Source: Nitrospira japonica
GTDB lineage: Bacteria; Nitrospirota; Thermodesulfovibrionia; Thermodesulfovibrionales; SM23-35
Assembly (NCBI GenBank): GCA_020725385.1
Contig: DYFC01000021.1
Coordinates: forward strand, 1 to 53,289
Length of the DNA: 53,289 nt
Reading direction: 5' to 3'
Part shown: piece after piece, positions 1 through 53,289 of the stretch
How the letters are laid out: every line of letters begins with the position of its first letter
How positions within the stretch are numbered: the first letter of the stretch is position 1
Notes under the pieces: model-generated
Seen by the model: the letters and a program-made list of their open reading frames with translations, nothing else
Told to the model about the DNA's origin: nothing
Database searches by the model: none
Program-made: the position numbers and the translations under genes

Positions 1-54
1 AGATTTTTAAATGAGGCAATGAATCATTTTCAGTTAGATTTTTGATGAGGCAAT
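1..54. repeat. Imperfect 19-20 bp direct repeat at the array edge
   Basis: AGATTTTTAAATGAGGCAAT at 1-20 and AGATTTTTGATGAGGCAAT at 36-54 are near-identical. The second copy follows GTT, forming the GTTAGAT core of an integron recombination site at 33-39. The first copy may be preceded by the same core outside the window. The simplest reading is that two cassettes or cassette remnants share the same first bases. Confidence 0.55.
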
Positions 55-62
55 TCGGTATA

Positions 63-91
63 TTGACAACTATAAAGATGAGTTGTACAAT
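63..91 (+). promoter_or_regulatory. Sigma70 promoter with built-in inverted repeat (operator candidate)
   Basis: TTGACA (63-68), 17-bp spacer, TACAAT (86-91): nearly consensus sigma70. The ATG of the toxin gene starts 6 nt after the -10 box and there is no Shine-Dalgarno, so the transcript is probably leaderless. ACAACT (66-71) and AGTTGT (81-86) form an inverted repeat spanning the -35 box and the edge of the -10 box, a natural place for autorepression by the antitoxin or toxin-antitoxin complex. A cassette-borne promoter is usual for toxin-antitoxin cassettes. Confidence 0.7.
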
Positions 92-97
92 TGAATC

Positions 98-487
98 ATG
101 GAAATTGTTTCTGACGCAAGTATATTCTTATCAATTGTCCTTAACGAGAATGATCGAGGATGGATTATTGAAAAGACAGCCGGTTGCAACATAATTTCTC
201 CTGAAATTCTTCCCTATGAGATTGGCAATGCTTTAATTGCAATGAGCAGAAAAGGACGGCTCAACGGTCAGGAAATCCTTCGGGCATTTGATATCTCACA
301 AAAAATACCTGTAAGCTTAGTTCCGGTGAAGATATTCGATGCTATGAAAATTGCTGTTCGGTTTAATATCTACGCATATGATGCCTATTATGTGCAATGT
401 TGTGTCGAAAACAAATTACCGCTTATCAGCCTTGATAACCGCATGTGTGCTGTAGCAAGAAATCTTGGAATAAAGGTGGTGGAATAA
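98..487 (+). CDS. PIN-domain toxin (VapC-like ribonuclease)
   Basis: A 129-residue single-domain protein. The four acidic positions of the PIN nuclease fold are visible: Asp6 in VSDASIF, Glu in YEIGNAL, Asp in YAYDAYYVQ and Asp in ISLDNRM. PIN toxins bind Mg2+ through these residues and cleave RNA, often tRNA or rRNA. Length matches VapC proteins (about 130). The partner antitoxin starts 1 bp after the stop, so the pair is translationally linked, but the order is toxin first, the reverse of most vapBC operons. The ATG sits 6 nt downstream of a -10 box, with no ribosome-binding site. The RNA target cannot be told from sequence. Confidence 0.82.
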   Translation: MEIVSDASIFLSIVLNENDRGWIIEKTAGCNIISPEILPYEIGNALIAMSRKGRLNGQEILRAFDISQKIPVSLVPVKIFDAMKIAVRFNIYAYDAYYVQCCVENKLPLISLDNRMCAVARNLGIKVVE

Positions 488-488
488 C

Positions 489-710
489 ATGAAAATATAC
501 ACGTATTCTAAAGCACGAGAAAATCTGGCTGCTATTCTTGAAGAATCAAAGAGAGAAGAAGTGGTAATACGCCGCCGTAAGGGTGACTTGTTTTCTATTG
601 TACCTAAAGTGCAACGCAAACGTTCTCCGTTTGATGTCCCTGGATTAAGCAAAAAGATTTCCCGAAAGAATATATTGAAAGCATTACGCGAATCCAGAGA
701 GCAGGCATAA
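489..710 (+). CDS. Phd/YefM-type antitoxin
   Basis: A 73-residue protein starting 1 bp after the PIN toxin stop. The N-terminal half (KIYTYSKARENLAAILEES...VVIRRRKGD) has the Phd/YefM pattern: a short strand, an alanine/leucine-rich helix and a basic hairpin that binds operator DNA. The charged C-terminus would be the disordered segment that caps the toxin. It probably represses the promoter at 63-91, whose inverted repeat is a candidate operator. The stop codon lies inside the first arm of the attC-like site at 705-762, as is common in integron cassettes. PIN toxins paired with Phd-type antitoxins are known. Confidence 0.75.
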   Translation: MKIYTYSKARENLAAILEESKREEVVIRRRKGDLFSIVPKVQRKRSPFDVPGLSKKISRKNILKALRESREQA

Positions 711-762
711 CAAAGCACTTGTGCGGATGGCTGATAGCCACCAGTGATTTTTAGCGTTATGG
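705..762 (+). other. attC-like recombination site 1
   Basis: 58 bp from GCATAAC (705-711) to GTTATGG (756-762), whose outer bases pair (CATAAC with GTTATG). Inside, CACT pairs with AGTG, and TGGCT pairs with AGCCA around a 3-nt GAT loop, giving a bulged hairpin as needed for single-stranded attC recombination. The length equals the classical 59-base element. It overlaps the antitoxin stop codon and ends 11 bp before the next ATG. Confidence 0.65.
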
Positions 763-773
763 GGAAAAAATAA

Positions 774-1130
774 ATGAACAAGAAAATGTATGCGTTGATT
801 CTAAATTGGGATTTGTCACAGAAACCAAAAGATATATTTCAAATCTTACGAGAATACATAGCGAATAAATCATGGAAAAGATACGAGAATAAAAAGAACC
901 TAATTCAAAAAGTCTGGTATTCAAATGAAGAAACAGGACAATTCGGAGGCATTTATCTTTGGGAAACCAAAGAAGCGATGGAGGAAGAAATACGAACAAT
1001 GTATAGAGTCAAATCAATGACAGGCATTGACCCCACTATTACCAGGCTTGATGTTGAAGCCATACAAGAAGGCGACCATTCAATTGAGAAACTTACTTCC
1101 ATGGGACTAGCTTGGGCAAGAAAGGAGTAA
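774..1130 (+). CDS. YdhR-like putative monooxygenase (dimeric alpha-beta barrel fold)
   Basis: 118 residues. The middle segment, with KVWYSNEETGQFGGIYLW followed by ETKEAMEEE, matches the family signature of YdhR-type small proteins (a Trp/Tyr-rich strand, then GGIYLxE, then an acidic helix). These are ferredoxin-like dimers related to antibiotic-biosynthesis monooxygenases; their substrates are unknown and most lack cofactors. It is the sole gene of the second cassette. Translation may use the GGGG just upstream of the ATG. The function call is at fold level only. Confidence 0.6.
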   Translation: MNKKMYALILNWDLSQKPKDIFQILREYIANKSWKRYENKKNLIQKVWYSNEETGQFGGIYLWETKEAMEEEIRTMYRVKSMTGIDPTITRLDVEAIQEGDHSIEKLTSMGLAWARKE

Positions 1131-1191
1131 AACACGTACCAAATTACTCCAGAGGATAACTTAAATCCAACGCTGATTTAGGTCGTTATCC
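1124..1191 (+). other. attC-like site 2 with an adjoining hairpin
   Basis: Two stacked palindromes follow the YdhR-like gene. GGAGTAA (1124-1130, containing the stop codon) pairs perfectly with TTACTCC (1144-1150). Then GGATAAC (1154-1160) pairs perfectly with GTTATCC (1185-1191), enclosing TAAATC and GATTTA, which also pair. The second palindrome has the R-L-L-R arrangement of an attC with AAC and GTT cores, but at 38 bp it is short. If the site starts at the AAC at 1131-1133 it is about 60 bp. Either way the boundary core is GTTATCC at 1185. Confidence 0.5.
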
Positions 1192-1218
1192 TGCGGAAAA
1201 ATAGGTGAATCAATAATA

Positions 1219-2022
1219 ATGTCTGATTTTAGCGAAATATCGAAACAATATGAAAGTAATTCGGTGGTTCAAAAATCGGCAAGTCAAATCCTTTTCGAGC
1301 TTCTTGATATTCAGGCAAAAGACGATGTGCTTGATTTAGGGTGTGGAACAGGGCATATAACAAAAGAAATAAAAAGTAAAACAGATGGCAAAGTTGTTGG
1401 TGTTGATCCATCTGAAGGAATGATTAAAAAAGCACAGGAACAATTTTCAAATCTGGGGATCACTTTTCGGGTCTGCTCTGCCGAACAACTTGATTATAAA
1501 AATGAATTCGACATAATTTTTTGCAATTCGGCATTTCAGTGGTTTGTCAATCCTGTGAAGGCTATTGCAGCGTGTTACGCTTCTCTTAAAATGAATGGAA
1601 AAATGGCAATACAGGCTCCGTCAAAATATAATTACTGCCCTAATTTTCTCACGGCTATAAAAGAAGTTATGCAGAATAAGGCTACGAAAGATATTTTTTC
1701 AGGCTTTAACCCTCCATGGTTCTTCAGAAATACAGCTGAAGAATATACGGAATTATTTAGCGGAGCCGGTTTTAGAGTAAAAACTTCAAATATAGTTGAA
1801 GTTAACACCTATCATTCAGTTGAGGAGACATATAGAATTTTCGAGTCAGGAGCAGCAGCAGGATATTTGAATCAGGCTTACTACAGTACTCAGCTTACAC
1901 AGGAATATAAAGACAGCTTCAGAAATATTGTAAGAAATTCGTTTAGTAATCAGGCAGACGAAACAAAGAAAGTACGATTGACATTTTATCGTATCTATCT
2001 TCTTGCTAAAAAGGAAGGATAA
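1219..2022 (+). CDS. Class I SAM-dependent methyltransferase
   Basis: 267 residues. Motif I is textbook (VLDLGCGTGHI, about residues 39-49), followed by the acidic end of strand 2 (VVGVDPS, ribose-binding Asp), the motif IV region (FDIIFCNSAFQWF) and a proline/Trp-rich C-terminal half (GFNPPWFFRNTAEEY). The pattern resembles the trans-aconitate methyltransferase/BioC group of small-molecule methyltransferases; no biotin genes are near, so BioC is not claimed. It is the only gene of the third cassette. AGGTG at 1203-1207 may serve as ribosome-binding site, though the spacing is long. The stop codon lies in the first core of attC-like site 3. Confidence 0.8.
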   Translation: MSDFSEISKQYESNSVVQKSASQILFELLDIQAKDDVLDLGCGTGHITKEIKSKTDGKVVGVDPSEGMIKKAQEQFSNLGITFRVCSAEQLDYKNEFDIIFCNSAFQWFVNPVKAIAACYASLKMNGKMAIQAPSKYNYCPNFLTAIKEVMQNKATKDIFSGFNPPWFFRNTAEEYTELFSGAGFRVKTSNIVEVNTYHSVEETYRIFESGAAAGYLNQAYYSTQLTQEYKDSFRNIVRNSFSNQADETKKVRLTFYRIYLLAKKEG

Positions 2023-2078
2023 CAAGGCGTTCCAGAGAACAAGCCCTAAACGGACTGCCACTGAACTTATCGTTAGTG
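2017..2078 (+). other. attC-like recombination site 3 (array end)
   Basis: 62 bp from GGATAAC (2017-2023, containing the TAA stop) to GTTAGTG (2072-2078). TAAC pairs with GTTA at the ends. Internal blocks GGCGTTCCAGAG and GGACTGCCAC recall the conserved inner part of many chromosomal-integron attC sites. GGC-TTC pairs with GAA-GCC in the left half. No further cassette gene follows on the plus strand; the next gene is on the minus strand. Confidence 0.55.
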
Positions 2079-2229
2079 CTTTTGTTATTTTTCACATAAA
2101 ACTATATAAAACCTATTTAAAATTCTCACGATATTTTGTATAAAAGGAAATATTTATCAAAATAAATTAACTAGAGATAAAAGAGAATAACGGAGATTCA
2201 GATTATGGTCATGATGCTGTCGGAGGTAA

Positions 2230-3081
2230 TTATTTGATAATCTGATATGTTATTGCTAAAGTGTAATTAATTCCTTTTGCAGTATTTTTTCCGTATATTG
2301 AAGGGGTAAGGCCAGCTTCTATGCCCCAGTTTTTGTTAATTTTATAACCAATAACTACATCTAATTTTCCTATATCATAATTATTCGTTGCTGTTGGATT
2401 GCCATTTGAATCTACATCTTTGCCATTATCGGTGCTAAAAATTCCGTCAAGTTTAACTCTACCATAAATATTTTTTCTTAAATCAATCCCGACTTCAATT
2501 AGATACCTTATTTCATCAGAGGGCTCTTGCAGTCGCCATCTATATCCAATTTCAAAATTACAATACCCCGGGATTATTGGGTATAGTGTATGACCGTAAA
2601 GAAGGCGCATTTCTAAATCAATTTGACCGTTTCCAAGAGGAAGCTCATCGTCCTTTTCGTATGCCCATGGAATTTTCGTCAATAGCTGAGCAGATAAAAT
2701 ACCTTCTGCCAGTTTCATTATCTGCATTTTTGCGCCAACATCAATATCTCCTATGCCGGATGTTTTCTGTTCGGCTGTATAATCGTTCTTTCTAAGTCTT
2801 TTTATATAAATTGAATTTATGACTGTAAGATTATCGTATAAACCATACTCGAAATAATTGCTAATATGGTAATCACTAAAACTTCCGTTATTTGCAAAAT
2901 CAACTATTTCCCCATTGCTATCATAATCTTTGTTAGCAGAATAGTAATTAAAAGAAACCCTTTCATATAAATTACCTTTTTTCATTCCCCAGGCGCCGGC
3001 AAAAGAAAAATCGCATGTTATAAAAATAAACATTATCAATAAAAATAAAATAGTACTTTTGATTTTTACGGTATTTTTCAT
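2230..3081 (-). CDS. Exported outer-membrane beta-barrel protein
   Basis: 283 residues. It starts with a clear signal peptide (basic start, about 18 hydrophobic residues, cleavage near SFAGAWG). The rest is a run of amphipathic strands with alternating aromatic residues (YERVSFNYYSAN, YEFGLYDNLTV-type, FEIGYRWRL, LDVVIGYKINKNWGIEAGL), ending in TLAITYQIIK, as in transporter-like or phenol-degradation-type barrels. No plug or catalytic motif is visible. AGAGG lies 7 nt before the ATG. It stands alone, oriented away from the cellulose-synthase-like gene. Substrate and role are unknown. Confidence 0.65.
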   Translation of the reverse strand: MKNTVKIKSTILFLLIMFIFITCDFSFAGAWGMKKGNLYERVSFNYYSANKDYDSNGEIVDFANNGSFSDYHISNYFEYGLYDNLTVINSIYIKRLRKNDYTAEQKTSGIGDIDVGAKMQIMKLAEGILSAQLLTKIPWAYEKDDELPLGNGQIDLEMRLLYGHTLYPIIPGYCNFEIGYRWRLQEPSDEIRYLIEVGIDLRKNIYGRVKLDGIFSTDNGKDVDSNGNPTATNNYDIGKLDVVIGYKINKNWGIEAGLTPSIYGKNTAKGINYTLAITYQIIK

Positions 3082-3265
3082 AAAAAACCTCTTTAATCTA
3101 AAATTAAAAATGCATTTTTTTATATTGAATATTAAGAGTAAGTTAAAACAAGTATAGAATCAAATTGATATTATCAATAGAAAGAAACGTATATATTTAG
3201 ATAAAAAATAAAAATAAGAAATTTAAAGTTTTATCCTTCACCTGAAACCTGATAATATAAATAGC

Positions 3266-4723
3266 ATGTTAAGAACGATTTTATTTTTTCTAACATTAAT
3301 ACATTTTCTTTGTCTCGGAAGTCTTGCATTGTATGGAATCCACAGGATATGGTTATTATCACAATTGGCAAGTGAAAGAAAAAAATATTCTGAAAAAATA
3401 TTACCTATTAAAAATAATCATCCTTTTGTGACTATCCAATTGCCAATTTATAATGAAAGATTCGTAGCAGGAAGATTAATAGATGCTGCAGCAAAAATCA
3501 AATGGCCTAAAGATAGATTTGAGATACATGTACTTGATGATTCAACCGATGACACGAAAAATATTATAGATAAAAATATCGAATTATGGAAAAAAGAAGG
3601 ATTAAACATTCATGTTATCAGGAGAAAAAATCGAGATGGATTTAAGGCAGGTGCTCTATCTAACGGATTAAAACAAGCTAAAGGAGAATTTATTGCTATA
3701 TTCGACGCAGACTTTATGCCAGAACCAGATTTTCTATGTAAAACAATCCCATATTTCACCGATAAAAAAGTAGGTATGATACAGGCTCGCTGGAGTTTTC
3801 TTAATTGCGGTCATTCATGGTTAACAAGGATTCAATCCATTTTTCTTGGCCAGCATTTTTCCATTGAACATTTAATAAGATTTAAAAAAGGGTTATTTTT
3901 TAATTTTAATGGAACTGCCGGCATATGGAGAAAAGAAGCTATTGAGACATCAGGTGGATGGCAATCTGATACTGTTACAGAGGATCTTGATTTAAGTTAT
4001 CGTGCACAAATAGCTGGCTGGAAATTTATATATCTCGATAATGTTTCTGTCCCGTCAGAATTACCAATTACTATCGCAGATTTTAGAAATCAACAACAGA
4101 GATGGGCAAAAGGTTCAATACAAACAGCAAAAAAAATATTACCCCAACTTCTCCTACTGCCTCTGTCATTTTCTGTTAAAAGAGAAGCTGTTGCACATCT
4201 CATGGCAAATTTGTGCTGGCTTTTAGGTGCAATCTCTGTCTTAACACTGTATCCGGCTATTTTGTATCGTAAAGAGATCGGTATATATCAAATACTTCAT
4301 ATTGATCTGCCTCTATTTATATTTTCTGGATTTGCTATTTTCATTTATTTTCTCTTCTTTTCTAAAATTAACAACAATAAGATTGATTACCATATACTTT
4401 TTTTATTACCCATTTTAAGCGTGGGAATAGCTCCAAGCATATCACTTTCTGTTCTAAAGGGTATTTTTAGTAAAGGAGGTAATTTTTGCAGGACTCCAAA
4501 ATATGGCATTACTGGTAAAAACAAAATACCTGAATCAGTCTTGATATATAAAACTAAGTCATATAGTTATATCATTTTAAATATAATTTTCTTTATTTAT
4601 TCACTTCTCCCTGTTTTTTTTGCTATGAATAGAAATACAATTTTTGCAATCCCTTTTTTGTTAATTTTTCCCGCAGGTTTTATCTTAATAATTTTTAAAG
4701 AACTTTCAGAACTTAAAAGTTAG
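3266..4723 (+). CDS. Membrane-bound processive family-2 glycosyltransferase (cellulose synthase-like)
   Basis: 485 residues: one N-terminal membrane helix, a cytoplasmic GT-A domain (about 50-300) and four to five C-terminal membrane helices. Catalytic signatures of processive inverting GT2 enzymes are all present: DDSTDDT, the DAD metal site (FDADFMP), the TEDLDLSYR acceptor motif and QQQRWAKGS, equivalent to QxxRW. Such proteins polymerise or transfer sugars from nucleotide-sugars at the inner membrane (glucomannan or beta-glucan type). No c-di-GMP PilZ domain is present. There is no Shine-Dalgarno; a weak TAATAT lies 7 nt before the ATG. The product is unknown. Confidence 0.82.
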   Translation: MLRTILFFLTLIHFLCLGSLALYGIHRIWLLSQLASERKKYSEKILPIKNNHPFVTIQLPIYNERFVAGRLIDAAAKIKWPKDRFEIHVLDDSTDDTKNIIDKNIELWKKEGLNIHVIRRKNRDGFKAGALSNGLKQAKGEFIAIFDADFMPEPDFLCKTIPYFTDKKVGMIQARWSFLNCGHSWLTRIQSIFLGQHFSIEHLIRFKKGLFFNFNGTAGIWRKEAIETSGGWQSDTVTEDLDLSYRAQIAGWKFIYLDNVSVPSELPITIADFRNQQQRWAKGSIQTAKKILPQLLLLPLSFSVKREAVAHLMANLCWLLGAISVLTLYPAILYRKEIGIYQILHIDLPLFIFSGFAIFIYFLFFSKINNNKIDYHILFLLPILSVGIAPSISLSVLKGIFSKGGNFCRTPKYGITGKNKIPESVLIYKTKSYSYIILNIIFFIYSLLPVFFAMNRNTIFAIPFLLIFPAGFILIIFKELSELKS

Positions 4724-4837
4724 ATAATCATAGAAATTATCAATAGAATCTAAATTATTCATCTATATATTTAATTGGACATTCTTTTTTAAATAAAACA
4801 ATATAATTATAAAAAAAATATAAAGGGAGGTTTTGGT

Positions 4838-6667
4838 ATGAAAAGATGTTTATTAATTTTTTTCACAGTAGCAATGTTATTTACTATGTTAATTCCTGAA
4901 TCGAGTTTTGCGAAGCTTTTACCATCGCAAAAAGAATTCCCAAATGCAAAGCTATTAGTTTCAGGGGATTCTCTTCAATCTGAGATTGGCAAAAAGAACT
5001 TAGTAATCATTGATGCACGCACATCAGGCTATGAAATTTCACATATACCAGGTGCCATTAATATTAAATTTGGAGATTATTTTAATCCCGGCACAGGTCT
5101 TCTTCCTGTTTCAGAGTTAAACAGTAAATTGAGTGCAGCTGGACTGAAAAGAAATTTGACATTCGTGATTTACGATAATACTACCGATTCATGGGGTGCT
5201 GCAGGAAGAATTTTCTGGATGCTTGAATATCTTGGATGCAATAATGTCCAAGTACTTGACGGCGGCTGGGATAAATGGGTTGCTGATGGAAAACCTACTG
5301 AATCTACTATAAACACATTGCCTGCAAGTAAATTCAAAGCATCAATAAAAGCATCGAAAAAAGCCACAAAAGATAAAATTAAGAAAATGCTCGGTAAGAA
5401 AAATTTTGCTATAATTGATTCCCGCACCGATGAAGAATTTATTGGGTGGCAACTATATGGTGAGGCAAGAGGCGGACATATTCCAGGAGCTGTACAAATT
5501 CCATATGCATGGTTTTTTAATTCTGACAAAACAGTTCTGAATTATAATTCACTTAAAAATATGTTTGAATCAAGAGGGATTACAAAGAAAAAAGAAGTTA
5601 CTGCTTATTGTACAGTTGGAATCAGAAGCGGTTTTGTTTATTTCTTATTAAGGTTGATGGGTTATTCAAAAGCATCAAATTACGATGCTTCTATTGTTGA
5701 ATGGGCAGCAGATTCTTCTTTGCCAATGGAGAAAATGGCTAATTATCATGCTTTAGTGTATCCAGAATGGATTAAAGATCTAATTGATGGTAAAAATCCG
5801 GCGACATATCCAGGCAATGGATATGTCATTCTATATACAACCTGGACAGCCCGGTACTATGAAAATAGAACAGATTATATAGGAACTAATTATGAAACTG
5901 GACATATACCCGGAGCAATTTTCCTTGATACTTATAGTATAGAAAACGGTCCTAACTCCGAATATGGAGAAGGTTATATGCACCCTTCTGAAGGAAATGT
6001 TAAACCAATTTCTGAATTACAACAATTCCTTGGAAATATTGGAATTTCGAAAAATAAGACTGTAATAGTTTATGCTGATGATGAAATTGCAATGATGACA
6101 GCAGGTCGAGTTGCATGGGCATTGCTATTAGCTGGTGTTGATGTCCGTATTTTAAATGGCGGTTATCAAGCGTGGGTAAAAATGGGGTTTCCAGTTGAAA
6201 CAACTCCAAATAGTTTATCCCCTATTGAGTTCGGAGATAGCCCCGGCAACCCTCAATATTTAGCAACCATGAATAATGTTAGAGATATAGTAAATGGTTC
6301 GGTAAGTAATATAGTAATAGCTGATGATCGTTCATGGGAAGAATATATAGGCGATTCTAATTCTTATTATCCTTACTTTTTTGCATTGGGGAGAATTCCA
6401 ACATCAAAATGGATAGGTGATTGGGTTGAAATAGTAAGACCTGATGCGCAGTCACTTAGGACATACACTGAAGTAGAATCTAATTGGAAAAAGGCTGGTT
6501 TTTCTTCAGAGGAAAAAATTTATTTTTATTGTGGCACAGGTTGGCGTTCAGGACTTTATACGTTCTATGCCTATTTGTTAGGATGGGATGCTGCAAATTA
6601 TGATGGTGGATGGTTCGAGTGGACATATTATCCCGAGAATCCTATAGAAAAAGGAACTCCTCAATAA
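4838..6667 (+). CDS. Exported sulfurtransferase with four rhodanese domains
   Basis: 609 residues with an N-terminal signal peptide (cleavage near SSFAKLL). Two TST-type pairs are joined head to tail. Domains 1 and 3 keep the fold signatures (IIDARTSGYEISHIPGA; a GHIPGAIFLDT block) but lack the catalytic Cys (VIYDNTTDSWGAAGR, VYADDEIAMMTAGR). Domains 2 and 4 have it: YCTVGIRSG (Cys258) and YCGTGWRSG (Cys565). The pattern inactive-active-inactive-active is that of two thiosulfate or 3-mercaptopyruvate sulfurtransferases fused. It would act in the periplasm on sulfane sulfur. AAAGGGAGG precedes the start. A strong terminator follows at 6688. Confidence 0.85.
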   Translation: MKRCLLIFFTVAMLFTMLIPESSFAKLLPSQKEFPNAKLLVSGDSLQSEIGKKNLVIIDARTSGYEISHIPGAINIKFGDYFNPGTGLLPVSELNSKLSAAGLKRNLTFVIYDNTTDSWGAAGRIFWMLEYLGCNNVQVLDGGWDKWVADGKPTESTINTLPASKFKASIKASKKATKDKIKKMLGKKNFAIIDSRTDEEFIGWQLYGEARGGHIPGAVQIPYAWFFNSDKTVLNYNSLKNMFESRGITKKKEVTAYCTVGIRSGFVYFLLRLMGYSKASNYDASIVEWAADSSLPMEKMANYHALVYPEWIKDLIDGKNPATYPGNGYVILYTTWTARYYENRTDYIGTNYETGHIPGAIFLDTYSIENGPNSEYGEGYMHPSEGNVKPISELQQFLGNIGISKNKTVIVYADDEIAMMTAGRVAWALLLAGVDVRILNGGYQAWVKMGFPVETTPNSLSPIEFGDSPGNPQYLATMNNVRDIVNGSVSNIVIADDRSWEEYIGDSNSYYPYFFALGRIPTSKWIGDWVEIVRPDAQSLRTYTEVESNWKKAGFSSEEKIYFYCGTGWRSGLYTFYAYLLGWDAANYDGGWFEWTYYPENPIEKGTPQ

Positions 6668-6687
6668 ATAATAGAAGTATTTTTCAT

Positions 6688-6722
6688 AAGGAAAGCTGTA
6701 ATAACAGCTTTCCTTATTTTTT
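6688..6722 (+). terminator. Rho-independent terminator of the four-domain rhodanese gene
   Basis: Perfect 12-bp stem: AAGGAAAGCTGT (6688-6699) and ACAGCTTTCCTT (6704-6715), 4-nt loop AATA, then a run of six T at 6717-6722. The 3' arm overlaps the stop codon of the minus-strand rhodanese gene. On the minus strand no T run follows, so it works in the plus direction only. Confidence 0.85.
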
Positions 6723-7598
6723 ATCTACCACAAGTTTTTCCCATTCTTCATATCCACCTTCATAGTTTTTTGCTGGAGGTAAGCCTGAAAGCGTATGAAC
6801 CATCCAAGCATAACCGGATCTTATTCCACCTGTGCAATAATATACAATGGGTTTATTAAGGTCTATATTATTCTTCTTTAACAAATCTTTTAGCTCGGTT
6901 GAATTTATCGGTCTTCTGTTTTTTCCCTTGTAAAAATTCTCCCATGAAATCCTTTTAGCACCTGGAATATGTCCTTTTATCCATTCAAGAAGCGAGCGGG
7001 TGTCAATAATTGTATAAGAGTTTTTATTTTTTTCAAGTTCTTGAGTTGAAATATTTATTGTGTCATCAATACTGTAAAAATATTTAACGATCTGCCGTGG
7101 TTTTTTTTCTTCGCCTGTTTTCAAAGGAAGTTTTAAATCTTTCCATTCCTGGATACCACCTAAAAGCAATCTTATTTTTCCTTTATGTCCAAGCAATTTC
7201 AATATCCAGAAATTCCATCCTTCTCCGCCCCAACTTTTATCTGCATCACCATAAATTACAATAGGACTATTTTCATCTATCCCAAGCTCTCCAAGTTTTT
7301 TTGAAAGTTCTTCTGGTTGGAGTATTTTGTATTTAACACCATTCTTATCTGTTTTTGTATAATCTTCCCATGAAAAAGAAATTGAACCCGGGATATGTTC
7401 TTTTAACCATTCCTTTTGTGGTCTTGCATCAAGAATTATCCATTTATTCAATTCATTATTTAATTGTTTAACACTCATTGATTCAATCTCACTTGCAATT
7501 GCTGCTTCAATATCTGAAAATAAAAAAGAAAATAAACCTATGCAAATTATGACATCTAACAAAATATCAAATTTCTTGAACATAACACCGTTTATCAT
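6714..7598 (-). CDS. Exported two-domain rhodanese sulfurtransferase
   Basis: 294 residues. An N-terminal hydrophobic stretch (about 9-30) looks like a signal peptide or anchor. Domain 1 (ILDARPQKEWLKEHIPGS) is catalytically silent (IVIYGDADKSW in place of the Cys loop). Domain 2 (IIDTRSLLEWIKGHIPGA) carries the active loop YYCTGGIRSG with Cys255. It is convergent with the four-domain rhodanese, so two exported sulfurtransferases face each other. The start at 7598 is supported by a strong AAGGGGG 5 nt upstream, which places its first 59 bp inside the opposite-strand glycosyltransferase gene. Confidence 0.83.
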   Translation of the reverse strand: MINGVMFKKFDILLDVIICIGLFSFLFSDIEAAIASEIESMSVKQLNNELNKWIILDARPQKEWLKEHIPGSISFSWEDYTKTDKNGVKYKILQPEELSKKLGELGIDENSPIVIYGDADKSWGGEGWNFWILKLLGHKGKIRLLLGGIQEWKDLKLPLKTGEEKKPRQIVKYFYSIDDTINISTQELEKNKNSYTIIDTRSLLEWIKGHIPGAKRISWENFYKGKNRRPINSTELKDLLKKNNIDLNKPIVYYCTGGIRSGYAWMVHTLSGLPPAKNYEGGYEEWEKLVVDKK

Positions 7599-8913
7599 TA
7601 TTGCCCCCTTTACATTAATTGCTATACAAAATGATTTGCGTTTACATATTCCTTTGCTTTTAGGAATAACTGCATTTAATGTAATAATTCTTTCTTTTAT
7701 ATTATTTTATGCTGAGAGAAATCAAATATCATGGTCACCTTTATTCATAATATCAGTTGCTGTAATAATAAGAATTTTATTTGTTTTTAAGCAACCAGAA
7801 TTATCCGATGATATTTACCGGTATTTGTTAGATGGAATACAATTAATCTCCGGGAATAATCCATACTCATTACCTCCTGATTCTATAAAAGTATACGATA
7901 AACATATTTACAATATATTAAAGAAAGTAAATCATCCGGATCTTATAACTATTTATCCACCCGCAGCACAAATATTGTTCGGCATAAGTGCATTCTTCAG
8001 CAAAACTATAATAAGCATAAAATTTATACTTGTTGTTATAGATATATTTACATGCATAATCATAATTAAAATTTTGAAAAATATTAACATTCCATCATGG
8101 AAATCTATCTTATATGCATGGCATCCTTTACCAGTTATAGAGATAGCAGGTTCAGGCCATATTGATTCTTCAGTCATATTTTTCCTTTCGTTAACTTTAT
8201 TTATAATATTTTCAAAAAAGTCAGATGAAATCTTAATAGAAAATTCTAAAATGGTTTTTTCTGGTATAACCTTTGGATGTTCTTTTATGACAAAACTATT
8301 TCCAATTATTCTTTTACCTTTTCTTCTAATTGTTTTGAATAAAAAAAATAGAATATTTTTTATTTCAGGTTTTATATTTATTACAGTATTCCTATTTTTA
8401 CTATTCTTTCCTGATATTATAAACATATTCAAAACCCTTGCAGTTTATCTAAACAATTGGGAATTTTCAAATTATGGCTTTATTTTGCTTAAAGATTCAC
8501 TTTCATCAGGAACATTAGCACGTTTAATATTACTCATAATATTTGTCTTTATTTCATGTATTATGTTTGTCTTGTTTTTAAGAAGAAAAAACTTAAATAT
8601 TAGAATTTTTCAATATATGTACTGGTTAATCTTTATGTATTTACTTTTAAATCCTACTTTACATCCATGGTATGTTCTATCACTTGTATTTCTGTTGCCA
8701 TTCTATACTAAACCTGAAGGTCTTGTATTTAGCTGGGTTGTTTTTCTTTCTTATTACATTCAAATCGAATATTTTCTCACAGGAAAATGGATTGAGATAA
8801 AATTATTTTCTGCGATGATATGGTTATCACCAATTGTTACCTTTATTATCATTAAAATAATTACTTTTACTATAAACCTTACAAAAAAAAGCTTCTCGGA
8901 AAACAACCCATAA
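7540..8913 (+). CDS. Polytopic membrane glycosyltransferase (GT-C, GT87/MptA-B-like)
   Basis: 457 very hydrophobic residues with about ten membrane segments. SDDIYRYLLDG followed by SGNNPY is the acidic first-loop signature of polyprenol-phosphate-mannose-dependent GT-C transferases. GHIDSS and LNPTLHPWY are further family-like blocks. Such enzymes add sugars from a lipid-linked donor on the outer face of the inner membrane. The neighbouring DPM1-like gene (8827-9567) could make that donor. The start is uncertain: ATG at 7540 or 7549, neither with a Shine-Dalgarno, and both inside the opposite-strand rhodanese gene. The 3' end overlaps the DPM1-like gene by 87 bp. Confidence 0.72.
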   Translation: MQIMTSNKISNFLNITPFIIIAPFTLIAIQNDLRLHIPLLLGITAFNVIILSFILFYAERNQISWSPLFIISVAVIIRILFVFKQPELSDDIYRYLLDGIQLISGNNPYSLPPDSIKVYDKHIYNILKKVNHPDLITIYPPAAQILFGISAFFSKTIISIKFILVVIDIFTCIIIIKILKNINIPSWKSILYAWHPLPVIEIAGSGHIDSSVIFFLSLTLFIIFSKKSDEILIENSKMVFSGITFGCSFMTKLFPIILLPFLLIVLNKKNRIFFISGFIFITVFLFLLFFPDIINIFKTLAVYLNNWEFSNYGFILLKDSLSSGTLARLILLIIFVFISCIMFVLFLRRKNLNIRIFQYMYWLIFMYLLLNPTLHPWYVLSLVFLLPFYTKPEGLVFSWVVFLSYYIQIEYFLTGKWIEIKLFSAMIWLSPIVTFIIIKIITFTINLTKKSFSENNP

Positions 8914-9567
8914 AATCTTGATACCCGCTTTAAGAGTTCCTTTCAATGTTTTACTTATCTTTGACTTGCCTCCTGCTCTTTTATAATAGGGAAGGGGGAC
9001 TTCTGTTATTCTTAGATTATATTTTAAAGCTCTAATCTGCATCTCTATTGTCCAGCCAAAATTTTTATCACCCATATCTAAATCCATCAAAGAGTCCCAT
9101 TTAATTGCTCTCATTGGTCCGAGATCATGATATTTAAATTTCCATAGTAAATAGGTTAGATATGTTGCCAGAAAATTACCAAAACGCTGCTGAAAAGACA
9201 GAGCTTCTTTACTTGTTGGAATCCTATTTTCAATTACAAAATCTGCTGAGCCATAGATAATAGGGTTTAGAATCTCATGAAGTCTTGAAATATCATCGCT
9301 TCCATCAGCATCAGCAAATGCGATTATATCAGGTGGTTCATGAGATAAAAACTTTATCCCTGCGAGACAGGCTCTTCCATAACCTGCTATAGGTTCATAA
9401 ACAACAAATACTCCATTATTCTGTGCAATATTTGCAGTCTCATCAATAGAGCCATTATCAACAACAATAACTTTATCTACAATTTCGGGAATAGCTTTGA
9501 GAACTAAAGGCAGAGTTTCAGCTTCATTCCTTGCTGGCAAAATAAGAGCTATTTTGGTATCTTGCAT
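8827..9567 (-). CDS. Family-2 glycosyltransferase, dolichyl/polyprenyl-phosphate mannosyltransferase-like
   Basis: 246 residues, GT-A fold only. LILPARNEAETLP, VIVVDNGSIDET and FADADGSDD (metal-binding DAD) are the typical motifs, and the segment DLGPMRAIKWDSL with GWTIEMQIRA follows the DPM1/prokaryotic GT2 pattern of soluble enzymes that load a sugar on polyprenyl phosphate. There are no C-terminal membrane helices. It is convergent with the GT-C gene and overlaps it by 87 bp; together they could form a donor-synthase and transferase pair. No Shine-Dalgarno is evident. Confidence 0.78.
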   Translation of the reverse strand: MQDTKIALILPARNEAETLPLVLKAIPEIVDKVIVVDNGSIDETANIAQNNGVFVVYEPIAGYGRACLAGIKFLSHEPPDIIAFADADGSDDISRLHEILNPIIYGSADFVIENRIPTSKEALSFQQRFGNFLATYLTYLLWKFKYHDLGPMRAIKWDSLMDLDMGDKNFGWTIEMQIRALKYNLRITEVPLPYYKRAGGKSKISKTLKGTLKAGIKILWVVFREAFFCKVYSKSNYFNDNKGNNW

Positions 9568-9713
9568 ATTAATAAATATCGGAAATAAATTTTTTGATGA
9601 ATTTATAATACAAAATTCATTTGCTGATTTACTAATACTTAAATTATATAAATAACTTATAATTCATAAGACATATCCATGATTTTTTATGAATATTATG
9701 ATAATCTTACTTA

Positions 9714-10493
9714 ATGAATGACATAACATCAGAAATTAAAAAAGCTATTACTGCTAATGATGAAGAATTAAAAATACTCGTTCATCATTTCTCGGTTGAA
9801 GTTTTAAAAAATATATTTATTAACAGAAATCTTAATGAAGATCATGTTTATGTGATTGCAAATAGAAAAAATATATCATCCTCTTTACTTGAATATATCT
9901 ATAACATTAGAAAATGGAAAGAAAATTATAAAATAATCTCAGCTTTGTGCCGTAATCCAAGAACTCCTGAAAAAATAGCTTTGCAGATATTAAAATCATT
10001 ACGAATACTTGATCTTGCGGAACTCACCCGCAATAAACAGGTTCGTATATCAGTTAGGTCTAAAGCAGAATTAATGATATCTGAAAAAATACTATCATTA
10101 CCTTCGGGTATAAAAATCTCAATAGCAAGAAGGGCAAGCAATAATGTATTGCTAAAATTGCTCGAAGATGGAGTTAAAGAAGTTGTTCCAGTATGTCTTG
10201 ATAATCCATTATTGACCGAAGGTGATATTTGCAAAACTATTCATTTGAGAAAGACACCATCCCATGTAATAAATATGATAGCAAGTCATCCTAAATGGTC
10301 AAACCGTTATGAAGTTCAAAAAGCTTTGATAAGAAATAACTATTCAAAGCTTTCAATTATTGTAAATTTTTTTGAGAAGATGATGACACATGATCTTATA
10401 GAGTTATACGAAGACCCTAATGTTCCAATTAGTACCAAACCTTTTTTATATAGAGAACTTTTAAGAAGAAATGCTATAGATATTGAAAAATAA
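9714..10493 (+). CDS. Uncharacterised helical-repeat protein
   Basis: 259 residues, no recognised family. The protein is built of paired helices spaced every 20-30 residues, with recurring short phrases (NRKNISSSLLEYIYN, CRNPRTPEKIALQIL, RNKQVRISVRSKAEL, RRASNNVLLKLLEDG, HPKWSNRYEVQKALI). These look like degenerate alpha-solenoid repeats of the HEAT or leucine-rich-variant kind, a protein-binding scaffold. There is no signal peptide, membrane helix or catalytic motif. It is a single gene, convergent with the MglA-like gene (4 bp apart). No Shine-Dalgarno precedes the ATG. Function unknown. Confidence 0.55.
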   Translation: MNDITSEIKKAITANDEELKILVHHFSVEVLKNIFINRNLNEDHVYVIANRKNISSSLLEYIYNIRKWKENYKIISALCRNPRTPEKIALQILKSLRILDLAELTRNKQVRISVRSKAELMISEKILSLPSGIKISIARRASNNVLLKLLEDGVKEVVPVCLDNPLLTEGDICKTIHLRKTPSHVINMIASHPKWSNRYEVQKALIRNNYSKLSIIVNFFEKMMTHDLIELYEDPNVPISTKPFLYRELLRRNAIDIEK

Positions 10494-10496
10494 AAA

Positions 10497-11576
10497 TTAA
10501 GAACTAAAAAATCTAAACCAGCTTTTCTTTTCTTTGAGATTTTCAACTATTCCATAAATCGTTCGTATGAGTGAATTGATTTCTTTTTGTTCTTTTTTAT
10601 TATCTTTCAGTTCATTTTTTACATTTTCTATATCTGTTTTTAATTCTTTTAAAATCTTATTTGTCTCAGAAATTGCATTGATGATTTCATCAGCTTTCTT
10701 ATCTGAAATTACAGGAACTTCTTTAATAATAGGTTCAGAAATTTGTTCTTCTTCAATTTTTGTAATTATTTTTTCTGGTTCTGTCCTCACTTCTGGAATT
10801 TCTATTTCCGGCATTTCAAAAGATGTTCTCTGAATCGGTATTTGCTCTTCAGCAATTATAGGTTTTACAGCAGCTTTTGGTTTTGGTTCTTCAAAAATAG
10901 CTGATTCTGTTAATGATTTTTCTGTAATAACCTTTTCAGGTTGAGCAAATGTTTCCGAATACTCTTCGGATGTCTGTATTTTAATTTTATGTTTTTGCGA
11001 AATATTTTTTATAACGAGTTTTGTGATTTCCCTGAATGTTTTCTCAACTCCTTCTCCTCTAACTGCAATAGATTCAAAGTAGCTATATTTGCCTTCTGGA
11101 TTCAGGTCATTATTTAATTCGTCAACAGATAAAATATTTGGCAAGTCACGCTTGTTAAATTGAAGGAGAATAGATATTTCATCAGGATTAATATTATTCT
11201 CTATAAGGTTATCATACATGTTCCTGAGGCTTTCAATATTAGAATCTTTCATCTCTTTTTGTGAGTCAGCTACAAAAACAACAGCATCAGCACCTTTCAA
11301 AACTATCTTTCTTGTTGCATTATATCTCACCTGACCGGGAACAGTGTACAACTGAAATCTTATAGAAAAATCGCTTATTTTACCTATTTCAACAGGAAGA
11401 AAATCAAAAAAAAGTGTTCTGTCGGCTTCTGTGGCAAGAGAAAGTAGTTTACCCCTTCTTGAAGGATCAAAGATTGAATGTAGATATTGTAGATTAGTTG
11501 TCTTTCCACTTAACCCGGGGCCATAATAAACAATTTTTATAGTTATTTCTTTAGTTGCATAATTAAATAAAGCCAT
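10497..11576 (-). CDS. MglA-like small GTPase with coiled-coil C-terminal extension
   Basis: 359 residues. The first about 195 are an MglA-family Ras-like GTPase: P-loop GPGLSGKTT, G3 region TVPGQVRYNATR, NKRDL (G4) and IAVRGEG (G5). MglA proteins switch cell polarity in motile bacteria and interact with Roadblock/MglB proteins. The remainder is a Glu/Pro/Ile-rich linker (about 200-300) followed by a coiled coil (about 305-350, with LKTDIENVKNELKDNKKEQ), absent from the shorter motility MglA. It lies 3 bp downstream of the GGDEF gene and is probably co-transcribed with it and secA, which hints at a link between c-di-GMP signalling and polarity. Confidence 0.82.
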   Translation of the reverse strand: MALFNYATKEITIKIVYYGPGLSGKTTNLQYLHSIFDPSRRGKLLSLATEADRTLFFDFLPVEIGKISDFSIRFQLYTVPGQVRYNATRKIVLKGADAVVFVADSQKEMKDSNIESLRNMYDNLIENNINPDEISILLQFNKRDLPNILSVDELNNDLNPEGKYSYFESIAVRGEGVEKTFREITKLVIKNISQKHKIKIQTSEEYSETFAQPEKVITEKSLTESAIFEEPKPKAAVKPIIAEEQIPIQRTSFEMPEIEIPEVRTEPEKIITKIEEEQISEPIIKEVPVISDKKADEIINAISETNKILKELKTDIENVKNELKDNKKEQKEINSLIRTIYGIVENLKEKKSWFRFFSS

Positions 11577-11579
11577 ATT

Positions 11580-12977
11580 TTATACTATAGCATAAACTGC
11601 ATTTCTTGTCTGATGTTTAACCCTATACATAGCTTCATCAGCGAGTTTTATAAGTTCCTCCTTTGAACTTGCACTGCCCGGATATGAAGCTACCCCAAAA
11701 CTTGCAGTTATTTTTAATGCGTAACCTTCTTTTTTAAGAAAAGTATTTTGTTCAACAGCTCTTCTCATTCTTTCTGCTATCTGTGCAGCAGCTTTTGGAG
11801 CTGTTTGTGGAAGAACAATTACAAATTCATCGCCACCATATCTTGCAACAATATCAACAGTTCTAAGATTTCTAAGTAAAAGCTGTCCCATTTCAACCAA
11901 TACCTTGCTTCCTACAATATGTCCATAAGTATCATTTATCCTTTTGAAATGGTCAATGTCCATAAATACTAATGATAAAGAACTATTATATCGGCTCGCA
12001 CGCTGTATTTCGATTTCTATGGTTCTGTTAAGATAACGCGTATTAAAAAGCTTTGTTAAGTCATCAGTTATAGCAAGTTCTGTCATTTTCTGGTATAAAG
12101 AAGTCCTTTCAATCGCAATTGCAGTATGGTCAACCAATCTCATTAAAAGGTCCATATCATCTTTGTTAAAAGGCTCCCCTGTTTTTTTATTTACGAGCTC
12201 AATAACACCAAGAATTTGTTCATTAATTTTTACAGGAACACACATCAGTGATTTTGTCTTGAAATGAATCGCTCTATCTATTCTGCCTGTAAATCTTTGA
12301 TCTTTTGAGACATCAGGTACTACAACAGGAATACCTTCTTTTGCAACCCATCCCGCGATTCCTTCTCCTAATTTTATTCTAAATTTTCGTATATTCGAGG
12401 ATTTCTTTCTATTGGTTTTTTCGAAAATAAGATCTCCTGTTTCTTGATCAACAAGGAGTACAGACCAAGCTTCAGCTTTTATCATCTCCTTCACTTTTTC
12501 CATTATCATGAAAAGAATATCTTTAAGTTCAGTTGAAGAAGTAAGGGTTTTACTTACTACCTGATAAAAGTCTAACTCTCTTTTTAATGAAAACAGATCA
12601 TTTTTAAGTTTTATATTTTCATTTAAGATTTTAGATTCATTCAGTGCTTTTTTTATAAAAAAAGTTAATTCCTTGGGACCGGGTAGAAATAATGGGAATG
12701 TCAAGTTAATTTTAAGCCATTTAGTCATTCCTTTTAGAGCATGGTTATCATATATAATGATTTTCGGTATATTTGATGTTAGGTTGAGGAATTTATTAAA
12801 TGAAATATTTTTATTTATATTTTTTTCGATTATAAATATATCTGCTTTTTTGTCAGCTAATTCTTGTAGTGTTTTCTCGAGTGAATCATATTTTATTACA
12901 TTATACCCTGTTGATATAAGCAAGTCCTGAAAATCATAATTTAAAGGTATATTTCCTATCAATGAAATTCTATGCAT
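11580..12977 (-). CDS. Diguanylate cyclase: receiver-like, GAF and GGDEF domains
   Basis: 465 residues from the chosen start. Residues 1-110 resemble a response-regulator fold without a clear phospho-acceptor (ADIFIIEKN). About 115-145 is a coiled coil. About 150-295 is a GAF domain ([33 protein letters not shown]). The rest is GGDEF, with the intact active loop [12 protein letters not shown] and [14 protein letters not shown]. It should make c-di-GMP under GAF control. The start at 12977 gives an 8-bp overlap with the secA stop and begins directly at the domain (MHRISLIGN). An upstream ATG at 13031 follows an AGGAAGG that is really part of the conserved secA C-terminal coding sequence. Confidence 0.82.
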
Positions 12978-15639
12978 TGATACCGCAGCATTTTTTGTAT
13001 TTTTTACCACTTCCGCAAATACATGGATCATTCCTTCCTATTTTTTTTGCACGTCTTACAGGCTGTGATGATGCGGAACTTTCACCTCTATTGTATTGCA
13101 TTCTAATCTGTTTTACAGGTTCTCTAATAGTTTCTTTCTTTTGTATCTGAATCTTGAAAAGTCTTGTCACAACTTCAGTAGATATTCTTGAGGACATAGC
13201 TGCAAATACTTCAAAGGCTTCTTTTTTATATTCAACTAATGGATCTTTTTGACCATAGCCTCTTAACCCAATGCCTTCTTTAAGATGGTCCATGCCAAGA
13301 AGGTGATCTTTCCATTGGGTATCAATAACCTGAAGCATGATAACCCTTTCAAGATAGCGCATTAAGTCGCTACCAAATTCCTGTTCTTTTGCTTTGTAAG
13401 TATTTTTTACAGTTGAGATAAGATATTCTCTGAGAGCATCTCTTCCCATTGATTCAATTACAGGCGAAATTGAGAATACTCCGTATATCGCTTCTTTTAA
13501 ACCTTTAATATCCCATTCTTCAAAATACTTATCTTCGGGACAGTATATATCCATAATTTCATCGATAACATCTTCTATCATTGAATATATACGTTCTTCC
13601 AGATTCTGACCTGAAAGAATTTCTTTTCTGAAAGAATATATTTCGGATCTCTGTTTGTTCATAACATCATCATACTCAAGAAGATGTTTTCTAATTTCAA
13701 AATTGTGTGTTTCAACACGTTTTTGTGCATTCTCTATTGCTCTTGATACAATTTTATTCTCAATCGGCACATCTTCTTCCATGCCAAGCTTACCCATAAT
13801 TCCAGAGATTTTATCAGAACCAAAAATTCTCATTAAATCATCTTCAAGAGAAAGATAAAAACGTGAAGAACCAGGATCACCCTGTCTTCCTGAACGCCCT
13901 CTTAATTGATTATCTATTCTTCTTGCTTCATGTCTTTCGGTGCCAAGTATATGGAGTCCTCCCAGTGAAACAACTTTTTCTCTATCTTTTTTGCATATTT
14001 CCTCTGCTTTAGAAAGAGCTGCTTTCCACTCTTCTTCTGAATATTGTGGTTTATCTTTTAAAAAATCGCGTGCCAAACCTTCAGGATTTCCACCAAGTAT
14101 AATATCAGTACCTCTACCTGCCATATTTGTTGCTATAGTGACAGCACCGCTTCTTCCTGCCTGTGCTATAATTTCTGCTTCTTTTTCATGATATTTAGCA
14201 TTAAGAACATTGTGTGGAATACCTTTCTTTTTCAGTAAATGACTGAGTATCTCTGATTTTTCAATAGAGATAGTGCCAACCAGAACTGGTTGGCCTTTTT
14301 TATGAAGTTGTTCAATTTCTTCTATTACTGCATTAAATTTTGTTTTTTCAGATTTATAAATAACATCAGGATGATCAACTCTTATCATCTCTTTGTTTGT
14401 TGGAATTACTACGACATCAAGATTATAAATTTTTGCAAATTCCTCTGCTTCTGTATCTGCTGTACCTGTCATGCCCGCAAGCTTGTTATACATTCTGAAG
14501 TAGTTCTGAAAAGTAATAGAAGCGAGTGTTTGGTTTTCACTCTCTATTTTTACACCTTCTTTTGCTTCAATCGCCTGATGTAACCCATCTGACCAGCGTC
14601 TTCCCGGCATAAGCCTGCCAGTGAATTCGTCAACTATAATAACTTCATTATCCTTAATAACATAATCAACATCTCTTTTGAAAAGAGTATGTGCTTTTAA
14701 AGCTTGTAAAACATGGTGAACTAATTCAATATTTGCAGGATCGTATAAGTTTACCGCTCCGAGTAAATGTTCAACCTTTATATTCCCTTCCTCTGTTAGA
14801 ATTGCCGTACGGGCTTTTTCATCAATTGTATAATCAATATCTCTTTTAAGTTTTGGAATAATTTTATCAATTCTATAATATTTATCTGTTGATTCTTCAG
14901 ATGGTCCAGAAATTATTAAAGGAGTCCTTGCTTCATCAATTAGAATGCTGTCAACTTCATCCACTATTGCATAATTTAGTTCCCTCTGGCAATATTCAGA
15001 TATATCATACTTCATATTATCTCTAAGATAATCGAATCCAAATTCATTATTTGTGCCGTAAGTAATGTCTGCAGCATAAGCCTCCTGTCTTGTGCAGGGC
15101 TTAAGAAAATCCATTTTTTTATCTGTTGAAAAATAATTAGGATCATATAAAAATGATGCTTCATGTTGTATTACACCAATTGATAGTCCCAAGAAATTAT
15201 ATAAAGGTCCCATCCATTGAGTATCACGTTTTGCAAGATAATCATTTACAGTTACAACATGAACTCCACGGCCTTCAAGTGCGTTAAGATAAACAGGAAG
15301 TGTGGCTACAAGTGTTTTACCTTCACCTGTTTTCATTTCGGCAATTTTACCTTCATGCAGGACAATACCACCTAATATCTGGACATCAAAATGCCTCATA
15401 TTTAGTTTTCTTTTTGAAACCTCACGTACTACAGCAAAAGCTTCGGGAAGGATTTCATCAAGAGATACTCCTGATTCAAGCATTTTCTTAAACTCTGAAG
15501 TTTTTTCTTTGAGTTGTATATCGGAAAGCACTGAAATAGAGGATTCAAATGAATTAACTTGCTCAACAATTGGCCAGAGTCTTTTAAGTTCTCTTTCGTT
15601 TTTTGTACCAAAAAATTTACTAAGTAATGTTCCTATCAT
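12970..15639 (-). CDS. secA: Preprotein translocase ATPase SecA
   Basis: 889 residues, full length. It is the motor of Sec-dependent protein export. Visible parts: Walker A ([14 protein letters not shown]), the DEAD-box [33 protein letters not shown] of the cross-linking region, [10 protein letters not shown] and [12 protein letters not shown] helicase motifs, and a C-terminal SEC-C zinc motif (Cys873, Cys875, Cys884, Cys885 in [13 protein letters not shown]) for SecB and ribosome contact. A TTGAAA-N17-TATTAT promoter ends 6 nt before the ATG with no Shine-Dalgarno, so the mRNA is probably leaderless. The GGDEF and MglA genes follow in the same direction. Confidence 0.97.
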
Positions 15640-15645
15640 TTTTCT

Positions 15646-15674
15646 ATAATAAAATACACAAACTATTATTTCAA
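15646..15674 (-). promoter_or_regulatory. secA promoter, leaderless type
   Basis: On the minus strand: TTGAAA (15674-15669), 17-bp spacer, TATTAT (15651-15646). The -10 box ends 6 nt before the secA ATG at 15639, so transcription should begin at or next to the A of the start codon. Confidence 0.65.
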
Positions 15675-15753
15675 GAAATTGTGTAAAAATTTTATTTAAC
15701 TGTCTTTTTTATTTTATAAAAATTAATGATTACATGAAAAGTTTATAGAGATC

Positions 15754-15783
15754 TTGCGATTATTTATTTCGACATGCTAAATT
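15754..15783 (+). promoter_or_regulatory. miaB promoter candidate, leaderless type
   Basis: TTGCGA (15754-15759), 18-bp spacer, TAAATT (15778-15783), then 6 nt to the miaB ATG. Both boxes match consensus only partly; the spacing to the ATG equals that at secA, rlpA and the vapC-like gene. Confidence 0.45.
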
Positions 15784-15789
15784 GATTTT

Positions 15790-17076
15790 ATGAAGAAATT
15801 AGTTTATATACATACATTTGGTTGTCAGATGAATGTTCATGATTCTGAAAAAATGCTTGGAATCTTGGAAGGGAAGGGCTATCAAGAGACTGATCAGCCT
15901 TCGAAAGCTGATTTAATAATTTTTAATACTTGCAGTATAAGGCAAAAAGCTGAACAGAAGTTTTACAGCGAACTTGGCAGAATAAAATCTTATAAAAAAA
16001 GACATAAAAATCTAAAAATTATTGTTGCAGGGTGTATAGCACAACAAGAGGGGAAAAATATTTTTAAGAAAGCACCACATGTCGATTTTATAATAGGACC
16101 ACAAAATATCCATAATCTCGAAAAAATACAAGATGAAAAACAAGTATTAATTGAAGAAAATGCAGACATAGCAATAAATGATCTTCCTGTAAAACGTAAC
16201 AATAATGTATCTGCATGGGTTACTATAATGTATGGTTGTAATAATTATTGCAGCTATTGTGTTGTACCTTATACAAGGGGCAGAGAAAGGTCTCGTCCGA
16301 GTGAAAATATCTATAAAGAAATAACTGAACTTGCAGCAAAAGGATACAAAGAAATAACACTTCTTGGACAAAATGTAAATTCATATTACAGTGATATTAA
16401 TTTCACGCAGCTATTGAGAAAAATCAATAAAATAGAAGGAATCGTAAGAATTCGATTTGTGACATCTCACCCAAAAGATTTATCAGAAGATTTAATATAT
16501 GCAATTCAAGAGCTTGATAAGGTCTGCGAACACATACATTTGCCTTTGCAATCAGGTTCTGATGAGATACTTGTAAGAATGAATAGAAGATATTCTTTGA
16601 AAGATTATATGAAAAGAGTGAACATGTTAAGAAAAAAGATTCCAGATATATCAATCACTTCAGATATTATTGCAGGATTTCCCGGTGAAAATGAAAGTGA
16701 CCATAGAGCTACTTTGAAAGCTTTAAAAGAAATAGAATTTGATGGTATATTTGCTTTTAAATTTTCACCAAGACCTGGCACAAAAGCGGAAAAAATGGAT
16801 AATCAAATAGATGAAAATATAAAATCTGAAAGGCTTTCTGAAATACTTAGTTTGCAAGATAAAATTACCGAGAAAAAAAATAAATCACTCGAAGGAACTA
16901 TTCAAGAAATTTTAATAGAAGGTTATGACGAATTGAATGTTAATAGATTATCAGGCAGAACCCGTACAAATAAAATAGTTACAATAGATGCATATAACTT
17001 TAAACAAGGCGATATAATCAATGTTTTTATATCAAAGGGGAGAAAACATTCTCTTGAAGGGAATCCTCTGATTTAA
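15790..17076 (+). CDS. miaB: tRNA-2-methylthio-N6-isopentenyladenosine-37 synthase MiaB
   Basis: 428 residues. It adds the methylthio group to i6A37 of tRNAs reading UNN codons, using two 4Fe-4S clusters. The N-terminal methylthiotransferase domain has its three Cys (TFGCQMN, NTCSIRQ, VAGCIAQQ). The radical-SAM triad is CNNYCSYC in YGCNNYCSYCVVPYTRGRE, and the TRAM domain closes the protein (SGRTRTNKIVTID). The sequence YTRGRERSR is typical of MiaB rather than RimO. It is followed by mtaB with a 1-bp TAATG overlap. No Shine-Dalgarno; see the promoter ending 6 nt upstream. Confidence 0.94.
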   Translation: MKKLVYIHTFGCQMNVHDSEKMLGILEGKGYQETDQPSKADLIIFNTCSIRQKAEQKFYSELGRIKSYKKRHKNLKIIVAGCIAQQEGKNIFKKAPHVDFIIGPQNIHNLEKIQDEKQVLIEENADIAINDLPVKRNNNVSAWVTIMYGCNNYCSYCVVPYTRGRERSRPSENIYKEITELAAKGYKEITLLGQNVNSYYSDINFTQLLRKINKIEGIVRIRFVTSHPKDLSEDLIYAIQELDKVCEHIHLPLQSGSDEILVRMNRRYSLKDYMKRVNMLRKKIPDISITSDIIAGFPGENESDHRATLKALKEIEFDGIFAFKFSPRPGTKAEKMDNQIDENIKSERLSEILSLQDKITEKKNKSLEGTIQEILIEGYDELNVNRLSGRTRTNKIVTIDAYNFKQGDIINVFISKGRKHSLEGNPLI

Positions 17077-18314
17077 TGAAAGTTTCAATCCTTACACTCG
17101 GTTGCAGAGTAAATCAAGCAGAAAGTTCATTTATAGAAGGTAATCTAATAAATAATGGAATATCTATAGTTGATTTAAAAGATAAACCAGATTATTGCAT
17201 TATAAATACATGCTCGGTTACCTCAAAAAGTGACTACCAATCAAGACAACTTATCAGAAGAGCTTTAAAAACAGGGTCAAAAGTAATTGTAACCGGCTGT
17301 TATACACATCTTAATTCAGAGAGTATATTAAAAATAAATAAAGAAATTGTAGTTGTGCCTAATAATTTAAAACATAATATAATCAAAATGATAGATGATA
17401 ATATTAAAATTAATAGTTTAAGTTATTCTTTTAACTCACGTCCATATTTAATAATTCAGGTTGGATGTAATAATAAATGTTCCTATTGTATAGTAAGAAT
17501 TGTACGTGGAAAATCAAAAAGTATTCCTATAGAAAAAATAATAGAGCAAATCAAAAATTTCTCTGAATCAGGTTATAATGAAATTGTACTTACAGGTATT
17601 CATATTGGTTCATATGGTCATGATCTTGAACCTAAAGTAAAACTTTCAGATTTAATCAAAACTATCTTAGTTAAAACAAATATTATGCGCATTAGATTAA
17701 GTTCGCTTGAAGTTACCGAGATAGAAGATGAATTTTTAGACATGATGAATGACAATAGAATATGTAATCATCTACATATTCCAATGCAAAGCGGAGATGA
17801 TAAAATACTTAGACTTATGAATAGAAATTACGATACAAGATTTTATTCTTCAAAAATTGAAAAAATAGCGAAAAAAGTTAACAATATAAACATTGGAACT
17901 GATATTATTGTTGGATTTCCGGGTGAGACTGAAAAAGAGTTTTTTAATACGAAAAAACTTATTTCTGATTTACCAATATCTTACATTCATATTTTCCCTT
18001 TCTCAGCTAGAGAAGGAACTCCTGCTTATAACTATAACGAGCAAATAAATAATGTGGAAAAGAAAAAAAGGTGTTTAGAGTTACAATCTATAAATAAAAT
18101 AAAAAAGAAAAATTATTATGAGAAGCAACTCGGAAAAGAATTAAATATTATTATTGAAAAAAAGAATAGTGAAAATTTATATACAGGCACATCAGAGAAT
18201 TTTCTAAAGATCCCTGTCATATCAAGCGATTTGCCTTTAAAATCATGCATAAAATCGAAGATTATACAAAATGAAAAAAACAACCTTATAGGAATCCCCA
18301 TAAACAAAATATAA
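17076..18314 (+). CDS. mtaB: tRNA t6A37 methylthiotransferase MtaB
   Basis: 412 residues. Paralogue of MiaB with three N-terminal Cys (TLGCRVNQAES, NTCSVTSKSD, TGCYTHL) and the radical-SAM site CNNKCSYC in QVGCNNKCSYCIVRIVRGKSKS. The NQAES after the first Cys and the VRGKS after the cluster fit the MtaB/YqeV group, which makes ms2t6A at position 37 of ANN-reading tRNAs. The start codon overlaps the miaB stop, so the two are translationally coupled. The gene has no terminator that can be recognised; 739 bp of AT-rich DNA follow. Confidence 0.88.
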   Translation: MKVSILTLGCRVNQAESSFIEGNLINNGISIVDLKDKPDYCIINTCSVTSKSDYQSRQLIRRALKTGSKVIVTGCYTHLNSESILKINKEIVVVPNNLKHNIIKMIDDNIKINSLSYSFNSRPYLIIQVGCNNKCSYCIVRIVRGKSKSIPIEKIIEQIKNFSESGYNEIVLTGIHIGSYGHDLEPKVKLSDLIKTILVKTNIMRIRLSSLEVTEIEDEFLDMMNDNRICNHLHIPMQSGDDKILRLMNRNYDTRFYSSKIEKIAKKVNNINIGTDIIVGFPGETEKEFFNTKKLISDLPISYIHIFPFSAREGTPAYNYNEQINNVEKKKRCLELQSINKIKKKNYYEKQLGKELNIIIEKKNSENLYTGTSENFLKIPVISSDLPLKSCIKSKIIQNEKNNLIGIPINKI

Positions 18315-19053
18315 CATATTATAATTTCAGTATATTTTTTCTGCCTAAATCATAATCAAATTCGCTTAATTCTGCAATAGAGATGCCCGTTATATGTTTT
18401 TAAACATAATTAATAACAGTTTATTAACAATCATTGTTAATTTAATATGTCTGATAAGATATATTATGTAAAATAATGAATGTTCTTTTTATTTTTTGTT
18501 ATACTATTACCCTTTTTCCTATATATGAACTTATTAAAAGACAGATAATGAATTTAATCTTTTTAATATGTTACAGATGCTCTTTTTTGTAATTATTCAT
18601 GTTTTTAGTTTAAAATTAATAATTCCTGTATCAAATTCTTATAGCATATGCTTTTAAAATAGAACAATTTATTTTGGAATATTATTTAATCACTTTAAAA
18701 ATTTAATATAATATATTGTAATTTAATAAATAATTTGATTAACTTTAAGAAAATATTTAAAGAACTAAAAATAGACATAATTTTTTTAAATTACTAATTA
18801 ATATTATTGATGTAATATTGCATTAAATATGATAATTTTCTTTTTCAATAAAAATTAAATTTTCTCAAAAATATTAGTTAATAAATCATTTAACTTTAAT
18901 AATATATATTTTTTTAAAGTTATACTTTCAGTTTTTAAATTAGTAGTTCTACTTCCGGATAATATATAGTTATTTTCTATTAATTTCTCATTTTCAATCA
19001 CTATTATCTATTTGTTAAAAAGTATTTAGATTAATAAAAATATATTAAATAAA
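18315..19053. other. Gene-free, very AT-rich intergenic region (739 bp)
   Basis: No open frame, tRNA or strong fold could be supported on either strand. Long A/T runs dominate, with almost no GC-rich patches except CCGGAT at about 18956. A 17-bp perfect palindrome lies at 18424-18440. The right end leads into the DUF3343 gene with TATATT at 19041-19046, 7 nt before its ATG. It is by far the longest gap in an otherwise dense window and sits directly before the selenium genes. Confidence 0.6.
18424..18440. promoter_or_regulatory. Perfect 17-bp palindrome, operator candidate
   Basis: TTAACAATCATTGTTAA: 8-bp arms around a central C. It resembles a homodimeric repressor site. There is no regulator gene next to it and it lies about 610 bp before the DUF3343 gene and 110 bp after mtaB, so its target is unclear. 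In DNA this AT-rich a palindrome of this length is unlikely but not impossible by chance. Confidence 0.4.
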
Positions 19054-19311
19054 ATGAATAGTTACGCTATAATTACTTTTCATAATTCTCATTTTGCATT
19101 AAAAGCAAAAAGAGTCTTTGATAATAATCGTTTGAAATCAGAAACTATACCTGTACCAAGAGAATTAAGTTCAGAATGTGGTTTCTGTTGTAAAGTTTTG
19201 TGGAAAGATAAAGACTTAGTAGAAAATGTTTTAAAGAAAAATAATATTGCTTATGAAAATATTTATAGATGGGAAGATAAAGCAAAAGGCAAGAAATTTA
19301 ATTTTGTTTGA
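19054..19311 (+). CDS. DUF3343 putative Se/S carrier-like protein
   Basis: 85 residues. YAIITFHNSHFALKAKRVF, then TIPVPRELSSECGFCCKV, is the DUF3343 pattern: a short alpha-beta domain with a Cys after SSxCG. In comparative genomics DUF3343 occurs with YedF, a cysteine-desulfurase-family protein and selD in genomes using selenium outside or alongside selenocysteine. Here the two-Cys loop CGFCC could hold a thiol or selenol. It heads a three-gene unit (16-bp gap to yedF). No ribosome-binding site; TATATT lies 7 nt upstream. Confidence 0.75.
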   Translation: MNSYAIITFHNSHFALKAKRVFDNNRLKSETIPVPRELSSECGFCCKVLWKDKDLVENVLKKNNIAYENIYRWEDKAKGKKFNFV

Positions 19312-19326
19312 AAGAAGGAGGATTTA

Positions 19327-19938
19327 ATGTCTATAGAAATAGATGCAAGAGGGCTACCCTGCCCTCAACCTGTAATTAAAACAAAAGAAGGCTTAGAAAA
19401 AGCTAAAGGAAAAGAATTAGTAATTATTGTTAGCACATCTGAATCAAGGGATAATGTTCTTAGATTTTTATCTCATTCAGGTATAAATATTAATAAAGTT
19501 GAAGAAAATAACGGTTCATTTTATATATATACTGAAAAAACAAATAGAATACCTATAAATGTTGAAAAAAATGAATATATATGTTCAACCTCACAAATAA
19601 ATTTTGGAACGACTATTTTTATTAATAAAGACCGTATTGGACATGGCAATGACGAACTTGGCTATAATCTTATGAAAGCTTTCATAACAACAATTAAAGA
19701 TTTGTCTGTCCAGCCTAAGACTCTATGTTTTATGAATAGCGGGGTAAAACTTACAGTTAATGGGGCTGAAACTATTCCATATCTTAAGAATTTAGAGGAA
19801 AAAGGCATTGAGATTCTTGTATGCGGGACATGTCTTAGCTTTTACAATATCAAAGATAAATTAGCTGTCGGAAAAATTTCGAACATGTATGACATTTCTG
19901 AAACTATGCTAAAATCTTCCAAAGTCATTACTATATAA
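19327..19938 (+). CDS. yedF: Selenium metabolism protein YedF (TusA-like plus DsrE-like)
   Basis: 203 residues. Residues 1-70 are a TusA/SirA domain with the thiol motif DARGLPCPQPVIKTK (Cys12), a persulfide or perselenide relay. The second half (about 95-203) is DsrE-like, with GHGNDELGYNLMKAF, CFMNSGVKL and a conserved Cys pair region LVCGTCLSFY. This fusion is the YedF type that tracks with selenium use in bacteria. GGAGG lies 6 nt before the ATG. The stop overlaps the next start (TAATG). Confidence 0.85.
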   Translation: MSIEIDARGLPCPQPVIKTKEGLEKAKGKELVIIVSTSESRDNVLRFLSHSGININKVEENNGSFYIYTEKTNRIPINVEKNEYICSTSQINFGTTIFINKDRIGHGNDELGYNLMKAFITTIKDLSVQPKTLCFMNSGVKLTVNGAETIPYLKNLEEKGIEILVCGTCLSFYNIKDKLAVGKISNMYDISETMLKSSKVITI

Positions 19939-21095
19939 TGAGAAAAAAAGTTGTTTATTTTGATAATGCAGCAACATCTGGAATTAAACCGCCTTCTGTA
20001 ATTAAAGCTATATGTGATTGTCTTAAGAAAAAAAATGCTAATCCCGGTAGATCAGGTCATAGTCTTTCTGTAAAAGCTGCTGAAATAATTTATAGTTGTC
20101 GAGAAAAAATAGGCGAATTATTTAATTTTGATAAGACTGAAAATATAATTCTCACTAAAAATGCTACAGAATCTCTTAATATTGTCATCAACGGTATCTT
20201 AAATACAGGAGATGAAGTTATTACGACTTCAATGGAACATAACTCTGTATTAAGACCATTAACTTATTTAAAGGAAAAAAGGCATATTAAAGTAACGATA
20301 ATTAATGCAGATTTAAACGGTCAGATAAATCCAAAAGACATTTTGAATTCAATATCAGATAAAACAAAACTTATAGTAGTTACTTCTGCATCAAATGTTA
20401 CAGGGACTAAAATGGATGTAGAAAAAATAAGAGAAATCGCTCAATATAACAACATAAAAATTCTTGTAGATGCAGCACAAGGAGCAGGAACAGTAAAAAT
20501 TGATTTTAAAAAATCCCCATTTGATTTTATTGCAATTACAGGCCATAAACATCTTTTTGGACCGCAGGGTACGGGTGCTTTAATTATTAAAAATAATGAA
20601 GAACTTGAACCTTTAATGTTTGGTGGAACTGGAAGTCAATCAGAGAAAATTATTCATCCAGGTTTTTTACCGGACAAATTTGAATCTGGCACGCTTAATA
20701 CGCCCGGTTTTGCTGGATTATCCGCAGGTATTGAATTTATTTTAGGTAAAAAGATTGAAAATATAATCAGCTATGAAAAACAGTTAACAAATTATTTAAT
20801 AAAGAAATTAAAAGAAATTGAAGAAATTACTATATATGCAGCAAATGTAGAAAGAGTATCCACTGTTTCATTCAATATTAACGGATTCCAGCCATCAGAA
20901 GTCGCAGATTATTTAGACAAAAATCATGGAATCTGTGTACGTTCCGGGCTCCATTGCGCACCTGAAGCTCATAAGACCATAAATACATTTCCAAACGGTA
21001 CAATAAGATTTTCGTTGTCATATTTTAATACTAAGGAAGAAGTTGATACCTCAATTAACGCCTTGAAATCATTTATTATCAAAAATAAGAATTAG
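19938..21095 (+). CDS. Cysteine desulfurase family protein (EF2568 type)
   Basis: 385 residues, a PLP-dependent class V aminotransferase fold. The start YFDNAATSGIKPPSV, the PLP lysine in ITGHKHLFGP and the catalytic Cys loop RSGLHCAPEAH are clear. It would release sulfur from cysteine, or selenium from selenocysteine, and pass it on, most likely to the neighbouring YedF or DUF3343 protein. The order DUF3343-yedF-desulfurase resembles the Enterococcus faecalis selenium cluster containing EF2568. The start overlaps the yedF stop by 1 bp. The 3' end overlaps the convergent selB by 4 bp. Confidence 0.85.
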   Translation: MRKKVVYFDNAATSGIKPPSVIKAICDCLKKKNANPGRSGHSLSVKAAEIIYSCREKIGELFNFDKTENIILTKNATESLNIVINGILNTGDEVITTSMEHNSVLRPLTYLKEKRHIKVTIINADLNGQINPKDILNSISDKTKLIVVTSASNVTGTKMDVEKIREIAQYNNIKILVDAAQGAGTVKIDFKKSPFDFIAITGHKHLFGPQGTGALIIKNNEELEPLMFGGTGSQSEKIIHPGFLPDKFESGTLNTPGFAGLSAGIEFILGKKIENIISYEKQLTNYLIKKLKEIEEITIYAANVERVSTVSFNINGFQPSEVADYLDKNHGICVRSGLHCAPEAHKTINTFPNGTIRFSLSYFNTKEEVDTSINALKSFIIKNKN

Positions 21096-22966
21096 TTAAT
21101 TAATTGCCTCGTATCTCCCACTCTTTTAGTCAATTTAATAGCATCAAAATACTCAAGAAAATGAATTGCACACTTTCTATTTGTTGGAAAAATATCTTTG
21201 AATTCTCTGACTGTAATAAAAGGTTTTTCCCTGAAAAAGTTTCTCAGATTTTCAAGCCCTTTTTTATAAGAATCTGATTTAACATAAATAGAATTGCTTA
21301 TTTTTATTACTAGACCTTCCTTTTCCATTAATTTCAATATATTTAATATATATTTTTGTTCAATGTTAAGGATTTTGCTTAATTCCTCTATATTAGGTGG
21401 TTCTGTACCTGTTTTATTAAGTATTTGAAGTATTAAATCTTTATTGATTTCATCCTTCTTATTTAATAAAGGTTTAAAAGAAGAAAGTCTAACAATATCT
21501 TTTTCTATATAAATATCTTTCAAAGATGATAAAAGGCTGTTGAATATCTTAACATCTACTTTTATATAATTCCTGAGTTCTTCTTTTGGAATTCCGGGTT
21601 TTATCGGGTTATTTTCATGGTATTCCTTTAACTTTTTTATTATTATATCTTGAAAAATTCTAATAGCTTCAGAATGAAAAATAATATCATCATATTGGTA
21701 AACCAATTGCTTCGACCTCAAATCATTTAAAGATTGATATATTTCGGGTATATCTGCATTTATCCAGCCCTCTAATGTAGATAATCTTATACCATTTATT
21801 GATGTTCTTTTAATTCTTAATGCAATTTTTTCAGCTAAAGTACCATCATCGAAAAAAGTTAACTCATTAATGCTTTTTTGATGACTAATTTTATATGATG
21901 AAGGGTCAAGTATTTCACCTCCACCTATTGTATCAATAGGTGTAACTCTTCTAATTATAAATCTATCACCCGACATTGCAATCACCGGTTCGTTAAGCCG
22001 GAATTGACAATAACAAGTTTCACTCGGTTTTAATTCATTTTTTCCATATAATATAGTCCTTGCAGGTTTTTCGGAAGTACCTATGTGAAAATGTACAATC
22101 TCTCTATTTTTAAGACTTTTTACATGAGATAGTAATGTTACCTTTGCATCGATTTGATATGCAGGAACTAATTTATCAATGTTCACAACAGTATCTCCTC
22201 TTTTTAATAAATCCCTGTCAACTCCCTGAAGATTTATTGCAACTCTTTGTCCTGCATAAGCTTCGTTAACACTTTGACCGTGACAATGTAACCCTCTAAT
22301 TTTAGTTCTTACTTTACATGGGAGAATATCAACTTCTTCTCCAACACTTATTTTTCCAGAAAAAACAGTTCCGGTTACTACTGTGCCGAATCCTTTCAGT
22401 GTAAAAACTCTATCAATAGGCAGCCTAAAAATTCCTTTTGTTGATTTTGGATTAACTTTCAAAGATTCTTGTTTAATTTTCTCTTTCAATAATTCAATAT
22501 TCTTCATTGTGATAGTCGAAACATTAATTATTTCTGAATTTTCAAGAAAGGAGTCTTTTAGAAATTCTTTGACATCTTCTGTTACAAGATCAAGCCAATC
22601 TTTATCGACAAGATCGCATTTAGTAATTGCCACAATCCCTGATTTTATTTTTAAGAGATTGCATATATTAAAGTGTTCAATACTTTGCGGCATAATTCCC
22701 TCATCGGCAGCTACTACGAAAAGTACAATATCTATACCACCTGCACCTGCTAACATATTTCTCACAAGACGTTCATGTCCTGGCACATCTACAATTCCAA
22801 CTGTAAGTCCATTAGTATATTTAAGGTAAGCAAAACCTAAATCAATTGTTATTCCACGTTCTTTTTCTTCTTTTAGTCTATCGGGGTCAATACCTGTTAA
22901 TGCTTTAACTAAAGCGCTTTTTCCATGGTCAATATGTCCTGCGGTACCTAAAATTATATGATGCAT
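21092..22966 (-). CDS. selB: Selenocysteine-specific elongation factor SelB
   Basis: 624 residues. N-terminal EF-Tu-like GTPase: [16 protein letters not shown], the switch region [19 protein letters not shown] and TKCD. Beta-barrel domains 2 and 3 follow, then C-terminal winged-helix repeats (about 380-624) that bind the mRNA SECIS hairpin, ending in [10 protein letters not shown]. SelB brings Sec-tRNA to a recoded codon. The start at 22966 ([11 protein letters not shown]) is chosen because the longer frame would run into the tRNA gene ending 37 bp upstream. No Shine-Dalgarno is visible. It seems co-transcribed with the tRNASec-like gene. selA and selD are not in the window. Confidence 0.93.
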
Positions 22967-23003
22967 TTTTTTATAGAAATAAGAATATAAAAACTGTATT
23001 CTA

Positions 23004-23099
23004 TGGAGAGGGGTAGTGGGAATCGAACCCACCATAGCTTCTTGTCCAGAGCATCCACTGGTTTTGCAGACCAGGCGGGGCCCAGCCCCGATACCCCTC
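23004..23099 (-). tRNA. tRNASec-shaped tRNA with cysteine anticodon GCA and U73
   Basis: 96 nt with encoded CCA (23006-23004). Acceptor stem of 8 bp: GAGGGGTA (23099-23092) with TACCCCTC (23015-23008). D arm: 6-bp stem CGGGGC/GCCCCG with TGG loop. Anticodon stem CTGGT/ACCAG with loop CTGCAAA, so the anticodon is GCA (23067-23065). A 25-nt variable arm (23057-23033) can form about 8 bp with two bulges. T arm: GTGGG/CCCAC around TTCGATT. This is the bacterial tRNASec body (8/5 geometry). However, tRNASec normally has UCA and G73 (for SerRS); here GCA and U73 are the main CysRS identity elements. It lies 37 bp upstream of selB on the same strand with its own promoter. Confidence 0.9.
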
Positions 23100-23123
23100 G
23101 TTTGTATTTTATTATCGATTATA

Positions 23124-23153
23124 ATTATATGTAAAATAGCTTTTTTCTATCAA
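23124..23153 (-). promoter_or_regulatory. Promoter of the tRNASec-like gene and selB
   Basis: On the minus strand: TTGATA (23153-23148), 18-bp spacer, TATAAT (23129-23124), a consensus -10. Transcription would start near 23117, about 18 nt before the tRNA. As no terminator separates the tRNA from selB, the same transcript can carry both. Confidence 0.65.
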
Positions 23154-23334
23154 AAGATTATTAAATATAGATTGTTTTTCAATTTTACTAAACAAATTTC
23201 AAACAAGTTTATCAATTTTTCTAATGTCTTATTTTTTTCATATTAGTTTGAATAACAACATTCAGGTTTAATACAATTGACTAAGCAAAGATATTTTTGT
23301 TAACGTATTAAATCAAATCAACTCAGGAGATTTT

Positions 23335-23754
23335 ATGACAGATAAACACGTTAGTACGCATAAAAGCAGTAATAAGAAAAAAATAAATTTATCGCCCAGA
23401 CAACAGAAAATTCAAGAAATTAAGAAAAAACTTCTTTCACAAAGGAAAGAATTGCTTCTCGGAGCTTTAGAGGCATTAAATGAACTTCCAGGGCAAACTG
23501 TTTTTCCTGATCTTGGTGATCAGGCAACAGCTGAAATCGATCGCAATTTCATGCTTAGACTCAAAGGTAGAGAACAAAAGCTTTTGAAGAAAATTGATGA
23601 AGCCATTGAAAGGATTGAACAGGGCACATTTGGAATTTGCGATAGATGTGGACAGGAAATAAACATTAAAAGATTAGAAGCAAGACCTGTGACTACAATG
23701 TGCATTGATTGCAAAACACTTCAAGAGGAAGAAGAGAAACTAATGGAAACATAA
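23335..23754 (+). CDS. DksA/TraR-family zinc-finger protein
   Basis: 139 residues. A basic N-terminus, a helical segment (LLSQRKELLLGALEALNEL), a second helix and a C-terminal C4 zinc finger: CDRCGQEI at about 107 and CIDC at about 126. The family signature GxCxxCGxxI, then RLEARP, is clear. DksA binds the secondary channel of RNA polymerase and works with ppGpp. The acidic coiled-coil tip typical of DksA is not obvious, so a DksA-like paralogue is possible. CAGGAG lies 6 nt before the ATG. It is a single gene. Confidence 0.8.
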   Translation: MTDKHVSTHKSSNKKKINLSPRQQKIQEIKKKLLSQRKELLLGALEALNELPGQTVFPDLGDQATAEIDRNFMLRLKGREQKLLKKIDEAIERIEQGTFGICDRCGQEINIKRLEARPVTTMCIDCKTLQEEEEKLMET

Positions 23755-23953
23755 TTAATTTCTGTCTATTGAATATTTTTCTCACCTATTTCTATATTTT
23801 TAATATTTTTCCAGTTTTTTATTAGTGTTTGTTCATCTTCTGCTTTCATGGCTAAAAAGTTAGTGATAATTCATTACGAAAATTAACTTTATTGACAAAT
23901 TATTAAATCTATGATAAGTAAATTGAGTTAATAATTTAAAAAAGGAGGAGAAG

Positions 23954-24340
23954 ATGACCCCCGATGATCTTAAATATCATAAGGAACATACATGGGTAAA
24001 AGTTTCCGGCAGAAAGGTTACAATCGGGATAACCGATTATGCACAGGATGCATTAGGCGACATTGTTTATATTGACCTACCTGAATTAGATGCAGATGTT
24101 GAAGCTAATACTGAAATAGGTGAAATTGAATCAACAAAAGCAACGTCTTCTATCATTTCTCCTGTAAGTGGCAAAGTCATAGAAGTCAACGAAGAGCTTT
24201 CTGAAACACCTGAAATTATCAATGAAGATCCTTACGGTAAAGCCTGGATAGCTGTTATTGAAATGAATGATGAGTCAGAGCTCGATGATCTAATGGATGC
24301 ATCTGAATATTCAAAATATGTTGAAGAAGAAATTAAATGA
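23954..24340 (+). CDS. gcvH: Glycine cleavage system H protein (lipoyl carrier)
   Basis: 128 residues. The N-terminal KYHKEHTWVK, the GITDYAQDALGDIV block and the lipoylation site EIESTKATSS (Lys62) are typical of GcvH, which carries the aminomethyl group on lipoamide. The usual EIYxPVSG region reads IISPVSGKV. It overlaps lpd by 4 bp (ATGA). The P and T subunits are not near, so it may serve a remote glycine cleavage complex or another lipoate-dependent process. A strong AAAGGAGGAG precedes the ATG, and a TTGACA at 23892 could be part of its promoter. Confidence 0.9.
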   Translation: MTPDDLKYHKEHTWVKVSGRKVTIGITDYAQDALGDIVYIDLPELDADVEANTEIGEIESTKATSSIISPVSGKVIEVNEELSETPEIINEDPYGKAWIAVIEMNDESELDDLMDASEYSKYVEEEIK

Positions 24341-25722
24341 GGCTATCAATTCTTGGTGCAGGTCCGGGCGGTTATGTTGCGGCTATAAGAGCTGCACAAT
24401 CAGGAATACATGTTACATTAATTGAAAAAGATGAAGTTGGCGGTACCTGTCTTAATAAGGGTTGTATTCCTACTAAGTCCATAATTGCATCATTAGAACT
24501 TTTTAAAAAAATAAAATTATCAGAACTATATGGTATCGATGTCCCTAACGGCTCAAAACCTAATTTAACCAAGATATTAAATCGAAAAAATAAAATAGTT
24601 CAAACCCAGATTAAAGGATTATACAATATTTTTAAATCGTATAGAATTGATATAAAAAAAGGCAAAGGATTTATATCTTCTCCACAGAGTCTTTTAGTAA
24701 CTTATAATAATGGTGAACAGGAAAAGATTGTTTCTGACAAAATTATTATTGCTACGGGTTCGAGACCATTTCAAATTCAAAATTTGCCGTATGACGGCAG
24801 AATAATAATTTCAAGTGATGATGCCCTGAATTTGCCAGAAATACCAGATGATATTGCTATTTTAGGAGCAGGGGCAATTGGTTGCGAGTTTGCCTGTATT
24901 TTTAGATTACTTGGCTCTAAGGTTACGTTACTCGAAATGCTTTCAAGACCTTTATCTAACGAAGACATTGAAATAACCGATATTTTACAACGCGAATTTA
25001 AGAAAATAGGAATTAGACTTATCACCGGTGTAAAGGTCGAAAAGACTATAGTAGAAGACAATTCAGTTATTATCCATATTGACAATGGAGATATAATTAG
25101 TTCAAAAAAATTACTTATAGCTACAGGCAGAGCTTTCAATAGTGAAAATATAGGGTTAGAAAATATTGGCATAATTAGAAGTCAAAGTGGAAAAATACCT
25201 GTAAATGAAAAATTTGAGACAAATATAAAGGGTATTTATGCAGTAGGTGATGTTATTGGGAATATGATGCTTGCACATGTTGCAGCCCGAGAAGGTATAA
25301 CTGCTGTGGATAATATTCTTGGCAATAATTCAACAATTGATTATAATTCTGTACCTTTGGTAATTTTTACATATCCAGAAATTGCATCGGTTGGGTTAAA
25401 GGAATTTCAAGCACAAGAGAGAGGAATTAAAATAAGGACAGGACATTTTCAATTTAGAGCACTTGCAAGATCCCATACTATAGGGGAAATTGATGGGCTG
25501 GTTAAAATAGTATCTGATGCTGATTCAGATAAGTTACTCGGGGTACATATTATTGGTCCTCATGCCTCTGATATTATTCATGAGGCAGCTTTAGCTATCA
25601 GAAAAGGGTTAAAAACTAAAGACATCATAGAAACTATCCATGCACATCCAACATTTTCAGAGGCAATTATAGAAGCAACTGAAGATATATATGGCATGGC
25701 TATACATGCTATTAAGAAATGA
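24337..25722 (+). CDS. lpd: Dihydrolipoamide dehydrogenase
   Basis: 461 residues. FAD-binding GAGPGGYVAAIRAAQ, the redox disulfide GGTCLNKGCIPTKS (Cys38, Cys43), the NAD-binding AILGAGAIGCEFACIF, the second FAD motif YAVGDVIGN and the C-terminal His-Glu pair HAHPTFSEAI are complete. It reoxidises dihydrolipoamide of the H protein (or of a 2-oxoacid dehydrogenase) with NAD+. It is translationally coupled to gcvH upstream (4-bp overlap) and to the unknown gene downstream (4-bp overlap). Confidence 0.94.
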   Translation: MRLSILGAGPGGYVAAIRAAQSGIHVTLIEKDEVGGTCLNKGCIPTKSIIASLELFKKIKLSELYGIDVPNGSKPNLTKILNRKNKIVQTQIKGLYNIFKSYRIDIKKGKGFISSPQSLLVTYNNGEQEKIVSDKIIIATGSRPFQIQNLPYDGRIIISSDDALNLPEIPDDIAILGAGAIGCEFACIFRLLGSKVTLLEMLSRPLSNEDIEITDILQREFKKIGIRLITGVKVEKTIVEDNSVIIHIDNGDIISSKKLLIATGRAFNSENIGLENIGIIRSQSGKIPVNEKFETNIKGIYAVGDVIGNMMLAHVAAREGITAVDNILGNNSTIDYNSVPLVIFTYPEIASVGLKEFQAQERGIKIRTGHFQFRALARSHTIGEIDGLVKIVSDADSDKLLGVHIIGPHASDIIHEAALAIRKGLKTKDIIETIHAHPTFSEAIIEATEDIYGMAIHAIKK

Positions 25723-27080
25723 TAAATAATTTTCAGCAAGACTGGCTAACCGAATCAAGAAAAAAACATTGGGAACTCTATTCTGAACTTAATGTACTTT
25801 TAAGAGCAGTTGATAGATTTTTTCATATAGATAATCTTAATATTTCTCAGAACGAACTTCCAGTGAAAAATTTTTATAATGAAATTAACTCATTACGTGA
25901 TGTTATCTTCAGAATACTCGCTATTTTTGAAGTAATTATTCCTGAAAATAAAAAAAATGCTTTCTGGTTCCAGAAGTATGCTGAATCAAAATTCTTTAGT
26001 TATTACACAAGAGATATTTTGAAAGAAAAGCTTTATAGTCAGGACTCTCCGGAAAAAAGCATCTTTTTAATGTATGACCTATTTATAAATTTAAAGGGGA
26101 TTATTACTGAATTGCTTAAATCAGGCGAAATACAATATAACAGCTTTATTAATATAGGACAGATTATAAGCAAAGAAATTAGAGGAAATAAATTTTTAAA
26201 CCCTTTCCATAAGGAAATAAGTCCTGAATTTGATACTATTAATAATCCTCCAATTACTGAGATCGTCAAAAAAATTAAAGAACCTGAAATCAAAAAGAAT
26301 ATATCCCTCATATATATTTATTTCTTCAGATTTTTAAGATTTCTCAAACATATTGATATTTCATCAAATGACACTATTTCATTGAATTCATCACTTTTAA
26401 TCTTAATCATGTTAAAGTCCGAATTAGATTTATTCCGGAATTTCTTAAAGAGAAATGCTTTATCAATTAAAAATGAGGAAATAAAATCATTATTAAATCT
26501 TATTTCGTATCAACTATCAATGGAAACCAAAAGGGTCTTTAATCAAGAATTAAAAGATATCTTTCAGAAAGAAAATGCGGATAATTTAAGAGGTAAAATC
26601 GAAAACAGCAAAGGTATTTTGAATAATCTAATAGAGCAAAGCATACTACAAATTACACAATACTTTAACAAAAATATTCAAGGAGAGGACATTTTTCCCA
26701 ACTTTATTGATAAATTATCTCAATCTATAAAACTCAGAGAAGATATATTTACACTTCATAGGTTTATAACGTTACTTGAAGAACAAGCTGCTGTGCCTGA
26801 AGTTGGTAGGGATATCTTTAAAGGAATGAAAAATTATATGAAGGATTTTCAACATTCTACATTTAGTCTGTTACGTTATGACGACTATAATGAATTCGCT
26901 GAGTTTTTTAATAAAATTTTTAATCTTCAATGGTTAGAGCAAGACCAAATATTAAAATTAACAAAAAGTTTTAAGATATACATAGAAACAACATTAAGAA
27001 ATATTGCTAATCGTTCTGAATTAAAAAATATATCCTTCGATGTAGATAAAGTTGAAGCAAATTTAAAAAAATATATATAA
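25719..27080 (+). CDS. Uncharacterised all-helical protein coupled to lpd
   Basis: 453 residues, no recognised family. The sequence is almost entirely predicted helix, rich in Leu, Ile, Lys, Glu and Asn, with no signal peptide, membrane segment, Cys cluster or nucleotide motif. Phrases such as WELYSELNVLLRAVDRFFHI (about 19-38) and FITLLEEQAAVPEVGRDIFKG (about 345) look like well-packed helices. It starts in a 4-bp ATGA overlap with lpd, so its amount is linked to that of GcvH and Lpd. ftsB follows from its own promoter. Function unknown; a structural or regulatory partner of the lipoyl proteins is only one possibility. Confidence 0.6.
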   Translation: MINNFQQDWLTESRKKHWELYSELNVLLRAVDRFFHIDNLNISQNELPVKNFYNEINSLRDVIFRILAIFEVIIPENKKNAFWFQKYAESKFFSYYTRDILKEKLYSQDSPEKSIFLMYDLFINLKGIITELLKSGEIQYNSFINIGQIISKEIRGNKFLNPFHKEISPEFDTINNPPITEIVKKIKEPEIKKNISLIYIYFFRFLRFLKHIDISSNDTISLNSSLLILIMLKSELDLFRNFLKRNALSIKNEEIKSLLNLISYQLSMETKRVFNQELKDIFQKENADNLRGKIENSKGILNNLIEQSILQITQYFNKNIQGEDIFPNFIDKLSQSIKLREDIFTLHRFITLLEEQAAVPEVGRDIFKGMKNYMKDFQHSTFSLLRYDDYNEFAEFFNKIFNLQWLEQDQILKLTKSFKIYIETTLRNIANRSELKNISFDVDKVEANLKKYI

Positions 27081-27094
27081 TTTATTTTATAGAA

Positions 27095-27124
27095 TTGTAT
27101 AATTATTTAATTCAGTTATATAAT
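27095..27124 (+). promoter_or_regulatory. ftsB promoter candidate, leaderless type
   Basis: TTGTAT (27095-27100), 18-bp spacer, perfect TATAAT (27119-27124), then 7 nt to the ATG at 27132. No Shine-Dalgarno fits in that gap. Confidence 0.5.
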
Positions 27125-27131
27125 TAGAAAT

Positions 27132-27455
27132 ATGGCAGTTCATAATAGATTAAGACATCAGGTAGATACCGAAATACGTATCCGGCGTATTATTTTTTAT
27201 ACACTTATGTTTTTAAGTTTTATATATATAATTACATCACTTGTTTTTGGAGATATGGGACTTATTAAATATATAGATCTACATAAGAAAAAAAGTAATC
27301 TAGAAACAGGCATTAAAGAAATAGAGCGAGAAAACCAGCTCCTTAAGTTGCAAATCAAATTACTGAAGGAAGATCCTTTCTTTAAAGAAAAATATGCAAG
27401 AGAAGAATTTGGTTTAGCAAAACCTGACGAATACATCTTCCAGTATGACAGATAA
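27132..27455 (+). CDS. FtsB/DivIC-type septum formation initiator
   Basis: 107 residues: short cytoplasmic N-terminus, one membrane helix (about 18-38), a coiled coil (about 50-80, LETGIKEIERENQLLKLQIKLL) and the family end motif EKYAREEFGLAKPDEYIFQY. FtsB bridges FtsL and FtsQ in the divisome. The 3' end overlaps the GH57 gene by 11 bp, which ties a division protein to glycogen genes in one unit. The start is probably leaderless. Confidence 0.85.
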   Translation: MAVHNRLRHQVDTEIRIRRIIFYTLMFLSFIYIITSLVFGDMGLIKYIDLHKKKSNLETGIKEIERENQLLKLQIKLLKEDPFFKEKYAREEFGLAKPDEYIFQYDR

Positions 27456-29619
27456 TCCTCTTTTTATTTGCATATTATGGCACATGCATCAACCATTTTA
27501 TAAAGACCCTTTCAATAATTATTACCGTCTCCCATGGGTAAGGCTTCACGGATGTAAAGATTACCTTGACATGCTTGAGATTCTTCTTGAATTCCCGGAT
27601 ATAAAACAGGTCTTTAATTTTACCCCTTCCCTGCTTGAACAACTTTCCGACTATACTGAAAATCATGCAAAGGACCAATATCTTGAAATAACCTTGAAAA
27701 AAGCTGATGAACTTACATTAGAAGATAAGGTTTTCATTCTTGAAAATTTCTTTCTTGCAAATTGGGATAATATGATTAAGCCCTTTCCCAGATATTTTGA
27801 TTTACTTAAAAAAAGGGGATTTCATGTTATAAAAAAGGATCTTTCTCGTATTGCCAATTATTTCACAAAAGATGATTATCTCGATCTTCAGGTGCTCTTC
27901 AATCTATGCTGGATAGATCCTTTATTTAGAAACAGAGATCCTTTTTTGAAAGAATTGTCAATAAAAGGCAGGGGATATTCTGAAGAAGAAAAAAAATTAC
28001 TTATCGATAAACAACTCTCTATAATCAAAAACATAATTCCAAGTTATAGTTCTGCAGTCAAAAAAGGACAGATAGAGATCTCGGTATCTCCTTTTTACCA
28101 CCCTATCCTGCCTTTATTATGCGATACAGATTCTGCCAAGATAGCTATTCCTGATATACGTTTACCAAAAAAGAGATTTTCACATTCTGAAGATGCTGTA
28201 AATCAAATTAAGATGGGCTTAGAATATTTTGAAAAAATATTTGGTTACAGACCGGTCGGGATGTGGCCATCTGAAGGTTCCGTAAGCGAGGAAGTATTGA
28301 AAATCATTTCAAGTGAAGGAATACAATGGATAGCAACTGATGAAGATATACTTGCAATTTCGCTCGGTAGACAATTAAGAGATTCTTCACGTAATGTTAC
28401 AGAACCTACGTTGCTTTATAAACCATACCAGTTTAATGATGTTTCAATAATATTTCGTGATCATATTATTTCTGATTTAATAGGTTTTATTTATTCTAAA
28501 TGGGATTCCAAACATGCTGCTGATGATCTTATAAACAAATTACTTCATATAAGATACTCTTTACCAGAAGATAGACCTTATCTTGTATCAATAATACTTG
28601 ATGGTGAAAATGCATGGGAATATTATAAAAATGATGGACATGATTTTTTACGCTATTTTTATTCTTCTCTTTCATCCGAAAAACGCCTCAAGACAATAAC
28701 ACCATCCGAATATATAAAGAATTTTGGTGTTGGAGAGCCTTTAAAAAAACTTCATGCAGGTTCCTGGATATACTCAAATTATGCTGTTTGGATAGGACAT
28801 GAAGAAGACAATACCGCATGGGATTATCTTACTGAAGCAAGAGAGGAACTGGAATTATTTCAGAAAATGAATCCAGATAAAGACCTCTCAAAAGCATGGA
28901 AAGCTATTTATATTGCTGAAGGAAGCGATTGGAACTGGTGGTATGGTGATGAACATACTACCGAAACACAGAAAGATTTTGATGAACTCTTTCGATTCAA
29001 TCTTATGAAAGTCTATCAAGAGATTGGCAAAGAAATACCGTCGCATCTTTATATACCTGTTCTCAGAGAAGACAGAAGTATTTTACCTTCCATATCAATA
29101 AGAGGATTTATTGAACCAAAAATAGATGGTATGGTTACAAGCTATTATGAATGGTATCAGGCCGCAAAACTCGATATTAAAAAATCCGGGGGAAGTATGC
29201 ATAAATCAGAAAGCATGCTTTCAACTCTGTATTATGGCTTTAACAAAGATAAATTGTTTATAAGATTAGATCCGTCTTTCCCTTTTGATGAGATGCCAGA
29301 GGATACAAGAATAACCATTTATATACTTGGTAAAACTAATATTAAATCTGTCATTCCTTTAAGAAAAGATTTAACGGGCGAATTTTTTATTAAAAAAGAA
29401 AATGATTGGTTAAAGGTTAAAGAAATAAGAGATTATGCAATTAATGATGTTTTTGAATTTTCTATTCCTTTTGAAGATCTTAATTCAAAAGAATCAGATG
29501 AACTGCGTTTATTCATATTATTAACCAGAAATGGCGAAGAACTTGAAAGGTGTCCGTGGAGAGGTTATATATCTATAACTGTACCATCTCCGGATTTTGA
29601 AGCAATAATGTGGTATTGA
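27445..29619 (+). CDS. Glycoside hydrolase family 57 protein
   Basis: 724 residues. The N-terminal about 400 residues are a GH57 (beta/alpha)7 barrel: ILWHMHQPFYKD at the start, MWPSEGSVSEEVL carrying the likely nucleophile Glu, IATDEDIL, and DGENAWEYYKNDG later. The C-terminal about 250 residues form an alpha-beta region with GSDWNWWYGDEH and a beta-sandwich-like end. GH57 enzymes act on alpha-glucans (amylase, amylopullulanase or branching types); this long form usually sits with glycogen genes. It overlaps ftsB by 11 bp and is followed 3 bp later by dtd and then glgB, so a role in glycogen turnover is likely. Confidence 0.85.
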   Translation: MTDNPLFICILWHMHQPFYKDPFNNYYRLPWVRLHGCKDYLDMLEILLEFPDIKQVFNFTPSLLEQLSDYTENHAKDQYLEITLKKADELTLEDKVFILENFFLANWDNMIKPFPRYFDLLKKRGFHVIKKDLSRIANYFTKDDYLDLQVLFNLCWIDPLFRNRDPFLKELSIKGRGYSEEEKKLLIDKQLSIIKNIIPSYSSAVKKGQIEISVSPFYHPILPLLCDTDSAKIAIPDIRLPKKRFSHSEDAVNQIKMGLEYFEKIFGYRPVGMWPSEGSVSEEVLKIISSEGIQWIATDEDILAISLGRQLRDSSRNVTEPTLLYKPYQFNDVSIIFRDHIISDLIGFIYSKWDSKHAADDLINKLLHIRYSLPEDRPYLVSIILDGENAWEYYKNDGHDFLRYFYSSLSSEKRLKTITPSEYIKNFGVGEPLKKLHAGSWIYSNYAVWIGHEEDNTAWDYLTEAREELELFQKMNPDKDLSKAWKAIYIAEGSDWNWWYGDEHTTETQKDFDELFRFNLMKVYQEIGKEIPSHLYIPVLREDRSILPSISIRGFIEPKIDGMVTSYYEWYQAAKLDIKKSGGSMHKSESMLSTLYYGFNKDKLFIRLDPSFPFDEMPEDTRITIYILGKTNIKSVIPLRKDLTGEFFIKKENDWLKVKEIRDYAINDVFEFSIPFEDLNSKESDELRLFILLTRNGEELERCPWRGYISITVPSPDFEAIMWY

Positions 29620-29622
29620 AAA

Positions 29623-30063
29623 ATGAAAGCATTAATACAAAGAGTAAAACAAGCTTATGTTGATATAGAAGGAAAAATTGTTGGGAAAATTTCCGAAGGT
29701 ATTCTTCTTTTCCTTGGCATTGAAAAAGGTGATACCGAGTCTGATATTGAATATCTTGTAAAAAAGGTTTCTGCACTAAGAATATTTGAAGATGAAAACA
29801 AAAAAATGAATCTTTCTCTCCAGGATATAAATGGAGAAATACTTGTTGTATCACAGTTCACGTTATCTGCTGACTGCAGAAAAGGAAATAGACCATCTTT
29901 TGACAAAGCTGAAGTACCTGATAAAGCAAAAGAAATGTATATAAAATTTATTAGAAAATTAACTGAAAAAGGCTTGAATGTCCAGACAGGTGAATTTGCT
30001 GCTTTTATGCAAATTCACTTAATAAATAATGGTCCTGTTACAATCCTTATAGATTCCAAATGA
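29623..30063 (+). CDS. dtd: D-aminoacyl-tRNA deacylase
   Basis: 146 residues, the standard length. It hydrolyses D-amino acids from tRNA, with catalysis by the RNA itself. The two conserved loops are present: [17 protein letters not shown] and the Gly-cisPro-type end [10 protein letters not shown], with GEFAAFMQ in between. It starts 3 bp after the GH57 stop and overlaps glgB by 4 bp, so it rides in the glycogen operon with no obvious functional link. Confidence 0.94.
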
Positions 30064-32270
30064 GAACATTAAATCTTAAAGAACATATCAAACTTATAGT
30101 AAATGCAAAACACTGGGATCCTTTTATGGTTCTTGGTATGCATCCTCTTGAAGAGAACGGCAGAAAGATGATTGTTGTCAGAGCATTTTTACCTCACGCA
30201 GCAAAAGCATCTGTTATAGATACAAATACCAAAAAAATTTTTGAAATGACTCTTATCCATAAAGCTGGGTTTTTTGAGGTCATCTGTACCGATAGAAAAA
30301 ACATTTTCAAGTATATTCTAAGAGTTACAACACATGAAGGTAAAGAATATGAATTTTACGACCCATATTGTTTTTTACCTGTACTTGGAGATTTTGATTT
30401 ACATTTAATCGGTGAAGGCACACATTTAAATTCCTATGAAAAGTTAGGCGCTCACATAATAAAACACAATGGCATTAAAGGAACGCATTTCGCAGTATGG
30501 GCTCCTAATGCAAAACGTGTCAGCGTAATAGGTAATTTTAATAACTGGGATGGTAGAAGACATCAAATGAGAGTTCTCGGTTCTTCAGGGATATGGGAGA
30601 TTTTTATTCCGGGTTTGGGAGAAGGTGAAATCTATAAATTCGAGATACTTGCAAAAAACGGAAAGGATGTATTTATAAAGTCAGATCCATATGCATTCTA
30701 TTCTGAACTTAGACCAAAGAGTGCATCAATTGTCTGGAATATTAATAAATATCAATGGAATGATAATGAATGGATGAACAAACGCAAAGAAATAAATCTT
30801 CTTGAGTCACCTGTCTCCATATATGAAGTTCATCTTGGCTCATGGATGAGGGTACCGGAAGATGGCAACAGATACCTTTCTTACAGAGAATATTCTGAAA
30901 AACTTGTTAATTACGTCAAAGATATGGGATATACGCATATTGAACTTTTACCTGTTACAGAACATCCTTTTGATGGTTCATGGGGTTATCAGACAATAGG
31001 ATATTATGCTGTTACGAGTAGATTTGGGACACCCGAAGAGTTCATGAATTTTGTTGATATATGTCATCAAAATAATATAGGAGTAATACTCGACTGGGCT
31101 CCCGGACATTTTCCTACAGATGGTCATGGACTCGGTTTTTTCGATGGCACATGCCTTTATGAACATGAAGACCCGAGACTTGGCTATCATCCTGATTGGG
31201 GAACAAAAATATTTAATTATGGAAGGAAAGAAGTAAAAAACTTTCTTATTTCAAATGCACTTTTCTGGTTTGATAAATACCATATAGACGGCTTGAGGGT
31301 TGATGCTGTTGCATCAATGCTTTATCTTGATTACTCAAGAAAAGAAGGCGAATGGATTCCGAATAAGTTTGGTGGTAGAGAAAATCTTGATGCTATAGAT
31401 TTTATCCAGGACTTCAATAAAATATCACATGGTAAGTTTCAAGGCATATTAACAATTGCAGAAGAATCAACTGCATGGCCCGGGGTATCAAAACCTGTTT
31501 ATCTCGGAGGTCTTGGATTCAGTATGAAATGGAATATGGGATGGATGCATGATATGCTTGAATACTTTTCCAAAGACCCTATTTATAGAAAATACCATCA
31601 CAATAATCTCACATTTAGTCTGCTCTATGCATTTTCCGAAAACTTTGTGCTTGTTTTCTCACATGATGAAGTTGTTCATGGAAAATGCTCCATGTTAAAT
31701 AAAATGCCGGGAGATATGTGGCAAAAATTTGCAAATGTAAGGGCACTTTATGGATTTATGTTTACCCATCCGGGTAAAAAATTGATGTTTATGGGTAATG
31801 AGATAGGACAATGGGATGAATGGAATCATGATAAGAGTCTTGACTGGCATTTACTCGGTTTCACACCTCACAAATGTCTTCAAAAATATATAATGGATTT
31901 GAACCTGATTTACAAATCCGAACCTTCTCTCTATGAATTAGATTACAGTTACAAAGGATTTGAATGGATTGATTTCAGAGATGCTGACAGTAGTATTATT
32001 TCTTTTATAAGAAAAGCCAAAGATCCTGAAAATCATCTTGTAATAGTATGTAATTTCACACCTGTTCCGAGAAACAACTATCGTTTTGGTGTTCCTTCTC
32101 TATGTTTTTATAAAGAGATATTAAACAGCGATTCCCAAATTTACTGGGGGAGTAATATGGGAAATTCCGGTGGTGTATTTTCTGAAAATCTTCCATGGCA
32201 TAAACAGCCATGTTCAATAAATATTACGTTACCTCCATTATCAGTAACAATATTCAAACCCATGAAATAA
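30060..32270 (+). CDS. glgB: 1,4-alpha-glucan branching enzyme
   Basis: 736 residues. Family GH13_9: two N-terminal carbohydrate-binding beta-sandwich parts (about 1-110 and 125-220, with [22 protein letters not shown]), then a TIM barrel with all four signatures: [20 protein letters not shown] (nucleophile Asp), [13 protein letters not shown] (acid Glu) and [12 protein letters not shown]. It makes alpha-1,6 branches in glycogen. The start overlaps dtd (ATGA). A weak hairpin AGATT/AATCT at 32272-32286 followed by a T run may end the operon. Confidence 0.96.
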
Positions 32271-32298
32271 TAGATTTATAGAATCTGAATTGTTTTTT

Positions 32299-33009
32299 CT
32301 ATTTCAAGACTTTTCTTAGGATATTATCAAGTTCGTAATAAGAATTAAAGCATTCATCCGGTTTGTAGCCATTATATTCTTTACACTCATTACTAAAAAG
32401 TATAAATTTCATCCCTGCTTTTTTTGCTGCAGGAAGATCTTTATAAGGATTATCCCCTATATAAACAGAATCTTGTGGTGAAACACCAAGCTTCTCCATC
32501 GCAAGCTGAAAAAGTCTTGTGTCTGGCTTTTTATAACCAAATCTTGATGATAGCAGTCTAAGTTTGAAAAACTGATCAAGTCCCAAAATAGCTATTTCAG
32601 GTTCTGCAAAAACCCACTGCGCATCAGAAATGATAGCTGTGGAATATTTAGTATTCAAATTTGCAATTGTATCATACAAACCTTCAAATACACCAAATTG
32701 TCTTATTGTTAAAGCTCTGAAAAGCATTGTTATATCAACAACAATACTTTTTGTATATTTCTTTTTTCCATATCTATTCATAATATCAAAAAAGACTTTA
32801 TACACATCAACTTCAGGATAAGTTTCTTTGCTTGAAGATAGATATTGTTGGATTCCCTCAAAAAATGATTTCTTCAATTCATCCGGTGGAATGTTCACAT
32901 AGTGATAAGAAAGATAACGCGAAAGCATTTCATAAACCCATGGATCATTCTCGTCTGTTCTGATATTAATTAATGTACCGTAAAGATCAAAAAACAACCC
33001 TTTTTTCAT
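32299..33009 (-). CDS. HAD-superfamily hydrolase
   Basis: 236 residues. Nucleophile motif I at the very start (FFDLYGTLIN), a helical cap, motif II Ser in TAIISDAQW, Lys of motif III in GYKKPDTRLF and motif IV GDNPYKDLPAAKKAG. A phosphatase of the HAD subclass I; substrate unknown. The start at 33009 gives the usual ATGA overlap with the upstream kinase-like gene and begins directly at the domain; a longer frame reading to 33036 would only add part of that gene. The pair may act on the same metabolite. Confidence 0.82.
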   Translation of the reverse strand: MKKGLFFDLYGTLINIRTDENDPWVYEMLSRYLSYHYVNIPPDELKKSFFEGIQQYLSSSKETYPEVDVYKVFFDIMNRYGKKKYTKSIVVDITMLFRALTIRQFGVFEGLYDTIANLNTKYSTAIISDAQWVFAEPEIAILGLDQFFKLRLLSSRFGYKKPDTRLFQLAMEKLGVSPQDSVYIGDNPYKDLPAAKKAGMKFILFSNECKEYNGYKPDECFNSYYELDNILRKVLK

Positions 33010-34007
33010 AAAAGTTTTAAACCCCATTTCAGACATTGTTCTGCCTCATAAACAAGGCGTTTTCTATATTCCCAGTGTAAATAATTATTTCTTGCGATTC
33101 GCAATTCAGTCATTGCCATATAAAAAGGATTACGCTGTGTAATTTCTTTAAAAGCTTTTTTTGGATTATGAAAATGTTTAGTATAATTGCTTAAAAAATG
33201 TCTAATAAAAGGTTCCGATAAGTAAGGATTTCCTGTTCTCCATAGAAATGCATGTTTTATTTCTCCGCAGACCATTCCTATATCATAAGCAGGGTCAGAG
33301 TTCTTCATACGTTCAAGATCTATTGCGACAATATGCCCACTTTCTGTAAATATAAAATTCGTTGGTGTTGCATCTCCATGAACAAGAGATTTTTTCGTAT
33401 AAGCAAATTGTTCTTTATTTAACCACTTATCCATTAGTTTAAGGAAATATTTTTTTTCATTATCCGAAATTACTGTTTGTTTCATGAGTTTGTTAATGAT
33501 TTTTTGAAAATAATAATTAATTGGTTCAATTTCAAAATTCTCATCTGAACCGGTTCTATTGTGAAAAACATAAAGAAAATCCGCCAGTTTCTCAAGCTTA
33601 TCTTTTAATTGTTCTGATTTTCCATTAAATATCGCTTTCTTAAGATAGTAATCAAGATTTTTCCCATCTATAAATTCTTCTGTGAGTGCGAGCCCTATTC
33701 TTTCCTCTTTGCTTATTGGTTTAACAACATAATTAGGGAAAACGTCAAAACCATAGCTTCTGATTTTATTTAAATTGTCATACTCACCTTTTATTCTAAG
33801 GACTCTCTCAATCTTTGTATCATTTAATTTAAAGAATTTACCCACAATAGAAATATGTGTATTTTCTTCGGTATATTTATAAACATTACTTGACGACATT
33901 CTATCTACATGAAAAAGAGGATACCTTGTATTATCACATACATGCGAAAATAGAATTTCATATAAAGGGTCAGAATATTCAAGTCTTCCAAGATATGTTG
34001 AATTCAT
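33006..34007 (-). CDS. Phosphotransferase-family (APH/kinase-like) protein
   Basis: 333 residues from the chosen start. Protein-kinase-like fold of the aminoglycoside/choline kinase type: catalytic loop LVHGDATPTNFIF (HGDxxxxN) and metal-binding IVAIDLERMKNSDPAYDIG. The N-lobe is less clear. The substrate is unknown; a sugar, choline or similar small molecule is more likely than an antibiotic. ATG at 34007 is preferred over 34028 because an AAAAGG lies about 9 nt upstream and it then begins 4 bp after the rlpA stop. It overlaps the HAD gene by 4 bp. Confidence 0.75.
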   Translation of the reverse strand: MNSTYLGRLEYSDPLYEILFSHVCDNTRYPLFHVDRMSSSNVYKYTEENTHISIVGKFFKLNDTKIERVLRIKGEYDNLNKIRSYGFDVFPNYVVKPISKEERIGLALTEEFIDGKNLDYYLKKAIFNGKSEQLKDKLEKLADFLYVFHNRTGSDENFEIEPINYYFQKIINKLMKQTVISDNEKKYFLKLMDKWLNKEQFAYTKKSLVHGDATPTNFIFTESGHIVAIDLERMKNSDPAYDIGMVCGEIKHAFLWRTGNPYLSEPFIRHFLSNYTKHFHNPKKAFKEITQRNPFYMAMTELRIARNNYLHWEYRKRLVYEAEQCLKWGLKLL

Positions 34008-34011
34008 AAAA

Positions 34012-34659
34012 TCAAACCTTTTCCTCATATTTAGTTATAAAAACATTATATCCTTTATCAGCGAGAATTTTGCCTAATTTCTTAACTTCATTAATTTCAA
34101 GAAATCTTCCCAATCTTACTCTAAAATAATTTTCACCATTAATATTTGCTTGCTGTAGATATACCTGTTTATATTTTAATTCAAGTGCGGTTTTAAGACT
34201 TACAGCATTTGATTTATCTCTAAAAGAACCAACTTGTATAGTAAATGGTCCTGATAAAGAAAGGTATTTTACTTCTTTTATATATGATTCATCCCTACCT
34301 AAATACTCTATCATTACATTTGATGTCCCAGTTGAGATTAAGCCGATTTCTTTTGCTGCAGCATAAGATAAGTCTATATCCCTTCCTGATACAAATGGTC
34401 CTCTATCATTTACAATACAGTTGATGCTTTTTTTATTATTGATGTTTGTAACCTTTAATTTTGTGCCGAAAGGGTATTCTCTATGTGCACATGTATTAGC
34501 ATACATATTGAAGATCTCACCTGAAGATGTTGGTTTTCCATGAAATTCTGAGCCATACCACGAAGCAACAGCATAATTAGAAGAAGACCTATAATAAGAA
34601 GCACATGAAATTATTAGAATATTTAAAGAAATAAGTGCAAGAAATTTTAAATATTTCAT
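34012..34659 (-). CDS. rlpA: RlpA-type lipoprotein with SPOR domain
   Basis: 215 residues. Lipoprotein signal with lipobox LIISC (Cys19). A double-psi beta-barrel RlpA domain follows, with AVASWYGSEFHGKPTSSGE, FGTKLKVTN and NDRGPFVSGRDIDLS, where the Asp and the earlier His/Glu are catalytic in lytic transglycosylases. The C-terminal SPOR domain (FTIQVGSFRDKSNA) binds denuded peptidoglycan at the septum. It would be an outer-membrane or septal lytic transglycosylase. The promoter ends 6 nt before the ATG, so the mRNA is probably leaderless; the kinase-like and HAD genes follow. Confidence 0.9.
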   Translation of the reverse strand: MKYLKFLALISLNILIISCASYYRSSSNYAVASWYGSEFHGKPTSSGEIFNMYANTCAHREYPFGTKLKVTNINNKKSINCIVNDRGPFVSGRDIDLSYAAAKEIGLISTGTSNVMIEYLGRDESYIKEVKYLSLSGPFTIQVGSFRDKSNAVSLKTALELKYKQVYLQQANINGENYFRVRLGRFLEINEVKKLGKILADKGYNVFITKYEEKV

Positions 34660-34665
34660 AAATAA

Positions 34666-34694
34666 ATTTTAGCACTAATTTAGAAACTTTCATA
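34666..34694 (-). promoter_or_regulatory. rlpA promoter, leaderless type
   Basis: On the minus strand: TATGAA (34694-34689), 17-bp spacer, TAAAAT (34671-34666), then 6 nt to the ATG at 34659. There is no Shine-Dalgarno. Confidence 0.55.
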
Positions 34695-34696
34695 TA

Positions 34697-34730
34697 TTAA
34701 TGCAGATATTACAAGAAAATTTATTTATGA
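34697..34730. repeat. Interspersed repeat, partial copy (rlpA-hslU gap)
   Basis: TTAATGCAGATATTACAAGA followed by AAATTTATTTATGA matches 53152-53184 at most positions. It lies between rlpA and hslU, at the upstream edge of the rlpA promoter. See the repeat-family finding. Confidence 0.45.
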
Positions 34731-34843
34731 ATAGCAAATATCCTTCATTCTTAACCTGACATCCATATAAAAACAATTTCTTCGAACAAAGAAAATGGAT
34801 ACGTAAAATTAAGTCTAATGTAAAAAGACACGGATAACGTAGT

Positions 34844-36184
34844 TTATAGTATATATCTGCTTAAATCCTCGTCTTTTACAATTTCACTGAGTTTTTCTTT
34901 TACATAGTCTCTGTCTATCACAAGCTTGCCGTTTTTTCTTTCAGGTGCTTCAAATGAAATATCCTCAAGAAGTTTCTCAAGAACAGTATGTAATCTTCTT
35001 GCACCAATGTTTTCAGTTTTTTCGTTTACATATGCAGCTATATCAGCAATCTCTTCTATTGACTCATTAGAGAATCCGAGTTCAACATTTTCAGTTTGTA
35101 GAAGTGCTGTATATTGTTTAATTAAAGCATTATGTGGTTCTGTCAAAATTCTTATAAACTCATTTTTTCCGAGATGTTCAAGTTCAACTCTTATTGGAAA
35201 ACGTCCCTGTAATTCAGGTATTAAATCCGAAGGTTTTGACATATGAAAAGCACCGGCTGCAATAAAAAGTATATGATCTGTTTTAACCGGGCCATGTTTA
35301 GTTGCAACGGTTGTACCTTCTACAATAGGAAGCAAATCTCTTTGTACACCTTCTCTTGATACATCAGGACCATGCGAATGACCTTTACTCGCAATTTTAT
35401 CAATTTCATCAATAAATATAATTCCTGATTGTTCGGCTCTTGTAATAGCTTCACGAGTTATTTTGTCCATATCAATTAATTTGTTAGCTTCTTCTTGAAT
35501 CAAGATGTTAATAGCTTCAGGAATCTTTACCTTTTTCCTTTTTGCTTTTTCTGGTAGAAAATTCCCGAGCATTTCTTTTAGATTAATCTCAAGCTCCTCA
35601 AGCCCAACATTTGATACTACACCAAAGGGAATCATCTTTTCTTTAACTTCTATATCAACATATCTATTGTCGAGCTTGCCATCTCTAAGTTGTAAGCGAA
35701 GTCTTTCTCTTGTATCCCTATATTTTTCTCTTTCTTCATCTTCATTTATTGTACCCCTTTGAGTTCTCGGAGGAGGTAGCAAAAGATCCAGAAGCCTTTC
35801 CTCTGCGAGTGATTTTGCTTTTTCCTGAACTTTTTCAATATGTTCTGATTTAACCATGCTAATAGAAATCTCTGCAAGATCTCTGACCATAGATTCAACA
35901 TCACGTCCAACATATCCAACTTCTGTAAATTTTGATGCCTCAACTTTAACAAATGGTGCATTTGCAAGTCTCGAAAGTCTTCTTGCTATTTCTGTTTTAC
36001 CAACTCCGGTTGGGCCAATCATAATAATATTTTTAGGTAGTACCTCATCTTTGAGCTCTGGAGAAAGTTTCTGCCTTCTCCACCTGTTTCTCATTGCAAT
36101 GGCAACAGCCTTCTTTGCTTTATTTTGTCCAATGATATATTTATCGAGTTCTTCAACAATTTTTCTCGGCGTTAAATTCTCCAT
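34844..36184 (-). CDS. hslU: ATP-dependent protease ATPase subunit HslU
   Basis: 446 residues. AAA+ unfoldase of the HslUV protease. The N-terminal [17 protein letters not shown], Walker [10 protein letters not shown], the GYVGRDVE pore motif, an intermediate domain (about 110-240), Walker [12 protein letters not shown] and the C-terminal EDLSRYIL that docks into HslV are all present. AGGAGTGATAG precedes the ATG. It follows hslV by 24 bp in the same direction. Confidence 0.97.
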
Positions 36185-36208
36185 CTATCACTCCTGTATA
36201 AATTTGAT

Positions 36209-36736
36209 TTACAATTCCTCAATGACATTATTTTTGTTTGTATAGATACAAATATCAGCAGCTATTTTCATTGCTTTTTCAACTATATCCCTTGCTGACA
36301 GGCTTGTATTTTCATATAATGCTCGTGCAGCAGCTTGAGCATAGGGACCACCTGAACCTATTGCTGCAATACCATCTTCAGGCTCAATAACGTCACCTGT
36401 TCCAGAAAGAATAAAAGTATGTTCAAGATCAGCTACAAGTAAAAGAGCTTCAAGTCTTCTTAAAATTTTGTCTGTTCTCCAATCTTTCGCAAGCTCTACA
36501 GCAGCCCTTTTAAGGTTACCTCTGTAAGATTCGAGTTTCCCTTCAAATTTTTCAAATAATGTAATTGCATCTGCTGTAGCTCCTGCGAAACCGGTTAATA
36601 CTTTATCACCAAACATTTTACGTATCTTTACAGCATTATGTTTAAGCACAGTGTTGCCTAAGGTAACCTGTCCATCACCTCCAATTGCAACTTTATTATC
36701 ACGCCTTACACATAAAATAGTTGTGCTTTTAATCAT
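36209..36736 (-). CDS. hslV: ATP-dependent protease peptidase subunit HslV
   Basis: 175 residues from the chosen start. N-terminal-nucleophile threonine peptidase; the sequence [20 protein letters not shown] implies a four-residue propeptide before Thr5, as in deltaproteobacterial HslV. Gly and Asp of [19 protein letters not shown] and [14 protein letters not shown] are conserved. ATG at 36736 is preferred to a longer frame from 36772 because AAGGAG lies 6 nt upstream. It forms a unit with hslU, and xerC lies just upstream in the same direction. Confidence 0.96.
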
Positions 36737-36818
36737 TTTTAGCTCCTTGGAAACTTGGTCTTTGAACAACATTAATATATTAATTATTACTCATTGAAAA
36801 ATATATTTACAACAGACT

Positions 36819-37694
36819 CTATTTATTTCTGGCAAGAGGATGTGCTTTATCATAAACATCAACAAGATGCTTTACGTCAAGATGAGTATATTTTTGAGTT
36901 GTTGACAAAGATTTATGCCCGAGAAGTTCCTGTATTACTCTTAAATCAGCACCTCCTTGAAGCATATGACTCGCAAAGGAATGCCTTAGAGTATGTGGCC
37001 CTACATTACCTTTAATCTGTATTGCTTTTGAATACTTAACGACTATTCTTCTAACTCCTCTATCGGTAAGTCTGGTGCCGAGTCTGTTTAGAAACAAAGC
37101 TTTTTCTTTCTTTTTTGTAAGTAATCTCTCGACAAGATATGTTTTTATCGCATCAATAGCTTTTGAACCGATTGGCAAAATACGTTCTTTTCTTCCCTTA
37201 CCGTGAACTATTATTAGTCCTTCTTTGATATTAAGGTCTTCAATATTAAGTCCGGCCAGTTCACTTACTCTTAATCCACTCGAATATAAAAGTTCAAGAA
37301 CCGCTTTATCTCTTGCGGGTATAAAACCGATACCATCAGGTTTTTCCATAAGTGAAAATGTATCATCAACTGATAGAAACTTTGGTAGATGGCGTTCTGA
37401 CTTAGGACTTGATACAAGTTTAGCAGGATTTGTTTTAACATAACCTTCCCTATAAAGAAATTTAAAAAATGTTCTTATGCTTGAAATCTGCCTGCTTACA
37501 GAAGTTTTGGTTAGACCTTTTTTTATCTGAGAGGCTATAAACCCTCTTATATCCATTAAATCTGCTTTTTGAGGTTCTATTTTAATGTGTCTTAAGAAAT
37601 CCTCTATATCTTTACGGTAGGCTCTGACAGTATGATTTGAAAATCCCCTTTCGGCTTCAAGATACCTTATAAATTTTTCAACTAGTTTATTCAT
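36819..37694 (-). CDS. xerC: Tyrosine recombinase XerC/XerD
   Basis: 291 residues. N-terminal SAM-like core-binding domain (about 1-90, FIRYLEAERGFSNHTVRAYRKD) and C-terminal catalytic domain with the R-K-H-R-H-Y set: Arg in SGLRVSELAGL, HTLRHSFASHML, GHKSLSTTQKYTHL with the nucleophile Tyr. It resolves chromosome dimers at dif. The order xerC-hslV-hslU is a common chromosomal arrangement, which supports XerC (CodV) over an integron or phage integrase; it also lacks the extra domain of IntI. Confidence 0.88.
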   Translation of the reverse strand: MNKLVEKFIRYLEAERGFSNHTVRAYRKDIEDFLRHIKIEPQKADLMDIRGFIASQIKKGLTKTSVSRQISSIRTFFKFLYREGYVKTNPAKLVSSPKSERHLPKFLSVDDTFSLMEKPDGIGFIPARDKAVLELLYSSGLRVSELAGLNIEDLNIKEGLIIVHGKGRKERILPIGSKAIDAIKTYLVERLLTKKKEKALFLNRLGTRLTDRGVRRIVVKYSKAIQIKGNVGPHTLRHSFASHMLQGGADLRVIQELLGHKSLSTTQKYTHLDVKHLVDVYDKAHPLARNK

Positions 37695-37810
37695 AATTGT
37701 TATATTTTACACCATTTCTATACCATTTGTTGTTTTTAATGAAGTAAGTGATCTTTAACCGCATAATAAAGATTTAACTTAAAATTTATTTAGCTTGATT
37801 ACTTTATTTA

Positions 37811-38689
37811 TTAGGATGTAATTATTTGCAGTATCTCTTTATATCTTTGAGCTGCTTTTTGAACTATATCTTGTGGCAAAACCGGGCCAGGATAAGTTTT
37901 ATTCCAGTCAAGCGTAAGAAGATAATCCCGAACAATCTGTTTATCATAGCTATCCTGGCTTTTTCCGGGGGAATAGTCTTTTATTGACCAAAAGCGTGAT
38001 GAGTCAGGAGTAAGAAGTTCGTCTATCAAAATAAGAGTGCTGTTATATAAACCGAATTCAAATTTTGTATCGGCAATTATTATTCCTTTTTTTTCGGCAA
38101 TATCCCTTGCTTTTTTATATATTGCAAGACTAATATTTTTTAATTTTCCGGCAATCTCTTTACCAACAATATCTTCTGTCTGCTCAAAGGTTATATTAAT
38201 ATCATGCCCTTCTTCTTCTTTGGTACTCGGTGTATATATTGGCTCTTCAAGTTTTGAAGATTCAAGAAGACCGTCAGGAAGTTTAATACCACATACTGTT
38301 TTATCTTTCTGATATGATTTCCAGCCGCTTCCCGAAAGATATCCCCTTACAACACATTCAACTGCAAGGGGTTTTGCTTTTTTTACGAGCATACTTCTTC
38401 CTTCGAGTATACCGGCATATTTATGGAGAGTTTTAGGATATTCCTTTACATCAGTTGCAATGATATGGTTTGGTATTAAATCCCTCATCTTATCAAACCA
38501 GTAAATAGATATTTGTGTTAATATTTTACCCTTATCCGGTATTCCATTTGGAAGAACAACATCAAAAGCCGATATTCTGTCTGTTGCCACAATCAAAAGA
38601 TTTTCTCCCATATCATAAATATCTCTAACCTTTCCCCTTTTTAAAAATGGGATGTCTTTTATTTCTGTTTTCAAGACTATTTCAGACAT
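37811..38689 (-). CDS. purC: Phosphoribosylaminoimidazole-succinocarboxamide synthase
   Basis: 292 residues, the longer form of PurC. It joins CAIR and aspartate in purine synthesis. [48 protein letters not shown] and [10 protein letters not shown] are the family signatures. The start at 38689 is chosen from AAAGGA 7 nt upstream; a longer frame would begin with TTG at 38707. It is a single gene with an interspersed repeat just upstream. Confidence 0.95.
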
Positions 38690-38776
38690 AATTTTTTCCT
38701 TTCTCAAATATATATAGAAAATGATAGAGGTTCATACAGAAACAATATCTATTTTATATACAACGTTTCTTTTTTT

Positions 38777-38852
38777 CTGGATTCCCGCTTTCGCAGGAAT
38801 GACAGTTTGTATATTTATTCAGCAAATTTTTTGGAGAAGAACGTTATTTAAT
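38777..38852. repeat. Interspersed palindromic repeat upstream of purC
   Basis: Left part: CTGGATTCCCGC, TTTC, GCAGGAATGACAG, a palindrome (ATTCC-GC/GC-GGAAT). Right part (38815-38850): TTATTCAGCAAATTTTTTGG then AGAAGAACGTTATTTA, which recurs at 51386-51420 with few changes. The GTCATTCCTGCGAAAGCGGG type of palindrome is common in many environmental genomes. Confidence 0.55.
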
Positions 38853-38856
38853 AGTA

Positions 38857-39567
38857 TCATGATTCATTTTTAAAGAAAAGAATTCTTCCGCATTGGGGAC
38901 AGGTTATAATATCATTGTTCTTTTTCAATTCAACAAAAAGTTGGGGAGGTATGTTCATATCACAGCCAAAACATATTTCATCTTTTGCTTCAACAACAGC
39001 AAGACCATTATATTTCTCAATAAGATTTATGTAAAGTTTATATAAATCAACTTCGATTAATCCGGCGAATTTTGAACGGATTTCCTTCATATTTTCAAGA
39101 TCTTTTTCAAAAGATAATTTTTCTTCCTGAAGATTTTGTTTCAATTCATCAAGTTTTTTCTTGTCAGTATTTAATTTTATTTCTTCATGATTTACCTGTT
39201 TTGAGACAGATTCAATTTCTTCCATTATAGTTAAAATTTGATCTTCTATAACCCGTTGTTCTTTTTCAAAAGATTCTATCTCGTTTAATAACGCTTGATA
39301 TTCTTTATTAGTTTTGATTTCTGAAGTTCTTAATTTGAGTTTCTTTATTTTTTCTCCTATATCATCAAGTTGACGTTCTTTTTCTCGCTTTTTTTTGTCA
39401 AGATTTTCAAGACGCTGTTTGAAAAGATTAAAAGAATTCAAGGCTTCTTTGAAAGGAATTTCTACTTCAATAATCTTTTGGGGAATTTTGTCTATCATAC
39501 GTTTTGCCGTGAGTATTTTCGTATCAATTTGTTGTAATTCTATTAGAAGTCTTAATTGTTCATTCAC
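38857..39567 (-). CDS. Coiled-coil protein with C4 zinc ribbon (DUF164/CdsZ-like)
   Basis: 236 residues. About 1-175 is a long antiparallel coiled coil, with LIELQQIDTKILTAKRMIDK at the start. The C-terminus is a zinc ribbon: CFGCDMNIPPQL near 200 and CPQCGRILFF near 224. Homologues (often named putative nucleic-acid-binding zinc ribbon proteins) are widespread and sit near rpoD or RNase H genes, but their role is not settled. AAAGGT lies upstream of the ATG. It lies 40 bp downstream of the tRNA gene on the same strand. Confidence 0.78.
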   Translation of the reverse strand: MNEQLRLLIELQQIDTKILTAKRMIDKIPQKIIEVEIPFKEALNSFNLFKQRLENLDKKKREKERQLDDIGEKIKKLKLRTSEIKTNKEYQALLNEIESFEKEQRVIEDQILTIMEEIESVSKQVNHEEIKLNTDKKKLDELKQNLQEEKLSFEKDLENMKEIRSKFAGLIEVDLYKLYINLIEKYNGLAVVEAKDEICFGCDMNIPPQLFVELKKNNDIITCPQCGRILFFKNES

Positions 39568-39606
39568 AGTTTGTACCTTTTTAAAATTAAGGAGGATTTA
39601 CTTTTT

Positions 39607-39682
39607 TGGTGGGCCCACCAGGACTCGAACCTGGGACCAACCGGTTATGAGCCGGTAGCTCTACCAGCTGAGCTATGGGCCC
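39607..39682 (-). tRNA. tRNA with CAU anticodon (tRNA-Met, or tRNA-Ile2)
   Basis: 76 nt with encoded CCA (39609-39607) and discriminator A73. Acceptor GGGCCCA/TGGGCCC, D arm with AGCTCAGCTGGTAGAGCT, anticodon stem ACCGG/CCGGT with loop CTCATAA, T arm CAGG-TTCGAGT-CCTG with a further pair. It is not the initiator type. A CAU anticodon can be elongator Met, or Ile2 if the C is lysidinylated by TilS; sequence by eye does not decide. It lies downstream of rpoD on the same strand. Confidence 0.93.
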
Positions 39683-39743
39683 CCAGAGATGAATAATTTA
39701 ATTATTCATGAACTTGTATTTTAAATTTATTGTTAGTATTTGG

Positions 39744-41279
39744 TCAAGGTTTTTCAATAAATTCTCTGAGCCATTTACTTCTTGAAGGATGTTTTAGTTT
39801 TCTTATTGCTTTAACCTCAATCTGACGGATTCTTTCACGTGTAACTTCAAATTCAAGCCCGACCTCTTCGAGAGTTTGGGGCACATCAAATCCTATCCCG
39901 AAACGTTTTCTTATTATTTTTTCTTCTTTAACAGGCAATGAACTCAAGATCTTATCAATCCTCTTTTTCATGTCATCCTGTATGGCAGCATCAAGTGGTG
40001 ATTGGGTACCCTTATCTTCTATGAAATCCATCAAATGACTATCCTCCTCACCAATGGGAGTTTCAAGAGAAATTGGCTCTTTTGATATTTTTAAAATACT
40101 ATGAACTTTGTCAACAGGCAATTTTAACTTATCGGAAATTTCAAATGGAGTTGGTTCTCTCCCAAGTTCTTGAACAAGCTCGCGTGCTGTCTTTGTAATT
40201 TTATTCATGGTTTCAACCATATGTACTGGTATTCTTATTGTTCGTGATTGATCAGCAAGTGCCCGGGTAATTGCCTGTCTTATCCACCATGTAGCATATG
40301 TACTGAATTTATATCCTCGCTTATATTCGAATTTATCAACTGCTCTCATTAATCCGCTGTTGCCTTCTTGAATCAGATCGGAAAAACTCATTCCTCTTCC
40401 AAGATAGCGCTTTGCAATACTAACTACAAGACGCAGATTTGCTTCGATCATTGCTTTTCGTGCTTCATCTACTATTTCTTCACCAATCAATAATTCCCTT
40501 AAAGCTTTTTTCATATCTGAAAATTTCATTCCAAAAAATAATTCTTTTTGTCCAATTTTATTTCTAAGATATTCTATATCATCGGATATTTTTGATTTAG
40601 ATTTTTTGTATTTTTTCATTAGAGTCGAAAGATTCTTCTGTAAAGTCTCTATATCTCCTATGGATCTTTTCAATTCATCCGAAAATGCGATAATAACATC
40701 ATCTTTAAGCTTCAATTCTTTAATTTTTTCTATTATCTGCTCGCGATTTTTTTCGAGTAAATTTATTAGTTTATTGTATTCAGCATTTGATGATTTTTTA
40801 CTGAAAGATTTTATTTCACCAAGTCTTTTGAGATATGCTTTTCTTTTTTTATTAAGATGATCAATTTTGATGGTAATATTATAGAAATTTTTCCGTTCAG
40901 CATTTATTTCTTCCTCGGTAAGATCTTCATGGTTTTGAATTATTTCTTCCATAGGTGCTATACCATTCTTGAACATTTTCCCAAGTTCTACAATCTTTTT
41001 AAGAACAAATGGCATTCTAAAAATGACCCTATAAATTTTTTCTTTTCCTTCTTCTATTTTTTGGGCAATCTGTATTTCACCCTGACGGGTAAGTAAGGGA
41101 ACGCTGCTCATTTCTTTGAGGTAAATTCTTATAGGATCTTTTTCGCTTTCAATAAATTCAGAAGCTTTGATTTCTTCCTCATCTGAAGATATATATTCTT
41201 CTGGATAAATATTTTCCCGGTTATCTTCATAATCCTCGTAGTTCTCAAAATAATCAAAATAATCTGAATATTTTTTCAT
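39744..41279 (-). CDS. rpoD: RNA polymerase primary sigma factor RpoD
   Basis: 511 residues. A short acidic N-terminus (about 1-45, Asp/Glu/Tyr-rich) replaces a full region 1.1. Region 1.2 ([18 protein letters not shown]), a charged non-conserved insert (about 120-270), regions 2.1-2.4 ([44 protein letters not shown]), region 3 and region 4.2 ([17 protein letters not shown]) are all there. It recognises the TTGACA/TATAAT promoters seen in this window. The start overlaps the dnaG stop by 4 bp. Confidence 0.96.
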
Positions 41280-42970
41280 TTTGAAGTTCCTCTAACAAGT
41301 TTTCGTTTCTCTTTCAACATAAGGTTGTGGAGGTAAATATCATCGGGTTTTTTTGACAACTCATTAATTCTTCGTTCCTCAAATTTTCGCTGCTCTATTC
41401 TGCGAAGGCAATCCCTTATATTGTCATCTATAAGTTGAATGTCAAATCCCGGATTTATTAAAAGTTCCGAGATTAGAACTTTTTCAACGTCATTTGCTTC
41501 AGAGGTCAACTGTTCTATATTTAATCCACTCCCGTATTTTTTAATCTTTAAGAATAAAGATTTTATTATTTCGTCCTTGAGATCCTCAATTTCTAATTCT
41601 GATAGGATATAAGGAATCCTATCCGGTTCAGATAATATAGCACTTAAGAGTAATTCTTCTTCTGCATAAGTAGTTCTTTGTCTGTAATTTGAAGTCCCAG
41701 TATTATTTTGAGTAAATTTTTTATTTCTTAATTTTTCGGTTTCATTTCTGAGCAGATTTTCATGTATACCGGACCTGTCAGCAAGTTCGCTAAGCAGTTC
41801 ATCGGCTAATAAATAATCTTTTATATTTGCGATCATCGGCATGATTTCCTTCACTTTTTCCGCTCTCGTTTTTTTCGATGTATTAAAAAGAAATTCAATT
41901 GCTGAAAATGCGTTTTCTATTTTTTTTATAAAATTCTGTGCACCATATTTTCTTAAAAAACTATCAGGGTCATCTTCAGCTGGTAAAGTAATTATTTTTG
42001 CCTTGAAATCATTTTCAAAAATAATATTTAGCGATCTTCTTGCAGCAGAAATTCCGGCTTCATCACCATCAAATATAAGAATAACATTTCTTGTAAGTAT
42101 CTTAAGTTTCTGTAAATGTCCGGAAGTCAAAGCAGTTCCTAATGGAGCTACAACATTATTTATTCCATATTGGTGACAGATAATTGTATCCATATATCCT
42201 TCAACTATAATTGCATAGTCATTTTTTCTTATATAATCTTTGGCTATATTGATGCCGAAAAGATTTTCACTTTTCTTGAATAAAGGTGTCTCGGGAGAAT
42301 TTAGATATTTTGGCATTGTATTATCCATAACCCTGCCACCAAAAGCCACTATATCATTTTTCATATTTATAATGGGAAAAATAATTCTATTTCTGAAAAT
42401 ATCCCTGTATCCATGATTATCTAAAGCAACGAGCCCTGCTTCAAGCATTTGATTTTCGGTAACATTCTGCTTTTTAAGGAACACAAAAAGACTGTTTCTT
42501 GAATCAGGTGCATATCCTATGTTAAATCTTAAGAGTGAATCTTTTGTTATGCCCCTTTCTGTAATATATTTTAATGCGTTTTCTGAACCAAAAAGATTTT
42601 TAGTGAAAAAATGTGAGGCAATTTCATTTATCTTAAAAATTTGTTGTCTTCTTTTATATGAATGGTCTTTTGAAAAATCTTTTTCAATAAACCTTATTCT
42701 GGCTTTTTTTGCGAGGTATTGTAGTGCTTCATAAAAAGATAGATTTTCTTGCTTCATTGTGAAAGATACTATGTCCCCTCCTGAACCACAACCAAAACAA
42801 TGGAAAATTTGTTTAGAAGGGCTGACTATAAATGATGGTGTTTTTTCGGAATGGAAAGGACAAAGACCTTTATAATTCTGTCCGGCTTTTTTTAAGTTAA
42901 CAAAGTCGGATATGAATTCTACAATATCTATCTTTGATTTGATTTCCTCAAGAAGTCTTTCAGCCTTCAT
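41276..42970 (-). CDS. dnaG: DNA primase DnaG
   Basis: 564 residues. CHC2 zinc finger (Cys37, His40, Cys58, Cys61), the catalytic TOPRIM domain with VEGYMDTI and IFDGDEAG, and an RNA-polymerase-like N-part ([21 protein letters not shown]). The C-terminal helicase-binding region (about 430-564) is diverged. It makes RNA primers for replication. It is the fourth gene of rpsU-yqeY-nif3-dnaG-rpoD; yqeY and nif3 are inserted in the classical operon order. Confidence 0.95.
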
Positions 42971-42986
42971 TCAGCCTGCTTTTGCA

Positions 42987-43943
42987 TTAGTGACTGAATC
43001 TTTTAAATCCGGAGCACTCTATAATATTGAAAATATTTTCACCTCCGGTAATTCTATCCAAAAGTAAATTTAATCCAAGTGTATCACTTGAAATGTGTCC
43101 GGCAATAACTACATTCAAATGGGATTTCTCCGCTTCCTTAAGATGTTCTTCACTCATATGCATTCCAACAATTGTGCTAACACCGCTGTTTGTTAAGCTT
43201 TGAAAAATATCTTTTGCACCTTCTGTTCCACCTGTCATATCAACAAATATCTTCCCGGCTTTTCTTTTTTTATCACCAAGAATTATTTTTGGACCCGAAT
43301 TATTTAATTTTGCTATACGATATTCCGGAATTGTCATAAGTATATCAATGATATCGGAGAGAAAAACCGGCTTTTGGCTCTCAAAAAGCTTATGTAAAAA
43401 ATTTGCAACCATATTGTCAGCAGGTGTATGCATACAAATAAAAGGAATGCCCAGCAATCTCGCTGTATCAACTGCTCTTGAATGGTTCGCTGGCATGATT
43501 TTTCTTTCTACTTCTTTGATTCTCTTGTCCATTAATCCTTCGGCAGTATTAATTGGAACTCCGAATATATTCAAAATATCGGACTGTAAATACATTACAG
43601 AATAAAGGTTTGCAAAAGCCCTGCCCGATGGATGGTGTGAAAAGAGAAGGTCAATATTTTTTCCTTTTGTCCTAAGATTATCTGCGAGTAATATTTCGCC
43701 AACATCGATGTCAATGCCAACGAGAATGCTTTTTATTTCTTCATCACCATTTCCAAACAAAATACGTGAATCAGAATAAGGATTCTCAAGGGATTGTAAA
43801 TCAAAGAACTCTTTATCTTCAGGCTTCAGATCATCGAATTCCTTTTTTTTTCTACTTAATTCCTCAAGAACATTTTCTTTTCCTCTAAGGTCATTTTCAA
43901 TACCTGCTTGAATACCTTTTAAATAAATTTCGTTTAGTTTCAT
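42987..43943 (-). CDS. Nif3-like dinuclear metal-centre protein
   Basis: 318 residues. The Nif3/YqfO family has conserved His/Asp/Glu ligands: LLFSHHPSG (His-His) in the first half and VIAGHISSD near the end. VGIDIDVGEILLADNL and DMTGGTEGAKDIFQSL also fit. Some members are GTP cyclohydrolase-like or GTP-binding in vitro, but the role is not established. It overlaps yqeY by 4 bp and ends 16 bp before dnaG. Confidence 0.78.
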   Translation of the reverse strand: MKLNEIYLKGIQAGIENDLRGKENVLEELSRKKKEFDDLKPEDKEFFDLQSLENPYSDSRILFGNGDEEIKSILVGIDIDVGEILLADNLRTKGKNIDLLFSHHPSGRAFANLYSVMYLQSDILNIFGVPINTAEGLMDKRIKEVERKIMPANHSRAVDTARLLGIPFICMHTPADNMVANFLHKLFESQKPVFLSDIIDILMTIPEYRIAKLNNSGPKIILGDKKRKAGKIFVDMTGGTEGAKDIFQSLTNSGVSTIVGMHMSEEHLKEAEKSHLNVVIAGHISSDTLGLNLLLDRITGGENIFNIIECSGFKRFSH

Positions 43944-44401
43944 AAAGAAGAGATGCCTTTTTGTAAAAGTTCTTTTACTTTTTCATTAACGATTTTTCCA
44001 TCAGCAGCACCCTTTAAAGCTGGCATGACAAGACGCATAACTTTGCCCATATCTTTTAATCCGGATGCTCCGGAATCCAAAATAGCTTTAGAAATAATAT
44101 TTTCTATCTCAGCTATGGAGAGTTGTTGTGGCAGATATGACTGTAGCATGGACAATTCATTCCTTTCCTTTTCAGCAAGATCATTTCTACCACCTTTTTC
44201 AAATAAATCAATAGATTCTCTTCTCTGTTTAGCAAGTGTTGAAAAAACAGAAATTATCTCATCATCAGATAATTCATGACCGGTTTCAATCTGTTTATTT
44301 TTAATGGCAGCCTTTGCCATTCTTAAAACAGAAACCTTCAAATTGTCTGATGCCTTCATAGCTGTTTTTAGATCTTCTTCAAGCTTTTTAAGAAGGGACA
44401 T
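43940..44401 (-). CDS. yqeY: GatB/YqeY domain protein
   Basis: 153 residues, the standard length. Two helical GatB-C-like domains: LLKKLEEDLKTAMKASD..KVSVLRMAKAAIKNKQIE at the start and LKDMGKVMRLVMPALKGAADGK at the end. It resembles the tRNA-binding tail of the Asp/Glu-tRNA amidotransferase and may interact with tRNA. It overlaps rpsU by 1 bp and nif3 by 4 bp. Confidence 0.9.
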   Translation of the reverse strand: MSLLKKLEEDLKTAMKASDNLKVSVLRMAKAAIKNKQIETGHELSDDEIISVFSTLAKQRRESIDLFEKGGRNDLAEKERNELSMLQSYLPQQLSIAEIENIISKAILDSGASGLKDMGKVMRLVMPALKGAADGKIVNEKVKELLQKGISSL

Positions 44402-44598
44402 TATCTGTACGCCATTTTTACTTTTTTAATTGCTTTTTTGCGAGCAGCCAATGCCTTTTTTTTCCGTTTTACGCTTGGTTTTTCGTAATGCTCTCTTTTC
44501 TTTATTTCGGAAAGAATTCCTTCTTTTTCGCACTGTTTTTTAAATTTTTTCAGTGCATTTTCGAAAGATTCGCTTTCACGAACCCTTATATAGGGCAT
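44401..44598 (-). CDS. rpsU: 30S ribosomal protein S21
   Basis: 65 residues. [28 protein letters not shown] and [22 protein letters not shown] are diagnostic of bS21, which helps initiation on Shine-Dalgarno mRNAs. It has the strongest ribosome-binding site of the window (GGGAGGAGGGG). First gene of the macromolecular-synthesis operon, with a promoter at 44636-44665. Confidence 0.97.
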
Positions 44599-44635
44599 CC
44601 ATAGACCCCTCCTCCCTTTTCTAAAATAGAGATTA

Positions 44636-44665
44636 ATTTTAACAATTTTCTATTTCCCCTGTCAA
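44636..44665 (-). promoter_or_regulatory. Promoter of the rpsU-yqeY-nif3-dnaG-rpoD operon
   Basis: On the minus strand: perfect TTGACA (44665-44660), 18-bp spacer, TAAAAT (44641-44636). The expected start near 44629 leaves a leader of about 30 nt containing the strong ribosome-binding site at 44605-44615. Confidence 0.7.
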
Positions 44666-44728
44666 TGTAAGTTCTTGCAAAAATTAATATATTATGATAA
44701 ATTTTTAAGCATTCAAAAATAATAAAAG

Positions 44729-44902
44729 CTTAACCCGAAAAATACAGACATTGCAGTAAAACCTTTATGAATACTGGAGATGCTGATATAAACTTGTCCT
44801 GACGATAGGTTAGGATTCAGCATTACACTATTTATACATAAAGCCTCAAAAATTGTCATTCTGAACTTGATTCAGAATCTCCAGTTTTATTTTCGGGTTA
44901 AT
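44729..44902. repeat. Inverted-repeat-bounded element, about 174 bp (MITE-like)
   Basis: TTAACCCGAAAAATA (44730-44744) and TATTTTCGGGTTAA (44888-44901) are inverted copies that bound the element. Inside lies a further palindrome ATTCTGAA (44858-44865)/TTCAGAAT (44871-44878) preceded by GTC and followed by CTCCAG. It has no coding capacity. Single TTAACCC ends occur at 51361 and 53128. Confidence 0.6.
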
Positions 44903-44954
44903 TTAAGAAATTTTTTTGAAATTCATATTCTTATAAAAATTATACGGGGGTATT

Positions 44955-45944
44955 TTGAATAGACAACTGATTTCTCACTACCCTGAATTTATGGGAAAAA
45001 GTCCAAAAATTCAGAAATTCATAAGAGATTTAAAAAAATTTGCTGCTAATGACAATAATATCCTCATAAAAGGAGAACCGGGAACCGGTAGACAAGTCAC
45101 GGCAAGAACATTACATAATTTAAGTCAAAGAAAAGACGGACCATTTATCATTGTCGACCTTTCATCTATACCACATGATGAACAGGATTTTATAATTTTT
45201 AAAAGAGATAAAAAAACACAAAAATCCGAAACTTTCCAGAGTATGATTGAAAAAGCAATAAACGGTTCAATTTTTTTCCTCGAGATTGCCGAAATGTGTC
45301 CTGATGCTCAACTTGAACTTATTAGATTAATGAAAGATTCCAAAATTGAAAATACCGAAAAAAAATTAAATGTAAGAATAATATGTTCTACAGGAAAAGA
45401 TTTAATAGAAGAAGTAGAAAAAGGAAGTTTTAATCAGGATCTTTATGAAATTTTAAACTCTACAGTATTAAGAATACCACCTTTAAGGGAAAGAAAAGAG
45501 GATATTATTATTATCGGAAAATTTTTTCTGGATGAGGCTTGTGAAAAATTTGAAACAGGTACAAAAGAATTCTCAAAGGATGCAAGAGATTTCATTTCAA
45601 AATATGACTGGCCTGGAAATATTCGTGAACTCGAGACAGCAATCAAGAGGGCGGTAATTTTATCGAATTCCCCGGTAATTAGCAAAAAAGAGCTTATGTT
45701 AGATAGCATCAATTCTTTTTCAATAAAGGAATTTCTTGAGGAAAAACTCAAAAGGTACTTGATGGAAATAACAAAACTTGAAAACTGCAATTTATATGAG
45801 ACTGTAATGAAAGAAGTGGAAAAATCATTGATAACCATAGTATTAAAAGAGACAGAAGGAAACCAACTTAAGACTGCAAAAACGCTCGGGATTAATAGAA
45901 ATACTCTACGCTCAAAAATAAAGGAGTATAAGATAAAAATATAG
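44955..45944 (+). CDS. Degenerate sigma54-activator-like (NtrC-type) Fis-family regulator
   Basis: 329 residues, starting with TTG; GGGGG lies 4 nt upstream. It is an AAA+ domain of bacterial enhancer-binding type plus a Fis helix-turn-helix (EGNQLKTAKTLGINRNTLRSKI). There is no receiver or sensory domain. Walker A is altered (GEPGTGRQVTARTLH, Arg for Lys), Walker B reads GSIFFLEIAEM (the Asp is lost), and the GAFTGA loop that touches sigma54 is missing. The C-terminal part DWPGNIRELETAIKRAVIL is intact. It therefore is unlikely to be a working sigma54 activator and may act as a simple DNA-binding regulator. Possible targets are unknown. Confidence 0.78.
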   Translation: MNRQLISHYPEFMGKSPKIQKFIRDLKKFAANDNNILIKGEPGTGRQVTARTLHNLSQRKDGPFIIVDLSSIPHDEQDFIIFKRDKKTQKSETFQSMIEKAINGSIFFLEIAEMCPDAQLELIRLMKDSKIENTEKKLNVRIICSTGKDLIEEVEKGSFNQDLYEILNSTVLRIPPLRERKEDIIIIGKFFLDEACEKFETGTKEFSKDARDFISKYDWPGNIRELETAIKRAVILSNSPVISKKELMLDSINSFSIKEFLEEKLKRYLMEITKLENCNLYETVMKEVEKSLITIVLKETEGNQLKTAKTLGINRNTLRSKIKEYKIKI

Positions 45945-45961
45945 AAAATCTATTCTTGAAT

Positions 45962-46423
45962 TTATAAGACCTCAAAAATGAACTCAATTTCAAGTGGAGA
46001 GTTAAGGGGAAGGACATTTACTCCAATTGCTGCTCTTGCATGTTTGCCTTTTTCACCAAAAATTTCATATAAGAGATCCGATGCGGCATTTAATACTTTT
46101 GGTTGTTCTGTAAAGTTATCAGAAGACGCCACAAAACCGGTCATTTTTATACACTTTTTAACATTATTAAGATTGCCTATATGTGATTTTAGGATTGAAA
46201 GAGCATTAATCACAGCTGTTTTTGCATCTTCCATCGCATCTTCTACGTTTACATCAGCACCAACTTTACCCTGTCTTAATAATTTACCCTTTTTAAAAGG
46301 TAACACCCCGCTTAGAAAAACAAGATTGCCCGTTCTTGTTAAAGGAATATATGAACCCAGTGGATTTGGTGCATCTGGAAGTTCGATTCCCAGGGCTTTT
46401 AATTTTTCTTCTGGAGAAATCAT
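45962..46423 (-). CDS. RidA family (YjgF/YER057c/UK114) protein
   Basis: 153 residues, with the N-terminal extension of the YjgF-like LeuC-adjacent group. [37 protein letters not shown] and [19 protein letters not shown] fit the family, in which the Arg of ARAAIGV binds the imine or enamine carboxylate. RidA hydrolyses reactive 2-aminoacrylate from PLP enzymes. It overlaps leuC by 4 bp, so it may protect branched-chain amino acid synthesis. Confidence 0.85.
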
Positions 46424-47685
46424 AGTCCAATCTCTTCGGGTATCCCGATTCTTCCAAGAACCGCAGAGGCAGCAGCTACGGCAGGGTTTGATAGATATAC
46501 TTCGCTCTCAGGGTGCCCCATTCTCCCGACAAAATTTCTATTTGTTGTAGCAATTGCACGCTCACCTTTTGCAAGAATTCCCATATATCCTCCAAGACAC
46601 GGGCCACATGTTGGAGTAGAAACAACAGCTTCTGATTCAATAAAAATATCAAGCAGACCTTTTTTCATTGCTTTTTGATATATTTTCTGGGTTGCAGGAA
46701 TCACAATCATTCTTACATTAGGATTTACTTTTTTTCCTTTAATGACCATAGCTGCTTCAAGCAGATCTTCATACCTACCATTGGTACATGAACCTATAAC
46801 TACCTGATCAATTTTTATATTCGATAGTTCTGCCGCTGGTTTTGTATTTGATGGAAGATGAGGGCAGGCAACTGTCAGAGGTATTTTTGTACAATTATAT
46901 TCACGTATTTCTGAATACAGAGCTTTTTTGTCAGACTTATAATAAATAAATTCTCTTTTTGCACGATTTTTAACATAAGCCCTTGTAATTTTATCAGGGA
47001 CAATAATACCATTTTTTGCACCTGCTTCTATCGCCATATTGCACATGGTTAATCTTCCATGCATTGGCAAATTGTTTATAGTTTCACCTTCAAATTCCAT
47101 TGCTTTATAAAGTGCACCATCAACACCGATATCCCCTATTGTATGAAGAATTAAATCTTTCCCTCCAACCCATTTATTGGGTTTTCCATAATAAATAAAT
47201 TTCATTGATTCAGGAACCTTAAACCAGCACTCGCCTGTTGCCATTGCAGCAGCAACATCTGTAGAACCAACTCCTGTAGAAAAAGCACCGAGTGCTCCAT
47301 ATGTGCATGTATGGCTGTCAGCACCAATAATACAATCTCCGGGTAATACAAGTCCTTCTTCAGGAAGTAAAGCATGTTCTATTCCCATTCTTCCTACTTC
47401 AAAGTACAAACTCAGGTCATATTCTCTTGAGAATTCTCTAAGCAATTTGCATTGTTCAGCAGCTCTTATATCTTTCTGCGGTGCAAAATGATCCGGGATA
47501 AGAGCGATTCTATTTTTATCGAAAACTTCTTTGGCTCCTATTTTTTTGAATTCAGAAATTGCTATAGGAGCAGTTATATCGTTTGCGAGTATAAGATCAA
47601 CTTTTGCGTTTATCAATTCTCCAGGGATAACTTCTTTTTTGCCAGAATGTGTAGCAAGTATTTTTTCAGTAATAGTCATTGCCAT
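46420..47685 (-). CDS. leuC: 3-isopropylmalate dehydratase large subunit (LeuC/HacA type)
   Basis: 421 residues, the shorter archaeal-type large subunit. Iron-sulfur ligands lie in [13 protein letters not shown] and [36 protein letters not shown] is the substrate-binding block. It isomerises isopropylmalate in leucine synthesis; homoaconitate or methylthio-malate relatives look similar. leuD is not in the window, unusual since the small subunit normally follows. GGAGG lies 7 nt before the ATG. Confidence 0.88.
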
Positions 47686-47835
47686 ATAAAGCCTCCAATA
47701 TTATTTTGTTTGAATATTATAACTCTGAAAAAATTTTTTGTGTAATACAGTCTGAAAAATAAGTGTATTAAAATGTTTTTAAATTAAAAATATTTTATGT
47801 TATTATAATTAACACACTTGTAAGGAATTTATAAT

Positions 47836-49293
47836 ATGACTAAAAAAATAAACAAAATATTAATCGCCAACAGAGGAGTCACTGCAGTCAGGATTATGCA
47901 TACCTGCAGGGACAGGAAAATACCTACTACTGCTGTTTACAGTACACCTGATCGTCTTGCTCATCATGTTTTCATGGCTGATTTTGCAGTACATATTGGC
48001 GAAGCACCACCTGTTGAATCGTATCTTAATATGGAAAAAATGATTGCTGCTGCAATTCAGAGCAAGTCGGATGCTATCCATCCTGGTTGGGGTTTTCTTG
48101 CCGAAAATCATAAATTTGCACGTATGGTTATGGATGCAGGTTTGATCTGGATTGGACCCAGACCCGAAGTTATTGAAGCTCTTGGTGATAAAATTGAAGC
48201 TAAAAAGCTTGCCCAGAAAGCAAATGTACCAACAATACCGGGAATAATGGATGTAAATAGTATTGAGCAAATTAAAAAATGGATGAAAGAAGAAAAAATA
48301 GCTTTTCCTATAATGATCAAAGCAGTGGCAGGCGGTGGCGGCAAGGGTATGGTAAAGGTTGAGAGTAAAAATGACTTGCAGCATGCTTTTGCACAGGCTC
48401 GTTCTGAAGCTTTAAAATCATTTGGAGATGACAGGGTACTTGTAGAGAAATATATAGAACGTGGAAGGCATATAGAAGTTCAGGTTGTTGCTGATGAACA
48501 TGGAAATGTTGTCCATCTTTTTGAAAGAGAATGTACAATTCAAAGGAGAAACCAAAAAATAATTGAAGAAGCTCCCTCACCTTCAATTAATGAAGATCTT
48601 CGTAAAGAAATATGCTTTACAGCAACCCGTTTAATGAGAGAAATTGGCTATAATTCAGCAGGAACAGTTGAATTCATATTTGACTCAAATACAAATAAAT
48701 TTTATTTTCTTGAAGTCAATACAAGACTTCAGGTTGAGCATGGTATAACTGAATTAATTACAGGTGTTGACATAGTAGGCATAATGATAGATGTTGCAAT
48801 GGGTAAAAAACTTCCTTTTAAACAGTCGGATATTCATCCAAACAGGTGGGCTCTGGAAGTAAGATTGAATGCAGAAGATCCGAAAAATTTTAGCCCTTCG
48901 TTTGGAACCATAACAAGACTTCAGATACCTCAAGGACCGGGTGTAAGAATTGCTTCTGGTGTTTATGAAGGAGCTGACATACCTCCATATTATGATTCCT
49001 TGTTTATGTTACTTATTTCAGCAGGAGCTGACAGGCTTGACGCGATACGTGTTATGGATAGAGCACTAAGTAGAAATTTACGTGTAGAGGGCGTTAAAAC
49101 ACTTGCTCCATTACTTTTAAGCATAATAAGGCATCCATCTTTTATTGCCGGAGAATTTTCTACAAGATTTATTGAAGAACATATGGATGAGCTTATTTCT
49201 ATGTTCAAAGAAAAAGATAGTCAGGATGAAGTATTAAAAATAGCAAGATATGTAGCTGAAATATCAGCACTGGGACCGCAACCATGGATGTAA
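47836..49293 (+). CDS. Biotin carboxylase subunit (pyruvate or 2-oxoacid carboxylase, subunit A)
   Basis: 485 residues. ATP-grasp biotin carboxylase: ILIANRGVTAVRIMHTC (usually RGEIAVRI), HPGWGFLAEN, VAGGGGKGM and FLEVNTRLQVEHGITELITG (usually QVEHPVTE). The catalytic Glu, Asn and Arg of EVNTR are kept. It carboxylates the biotin of the partner subunit with ATP and bicarbonate. Several strictly conserved positions differ from AccC, so this is a separate clade. AAGGA precedes the ATG, and TATAAT lies at 47804. It overlaps the partner gene by 10 bp. Confidence 0.86.
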   Translation: MTKKINKILIANRGVTAVRIMHTCRDRKIPTTAVYSTPDRLAHHVFMADFAVHIGEAPPVESYLNMEKMIAAAIQSKSDAIHPGWGFLAENHKFARMVMDAGLIWIGPRPEVIEALGDKIEAKKLAQKANVPTIPGIMDVNSIEQIKKWMKEEKIAFPIMIKAVAGGGGKGMVKVESKNDLQHAFAQARSEALKSFGDDRVLVEKYIERGRHIEVQVVADEHGNVVHLFERECTIQRRNQKIIEEAPSPSINEDLRKEICFTATRLMREIGYNSAGTVEFIFDSNTNKFYFLEVNTRLQVEHGITELITGVDIVGIMIDVAMGKKLPFKQSDIHPNRWALEVRLNAEDPKNFSPSFGTITRLQIPQGPGVRIASGVYEGADIPPYYDSLFMLLISAGADRLDAIRVMDRALSRNLRVEGVKTLAPLLLSIIRHPSFIAGEFSTRFIEEHMDELISMFKEKDSQDEVLKIARYVAEISALGPQPWM

Positions 49294-51320
49294 ATTCAAA
49301 AGTAAAAGATTATATTTTTGTTAAACCAGGAATGTCTCCAAAAGATATTGTAAAAGCAGTTCGCAATCTTCAAGGTGTTTGTTTTACCTCTGTTGGAATG
49401 CGTGATGCGGGTCAATCTGATTTTAAAAACCGCCATCGTATTTACGACCTTGCAACTCTTGCTCCTTTTTACAACAGGATGGGACTCTTTAGCGCAGAGT
49501 GTCATGGTGGAGCACGCTGGCATGTTGGTGTAATGAATAGGCGCGAAAGCCCGTTTGAAGAGATAGAAATTCTCAGACAGCAGATGCCAAATGTTCTTCT
49601 TCAAACATTAATCAGGGAGACTAATTTATTTGGTTATAGACCCTATCCTAAAAATGTTATTGAGTATGTTGTATCAAGGGTTGACATAGATGTATGGAGA
49701 TGTTTTTCCTTTATAAATGACGTAAGAAATATGCGCGCAGTTGCTGAAGTTGTTATGAAGAGAGGAAAACTTTTTGAGCCTGCTATATCATTTACCCATG
49801 CTGACTGGACTACTAATGAATATTATCTTAGTGTTGTACGAGATGTAATAGACCTTTGCGGTGGTACTGAAGAAATAATTTTCTGCGTTAAGGACATGGC
49901 AGGAGTTGGAAGCATCAAAAGAATAAGTAGTTTGATTGATGCTATAAAACAAAAATATCCTGATCTTGTAATTCAATATCATAGACATATAACCGATGGT
50001 CTTGCAATGCCTGCACTTTATGCTGCTGCTCAGGCTGGAGCAAAAATATTTGATGTTGAAGAAGATTCATTGGTTAGATTCTATGGACATTCGCCTATAC
50101 TTGCTGTTCAGGCTTATTTTGAAGAAATGGGAATACCTGTAAATCTTGACAGAAAAGAAGCGGAATCAGCAGTACAAAAAGTTCGCGAATGGATAAATTA
50201 TTATGATTGGGCGGAATCGCCTTTTAAAGGATTTGATCATACTGTAACATACCATAAAATGCCGGGCGGTGCTTTCCCGAGTTCTTTTGAACAGGCAGAA
50301 AAAGGCGGATTTCTTCATTACATGCCTGCTATTTTAAAGGTCATGTCTCTCTACAACAAAATTATCCACTATTTTGATGTAACTCCTGGTTCACAGATTA
50401 CATGGGTTACCTGTAGCGGAATAGTTAATAAATATGCAAAAGCAAAAGGAGACGCAGGCGTAAGGCATTTAATAGAACTTCTTACAAAATTTGTTGATGA
50501 GAAAAATCTTAATATTGATTTGATGAATGAAAATGAAAAAGAAGAACTTCTTACACTTTTTAGAAATGCGCCGGGAGATTTTCGGAATCTTATTCTGGGA
50601 CACTATGGCAAACTACCTATGGGGTGGCCTCCTGACTGGGTTTATCAAAGCACATTTGGAGAAGAATGGGAAACAAAGATAAAAGAAAGAATGGAACTTT
50701 CTCCACTTGAGTCAATTCCCGATGATGATCTTGATAAGTTAAGACAGGAATTATCCGAAAGTATTGGAAGAGAACCTACAGAAGAAGAATTTATTCTTTA
50801 TCTGATGCATCCTAAAGATGCGATTTCAATGATTGAATTCAGGGAAAAATATGGTGAAGCACCATTGGTTTTGCCTACAGATGTCTGGAGACATGGATTG
50901 AAAAATTCCGGTGATAAAGTGGATTTCGAGTTATGGGGTAAGCCATATTCCATAGAACTCGTTTCCATAGGTTCAGAGCATGAAGGTATAGTCCATGTTG
51001 TAATGAGGGTAAACAATAAAACAAGAGTATATACAGTAGAAACACCACGCGCCAAAAAAGTTGAGATAAGAATGGCAAAGAGTGCAAATGAAATTGGAGC
51101 TCCGATAAACGGAAATATCTGGAGAATAGGCAATCCTGAAAGAGGCTCGCTAAAGGTCGGAGATATAGTCCACAAAGGTGAAGAAATTGCTAACCTTGAA
51201 GCAATGAAAATGGAAAATGTAATAGTTGCTCCATTTGACGCACAGATAGTTGAAATTTGTGTAAAACTAAATAGCTTTGTTGTTGAAAACCAATTACTCT
51301 TTGTCCTCGAAAAACAGTAA
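49284..51320 (+). CDS. Biotin-containing carboxyltransferase subunit (subunit B, OadA/PycB-like)
   Basis: 678 residues. A HMGL-like TIM-barrel carboxyltransferase (about 30-330), a linker domain (about 330-590) and a C-terminal biotinyl domain with ANLEAMKMEN (Lys642). The metal set is kept: Asp in GMRDAGQS, Lys in CVKDMAGVG, His-x-His in YHRHITDG. However RDAHQS has become RDAGQS, and the usual VFDSLN and HTHDTSG strings are changed. It transfers CO2 from biotin to an acceptor such as pyruvate or 2-oxoglutarate; the changes make the acceptor uncertain. It overlaps subunit A by 10 bp. Confidence 0.82.
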   Translation: MDVNSKVKDYIFVKPGMSPKDIVKAVRNLQGVCFTSVGMRDAGQSDFKNRHRIYDLATLAPFYNRMGLFSAECHGGARWHVGVMNRRESPFEEIEILRQQMPNVLLQTLIRETNLFGYRPYPKNVIEYVVSRVDIDVWRCFSFINDVRNMRAVAEVVMKRGKLFEPAISFTHADWTTNEYYLSVVRDVIDLCGGTEEIIFCVKDMAGVGSIKRISSLIDAIKQKYPDLVIQYHRHITDGLAMPALYAAAQAGAKIFDVEEDSLVRFYGHSPILAVQAYFEEMGIPVNLDRKEAESAVQKVREWINYYDWAESPFKGFDHTVTYHKMPGGAFPSSFEQAEKGGFLHYMPAILKVMSLYNKIIHYFDVTPGSQITWVTCSGIVNKYAKAKGDAGVRHLIELLTKFVDEKNLNIDLMNENEKEELLTLFRNAPGDFRNLILGHYGKLPMGWPPDWVYQSTFGEEWETKIKERMELSPLESIPDDDLDKLRQELSESIGREPTEEEFILYLMHPKDAISMIEFREKYGEAPLVLPTDVWRHGLKNSGDKVDFELWGKPYSIELVSIGSEHEGIVHVVMRVNNKTRVYTVETPRAKKVEIRMAKSANEIGAPINGNIWRIGNPERGSLKVGDIVHKGEEIANLEAMKMENVIVAPFDAQIVEICVKLNSFVVENQLLFVLEKQ

Positions 51321-51360
51321 TTCCTTAAATTTTGTAGAAATAAAATATCTATTAGATTAA

Positions 51361-51420
51361 ATTAACCCAGAAAATACACACATTTTATTCAGTAACTTTT
51401 TGTGAGAAGAACATTTATTT
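51361..51420. repeat. Interspersed repeat copy (downstream of the carboxylase genes)
   Basis: TTAACCCAGAAAATACACAC opens the copy, and 51386-51420 (TATTCAGTAACTTTTTGTGA then GAAGAACATTTATTT) matches 38816-38850. It fills most of the 122-bp gap between the carboxyltransferase gene and the convergent TlpA-like gene. Confidence 0.5.
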
Positions 51421-51442
51421 ATTTGTATATAATGGTTTTATA

Positions 51443-52015
51443 CTAAAGTTGGGATTTTAATAATTTTCTTATTTCTTTAAGTATTTCATCAGGTTTCTTA
51501 TTAAAATCTATAATTGAAAGAACCTTACAATGTTCCCTTTTTTTATCTATAATTATAATTAATGGTGTTCGTGTTTCATGAAATGCTTTATGTAATTTAA
51601 ATGAAGGATCCGGTATAAGAGGGATAGGTATTTTATAATAATTTTTAAAATATGAAATCTCCTTTAAGTTGTTTCCAGCACCAATGCCTATCATCTTTAC
51701 TTTTTTACAAAGAACAGGATCAGCTTGAATCAATTTATAAAGCGCTACGAATTCATTGGCACGGCTCTGGCAAACCGGGCAATAAATGCTGAAAACCTCT
51801 ATTAATACAAAATCAGCTTTTATATTTTTTAGAGAACATCTGCTATTGTCAGTGAATCCAAGATAATCAAGTTCATCTTTAATAAACTGGGTATCGAATT
51901 TGATTTCAGGGATTGAGTCACCTGCTTTTAATATTTTTTCATTCCCTGCGATACAAGGCGTATATACACAAATAAAAAGAAGATATATAAAAATTATTAA
52001 AAATTTACGATTCAC
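51443..52015 (-). CDS. Exported thioredoxin/TlpA-like thiol-redox protein
   Basis: 190 residues from a GTG start that overlaps the MauE-like stop by 11 bp. An N-terminal signal peptide (KFLIIFIYLLFICVYTPCIAG) is followed by a peroxiredoxin/TlpA-like domain: GDSIPEIKFD, EVFSIYCPVCQSR (active CPVC at about residue 93), a cis-Pro segment ETRTPLIIIIDKK. It would handle disulfides or persulfides in the periplasm. A TTG at 52072 would extend it inside the upstream gene and is less likely because the signal peptide would then be buried. Confidence 0.75.
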   Translation of the reverse strand: MNRKFLIIFIYLLFICVYTPCIAGNEKILKAGDSIPEIKFDTQFIKDELDYLGFTDNSRCSLKNIKADFVLIEVFSIYCPVCQSRANEFVALYKLIQADPVLCKKVKMIGIGAGNNLKEISYFKNYYKIPIPLIPDPSFKLHKAFHETRTPLIIIIDKKREHCKVLSIIDFNKKPDEILKEIRKLLKSQL

Positions 52016-52511
52016 TTTTTTGGCCCGAGGAACTGATATTAAAGAACCTATGGCTGAACCGCCTTCTTTCAAGATAAATTAATAAAAGACATAAAAGAGC
52101 ACAGAATAAATTAAAAAAAACATGAATATGGTTTATACCTGTAAATAAGATTTCATTACCAAAACAACCACAATCAAAATTAACATTGCGTTTTATATTG
52201 ATTTCTATTGCGATTATAAACGAAATAAGAAGACAAAATTGTATAAAAGCACATGATCTCACAAATAAACCTGTGCAGAGGAAAATCCCGCTTATAAATT
52301 CAATCCAAGGAAGGATTAAAGCAAATAAATTAACTATTTTAAAATCAATTAATTCATATCTTGAAATATTGATTCTAAAATCATCAATATTGATTATTTT
52401 ATCGAAACTTGCATATATAAAAAGAAACCCGAGAAAACATCTCAATAAAAGTATTATTTTCCCCCTATGAAATTTTATTTTTCGACAATAATCAAACATT
52501 TCAAACCACAT
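52005..52511 (-). CDS. MauE/DoxX-like membrane protein
   Basis: 168 residues with four membrane helices (about 20-40, 58-82, 85-102, 125-145). The loop motif FDCGCFGNE is typical of MauE, a four-helix protein that helps disulfide formation or electron transfer to periplasmic thiol proteins. It lies between a rhodanese-like gene (9 bp upstream) and a TlpA-like gene (11-bp overlap), a common MauE neighbourhood. It may relay electrons between quinone and the TlpA-like protein. Confidence 0.72.
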   Translation of the reverse strand: MWFEMFDYCRKIKFHRGKIILLLRCFLGFLFIYASFDKIINIDDFRINISRYELIDFKIVNLFALILPWIEFISGIFLCTGLFVRSCAFIQFCLLISFIIAIEINIKRNVNFDCGCFGNEILFTGINHIHVFFNLFCALLCLLLIYLERRRFSHRFFNISSSGQKSES

Positions 52512-52520
52512 TAAAAATAT

Positions 52521-52946
52521 CTATGAAACAATCACAATAGTAATATTATTGAAACCTTTTAAGAAAAGATTATGTGCAAGCTCAAGATCATAAGCGCGAC
52601 TTAATGTTCTACCATAGATAAATATTCTGGAATCCTTGGATGCATTTGCAAGATATAACCCATAGAAAAAATCAAATTCTTCAACAGGAAAATTGAATGA
52701 ATTGACAGGTCTATCCTCTAAAAACATTTCGTGTGGTCTTGCATCAAAAACAAAACAATCATAAGAATCGCATCTAAAACCTTCAATTTCTTTTAAGCTT
52801 ATGCTTTTATATAAGTCTGCATGCAGATAACTTGGTATTAACTGAATTTTATTAGTTCTAAATAAATTTATAATAAAAGACAAAACAACACTGATAAATA
52901 TTACCAGTAAAATATCGCATAGCAGTATTTTTGTCTTCTTTAGCAT
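52521..52946 (-). CDS. Membrane-anchored rhodanese-fold protein without catalytic Cys
   Basis: 141 residues: an N-terminal membrane helix (about 8-28) and a single rhodanese-like domain with CFVFDARPHEMFLEDRPVNS (signature DARP..., normally followed by GHIPGA). The active-site loop reads IYGRTLSRAYDLEL with no Cys, so it cannot carry a persulfide and probably binds a partner. First gene of the MauE/TlpA-like unit. The start ATG at 52946 has no clear ribosome-binding site. Confidence 0.7.
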   Translation of the reverse strand: MLKKTKILLCDILLVIFISVVLSFIINLFRTNKIQLIPSYLHADLYKSISLKEIEGFRCDSYDCFVFDARPHEMFLEDRPVNSFNFPVEEFDFFYGLYLANASKDSRIFIYGRTLSRAYDLELAHNLFLKGFNNITIVIVS

Positions 52947-53127
52947 ATAATAAGAAATTGAATAAGCATATTTGCAATAATATAACCTAAAGTCTCATTT
53001 ATAATCAAGCTTTTGCTAATTTAAAATTATTAAATAAACAATATATTTGGAGTTTTTCTACCATCTTGCTCCATTGTAAAGATTGATTATAAATTCATAA
53101 TCACAGGAGCTTATTGGAAGTTTTTTG

Positions 53128-53184
53128 TTAACCCGAAAAATGCATTTGAAGTAATGCAGATGTTGCGAAAAAATTTATTTTTCG
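53128..53184. repeat. Interspersed repeat copy (right end of window)
   Basis: TTAACCCGAAAAATGCATTT at the start equals the end of the 44729-44902 element for 14 bases, and 53152-53184 (TAATGCAGATGTTGCGAAAA, then AATTTATTTTT) matches 34698-34728. It thus links the two kinds of partial copies in one stretch. Confidence 0.5.
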
Positions 53185-53216
53185 ATACCTTAGTGTACGT
53201 TTAAAGATGATTTGCC

Positions 53217-53289
53217 ATGAACTTTTTTATGTATAACCAAAAAATATCTTTTGATATAAAAATCATCGAGTTAAATAAATTTTTGAGCA
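53217..53289 (+). CDS. Possible start of a gene cut by the window edge
   Basis: From ATG at 53217 the frame MNFFMYNQKISFDIKIIELN... stays open for 24 codons to the last base. There is no good ribosome-binding site. In AT-rich DNA a frame of this length can occur by chance; it is listed only because it reaches the end. Confidence 0.2.
   Translation, partial: MNFFMYNQKISFDIKIIELNKFLS

Follow-up and report, generated by a model that had tools for sequence, protein, structure and literature searches.

The window, i.e., the whole stretch of DNA analyzed here (a contig of 53,289 bases from a Nitrospirota genome that is 96.6% complete), encodes a 609-residue rhodanese with four domains and two unlike halves. 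Domains 1 and 2 are a thiosulfate sulfurtransferase (TST)-type pair with the active Cys258 in its second domain, and domains 2 to 4 correspond end to end, by sequence and predicted structure, to the three-domain layout of the EanB/YnjE family, a group of enzymes able to attach sulfur to small ring compounds. The explanation that we favor, at a probability of about 0.5, is an exported persulfide transferase whose acceptor is in the envelope or outside the cell; the TST half would load the sulfur and the EanB/YnjE half deliver it.

Table 1. The four-domain rhodanese gene of the window, its parts, and its neighbors
Feature	Position	Strand	Basis
BARREL, predicted outer-membrane beta-barrel (signal helix and 12 long strands)	2230..3081	-	Model; nearest folds COG4313 channel and FapF
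GT2cel, cellulose-synthase-like family 2 glycosyltransferase	3266..4723	+	
Four-domain, probably exported rhodanese, 609 aa	4838..6667	+	ORF, Pfam, loop cysteines, model
Putative signal peptide, residues 1-25	4838..4912	+	Sequence, by eye
Rhodanese domain 1, residues 40-155, loop without Cys	4955..5302	+	
Rhodanese domain 2, residues 174-298, equivalent to the degenerate first domain of EanB/YnjE	5357..5731	+	Alignment and structure
Cys258 codon, loop CTVGIRS	5609..5611	+	
Rhodanese domain 3, residues 305-454, loop without Cys	5750..6199	+	
Rhodanese domain 4, residues 474-600, EanB/YnjE-type active domain	6257..6637	+	
EanB/YnjE-type active-site loop GDSNSYYPYFFALGRIP, with Tyr511 (6368-6370), equivalent to EanB Tyr353	6350..6400	+	
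Cys565 codon (EanB Cys412), loop CGTGWRS with Thr567 and Arg570	6530..6532	+	
RHOD2, probably exported two-domain rhodanese, Cys255, convergent to the four-domain gene	6714..7598	-	Two PF00581 stretches
GT87-type membrane glycosyltransferase	7540..8913	+	
GT2dpm, polyprenyl-phosphate-sugar synthase-like GT2	8827..9567	-	

The gene starts with ATG and its product matches PF00581 in four stretches (Pfam, E 2.7e-60), in agreement with the original prediction of four rhodanese domains, not two, on one chain. Cysteines are present at positions 4, 134, 258, and 565 only, and those in active loops, Cys258 (AYCTVGIRSG) and Cys565 (FYCGTGWRSG), are confined to domains 2 and 4, which corroborates the inactive-active-inactive-active pattern initially proposed. 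The Cys565 codon is TGT, specifying cysteine and not selenocysteine (TGA). By eye, the N-terminus MKRCLLIFFTVAMLFTMLIPESSFA is hydrophobic and resembles a type I signal peptide, so that export, also part of the original prediction, is probable. A sister species of the same genus (genome G001, locus L065) carries the same gene, 88% identical and truncated by a contig edge; the gene in the window is therefore not an assembly accident.

The two halves of the protein are 30.5% identical over 259 residues (E 1.5e-29) and had been taken for two complete TST-type sulfurtransferases, a description from which the C-terminal pair departs, as it groups with EanB/YnjE (100/100 support; see below). In phmmer searches against the PDB, two-domain rhodaneses match residues 37 to 298, whereas residues 175 to 608 align to the whole of EanB, the Chlorobium limicola enzyme for anaerobic ergothioneine synthesis (PDB 6h98 and 6ktv; E 1.5e-57), and residues 172 to 606 to Escherichia coli YnjE (PDB 2wlr and 3ipo; E 2.1e-42), which is annotated with a role in molybdopterin synthesis. 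The best NCBIfam model is that of MST, PRK11493.1, at 156 bits against a cutoff of 250. An AlphaFold2 model of residues 25 to 609, built from 20 aligned sequences (pLDDT 92.9, pTM 0.90), superposes on rhodanese folds in both halves. Model residues 1 to 275 fit the A. vinelandii rhodanese 1e0c (Z 34.8; 262 residues aligned, 1.8 Å), the N half giving Z 34.1 with the two-domain rhodanese 1uar, and residues 147 to 585 can be fitted as a single body onto EanB (Z 37.0; 405 residues, 2.2 Å), as can residues 148 to 585 onto YnjE (Z 35.6). Both superpositions include domain 2, which therefore serves in the TST unit as well as in the EanB/YnjE unit.

Seen against the known proteins, the N half has the fold and the CTVGIRS active loop of two-domain thiosulfate sulfurtransferases (1e0c, 1uar, and SseA), but here the TST pair is fused to a second, different pair. 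Domains 2 to 4 are the three domains of EanB in the same order and orientation; unlike EanB, the window protein has an additional N-terminal domain, a probable signal peptide, and, in the first of the shared domains, an active Cys. YnjE has the same three-domain core but is made up of those three domains only and lies inside the three-domain clade described below. Two active sites per chain are reportedly also found in a tandem-domain rhodanese of Desulfitobacterium hafniense (Prat 2012).

The match to EanB extends to the active site. With EanB numbered such that its loop Cys is residue 412, which places Tyr353 and Arg417 at their published positions, EanB Tyr353, Cys412, Thr414, and Arg417 align with Tyr511, Cys565, Thr567, and Arg570. 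Catalytic roles of Tyr353, Cys412, and Arg417 are described in PMC10903977. The segment SNSYYPYFFALGRIP, previously singled out as an insertion in the last domain, aligns over the EanB Tyr353 region; it is therefore the loop bringing this Tyr, i.e., an EanB/YnjE-type active-site loop. All four residues (Tyr, Cys, Thr, and Arg) are shared by YnjE, so the Tyr marks the EanB/YnjE superfamily and not EanB alone. In the alignment of the loops, a G(S/T)DxxHM stretch (GSDxxHM in the case of EanB) directly follows the loop in EanB, YnjE, and most of the three-domain proteins compared, and is absent from the window protein.

The phylogeny of the halves was analyzed as a tree of domain pairs (66 rows) in which the root was set, not inferred, on the branch separating the N/TST side from the C side, and from which the two-domain, long-branched rows win_r2, L063_r2, and L077_r2 were left out and to which 15 rows of newly found members were added. 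In this tree, the C-type pairs and all three-domain C pairs, including EanB/YnjE, form a single clade of 42 rows (100/100). EanB/YnjE are nested among the C pairs of four- and six-domain proteins (97/80, 99/91, and 99/92 at the starred branches), and the three-domain clade (20 rows, 100/98) excludes the window pair. The nesting was less clear in an earlier tree of 54 rows (83/88 at the key fork). A plain in-chain duplication of TST, with all N halves and C pairs in one clade, was rejected (AU p 0.00027). The window C pair is located inside a Desulfobacterota group, which makes lateral transfer of the gene into the Nitrospirota likely.

Taken with the collinear match, the superposition, the shared and conserved D2-D3 linker, and the odd number of domains in EanB/YnjE, the nested tree indicates that three-domain EanB/YnjE probably arose from a four-domain chain by losing both domain 1 and the Cys in domain 2, a history read from a tree with several long branches and a placed root. 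We also considered, and dropped, a particular closeness of domain 2 to the EanB/YnjE first domain: the single-domain tree gave an AU p of 0.233, and a domain-2 profile did no better, reaching 112 bits with Geobacter TST-like domains but 95 bits at best with the first domains of EanB/YnjE-type proteins. These two results, like the weaker support in the 54-row tree, count against the loss scenario.

The protein could in principle be an anaerobic ergothioneine synthase with an extra domain, thiolating hercynine, given that EanB and its mutants come out on top in both the sequence and the structure comparisons and that all four EanB residues are conserved. We consider this highly improbable, mainly because EgtD/EanA (PF10017) is absent from the window genome and from 8/8 genomes that host four/six-domain or related genes, that is, from 9/9 genomes searched; with no EgtD, ergothioneine synthesis is unlikely. 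The probable export of the protein, the missing G(S/T)DxxHM stretch, the position of the window pair outside the clade that includes EanB, and the sharing of the Tyr, Cys, and Arg with YnjE also speak against it.

A scan of 84,980 species genomes yielded 347 relatives, and among the best 80 of these, which were examined, nine (L061 to L069) have the architecture of the window protein or an extension of it, most of the others having three domains; the architecture is thus as uncommon as originally supposed. Six rhodanese stretches were identified by Pfam in L063, L064, L069, and L235, and five in L067, which is cut at its 5′ end; L069 has two C-type pairs in reverse order relative to L063. Further copies were found in G404, G405, G597, G629, G707, and G731 by searching 395 Desulfobacterota genomes. 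In the phylum of the window, also represented by 395 genomes, the C half occurs at high score in the window genome and G001 only, the score dropping from 648 to 96 bits with the next genome. A degenerate-looking copy in G456 (L239), with a TAG and several TGA codons inside, was excluded from the member counts that follow. By eye, a lipobox is present in 11/15 members with a complete N-terminus, the other four, including the window protein, having a plain signal-like sequence. Across the 20 EanB/YnjE-type pairs of 16 proteins, the catalytic codon specifies Cys in 19 and is TGA in one, and a Tyr lies seven residues before the GRI motif in 18 (the exceptions being L066 and L233). The N-half Cys is conserved in 14 of the 16 members and replaced by Ser in two (L232 and L237). 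No description of a four- or six-domain exported EanB/YnjE-type family was found among the titles and abstract openings listed from the open-license literature; the family is rare and its architecture is new, while its parts are known.

The one TGA is found at the Cys565-equivalent codon of L233 (position 10154; genome G597), where the frame continues through the conserved loop to YDGS and a stable hairpin follows 3′ (z -2.3). It likely encodes selenocysteine, to judge from these sequence features; the SelB of G597 is a fragment that scores 189.6 bits, under the cutoff of 242. Rhodanese selenoproteins are already known (PMC13188914 and PMC9312934), and the UxxG motif of L233 resembles that of the rhodanese-like selenoproteins (forms 1 to 5) of PMC13188914, whose available part lists no multidomain EanB/YnjE-type form among them; the window protein itself differs in having Cys. 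Five Desulfobacterota genomes (L243 to L246 and L258) also have exported two-domain rhodaneses in which an in-frame TGA takes the place of the catalytic Cys codon (IYIYUQSGVRS, with minor variations). SelB is over cutoff in 14/17 genomes searched. In the window, a YedF/TusA-like protein and a cysteine desulfurase adjoin a convergent SelB over cutoff (19327-23035), constituting a selenium/selenocysteine gene group, and the same genome has a second SelB over cutoff (G000:C52:14715-16565).

The genes of the cluster around the four-domain gene lie on both strands (Table 1). The separate two-domain rhodanese that was said to face it was recovered as RHOD2, and its export is likewise probable. Between the two convergent rhodanese genes, a likely shared terminator is seen by eye at 6687-6722, where a run of T comes after the inverted repeat GGAAAGCTGTAATAACAGCTTTCC. 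The 283-residue BARREL is modeled as a 12-stranded barrel (pLDDT 82), with TM scores on the query of 0.64 to 0.72 for the best four matches to the COG4313 channel and FapF.

Neighbors were counted for the 12 four/six-domain genes with at least 10 kb of DNA, five others on short contigs or contig edges being left out. BARREL lies within 10 kb of 8/12 of these genes, or 7/11 if the window, the source of the probe, is omitted, compared to 0/69 three-domain loci; the latter also have no glycosyltransferase of these families within 10 kb, whereas most of the eight BARREL-adjacent genes do have glycosyltransferases nearby. The other families found within 10 kb of the 12 genes were GT87 (six genes), GT2dpm and GT2cel (five each), a CCG/VTT Fe-S protein (four), RHOD2 (two), and a NapH-like Fe-S protein (two), in counts for which some loci supplied the probe and count themselves (the window for BARREL, GT2cel, GT87, GT2dpm, and RHOD2, L069 for CCG/VTT, L061 for the NapH-like protein, and L063 for a RHOD2). 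At the genome level, BARREL is present in 5/8 Desulfobacterota genomes with the gene versus 15/387 without it (p 1e-5), a difference that becomes 1/4 versus 15/387 (p 0.15) once the four genomes that had been identified by way of the gene are set aside. Three genomes with the gene (G597, G629, and G731) have no BARREL, and G001, whose contig breaks inside the gene, has neither BARREL nor RHOD2.

BARREL also has a life of its own in the window's phylum, where 18 of 20 BARREL loci (L179 to L198) have a cellulose-synthase-like GT2 and many also a GT2dpm. No multidomain exported rhodanese is found in these 20 loci, two of which have small rhodanese ORFs. This BARREL/GT2 cluster is a widespread envelope cluster, and the barrel could be an unspecific porin.

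Several further rhodanese loci were noted. L237 (7643-10837) encodes a 1,064-residue protein directly after BARREL, with about 430 residues without assignment followed by four rhodanese domains. In Geobacteraceae, L077 (4389-13642) and L092 have a different four-domain rhodanese beside BARREL, with both halves TST-like and a CTKGIRS loop; L077 also holds CCG/VTT, GT2dpm, RHOD2, and the arsenosugar radical SAM gene ArsS. An arsenosugar link was dropped because no TIGR04167 match in the window genome passes the cutoff. A radical SAM gene is found near L068 and L238, its best NCBIfam match, BioB, being far under cutoff. At 52521-52946 of the window there is, by eye, a small ORF that looks like one rhodanese domain lacking the loop Cys, which adjoins membrane and redoxin-like ORFs (52005-52511 and 51443-52072).

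These neighborhoods bear on two other explanations. The protein may simply be a stand-alone periplasmic enzyme for detoxification or sulfane-sulfur scavenging (cyanide, thiosulfate, or polysulfide) whose neighbors are incidental, which we think unlikely, if far from negligible. Its N half is an ordinary TST pair, DsrA in the window genome implies that sulfur compounds are around, G001 has the gene but not BARREL and RHOD2, and 4/12 genes with flanking DNA have none or one of the neighbor families and no BARREL. Set against this are the repeated co-location with BARREL in unrelated genomes, the presence of BARREL near other rhodaneses (10 of the 20 BARREL-containing Desulfobacterota genomes have one at ≤5 kb), and the EanB/YnjE-type half, which simple TST activity would not need. 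DsrA, moreover, is over cutoff in only 4/16 host genomes, so a link with sulfate reduction was rejected as a rule.

The other explanation is a system like that of Geobacter ExtH, a rhodanese lipoprotein with the porin ExtI (PMC5877670 and PMC6148476), i.e., an outer-membrane or periplasmic rhodanese and a porin handling selenite, tellurite, or another chalcogen, as proposed there. The pairing of an exported rhodanese with an outer-membrane barrel is as in extHI, and the likely selenocysteine at the catalytic position of a relative, the YedF-like, desulfurase, and SelB genes in the window, and the frequency of SelB in the genomes searched all fit a chalcogen role. However, the ExtH model NF040901 scores 50.1 bits with the window protein, below the cutoff of 200, and ExtI, compared by description only, is given as 45 kDa versus 283 residues for BARREL. 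Glycosyltransferase genes, and not a cytochrome cluster, adjoin the window gene. We hold an ExtH-like function to be doubtful.

In the persulfide transferase reading, which we prefer, domains 1 and 2 would take sulfur from thiosulfate or polysulfide at Cys258, and domains 3 and 4 would carry it as a persulfide on Cys565, assisted by Tyr511 and Arg570, and place it on the acceptor. Domain 2 is structurally shared, completing the TST pair and at the same time occupying the place of the degenerate first domain of EanB. The acceptor is probably extracytoplasmic and may have a connection with the neighboring envelope system, i.e., the barrel, the glycosyltransferases, and, in relatives, Fe-S electron-transfer proteins; the neighbors suggest envelope glycan or lipid chemistry. 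A sulfur relay from Cys258 to Cys565 is plausible, but neither the relay nor loading by the N half would be general, because the N-half Cys is Ser in 2/16 members.

The four- and six-domain exported rhodaneses form a modular family and are the probable source of three-domain EanB/YnjE, whose odd layout would have its origin in a four-domain chain minus the first domain. A bolder idea, to which we assign a low probability, is that they represent an undescribed envelope pathway of Desulfobacterota and some Nitrospirota, in which exported poly-rhodaneses of four or six domains, carrying as many as three active sites and in one case selenocysteine, would turn polysulfide into C-S bonds outside the cytoplasm, on an envelope glycan, lipid, or heterocycle supplied by the neighboring glycosyltransferases and passed through the barrel. 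If this were true, EanB and YnjE would be reduced offshoots of an exported chemistry. The family provides a concrete enzyme set, with an unusual and probably exported multi-site layout, a recurring gene neighborhood, and a natural Cys-to-Sec candidate.

Follow-up and report, generated by a model that had tools for sequence, protein, structure and literature searches.

A tRNASec-shaped tRNACys genomically linked to selenium genes in Nitrospirota

Why do genes for handling selenium converge on genes for a SelB and a tRNASec-like tRNA, and is selenium delivered onto that tRNA? The locus lies in the window (the whole stretch of DNA analyzed here, 53,289 nucleotides of a Nitrospira japonica contig). 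The initial annotation described a DUF3343-YedF-desulfurase unit on the plus strand converging on a selB/tRNASec-like unit on the minus strand with a 4-bp overlap, and gene calls and profile scores agree with this description. The first gene (19054..19311, plus strand) encodes an 85-aa DUF3343/Se_S_carrier protein with a CGFC motif (PF11823, 73.6 bits; cutoff, 25). The second (19327..19938, plus strand) encodes YedF, a 203-aa protein with TusA and DsrE domains (PF01206 and PF02635) and CPxP and CGTC motifs (TIGR03527, 209.8 bits; cutoff, 110). The third (19938..21095, plus strand) encodes a 385-aa EF2568-type cysteine desulfurase, selenocysteine lyase-like and of the class V aminotransferase fold (TIGR01977, 461.5 bits; cutoff, 377); its score against the SclA model, 334 bits, is under the SclA cutoff of 525. 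The overlap, which has no strand, joins the stop codons of the two units (21092..21095).

These three genes are adjacent and co-directional, as is known for selenium clusters, and the same three families stand side by side in the described DUF3343-YedF-Sec lyase cluster (PMC5322559). Another genome, G009, resembles that cluster further in having selD and a double-cubane type reductase there, whereas the window triad differs in being joined to the selB and tRNA genes (here selB* and selC*) and in belonging to a genus with no detected selD. Neither selA nor selD was found within the window, which bears out their claimed absence beside the two units, and the AT-rich spacer at 18315-19053 holds no selD remnant.

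The tRNA gene (23004..23099, minus strand) was called tRNA-Cys(GCA) by ARAGORN and tRNA-Sec by Rfam (57.7 bits; cutoff, 47). It has the shape of a tRNASec, with an 8/5 acceptor/T arm and a long variable arm, plus a GCA anticodon, a U73 discriminator, and an encoded CCA. We observed selC* genes with U73 and the 8/5 arm in at least 44 Nitrospirota genomes; among the 45 selC* relatives read, U73 is present in all and GCA in 44. One selC* carrier, L183, derives from the cultured Thermodesulfovibrio strain N1. The 8-bp acceptor is backed by covariation, with two-sided changes in 15 of 24 stem pairs; the 13-nt 3′ strand of the 8/5 arm occurs in 45/45, and the T stem is paired in 99% of cells. Because U73 and GCA together constitute cysteinyl-tRNA synthetase identity, the window tRNA is, as read from its sequence, a selC*-type tRNACys and not a selenocysteine tRNA; a sense-codon type of tRNASec, with G73 and serving as a SerRS/SelA substrate, was rejected on the basis of U73. 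For the same reason, the suggestion that selenium delivery, from desulfurase to YedF or DUF3343, is tied to this tRNA found no support.

The listed SelB ORF spans 647 aa from a start at 23035 and runs into the tRNA. Since homologues begin at M24, selB* most likely occupies 21092..22966 (minus strand), 37 nt downstream of the tRNA, and would encode 624 aa from the conserved start (TIGR00475, 384.4 bits; cutoff, 242). SelB* and the other SelB of this genome share 58% identity. In our tree, it belongs to a monophyletic clade (100/99) that is paired with selC* and nested inside a Nitrospirota family, indicating a single origin within that family. The SECIS-binding WH4 domain has diverged: identity is 54% in SelB* versus 82% in canonical SelB, and one SelB* copy (G005:C142) lacks WH4 altogether but keeps its GTPase domain. 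Outside WH4 we found almost no specificity-determining residues in SelB*, and nearly all copies retain the IDR/AGQR segments, which we take to be the Sec pocket of SelB.

SelB* is a dedicated second copy and not the cell's selenocysteine factor. The initial annotation had cast it as the Sec-insertion factor, a role contradicted by a canonical selB together with selA on contig C52, a canonical tRNASec-UCA on C13, and a UGA-containing fdhA elsewhere in the genome. A canonical selABC set outside the locus had been named as evidence against tying selenium delivery to the tRNA; selA, selB, and tRNASec-UCA were indeed found, largely completing that set, with selD missing. No SelD was detected in this genome or in its sister, G001; the weak matches were ThiL, HypE, and PurM.

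New here is that a known rare tRNA class proves genomically tied to selenium genes across Nitrospirota. Its partners throughout the phylum are yedF, selenium-type LysR, selD, and double-cubane reductase genes. Twenty-nine of 45 selC* loci lie <4.5 kb from a selenium gene other than selB, and within that distance yedF occurs at 20 loci, LysR at 14, and the double-cubane reductase at 9; yedF was found within 1.5 kb of 0/30 canonical tRNASec loci. The proposed tie between GCA tRNA variants and selenium-trafficking genes is thereby upheld; strict co-occurrence with both DUF3343 and YedF at the locus is not, since most genomes have yedF by selC* without DUF3343 or the desulfurase.

As for the window arrangement itself, comparison of gene order indicates that it is not due to chance, because it is syntenic in G001 (71-87% identity over four proteins) and recurs in G009 and L189, where selB*-selC* adjoins selD-DUF3343-yedF-desulfurase. 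Accidental adjacency in one genus, with no joint function, is very unlikely: the units are convergent and separate in the window, and G005 and G014 retain selB*-selC* with no triad nearby, but selC*-yedF adjacency is repeated in many families with varying layouts, and yedF is co-oriented with selC* in 16/17 cases when the three triad genomes are left out.

What, then, might this tRNA and its SelB do? According to a review (PMC11415595), EF-Tu does not use a GCA tRNACys shaped like tRNASec; SelB delivers this tRNA, and Cys is inserted at Sec UGA. Desulfobacterales selC* was posited to work under selenium scarcity (PMC9437257). Because a published GCA-type selC* is reported to support SelB-dependent Cys insertion at Sec UGA, the best explanation, to which we give a probability of roughly 0.58, would be that selC*-selB* is a selenium-shortage fallback inserting Cys at Sec UGA. 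The gene identities, the tRNA family, the linkage, and the SelB duplication with its diverged SECIS-binding domain are results of this analysis. The window selC* would most likely be charged with Cys, delivered by SelB, and used at Sec UGA; for Cys insertion at UGA through SelB we rely on the literature about a related tRNA, and we infer both its operation in this organism and its tie to selenium supply. A tRNASec body with tRNACys identity (U73 and GCA) would be charged with cysteine, its 8-bp acceptor stem would keep it off EF-Tu, and a SelB-type factor would carry the Cys-tRNA to the ribosome. When Sec-tRNA is short, near-cognate insertion of Cys at SECIS-marked selenocysteine UGA codons would allow formate dehydrogenase and other selenoproteins still to be made, in less active form. 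DUF3343, YedF, and the desulfurase would mobilize selenium and hand it on; the two units would adjoin because both serve the handling of selenium supply, with no selenium loaded onto selC*.

The selC* tRNACys and SelB* (and CysRS*) of Syntrophobacterales/Desulfobacterales (Mukai 2017, as reported in reviews PMC7609411 and PMC9437257) share with the window a tRNASec-like body, U73, a second SelB adjoining the tRNA, coexistence with canonical selB and tRNASec, and a CysRS lacking the anticodon-binding domain in the genome. They differ in having a bulged 8/4 arm rather than 8/5, and Desulfobacterales selC* has UCA rather than GCA; the window tRNA lacks the modified 8/4 arm with unpaired A51a, a bulge that is dispensable for charging according to a review (PMC7609411). 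In addition, SelB* here nests in a Nitrospirota family, and selenium-trafficking genes adjoin. The tRNASec-like GCA tRNACys of Desulfotomaculum nigrificans is SelB-delivered and inserts Cys at UGA (Vargas-Rodriguez 2018, via PMC11415595); it resembles ours in anticodon, in shape, and in the SelB dependence expected from a long acceptor stem, although the window lineage has a dedicated SelB*.

Three observations count against the fallback: the units in the window are convergent and not one operon, divergence or loss of WH4 in SelB* is hard to square with recognition of the same SECIS elements, and conservation of GCA (44/45) could mean that UGC/UGU is read. The last two favor an alternative that we nonetheless consider doubtful, namely, that selC*-SelB puts Cys (or Sec) at particular hairpin-bearing UGC/UGU codons as a programmed sense-codon channel. 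GCA would read these codons by normal pairing, and WH4 divergence would be expected for new RNA targets. True tRNASec-GCA exists in Burkholderiales beside selA/selB/fdhA, and a sense-codon tRNASec(GCA) is reported from Aeromonas salmonicida (Mukai 2016, via PMC11415595). These share GCA on a tRNASec body with the window tRNA, but the Burkholderiales tRNAs have G73 rather than U73. Against this alternative, we found no conserved hairpins after conserved Cys codons of selC* neighbor genes, while SECIS hairpins were present after UGA in the positive controls, fdhA and selD. Nor were hairpins enriched after Cys codons when those of moderate strength were counted; the excess was two-fold only for a handful of the strongest. 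A hairpin after a double-cubane reductase Cys codon looked promising in a few genomes, yet it is not conserved. In G027, where fdhA is of the Cys form, the gene no longer carries its SECIS.

A less probable view holds that SelB* is a SECIS-independent, EF-Tu-like carrier of Cys-tRNA, a private cysteine supply for general translation. WH4 divergence, and its loss with retention of the GTPase domain in G005:C142, would suit such a carrier, and archaeal SelB-like proteins (aSelBL), reported to bind Cys-tRNACys (PMC4329189), offer a precedent. However, most selC* genomes have canonical SelB as their sole SelB, with WH4 conserved in the family examined, and the linkage to selenium genes would be left unexplained. 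Least probable of all is that the window tRNA is a tRNASec to which the desulfurase, YedF, or DUF3343 delivers selenium. Its linkage to yedF, and to selD in some genomes, agrees with this view, but U73 replaces the G73 that Burkholderiales GCA tRNASec keep beside selA, tRNASec-UCA, selA, and selB all exist separately, and we know of no chemistry converting Cys-tRNA to Sec-tRNA.

Until now, selC* tRNACys was known as a rare molecule, and the case for its acting in selenium shortage relied chiefly on its shape and on laboratory work with a few representatives. The phylum-wide linkage to yedF, LysR, selD, and double-cubane reductase genes independently supports, on genomic grounds, a role related to selenium and points to genes worth testing. 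A private SelB whose SECIS-binding domain is decaying or being retuned also offers a natural experiment in which a translation factor alters the signal it recognizes.

A 409-aa CysRS without DALR_2 and CysS_C is encoded on contig 47, not beside selB*, unlike the arrangement in Syntrophobacterales/Desulfobacterales. Its assignment as MshC was rejected (170 bits; cutoff, 485), as was a strict, obligatory partnership with selC*; short CysRS occurs in 26 of 395 genomes, 12 of which are selC* genomes.

The genus keeps selA, tRNASec-UCA, and canonical selB, and its fdhA has a UGA with a SECIS, but selD is not detectable. It is conceivable, if improbable, that selC*-SelB* normally reads this UGA as Cys, with the SelB* RNA-binding domain retuned; if so, the same codon and signal would have been switched from selenocysteine to cysteine.

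The selenium locus of the window consists of two convergent units whose stop codons overlap by 4 bp. The forward strand carries a triad of genes encoding DUF3343 (19054-19311), YedF (19327-19938), and an EF2568-type desulfurase (19938-21095); the reverse strand carries selB, most likely at 21092-22966, and a tRNA gene (23004-23099) that ARAGORN types as tRNA-Cys(GCA) and Rfam assigns to tRNA-Sec (57.7 bits against a cut-off of 47). The initial annotation placed all five features correctly save for the SelB start: the ORF as called (647 amino acids) intrudes on the tRNA gene, but because homologues begin at M24, the gene most likely starts there, 37 nt past the tRNA. Directly upstream of the triad, on the same strand, lie genes for two tRNA A37 methylthiotransferases, MiaB and MtaB (15790-18314), also found in the sister genome, G001.

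The tRNA has an 8-bp acceptor stem, a long variable arm, a U73-CCA 3' end, and anticodon GCA; read from the sequence, U73 and GCA are cysteinyl-tRNA synthetase (CysRS) identity elements. tRNAs of such build have been named selC* tRNACys (PMC7609411). Searching with a covariance model trained on six such genes recovered relatives throughout the phylum, of which 45 genes from 44 genomes were read. U73 is present in all 45 and GCA in 44; the exception (L124:5391-5486; G367:C88) is a selC*-type tRNA with U73 and anticodon GUA, followed by yedF. Two-sided changes occur in 15 of 24 stem pairs, versus 7.6 in shuffles and 2 to 5 in slid controls. Every one of the 45 has 13 nt on the 3' side of its acceptor branch, which makes the arm structure 8/5, whereas the described hallmark of selC* is a bulged 8/4.

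Counted over the 45 selC* genes, neighbors at up to 4.5 kb are yedF (n = 20) and genes for LysR (n = 14), a split-Soret-like cytochrome (n = 11), a double-cubane reductase (n = 9), its activase (n = 9), SelB (n = 6), a transglutaminase-like protein (n = 6), the desulfurase (n = 4), DUF3343 (n = 3), and SelD (n = 3); at 29 of the 45 loci, at least one neighbor is a selenium gene besides selB. Representatives passed the curated cut-offs for YedF (TIGR03527), selenium metabolism-associated LysR (NF040786; one LysR was scanned and the label extended to the rest of its cluster by similarity), and the double-cubane reductase (NF040772), while the split-Soret representative fell below its own. When 30 selC* loci were compared with 30 loci of canonical tRNASec in genomes that also carry selC*, both cut at 1.5 kb per side, any listed gene occurred in 23 and 2, respectively (Fisher P = 3e-8, nominal because the list includes selB, split-Soret, and transglutaminase genes and because related genomes are not independent); yedF occurred in none of the canonical loci. 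Outside the three triad genomes, yedF is codirectional with selC* in 16 of 17 cases, often starting 120 to 280 nt downstream in an operon-like arrangement. The earlier idea of an association between the GCA tRNA and YedF was right and extends to many genera, but the mechanism proposed with it, selenium delivery onto this tRNA, is not supported. In the fullest layout (genome G009 and stretch L189), selB*-selC*, with selB* encoding the second SelB paired with this tRNA, adjoins DCCP-activase-selD-DUF3343-yedF-desulfurase, where DCCP is the double-cubane reductase; the window locus resembles a pared-down version of this layout.

The window's genome (2.46 Mb, 71 contigs, 96.6% complete), placed by kinship in the order Thermodesulfovibrionales of Nitrospirota, encodes a canonical tRNASec-UCA with G73 (contig 13), another SelB 58% identical to that of the window (C52:14706-16574), and fdhA with an in-frame TGA (contig 27). 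Of the two genes that the initial annotation had noted as absent from the locus, selA was found elsewhere in the genome (C52:27274-28623) and selD was not, weak matches being ThiL, HypE, and PurM. The window locus is therefore not the cell's selenocysteine locus. SelD was not found in G001 (98% complete) either, and no selD remnant was detected in the 739-bp spacer (16% G+C) upstream of DUF3343; SelD is present in 40 of the 42 remaining selC* genomes, with one in-frame TGA in every full-length SelD among the matches listed. Both sisters nevertheless keep selA, canonical selB, tRNASec-UCA, and fdhA with its TGA and SECIS core. This combination may reflect an overlooked selD, an alternative source of selenium for SelA, or a UGA now read as cysteine. 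In G003 (99% complete), another genome with selC*, no SelB was matched, although a TGA-containing selD and a further tRNASec-type gene are present.

The GCA tRNASec-like tRNACys of Desulfotomaculum nigrificans reportedly does not interact with EF-Tu, is delivered by SelB, and inserts cysteine at selenocysteine UGA codons (PMC11415595); a Desulfobacterales form (UCA, with CysRS*) is posited to serve under selenium scarcity (PMC9437257). With RNAalifold, the selenocysteine codon ranked first of 50 positions in both fdhA (12 sequences) and selD (28 sequences), and a cysteine version of fdhA (genome G027) has lost the hairpin. Across fdhA, selD, and the selC* neighbor genes, all demonstrable SECIS hairpins follow UGA codons. 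A programmed channel at UGC/UGU codons, the cognates of the GCA anticodon, is unlikely, as no conserved cysteine codon in genes adjoining selC* has a comparable hairpin. The selenocysteine-using hosts, the selenium gene clusters, and the position of the demonstrable hairpins after UGA codons favor, by analogy, a role for Nitrospirota selC* as a fallback that would put cysteine in place of selenocysteine (probability, roughly 0.6).

Among the genomes searched, an extra SelB beside selC* occurs only in one family: the window's genome, G001, G005 (two pairs), G009, and G014. The SelB* copies are monophyletic (100/99) and branch from within the family's canonical SelBs, so the duplication occurred there; we infer that it was independent of the one behind Desulfobacterales SelB*, which the tree did not include. 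Identity drops slightly in the G domain (87% for canonical pairs versus 81% for SelB*) and strongly in the SECIS-binding domain, WH4 (82% versus 54%); one selC*-linked copy of 524 amino acids (L052:2597-4171; G005:C142) stops before WH4. Nearly all copies retain the IDR and AGQR segments, which we take to form the selenocysteine pocket. A role of SelB* as a SECIS-independent carrier is judged slightly less likely than a UGC/UGU channel. In the remaining 39 selC* genomes searched, we detected a single SelB in 35, where this canonical SelB would have to carry both tRNAs, and no SelB in four.

Both sister genomes also encode a 409-amino-acid CysRS paralogue that lacks the DALR and anticodon-binding domains (L328:9045-10274; G000:C47:26045-27271 in the window's genome; G001 copy 81% identical); in G009 a short CysRS is the sole CysRS match. 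Of 395 Nitrospirota genomes, 26 encode the paralogue, often without selC*; as just 12 of these 26 are among the selC* genomes read, its association with selC* is tentative at best.

A pattern scan of one genome per species (84,980 species) recovered the U73-type GCA tRNA in Nitrospirota and two Thermoleophilia records (Actinomycetota MAGs; L157 and L172), which lack the Nitrospirota-type neighbor genes within the 6.8- to 8-kb stretches examined. The scan also yielded a second GCA set, with G73 and adjoining selA, selB, or fdhA, in Burkholderiales (Rubrivivax, Azohydromonas, Leptothrix, Aquabacterium, and Piscinibacter; among other stretches, L129, L138-L140, L143, L146, L147, L160, L161, L163, L165, L182, L196-L198, and L203) and relatives. 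These are apparently true sense-codon tRNASec genes, and their G73 and neighbors suggest that Burkholderiales formate dehydrogenases may carry selenocysteine at cysteine codons.

Follow-up and report, generated by a model that had tools for sequence, protein, structure and literature searches.

A cysteine-type tRNA on a selenocysteine tRNA body, with an adjacent SelB paralogue and selenium-metabolism genes, in the Nitrospirota

Introduction

What is the function of a tRNA that has the body of a selenocysteine tRNA (tRNASec), the GCA anticodon of a cysteine tRNA and a selB gene directly after it? A genome of the Thermodesulfovibrionales (Nitrospirota) raises this question with a locus that we studied in its window (the whole stretch of DNA analyzed, 53,289 nt), in the host genome and across the phylum. 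The tRNASec-like tRNACys are a known kind: their genes have reportedly been on record since 2016–2018, work in E. coli is said to have established UGA-to-Cys recoding by one of them, and those of the Desulfotomaculum nigrificans type are presumably the ones named tRNAReC. In the literature we found no account of when these tRNAs are made or of their purpose. The reading that we favor, with a probability of about 0.5, is that the tRNA (selC*) is a selenium-regulated Cys-tRNA, delivered by SelB, that puts Cys where Sec normally goes.

A tRNASec body with cysteine identity elements

The tRNA gene was delimited with ARAGORN, Rfam and a base-pair count:

23004–23099, minus strand: selC*, a tRNASec-shaped tRNA with GCA anticodon, U73, encoded CCA and an 8/5 branch

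ARAGORN identifies the gene as tRNA-Cys(gca), and the Rfam match reported at this place is to the tRNA-Sec model (57.7 bits over 23008–23099; gathering score, 47), not to the ordinary tRNA model. The acceptor stem has 8 pairs and the T stem 5 pairs stacked straight onto it, with 13 nt from the T loop to N73, i.e., a 13-bp acceptor/T branch. The anticodon stem has 5 pairs, the variable region 25 nt, and the 3′ end consists of U73 and then an encoded TCCA. The molecule has, therefore, the 13-bp branch and long variable arm of a tRNASec, with U73 in place of the G73 used for serylation by SerRS (the first step) and GCA in place of UCA. It also departs from an ordinary tRNACys, which has a 7/5 branch and a short variable loop (12 nt and 5 nt in the host tRNACys versus 8/5 and 25 nt here). 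This combination of a tRNASec-like body, GCA and U73, with a canonical tRNASec alongside, is that of the selC*/tRNAReC group.

A preliminary description made from the letters of the window had given the gene acceptor and T stems of 8 and 5 bp, a long variable arm, GCA and U73, all of which ARAGORN and the base-pair count reproduce; its 6-bp D stem is a possible reading, with a 3-nt loop. It had also proposed a run of the tRNASec covariance model, which gave the match above, and its account of the tRNASec-like literature agrees with what PMC7609411 describes. Furthermore, its central idea holds: the gene combines the body of a tRNASec with the identity elements for CysRS, is conserved and is linked with a gene for SelB.

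According to PMC9976931, CysRS relies mainly on GCA and U73, whereas no other element of E. coli tRNASec contributes as much to serylation as G73; charging of selC* with cysteine is, therefore, likely. On these elements, the window tRNA is best explained as an additional tRNACys with a tRNASec body.

The search of 396 genomes of the phylum with a selC* covariance model returned approximately 65 strong matches (at least 77.8 bits; canonical selC scored at most 72.7 bits), all confined to the host's own order or class. A cultured Thermodesulfovibrio is among the bacteria that carry selC*. Close homologs with GCA and U73 are present in approximately 60 genomes of the class, which excludes a chance origin. 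Both elements are conserved in 52 of the 53 tRNAs extracted, the odd one belonging to a different UCA system (genome G018, contig 279). The anticodon arm and loop, CCA and U73 are invariant across the class and the variable arm is very uneven (22 to 55 nt). Canonical selC (27/30) and selC* (29/53) have the same most frequent T arm, GTGGGTTCGATTCCCAC, as expected if one type of factor binds both.

Selenocysteine and cysteine machinery of the host

The host genome (96.6% complete, 71 contigs) contains a canonical selC with UCA and G73 (C13:40092–40185), a normal tRNACys (contig C37), one selA, a full-length CysRS and, on contig 52, a second selB whose product is 58% identical to that of the window copy. 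The UCA selC, selA and normal tRNACys for which the preliminary description had wanted the genome searched are thus all present. In the 71% of the host genome that was read, seven genes that contain an in-frame UGA are candidates for selenoproteins. Judged by eye from the residues that flank the UGA, and not by family search, they encode two formate dehydrogenases and DsbC-like, ArsM-like, NuoB-like, CCG-domain and DsrE-like proteins. Because canonical selC, selA, a second selB, CysRS, tRNACys and UGA candidates are all there, Sec is read at UGA as usual and the window tRNA comes on top of the standard system instead of substituting for part of it. The presence of a normal tRNACys also rules out selC* as the sole tRNACys of the host.

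Four of the candidates lie at C23:4473 (CCG-domain protein), C26:19769 (ArsM-like methyltransferase), C62:15359 (DsbC-like) and C31:58867 (DsrE-like). In the NuoB-like gene (C31:43903; L265), the in-frame UGA stands where the CC motif has its first Cys (GLA[U]CAIEMM), and selenocysteine at this position could be a ligand of an iron-sulfur cluster.

The genome also encodes a CysRS-like protein of 406 aa that lacks the anticodon-binding domain (C47:26048–27271; L146:6046–7275). It is kept in about nine genomes, and the neighbors of its gene encode a phosphomutase-like protein and a response regulator/SPOR protein. We rejected this truncated paralog as a dedicated CysRS*: it is found both with and without selC* and belongs to another operon (ribD, response regulator/SPOR, phosphomutase), with no link to selC*. 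The only in-frame TGA in these truncated genes is the terminal stop.

Across the class, selA was found in 43 of the 45 selC* genomes tested. Six genomes (G027, G122, G140, G244, G274 and G364) have selA and selC* with no canonical selC detected. Canonical selC is also missing from metagenome-assembled genomes (MAGs) that lack selC* (G010 and G039) and all six genomes have selA, so assembly gaps are the more economical explanation and the probable cause.

A SelB paralog next to the tRNA gene

The gene that follows selC* encodes a second SelB:

21092–22966, minus strand: selB*, a full-length SelB paralog of 624 aa (TIGR00475, 384.6 bits)

Its start codon at 22966 lies 37 nt downstream of the selC* 3′ end, at the distance and on the strand given in the preliminary description, and the two genes are probably co-transcribed. 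SelB* scores well above the TIGR00475 cut-off (384.6 versus 242.25 bits) and has the SelB winged-helix Pfam domains. A selB gene follows selC* only in the host's own family; none was within reach at 34 further selC* loci outside it (0/34). In a tree of 43 SelB proteins, the six complete or near-complete copies adjacent to selC* form one clade (UFBoot 100/SH-aLRT 99) nested inside the canonical SelBs of the family. By this topology, a duplication of selB left one of the two copies next to selC*, and SelB* is a young offshoot of the native SelB.

Of the two proteins, SelB* has the higher rate of evolution. In domain 1, SelB* and SelB are 80% identical versus 86% among canonical copies; in WH4, the identity is 53% between SelB* and SelB, 75% among canonical copies and 45% among SelB* proteins. 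The divergence is greatest in WH3–WH4, the mRNA-binding (SECIS-binding) end. Both domains are present in the window SelB*, with the core RK..AI..LEYFD and RVGD kept and several canon-invariant positions changed. The residues of the Sec side-chain pocket of SelB (PMC5059743, PMC4150793), namely D180, R181 and R236, with Y or F at 42 (E. coli numbering), are also kept in SelB*, and the 624-aa protein is intact with all pocket residues in five genera. In genome G018, the selB copy next to selC* lacks a full-length reading frame.

The intact Sec-specific pocket is what would be expected if selC* carried Sec, either through SelA or through CysRS mischarging free Sec, and SelB* delivered it at Cys codons. 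Genes of Sec metabolism adjoin selC*/selB*, and the GCA tRNASec of Aeromonas salmonicida is described as placing Sec at a Cys codon (PMC11415595, PMC10778597). However, U73 takes the place of G73, on which serylation of E. coli tRNASec depends most strongly (PMC9976931), the host has a canonical selC, and SECIS-like hairpins are not in excess after Cys codons in the 71% of the genome scanned, so we consider Sec insertion at Cys codons highly improbable.

Relation to known systems

The closest parallel is the D. nigrificans tRNASec-like tRNACys (Vargas-Rodriguez et al. 2018, via PMC11415595), which as described there likewise has a tRNASec-like body, GCA, Cys identity and a canonical Sec system alongside. 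The system studied here differs in its Nitrospirota host, the dedicated SelB paralog in one family, the LysR box and the selenium-operon setting. The selC*/selB*/cysS* systems of Desulfobacterales and Syntrophobacterales (Mukai et al. 2017, via PMC7609411) also have an additional selB immediately after a tRNASec-like tRNA of the Cys type. However, the Desulfobacterales selC* has UCA and A1:U72 and is accompanied by cysS* (PMC7609411), whereas the window tRNA has GCA and G1:C72. As PMC7609411 describes selC*, its branch is of a modified 8/4 type in which A51a bulges out; by contrast, the branch is plain 8/5 in the window tRNA (G000), and the other 19 tRNAs examined have at most 1–2 mismatched pairs and no bulge. 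Furthermore, SelB* as a young duplicate of the native SelB is set apart from the selB* of Desulfobacterales/Syntrophobacterales. The A. salmonicida GCA tRNASec (Mukai et al. 2016, via PMC11415595, PMC10778597) shares the tRNASec-type body and Cys anticodon. It is described as the recoded tRNASec of its organism, whereas the window tRNA coexists with a canonical UCA selC and has a U73 that suggests CysRS.

One relative holds what appears to be the Desulfobacterales type. In G018, contig C279 (L049) carries a tRNA at approximately 1785–1878 that has UCA, A1:U72, U73 and a T stem with a bulged A. Next to it lies a SelB gene (1919–3808) whose product is very divergent (about 31% identical; pocket F to I, R181 to Q). 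By these features it looks like the published selC*/selB* arrangement as PMC7609411 describes it. This 4-kb contig in a Nitrospirota MAG may reflect transfer or contamination, and the two arrangements look independent.

PMC7609411, a review, names the phylum among those with selC* (as Nitrospirae), and the original selC*/tRNAReC survey tables are likely to have mentioned Nitrospirota genes. As far as can be told, what is new here is the fold without the A51a bulge, the independent SelB duplication and the selenium-regulon setting.

Selenium-metabolism genes and a LysR-type box around selC*

In the window, selB* is convergent with an operon of three genes:

19054–19320, plus strand: DUF3343-type small protein, a selenium-metabolism associate (by position and similarity to the copy in genome G009)
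19327–19938, plus strand: YedF (TIGR03527, 209.8 bits)
19938–21095, plus strand: cysteine desulfurase/Sec-lyase-like protein (TIGR01977, 461.5 bits), convergent with selB*

Genes of these types are predicted to serve selenium metabolism (as described in PMC5322559). The divergent operon of G009 and G018 has the order DCCP-HgdC-SelD-DUF3343-YedF-desulfurase, and other selC* loci have the orders LysR_Se-selC*-YedF, selC*-DCCP-HgdC or selC* followed by a TsuA/YedE-like transporter. Genes for LysR_Se, YedF, DCCP, HgdC or TsuA/YedE-like proteins lie within about 1.5 kb of selC* at 20 of 34 loci and of canonical selC at 0 of 33 (Fisher, 3e-8); the loci are related, so this value overstates their independence, and several families are involved. 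DCCP (a double-cubane-cluster reductase) and an HgdC-type activator repeatedly adjoin selC* or sit in selenium operons in many genomes (e.g., L270, L297, L305, L307 and L050).

Upstream of selC* and of the convergent operon, we identified the following elements:

23136–23150, minus strand: LysR-type (T-N11-A) palindrome ATAGAAAAAAGCTAT, beginning 51 nt upstream of selC*
23106–23135, minus strand: sigma-70-like promoter TTTACA-18-TAAAAT next to the palindrome (a consensus match only)
18966–18981, plus strand: ATAGTTATTTTCTATT, a weaker copy of the LysR-type box that lies some 87 nt ahead of the DUF3343-yedF-desulfurase operon

The palindrome (ATAGA-N5-TCTAT) runs into a TTGAC-like −35 element and is mostly found 49–56 nt before the tRNA. 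A LysR-type (LTTR) box score of at least 12 is reached in 20 of 53 selC* upstream regions versus 0.6% of shuffled sequence, before none of 31 canonical selC genes and before none of 5 ordinary tRNACys genes; the consensus was derived from the same selC* sites, and the fixed distance and these controls outweigh the raw score. A related box precedes neighboring selenium operons in the window (18966), G009 and G018. The window copy falls in an unusually long, very AT-rich stretch with no clear gene (18315–19053), which precedes the DUF3343-yedF operon.

All 41 genomes examined have LysR_Se genes, which flank selC* in many of them; in the host genome, LysR_Se proteins are encoded at C11:38899 and C29:7818. 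HrsM, the LysR_Se of Methanococcus, is described as switching Sec- and Cys-type isogenes with selenium (PMC5322559). The LysR_Se/HrsM regulators and the selC* box share the T-N11-A type of motif. tRNA genes are not among the LysR_Se targets described in PMC5322559, and the link to selC* is drawn here from a T-N11-A box at a fixed distance and a LysR_Se gene in the genome, often adjacent. The selC* box is most likely a LysR_Se site, an assignment by neighborhood and motif type, and the promoter looks selenium-responsive. Like the identity of the regulator, the sign of its control is something that we infer.

The conserved promoter box also bears on the possibility that selC* is a relic, or provides cysteine for a purpose other than translation, while SelB* is being lost. 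The faster evolution of SelB* and the missing full-length frame in G018 are in keeping with decay. Nevertheless, selC* is conserved class-wide with an invariant anticodon loop, U73 and CCA, and SelB* is intact with all its pocket residues in five genera. We consider this reading quite improbable.

The selenium-regulon setting would also suit a regulator: charged selC* could occupy SelB or SelB* and tune Sec insertion, or signal Cys or selenium status, without decoding. The preliminary description had likewise offered a sensor or decoy for SelB as one of its options. In favor of such a role, WH3–WH4 of SelB* look relaxed and the length of the variable arm differs widely between selC* genes. Against this, the parts needed for decoding (anticodon arm, CCA and U73) are invariant across the class, and the Desulfotomaculum relative decodes in the tests described in PMC11415595. 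We regard a purely regulatory role as unlikely.

Possible decoding roles of selC*

In the mechanism that we favor, CysRS would charge selC* through GCA and U73. The 13-bp branch would keep EF-Tu off the tRNA and, therefore, a SelB-type factor would carry the Cys-tRNA to the ribosome. In the host's own family, this carrier would probably be the SelB* encoded just downstream of selC*. The LysR-type site, most likely that of LysR_Se, would make production of selC* depend on selenium status, together with YedF/DCCP/SelD-type genes. The tRNA would then put Cys at SECIS-marked Sec (UGA) codons, as its GCA relative does in Desulfotomaculum: the D. nigrificans tRNA is described as inserting Cys at Sec-UGA via SelB, not EF-Tu (PMC11415595). 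Three observations speak against Cys insertion at UGA. GCA is merely near-cognate to UGA, the WH3–WH4 divergence of SelB* is odd if it binds the same SECIS elements, and SelB* is lacking beyond one family.

The GCA anticodon does match Cys codons, and SelB* has diverged in its mRNA-binding domains while keeping its GTPase and aminoacyl domains. SelB* and the Cys-tRNA could thus form a separate channel in which a new RNA signal directs Cys to the UGC/UGU codons of a few mRNAs. The preliminary description had likewise considered SelB-dependent reading of UGC/UGU and suggested looking for SECIS-like hairpins after Cys codons. Such hairpins are not in excess in the host genome: they follow 1.0% of Cys codons versus 0.9% of control codons (5559 Cys codons in 71% of the genome, −12 kcal/mol), a scan that a signal unlike SECIS would escape. 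Nor did conserved Cys codons of the YedF, DCCP and HgdC genes have a consistent conserved hairpin. One column after a conserved DCCP Cys codon ranked 6/358, but its structures differ between genomes and it was rejected. Moreover, the amino acid inserted would be the normal one, which leaves the benefit unclear, and the nearest relative tested, that of D. nigrificans, is described as placing Cys at Sec-UGA (PMC11415595). The hairpin data and this relative leave the UGC/UGU reading unsupported, and we regard it as rather unlikely. The broader version, in which the duplicated SelB and the Cys-charged tRNASec-like tRNA would make up a second, orthogonal recoding channel that is switched by selenium and addressed by a non-SECIS RNA element, is a speculative idea that we rate as similarly improbable.

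Implications

The genomic setting of selC* suggests when and why tRNAs of this kind are made. A concrete lead is provided by a tRNA that is found class-wide among selenium genes, a LysR-type element common to those operons and a dedicated SelB in one family. With Cys insertion at Sec-UGA codons as the favored role, a selenium-controlled Cys-for-Sec switch becomes a testable idea. The locus also offers recoding work a natural tRNA/SelB pair that exists alongside the native pair, and in this family SelB is seen splitting into two paralogs in one cell.
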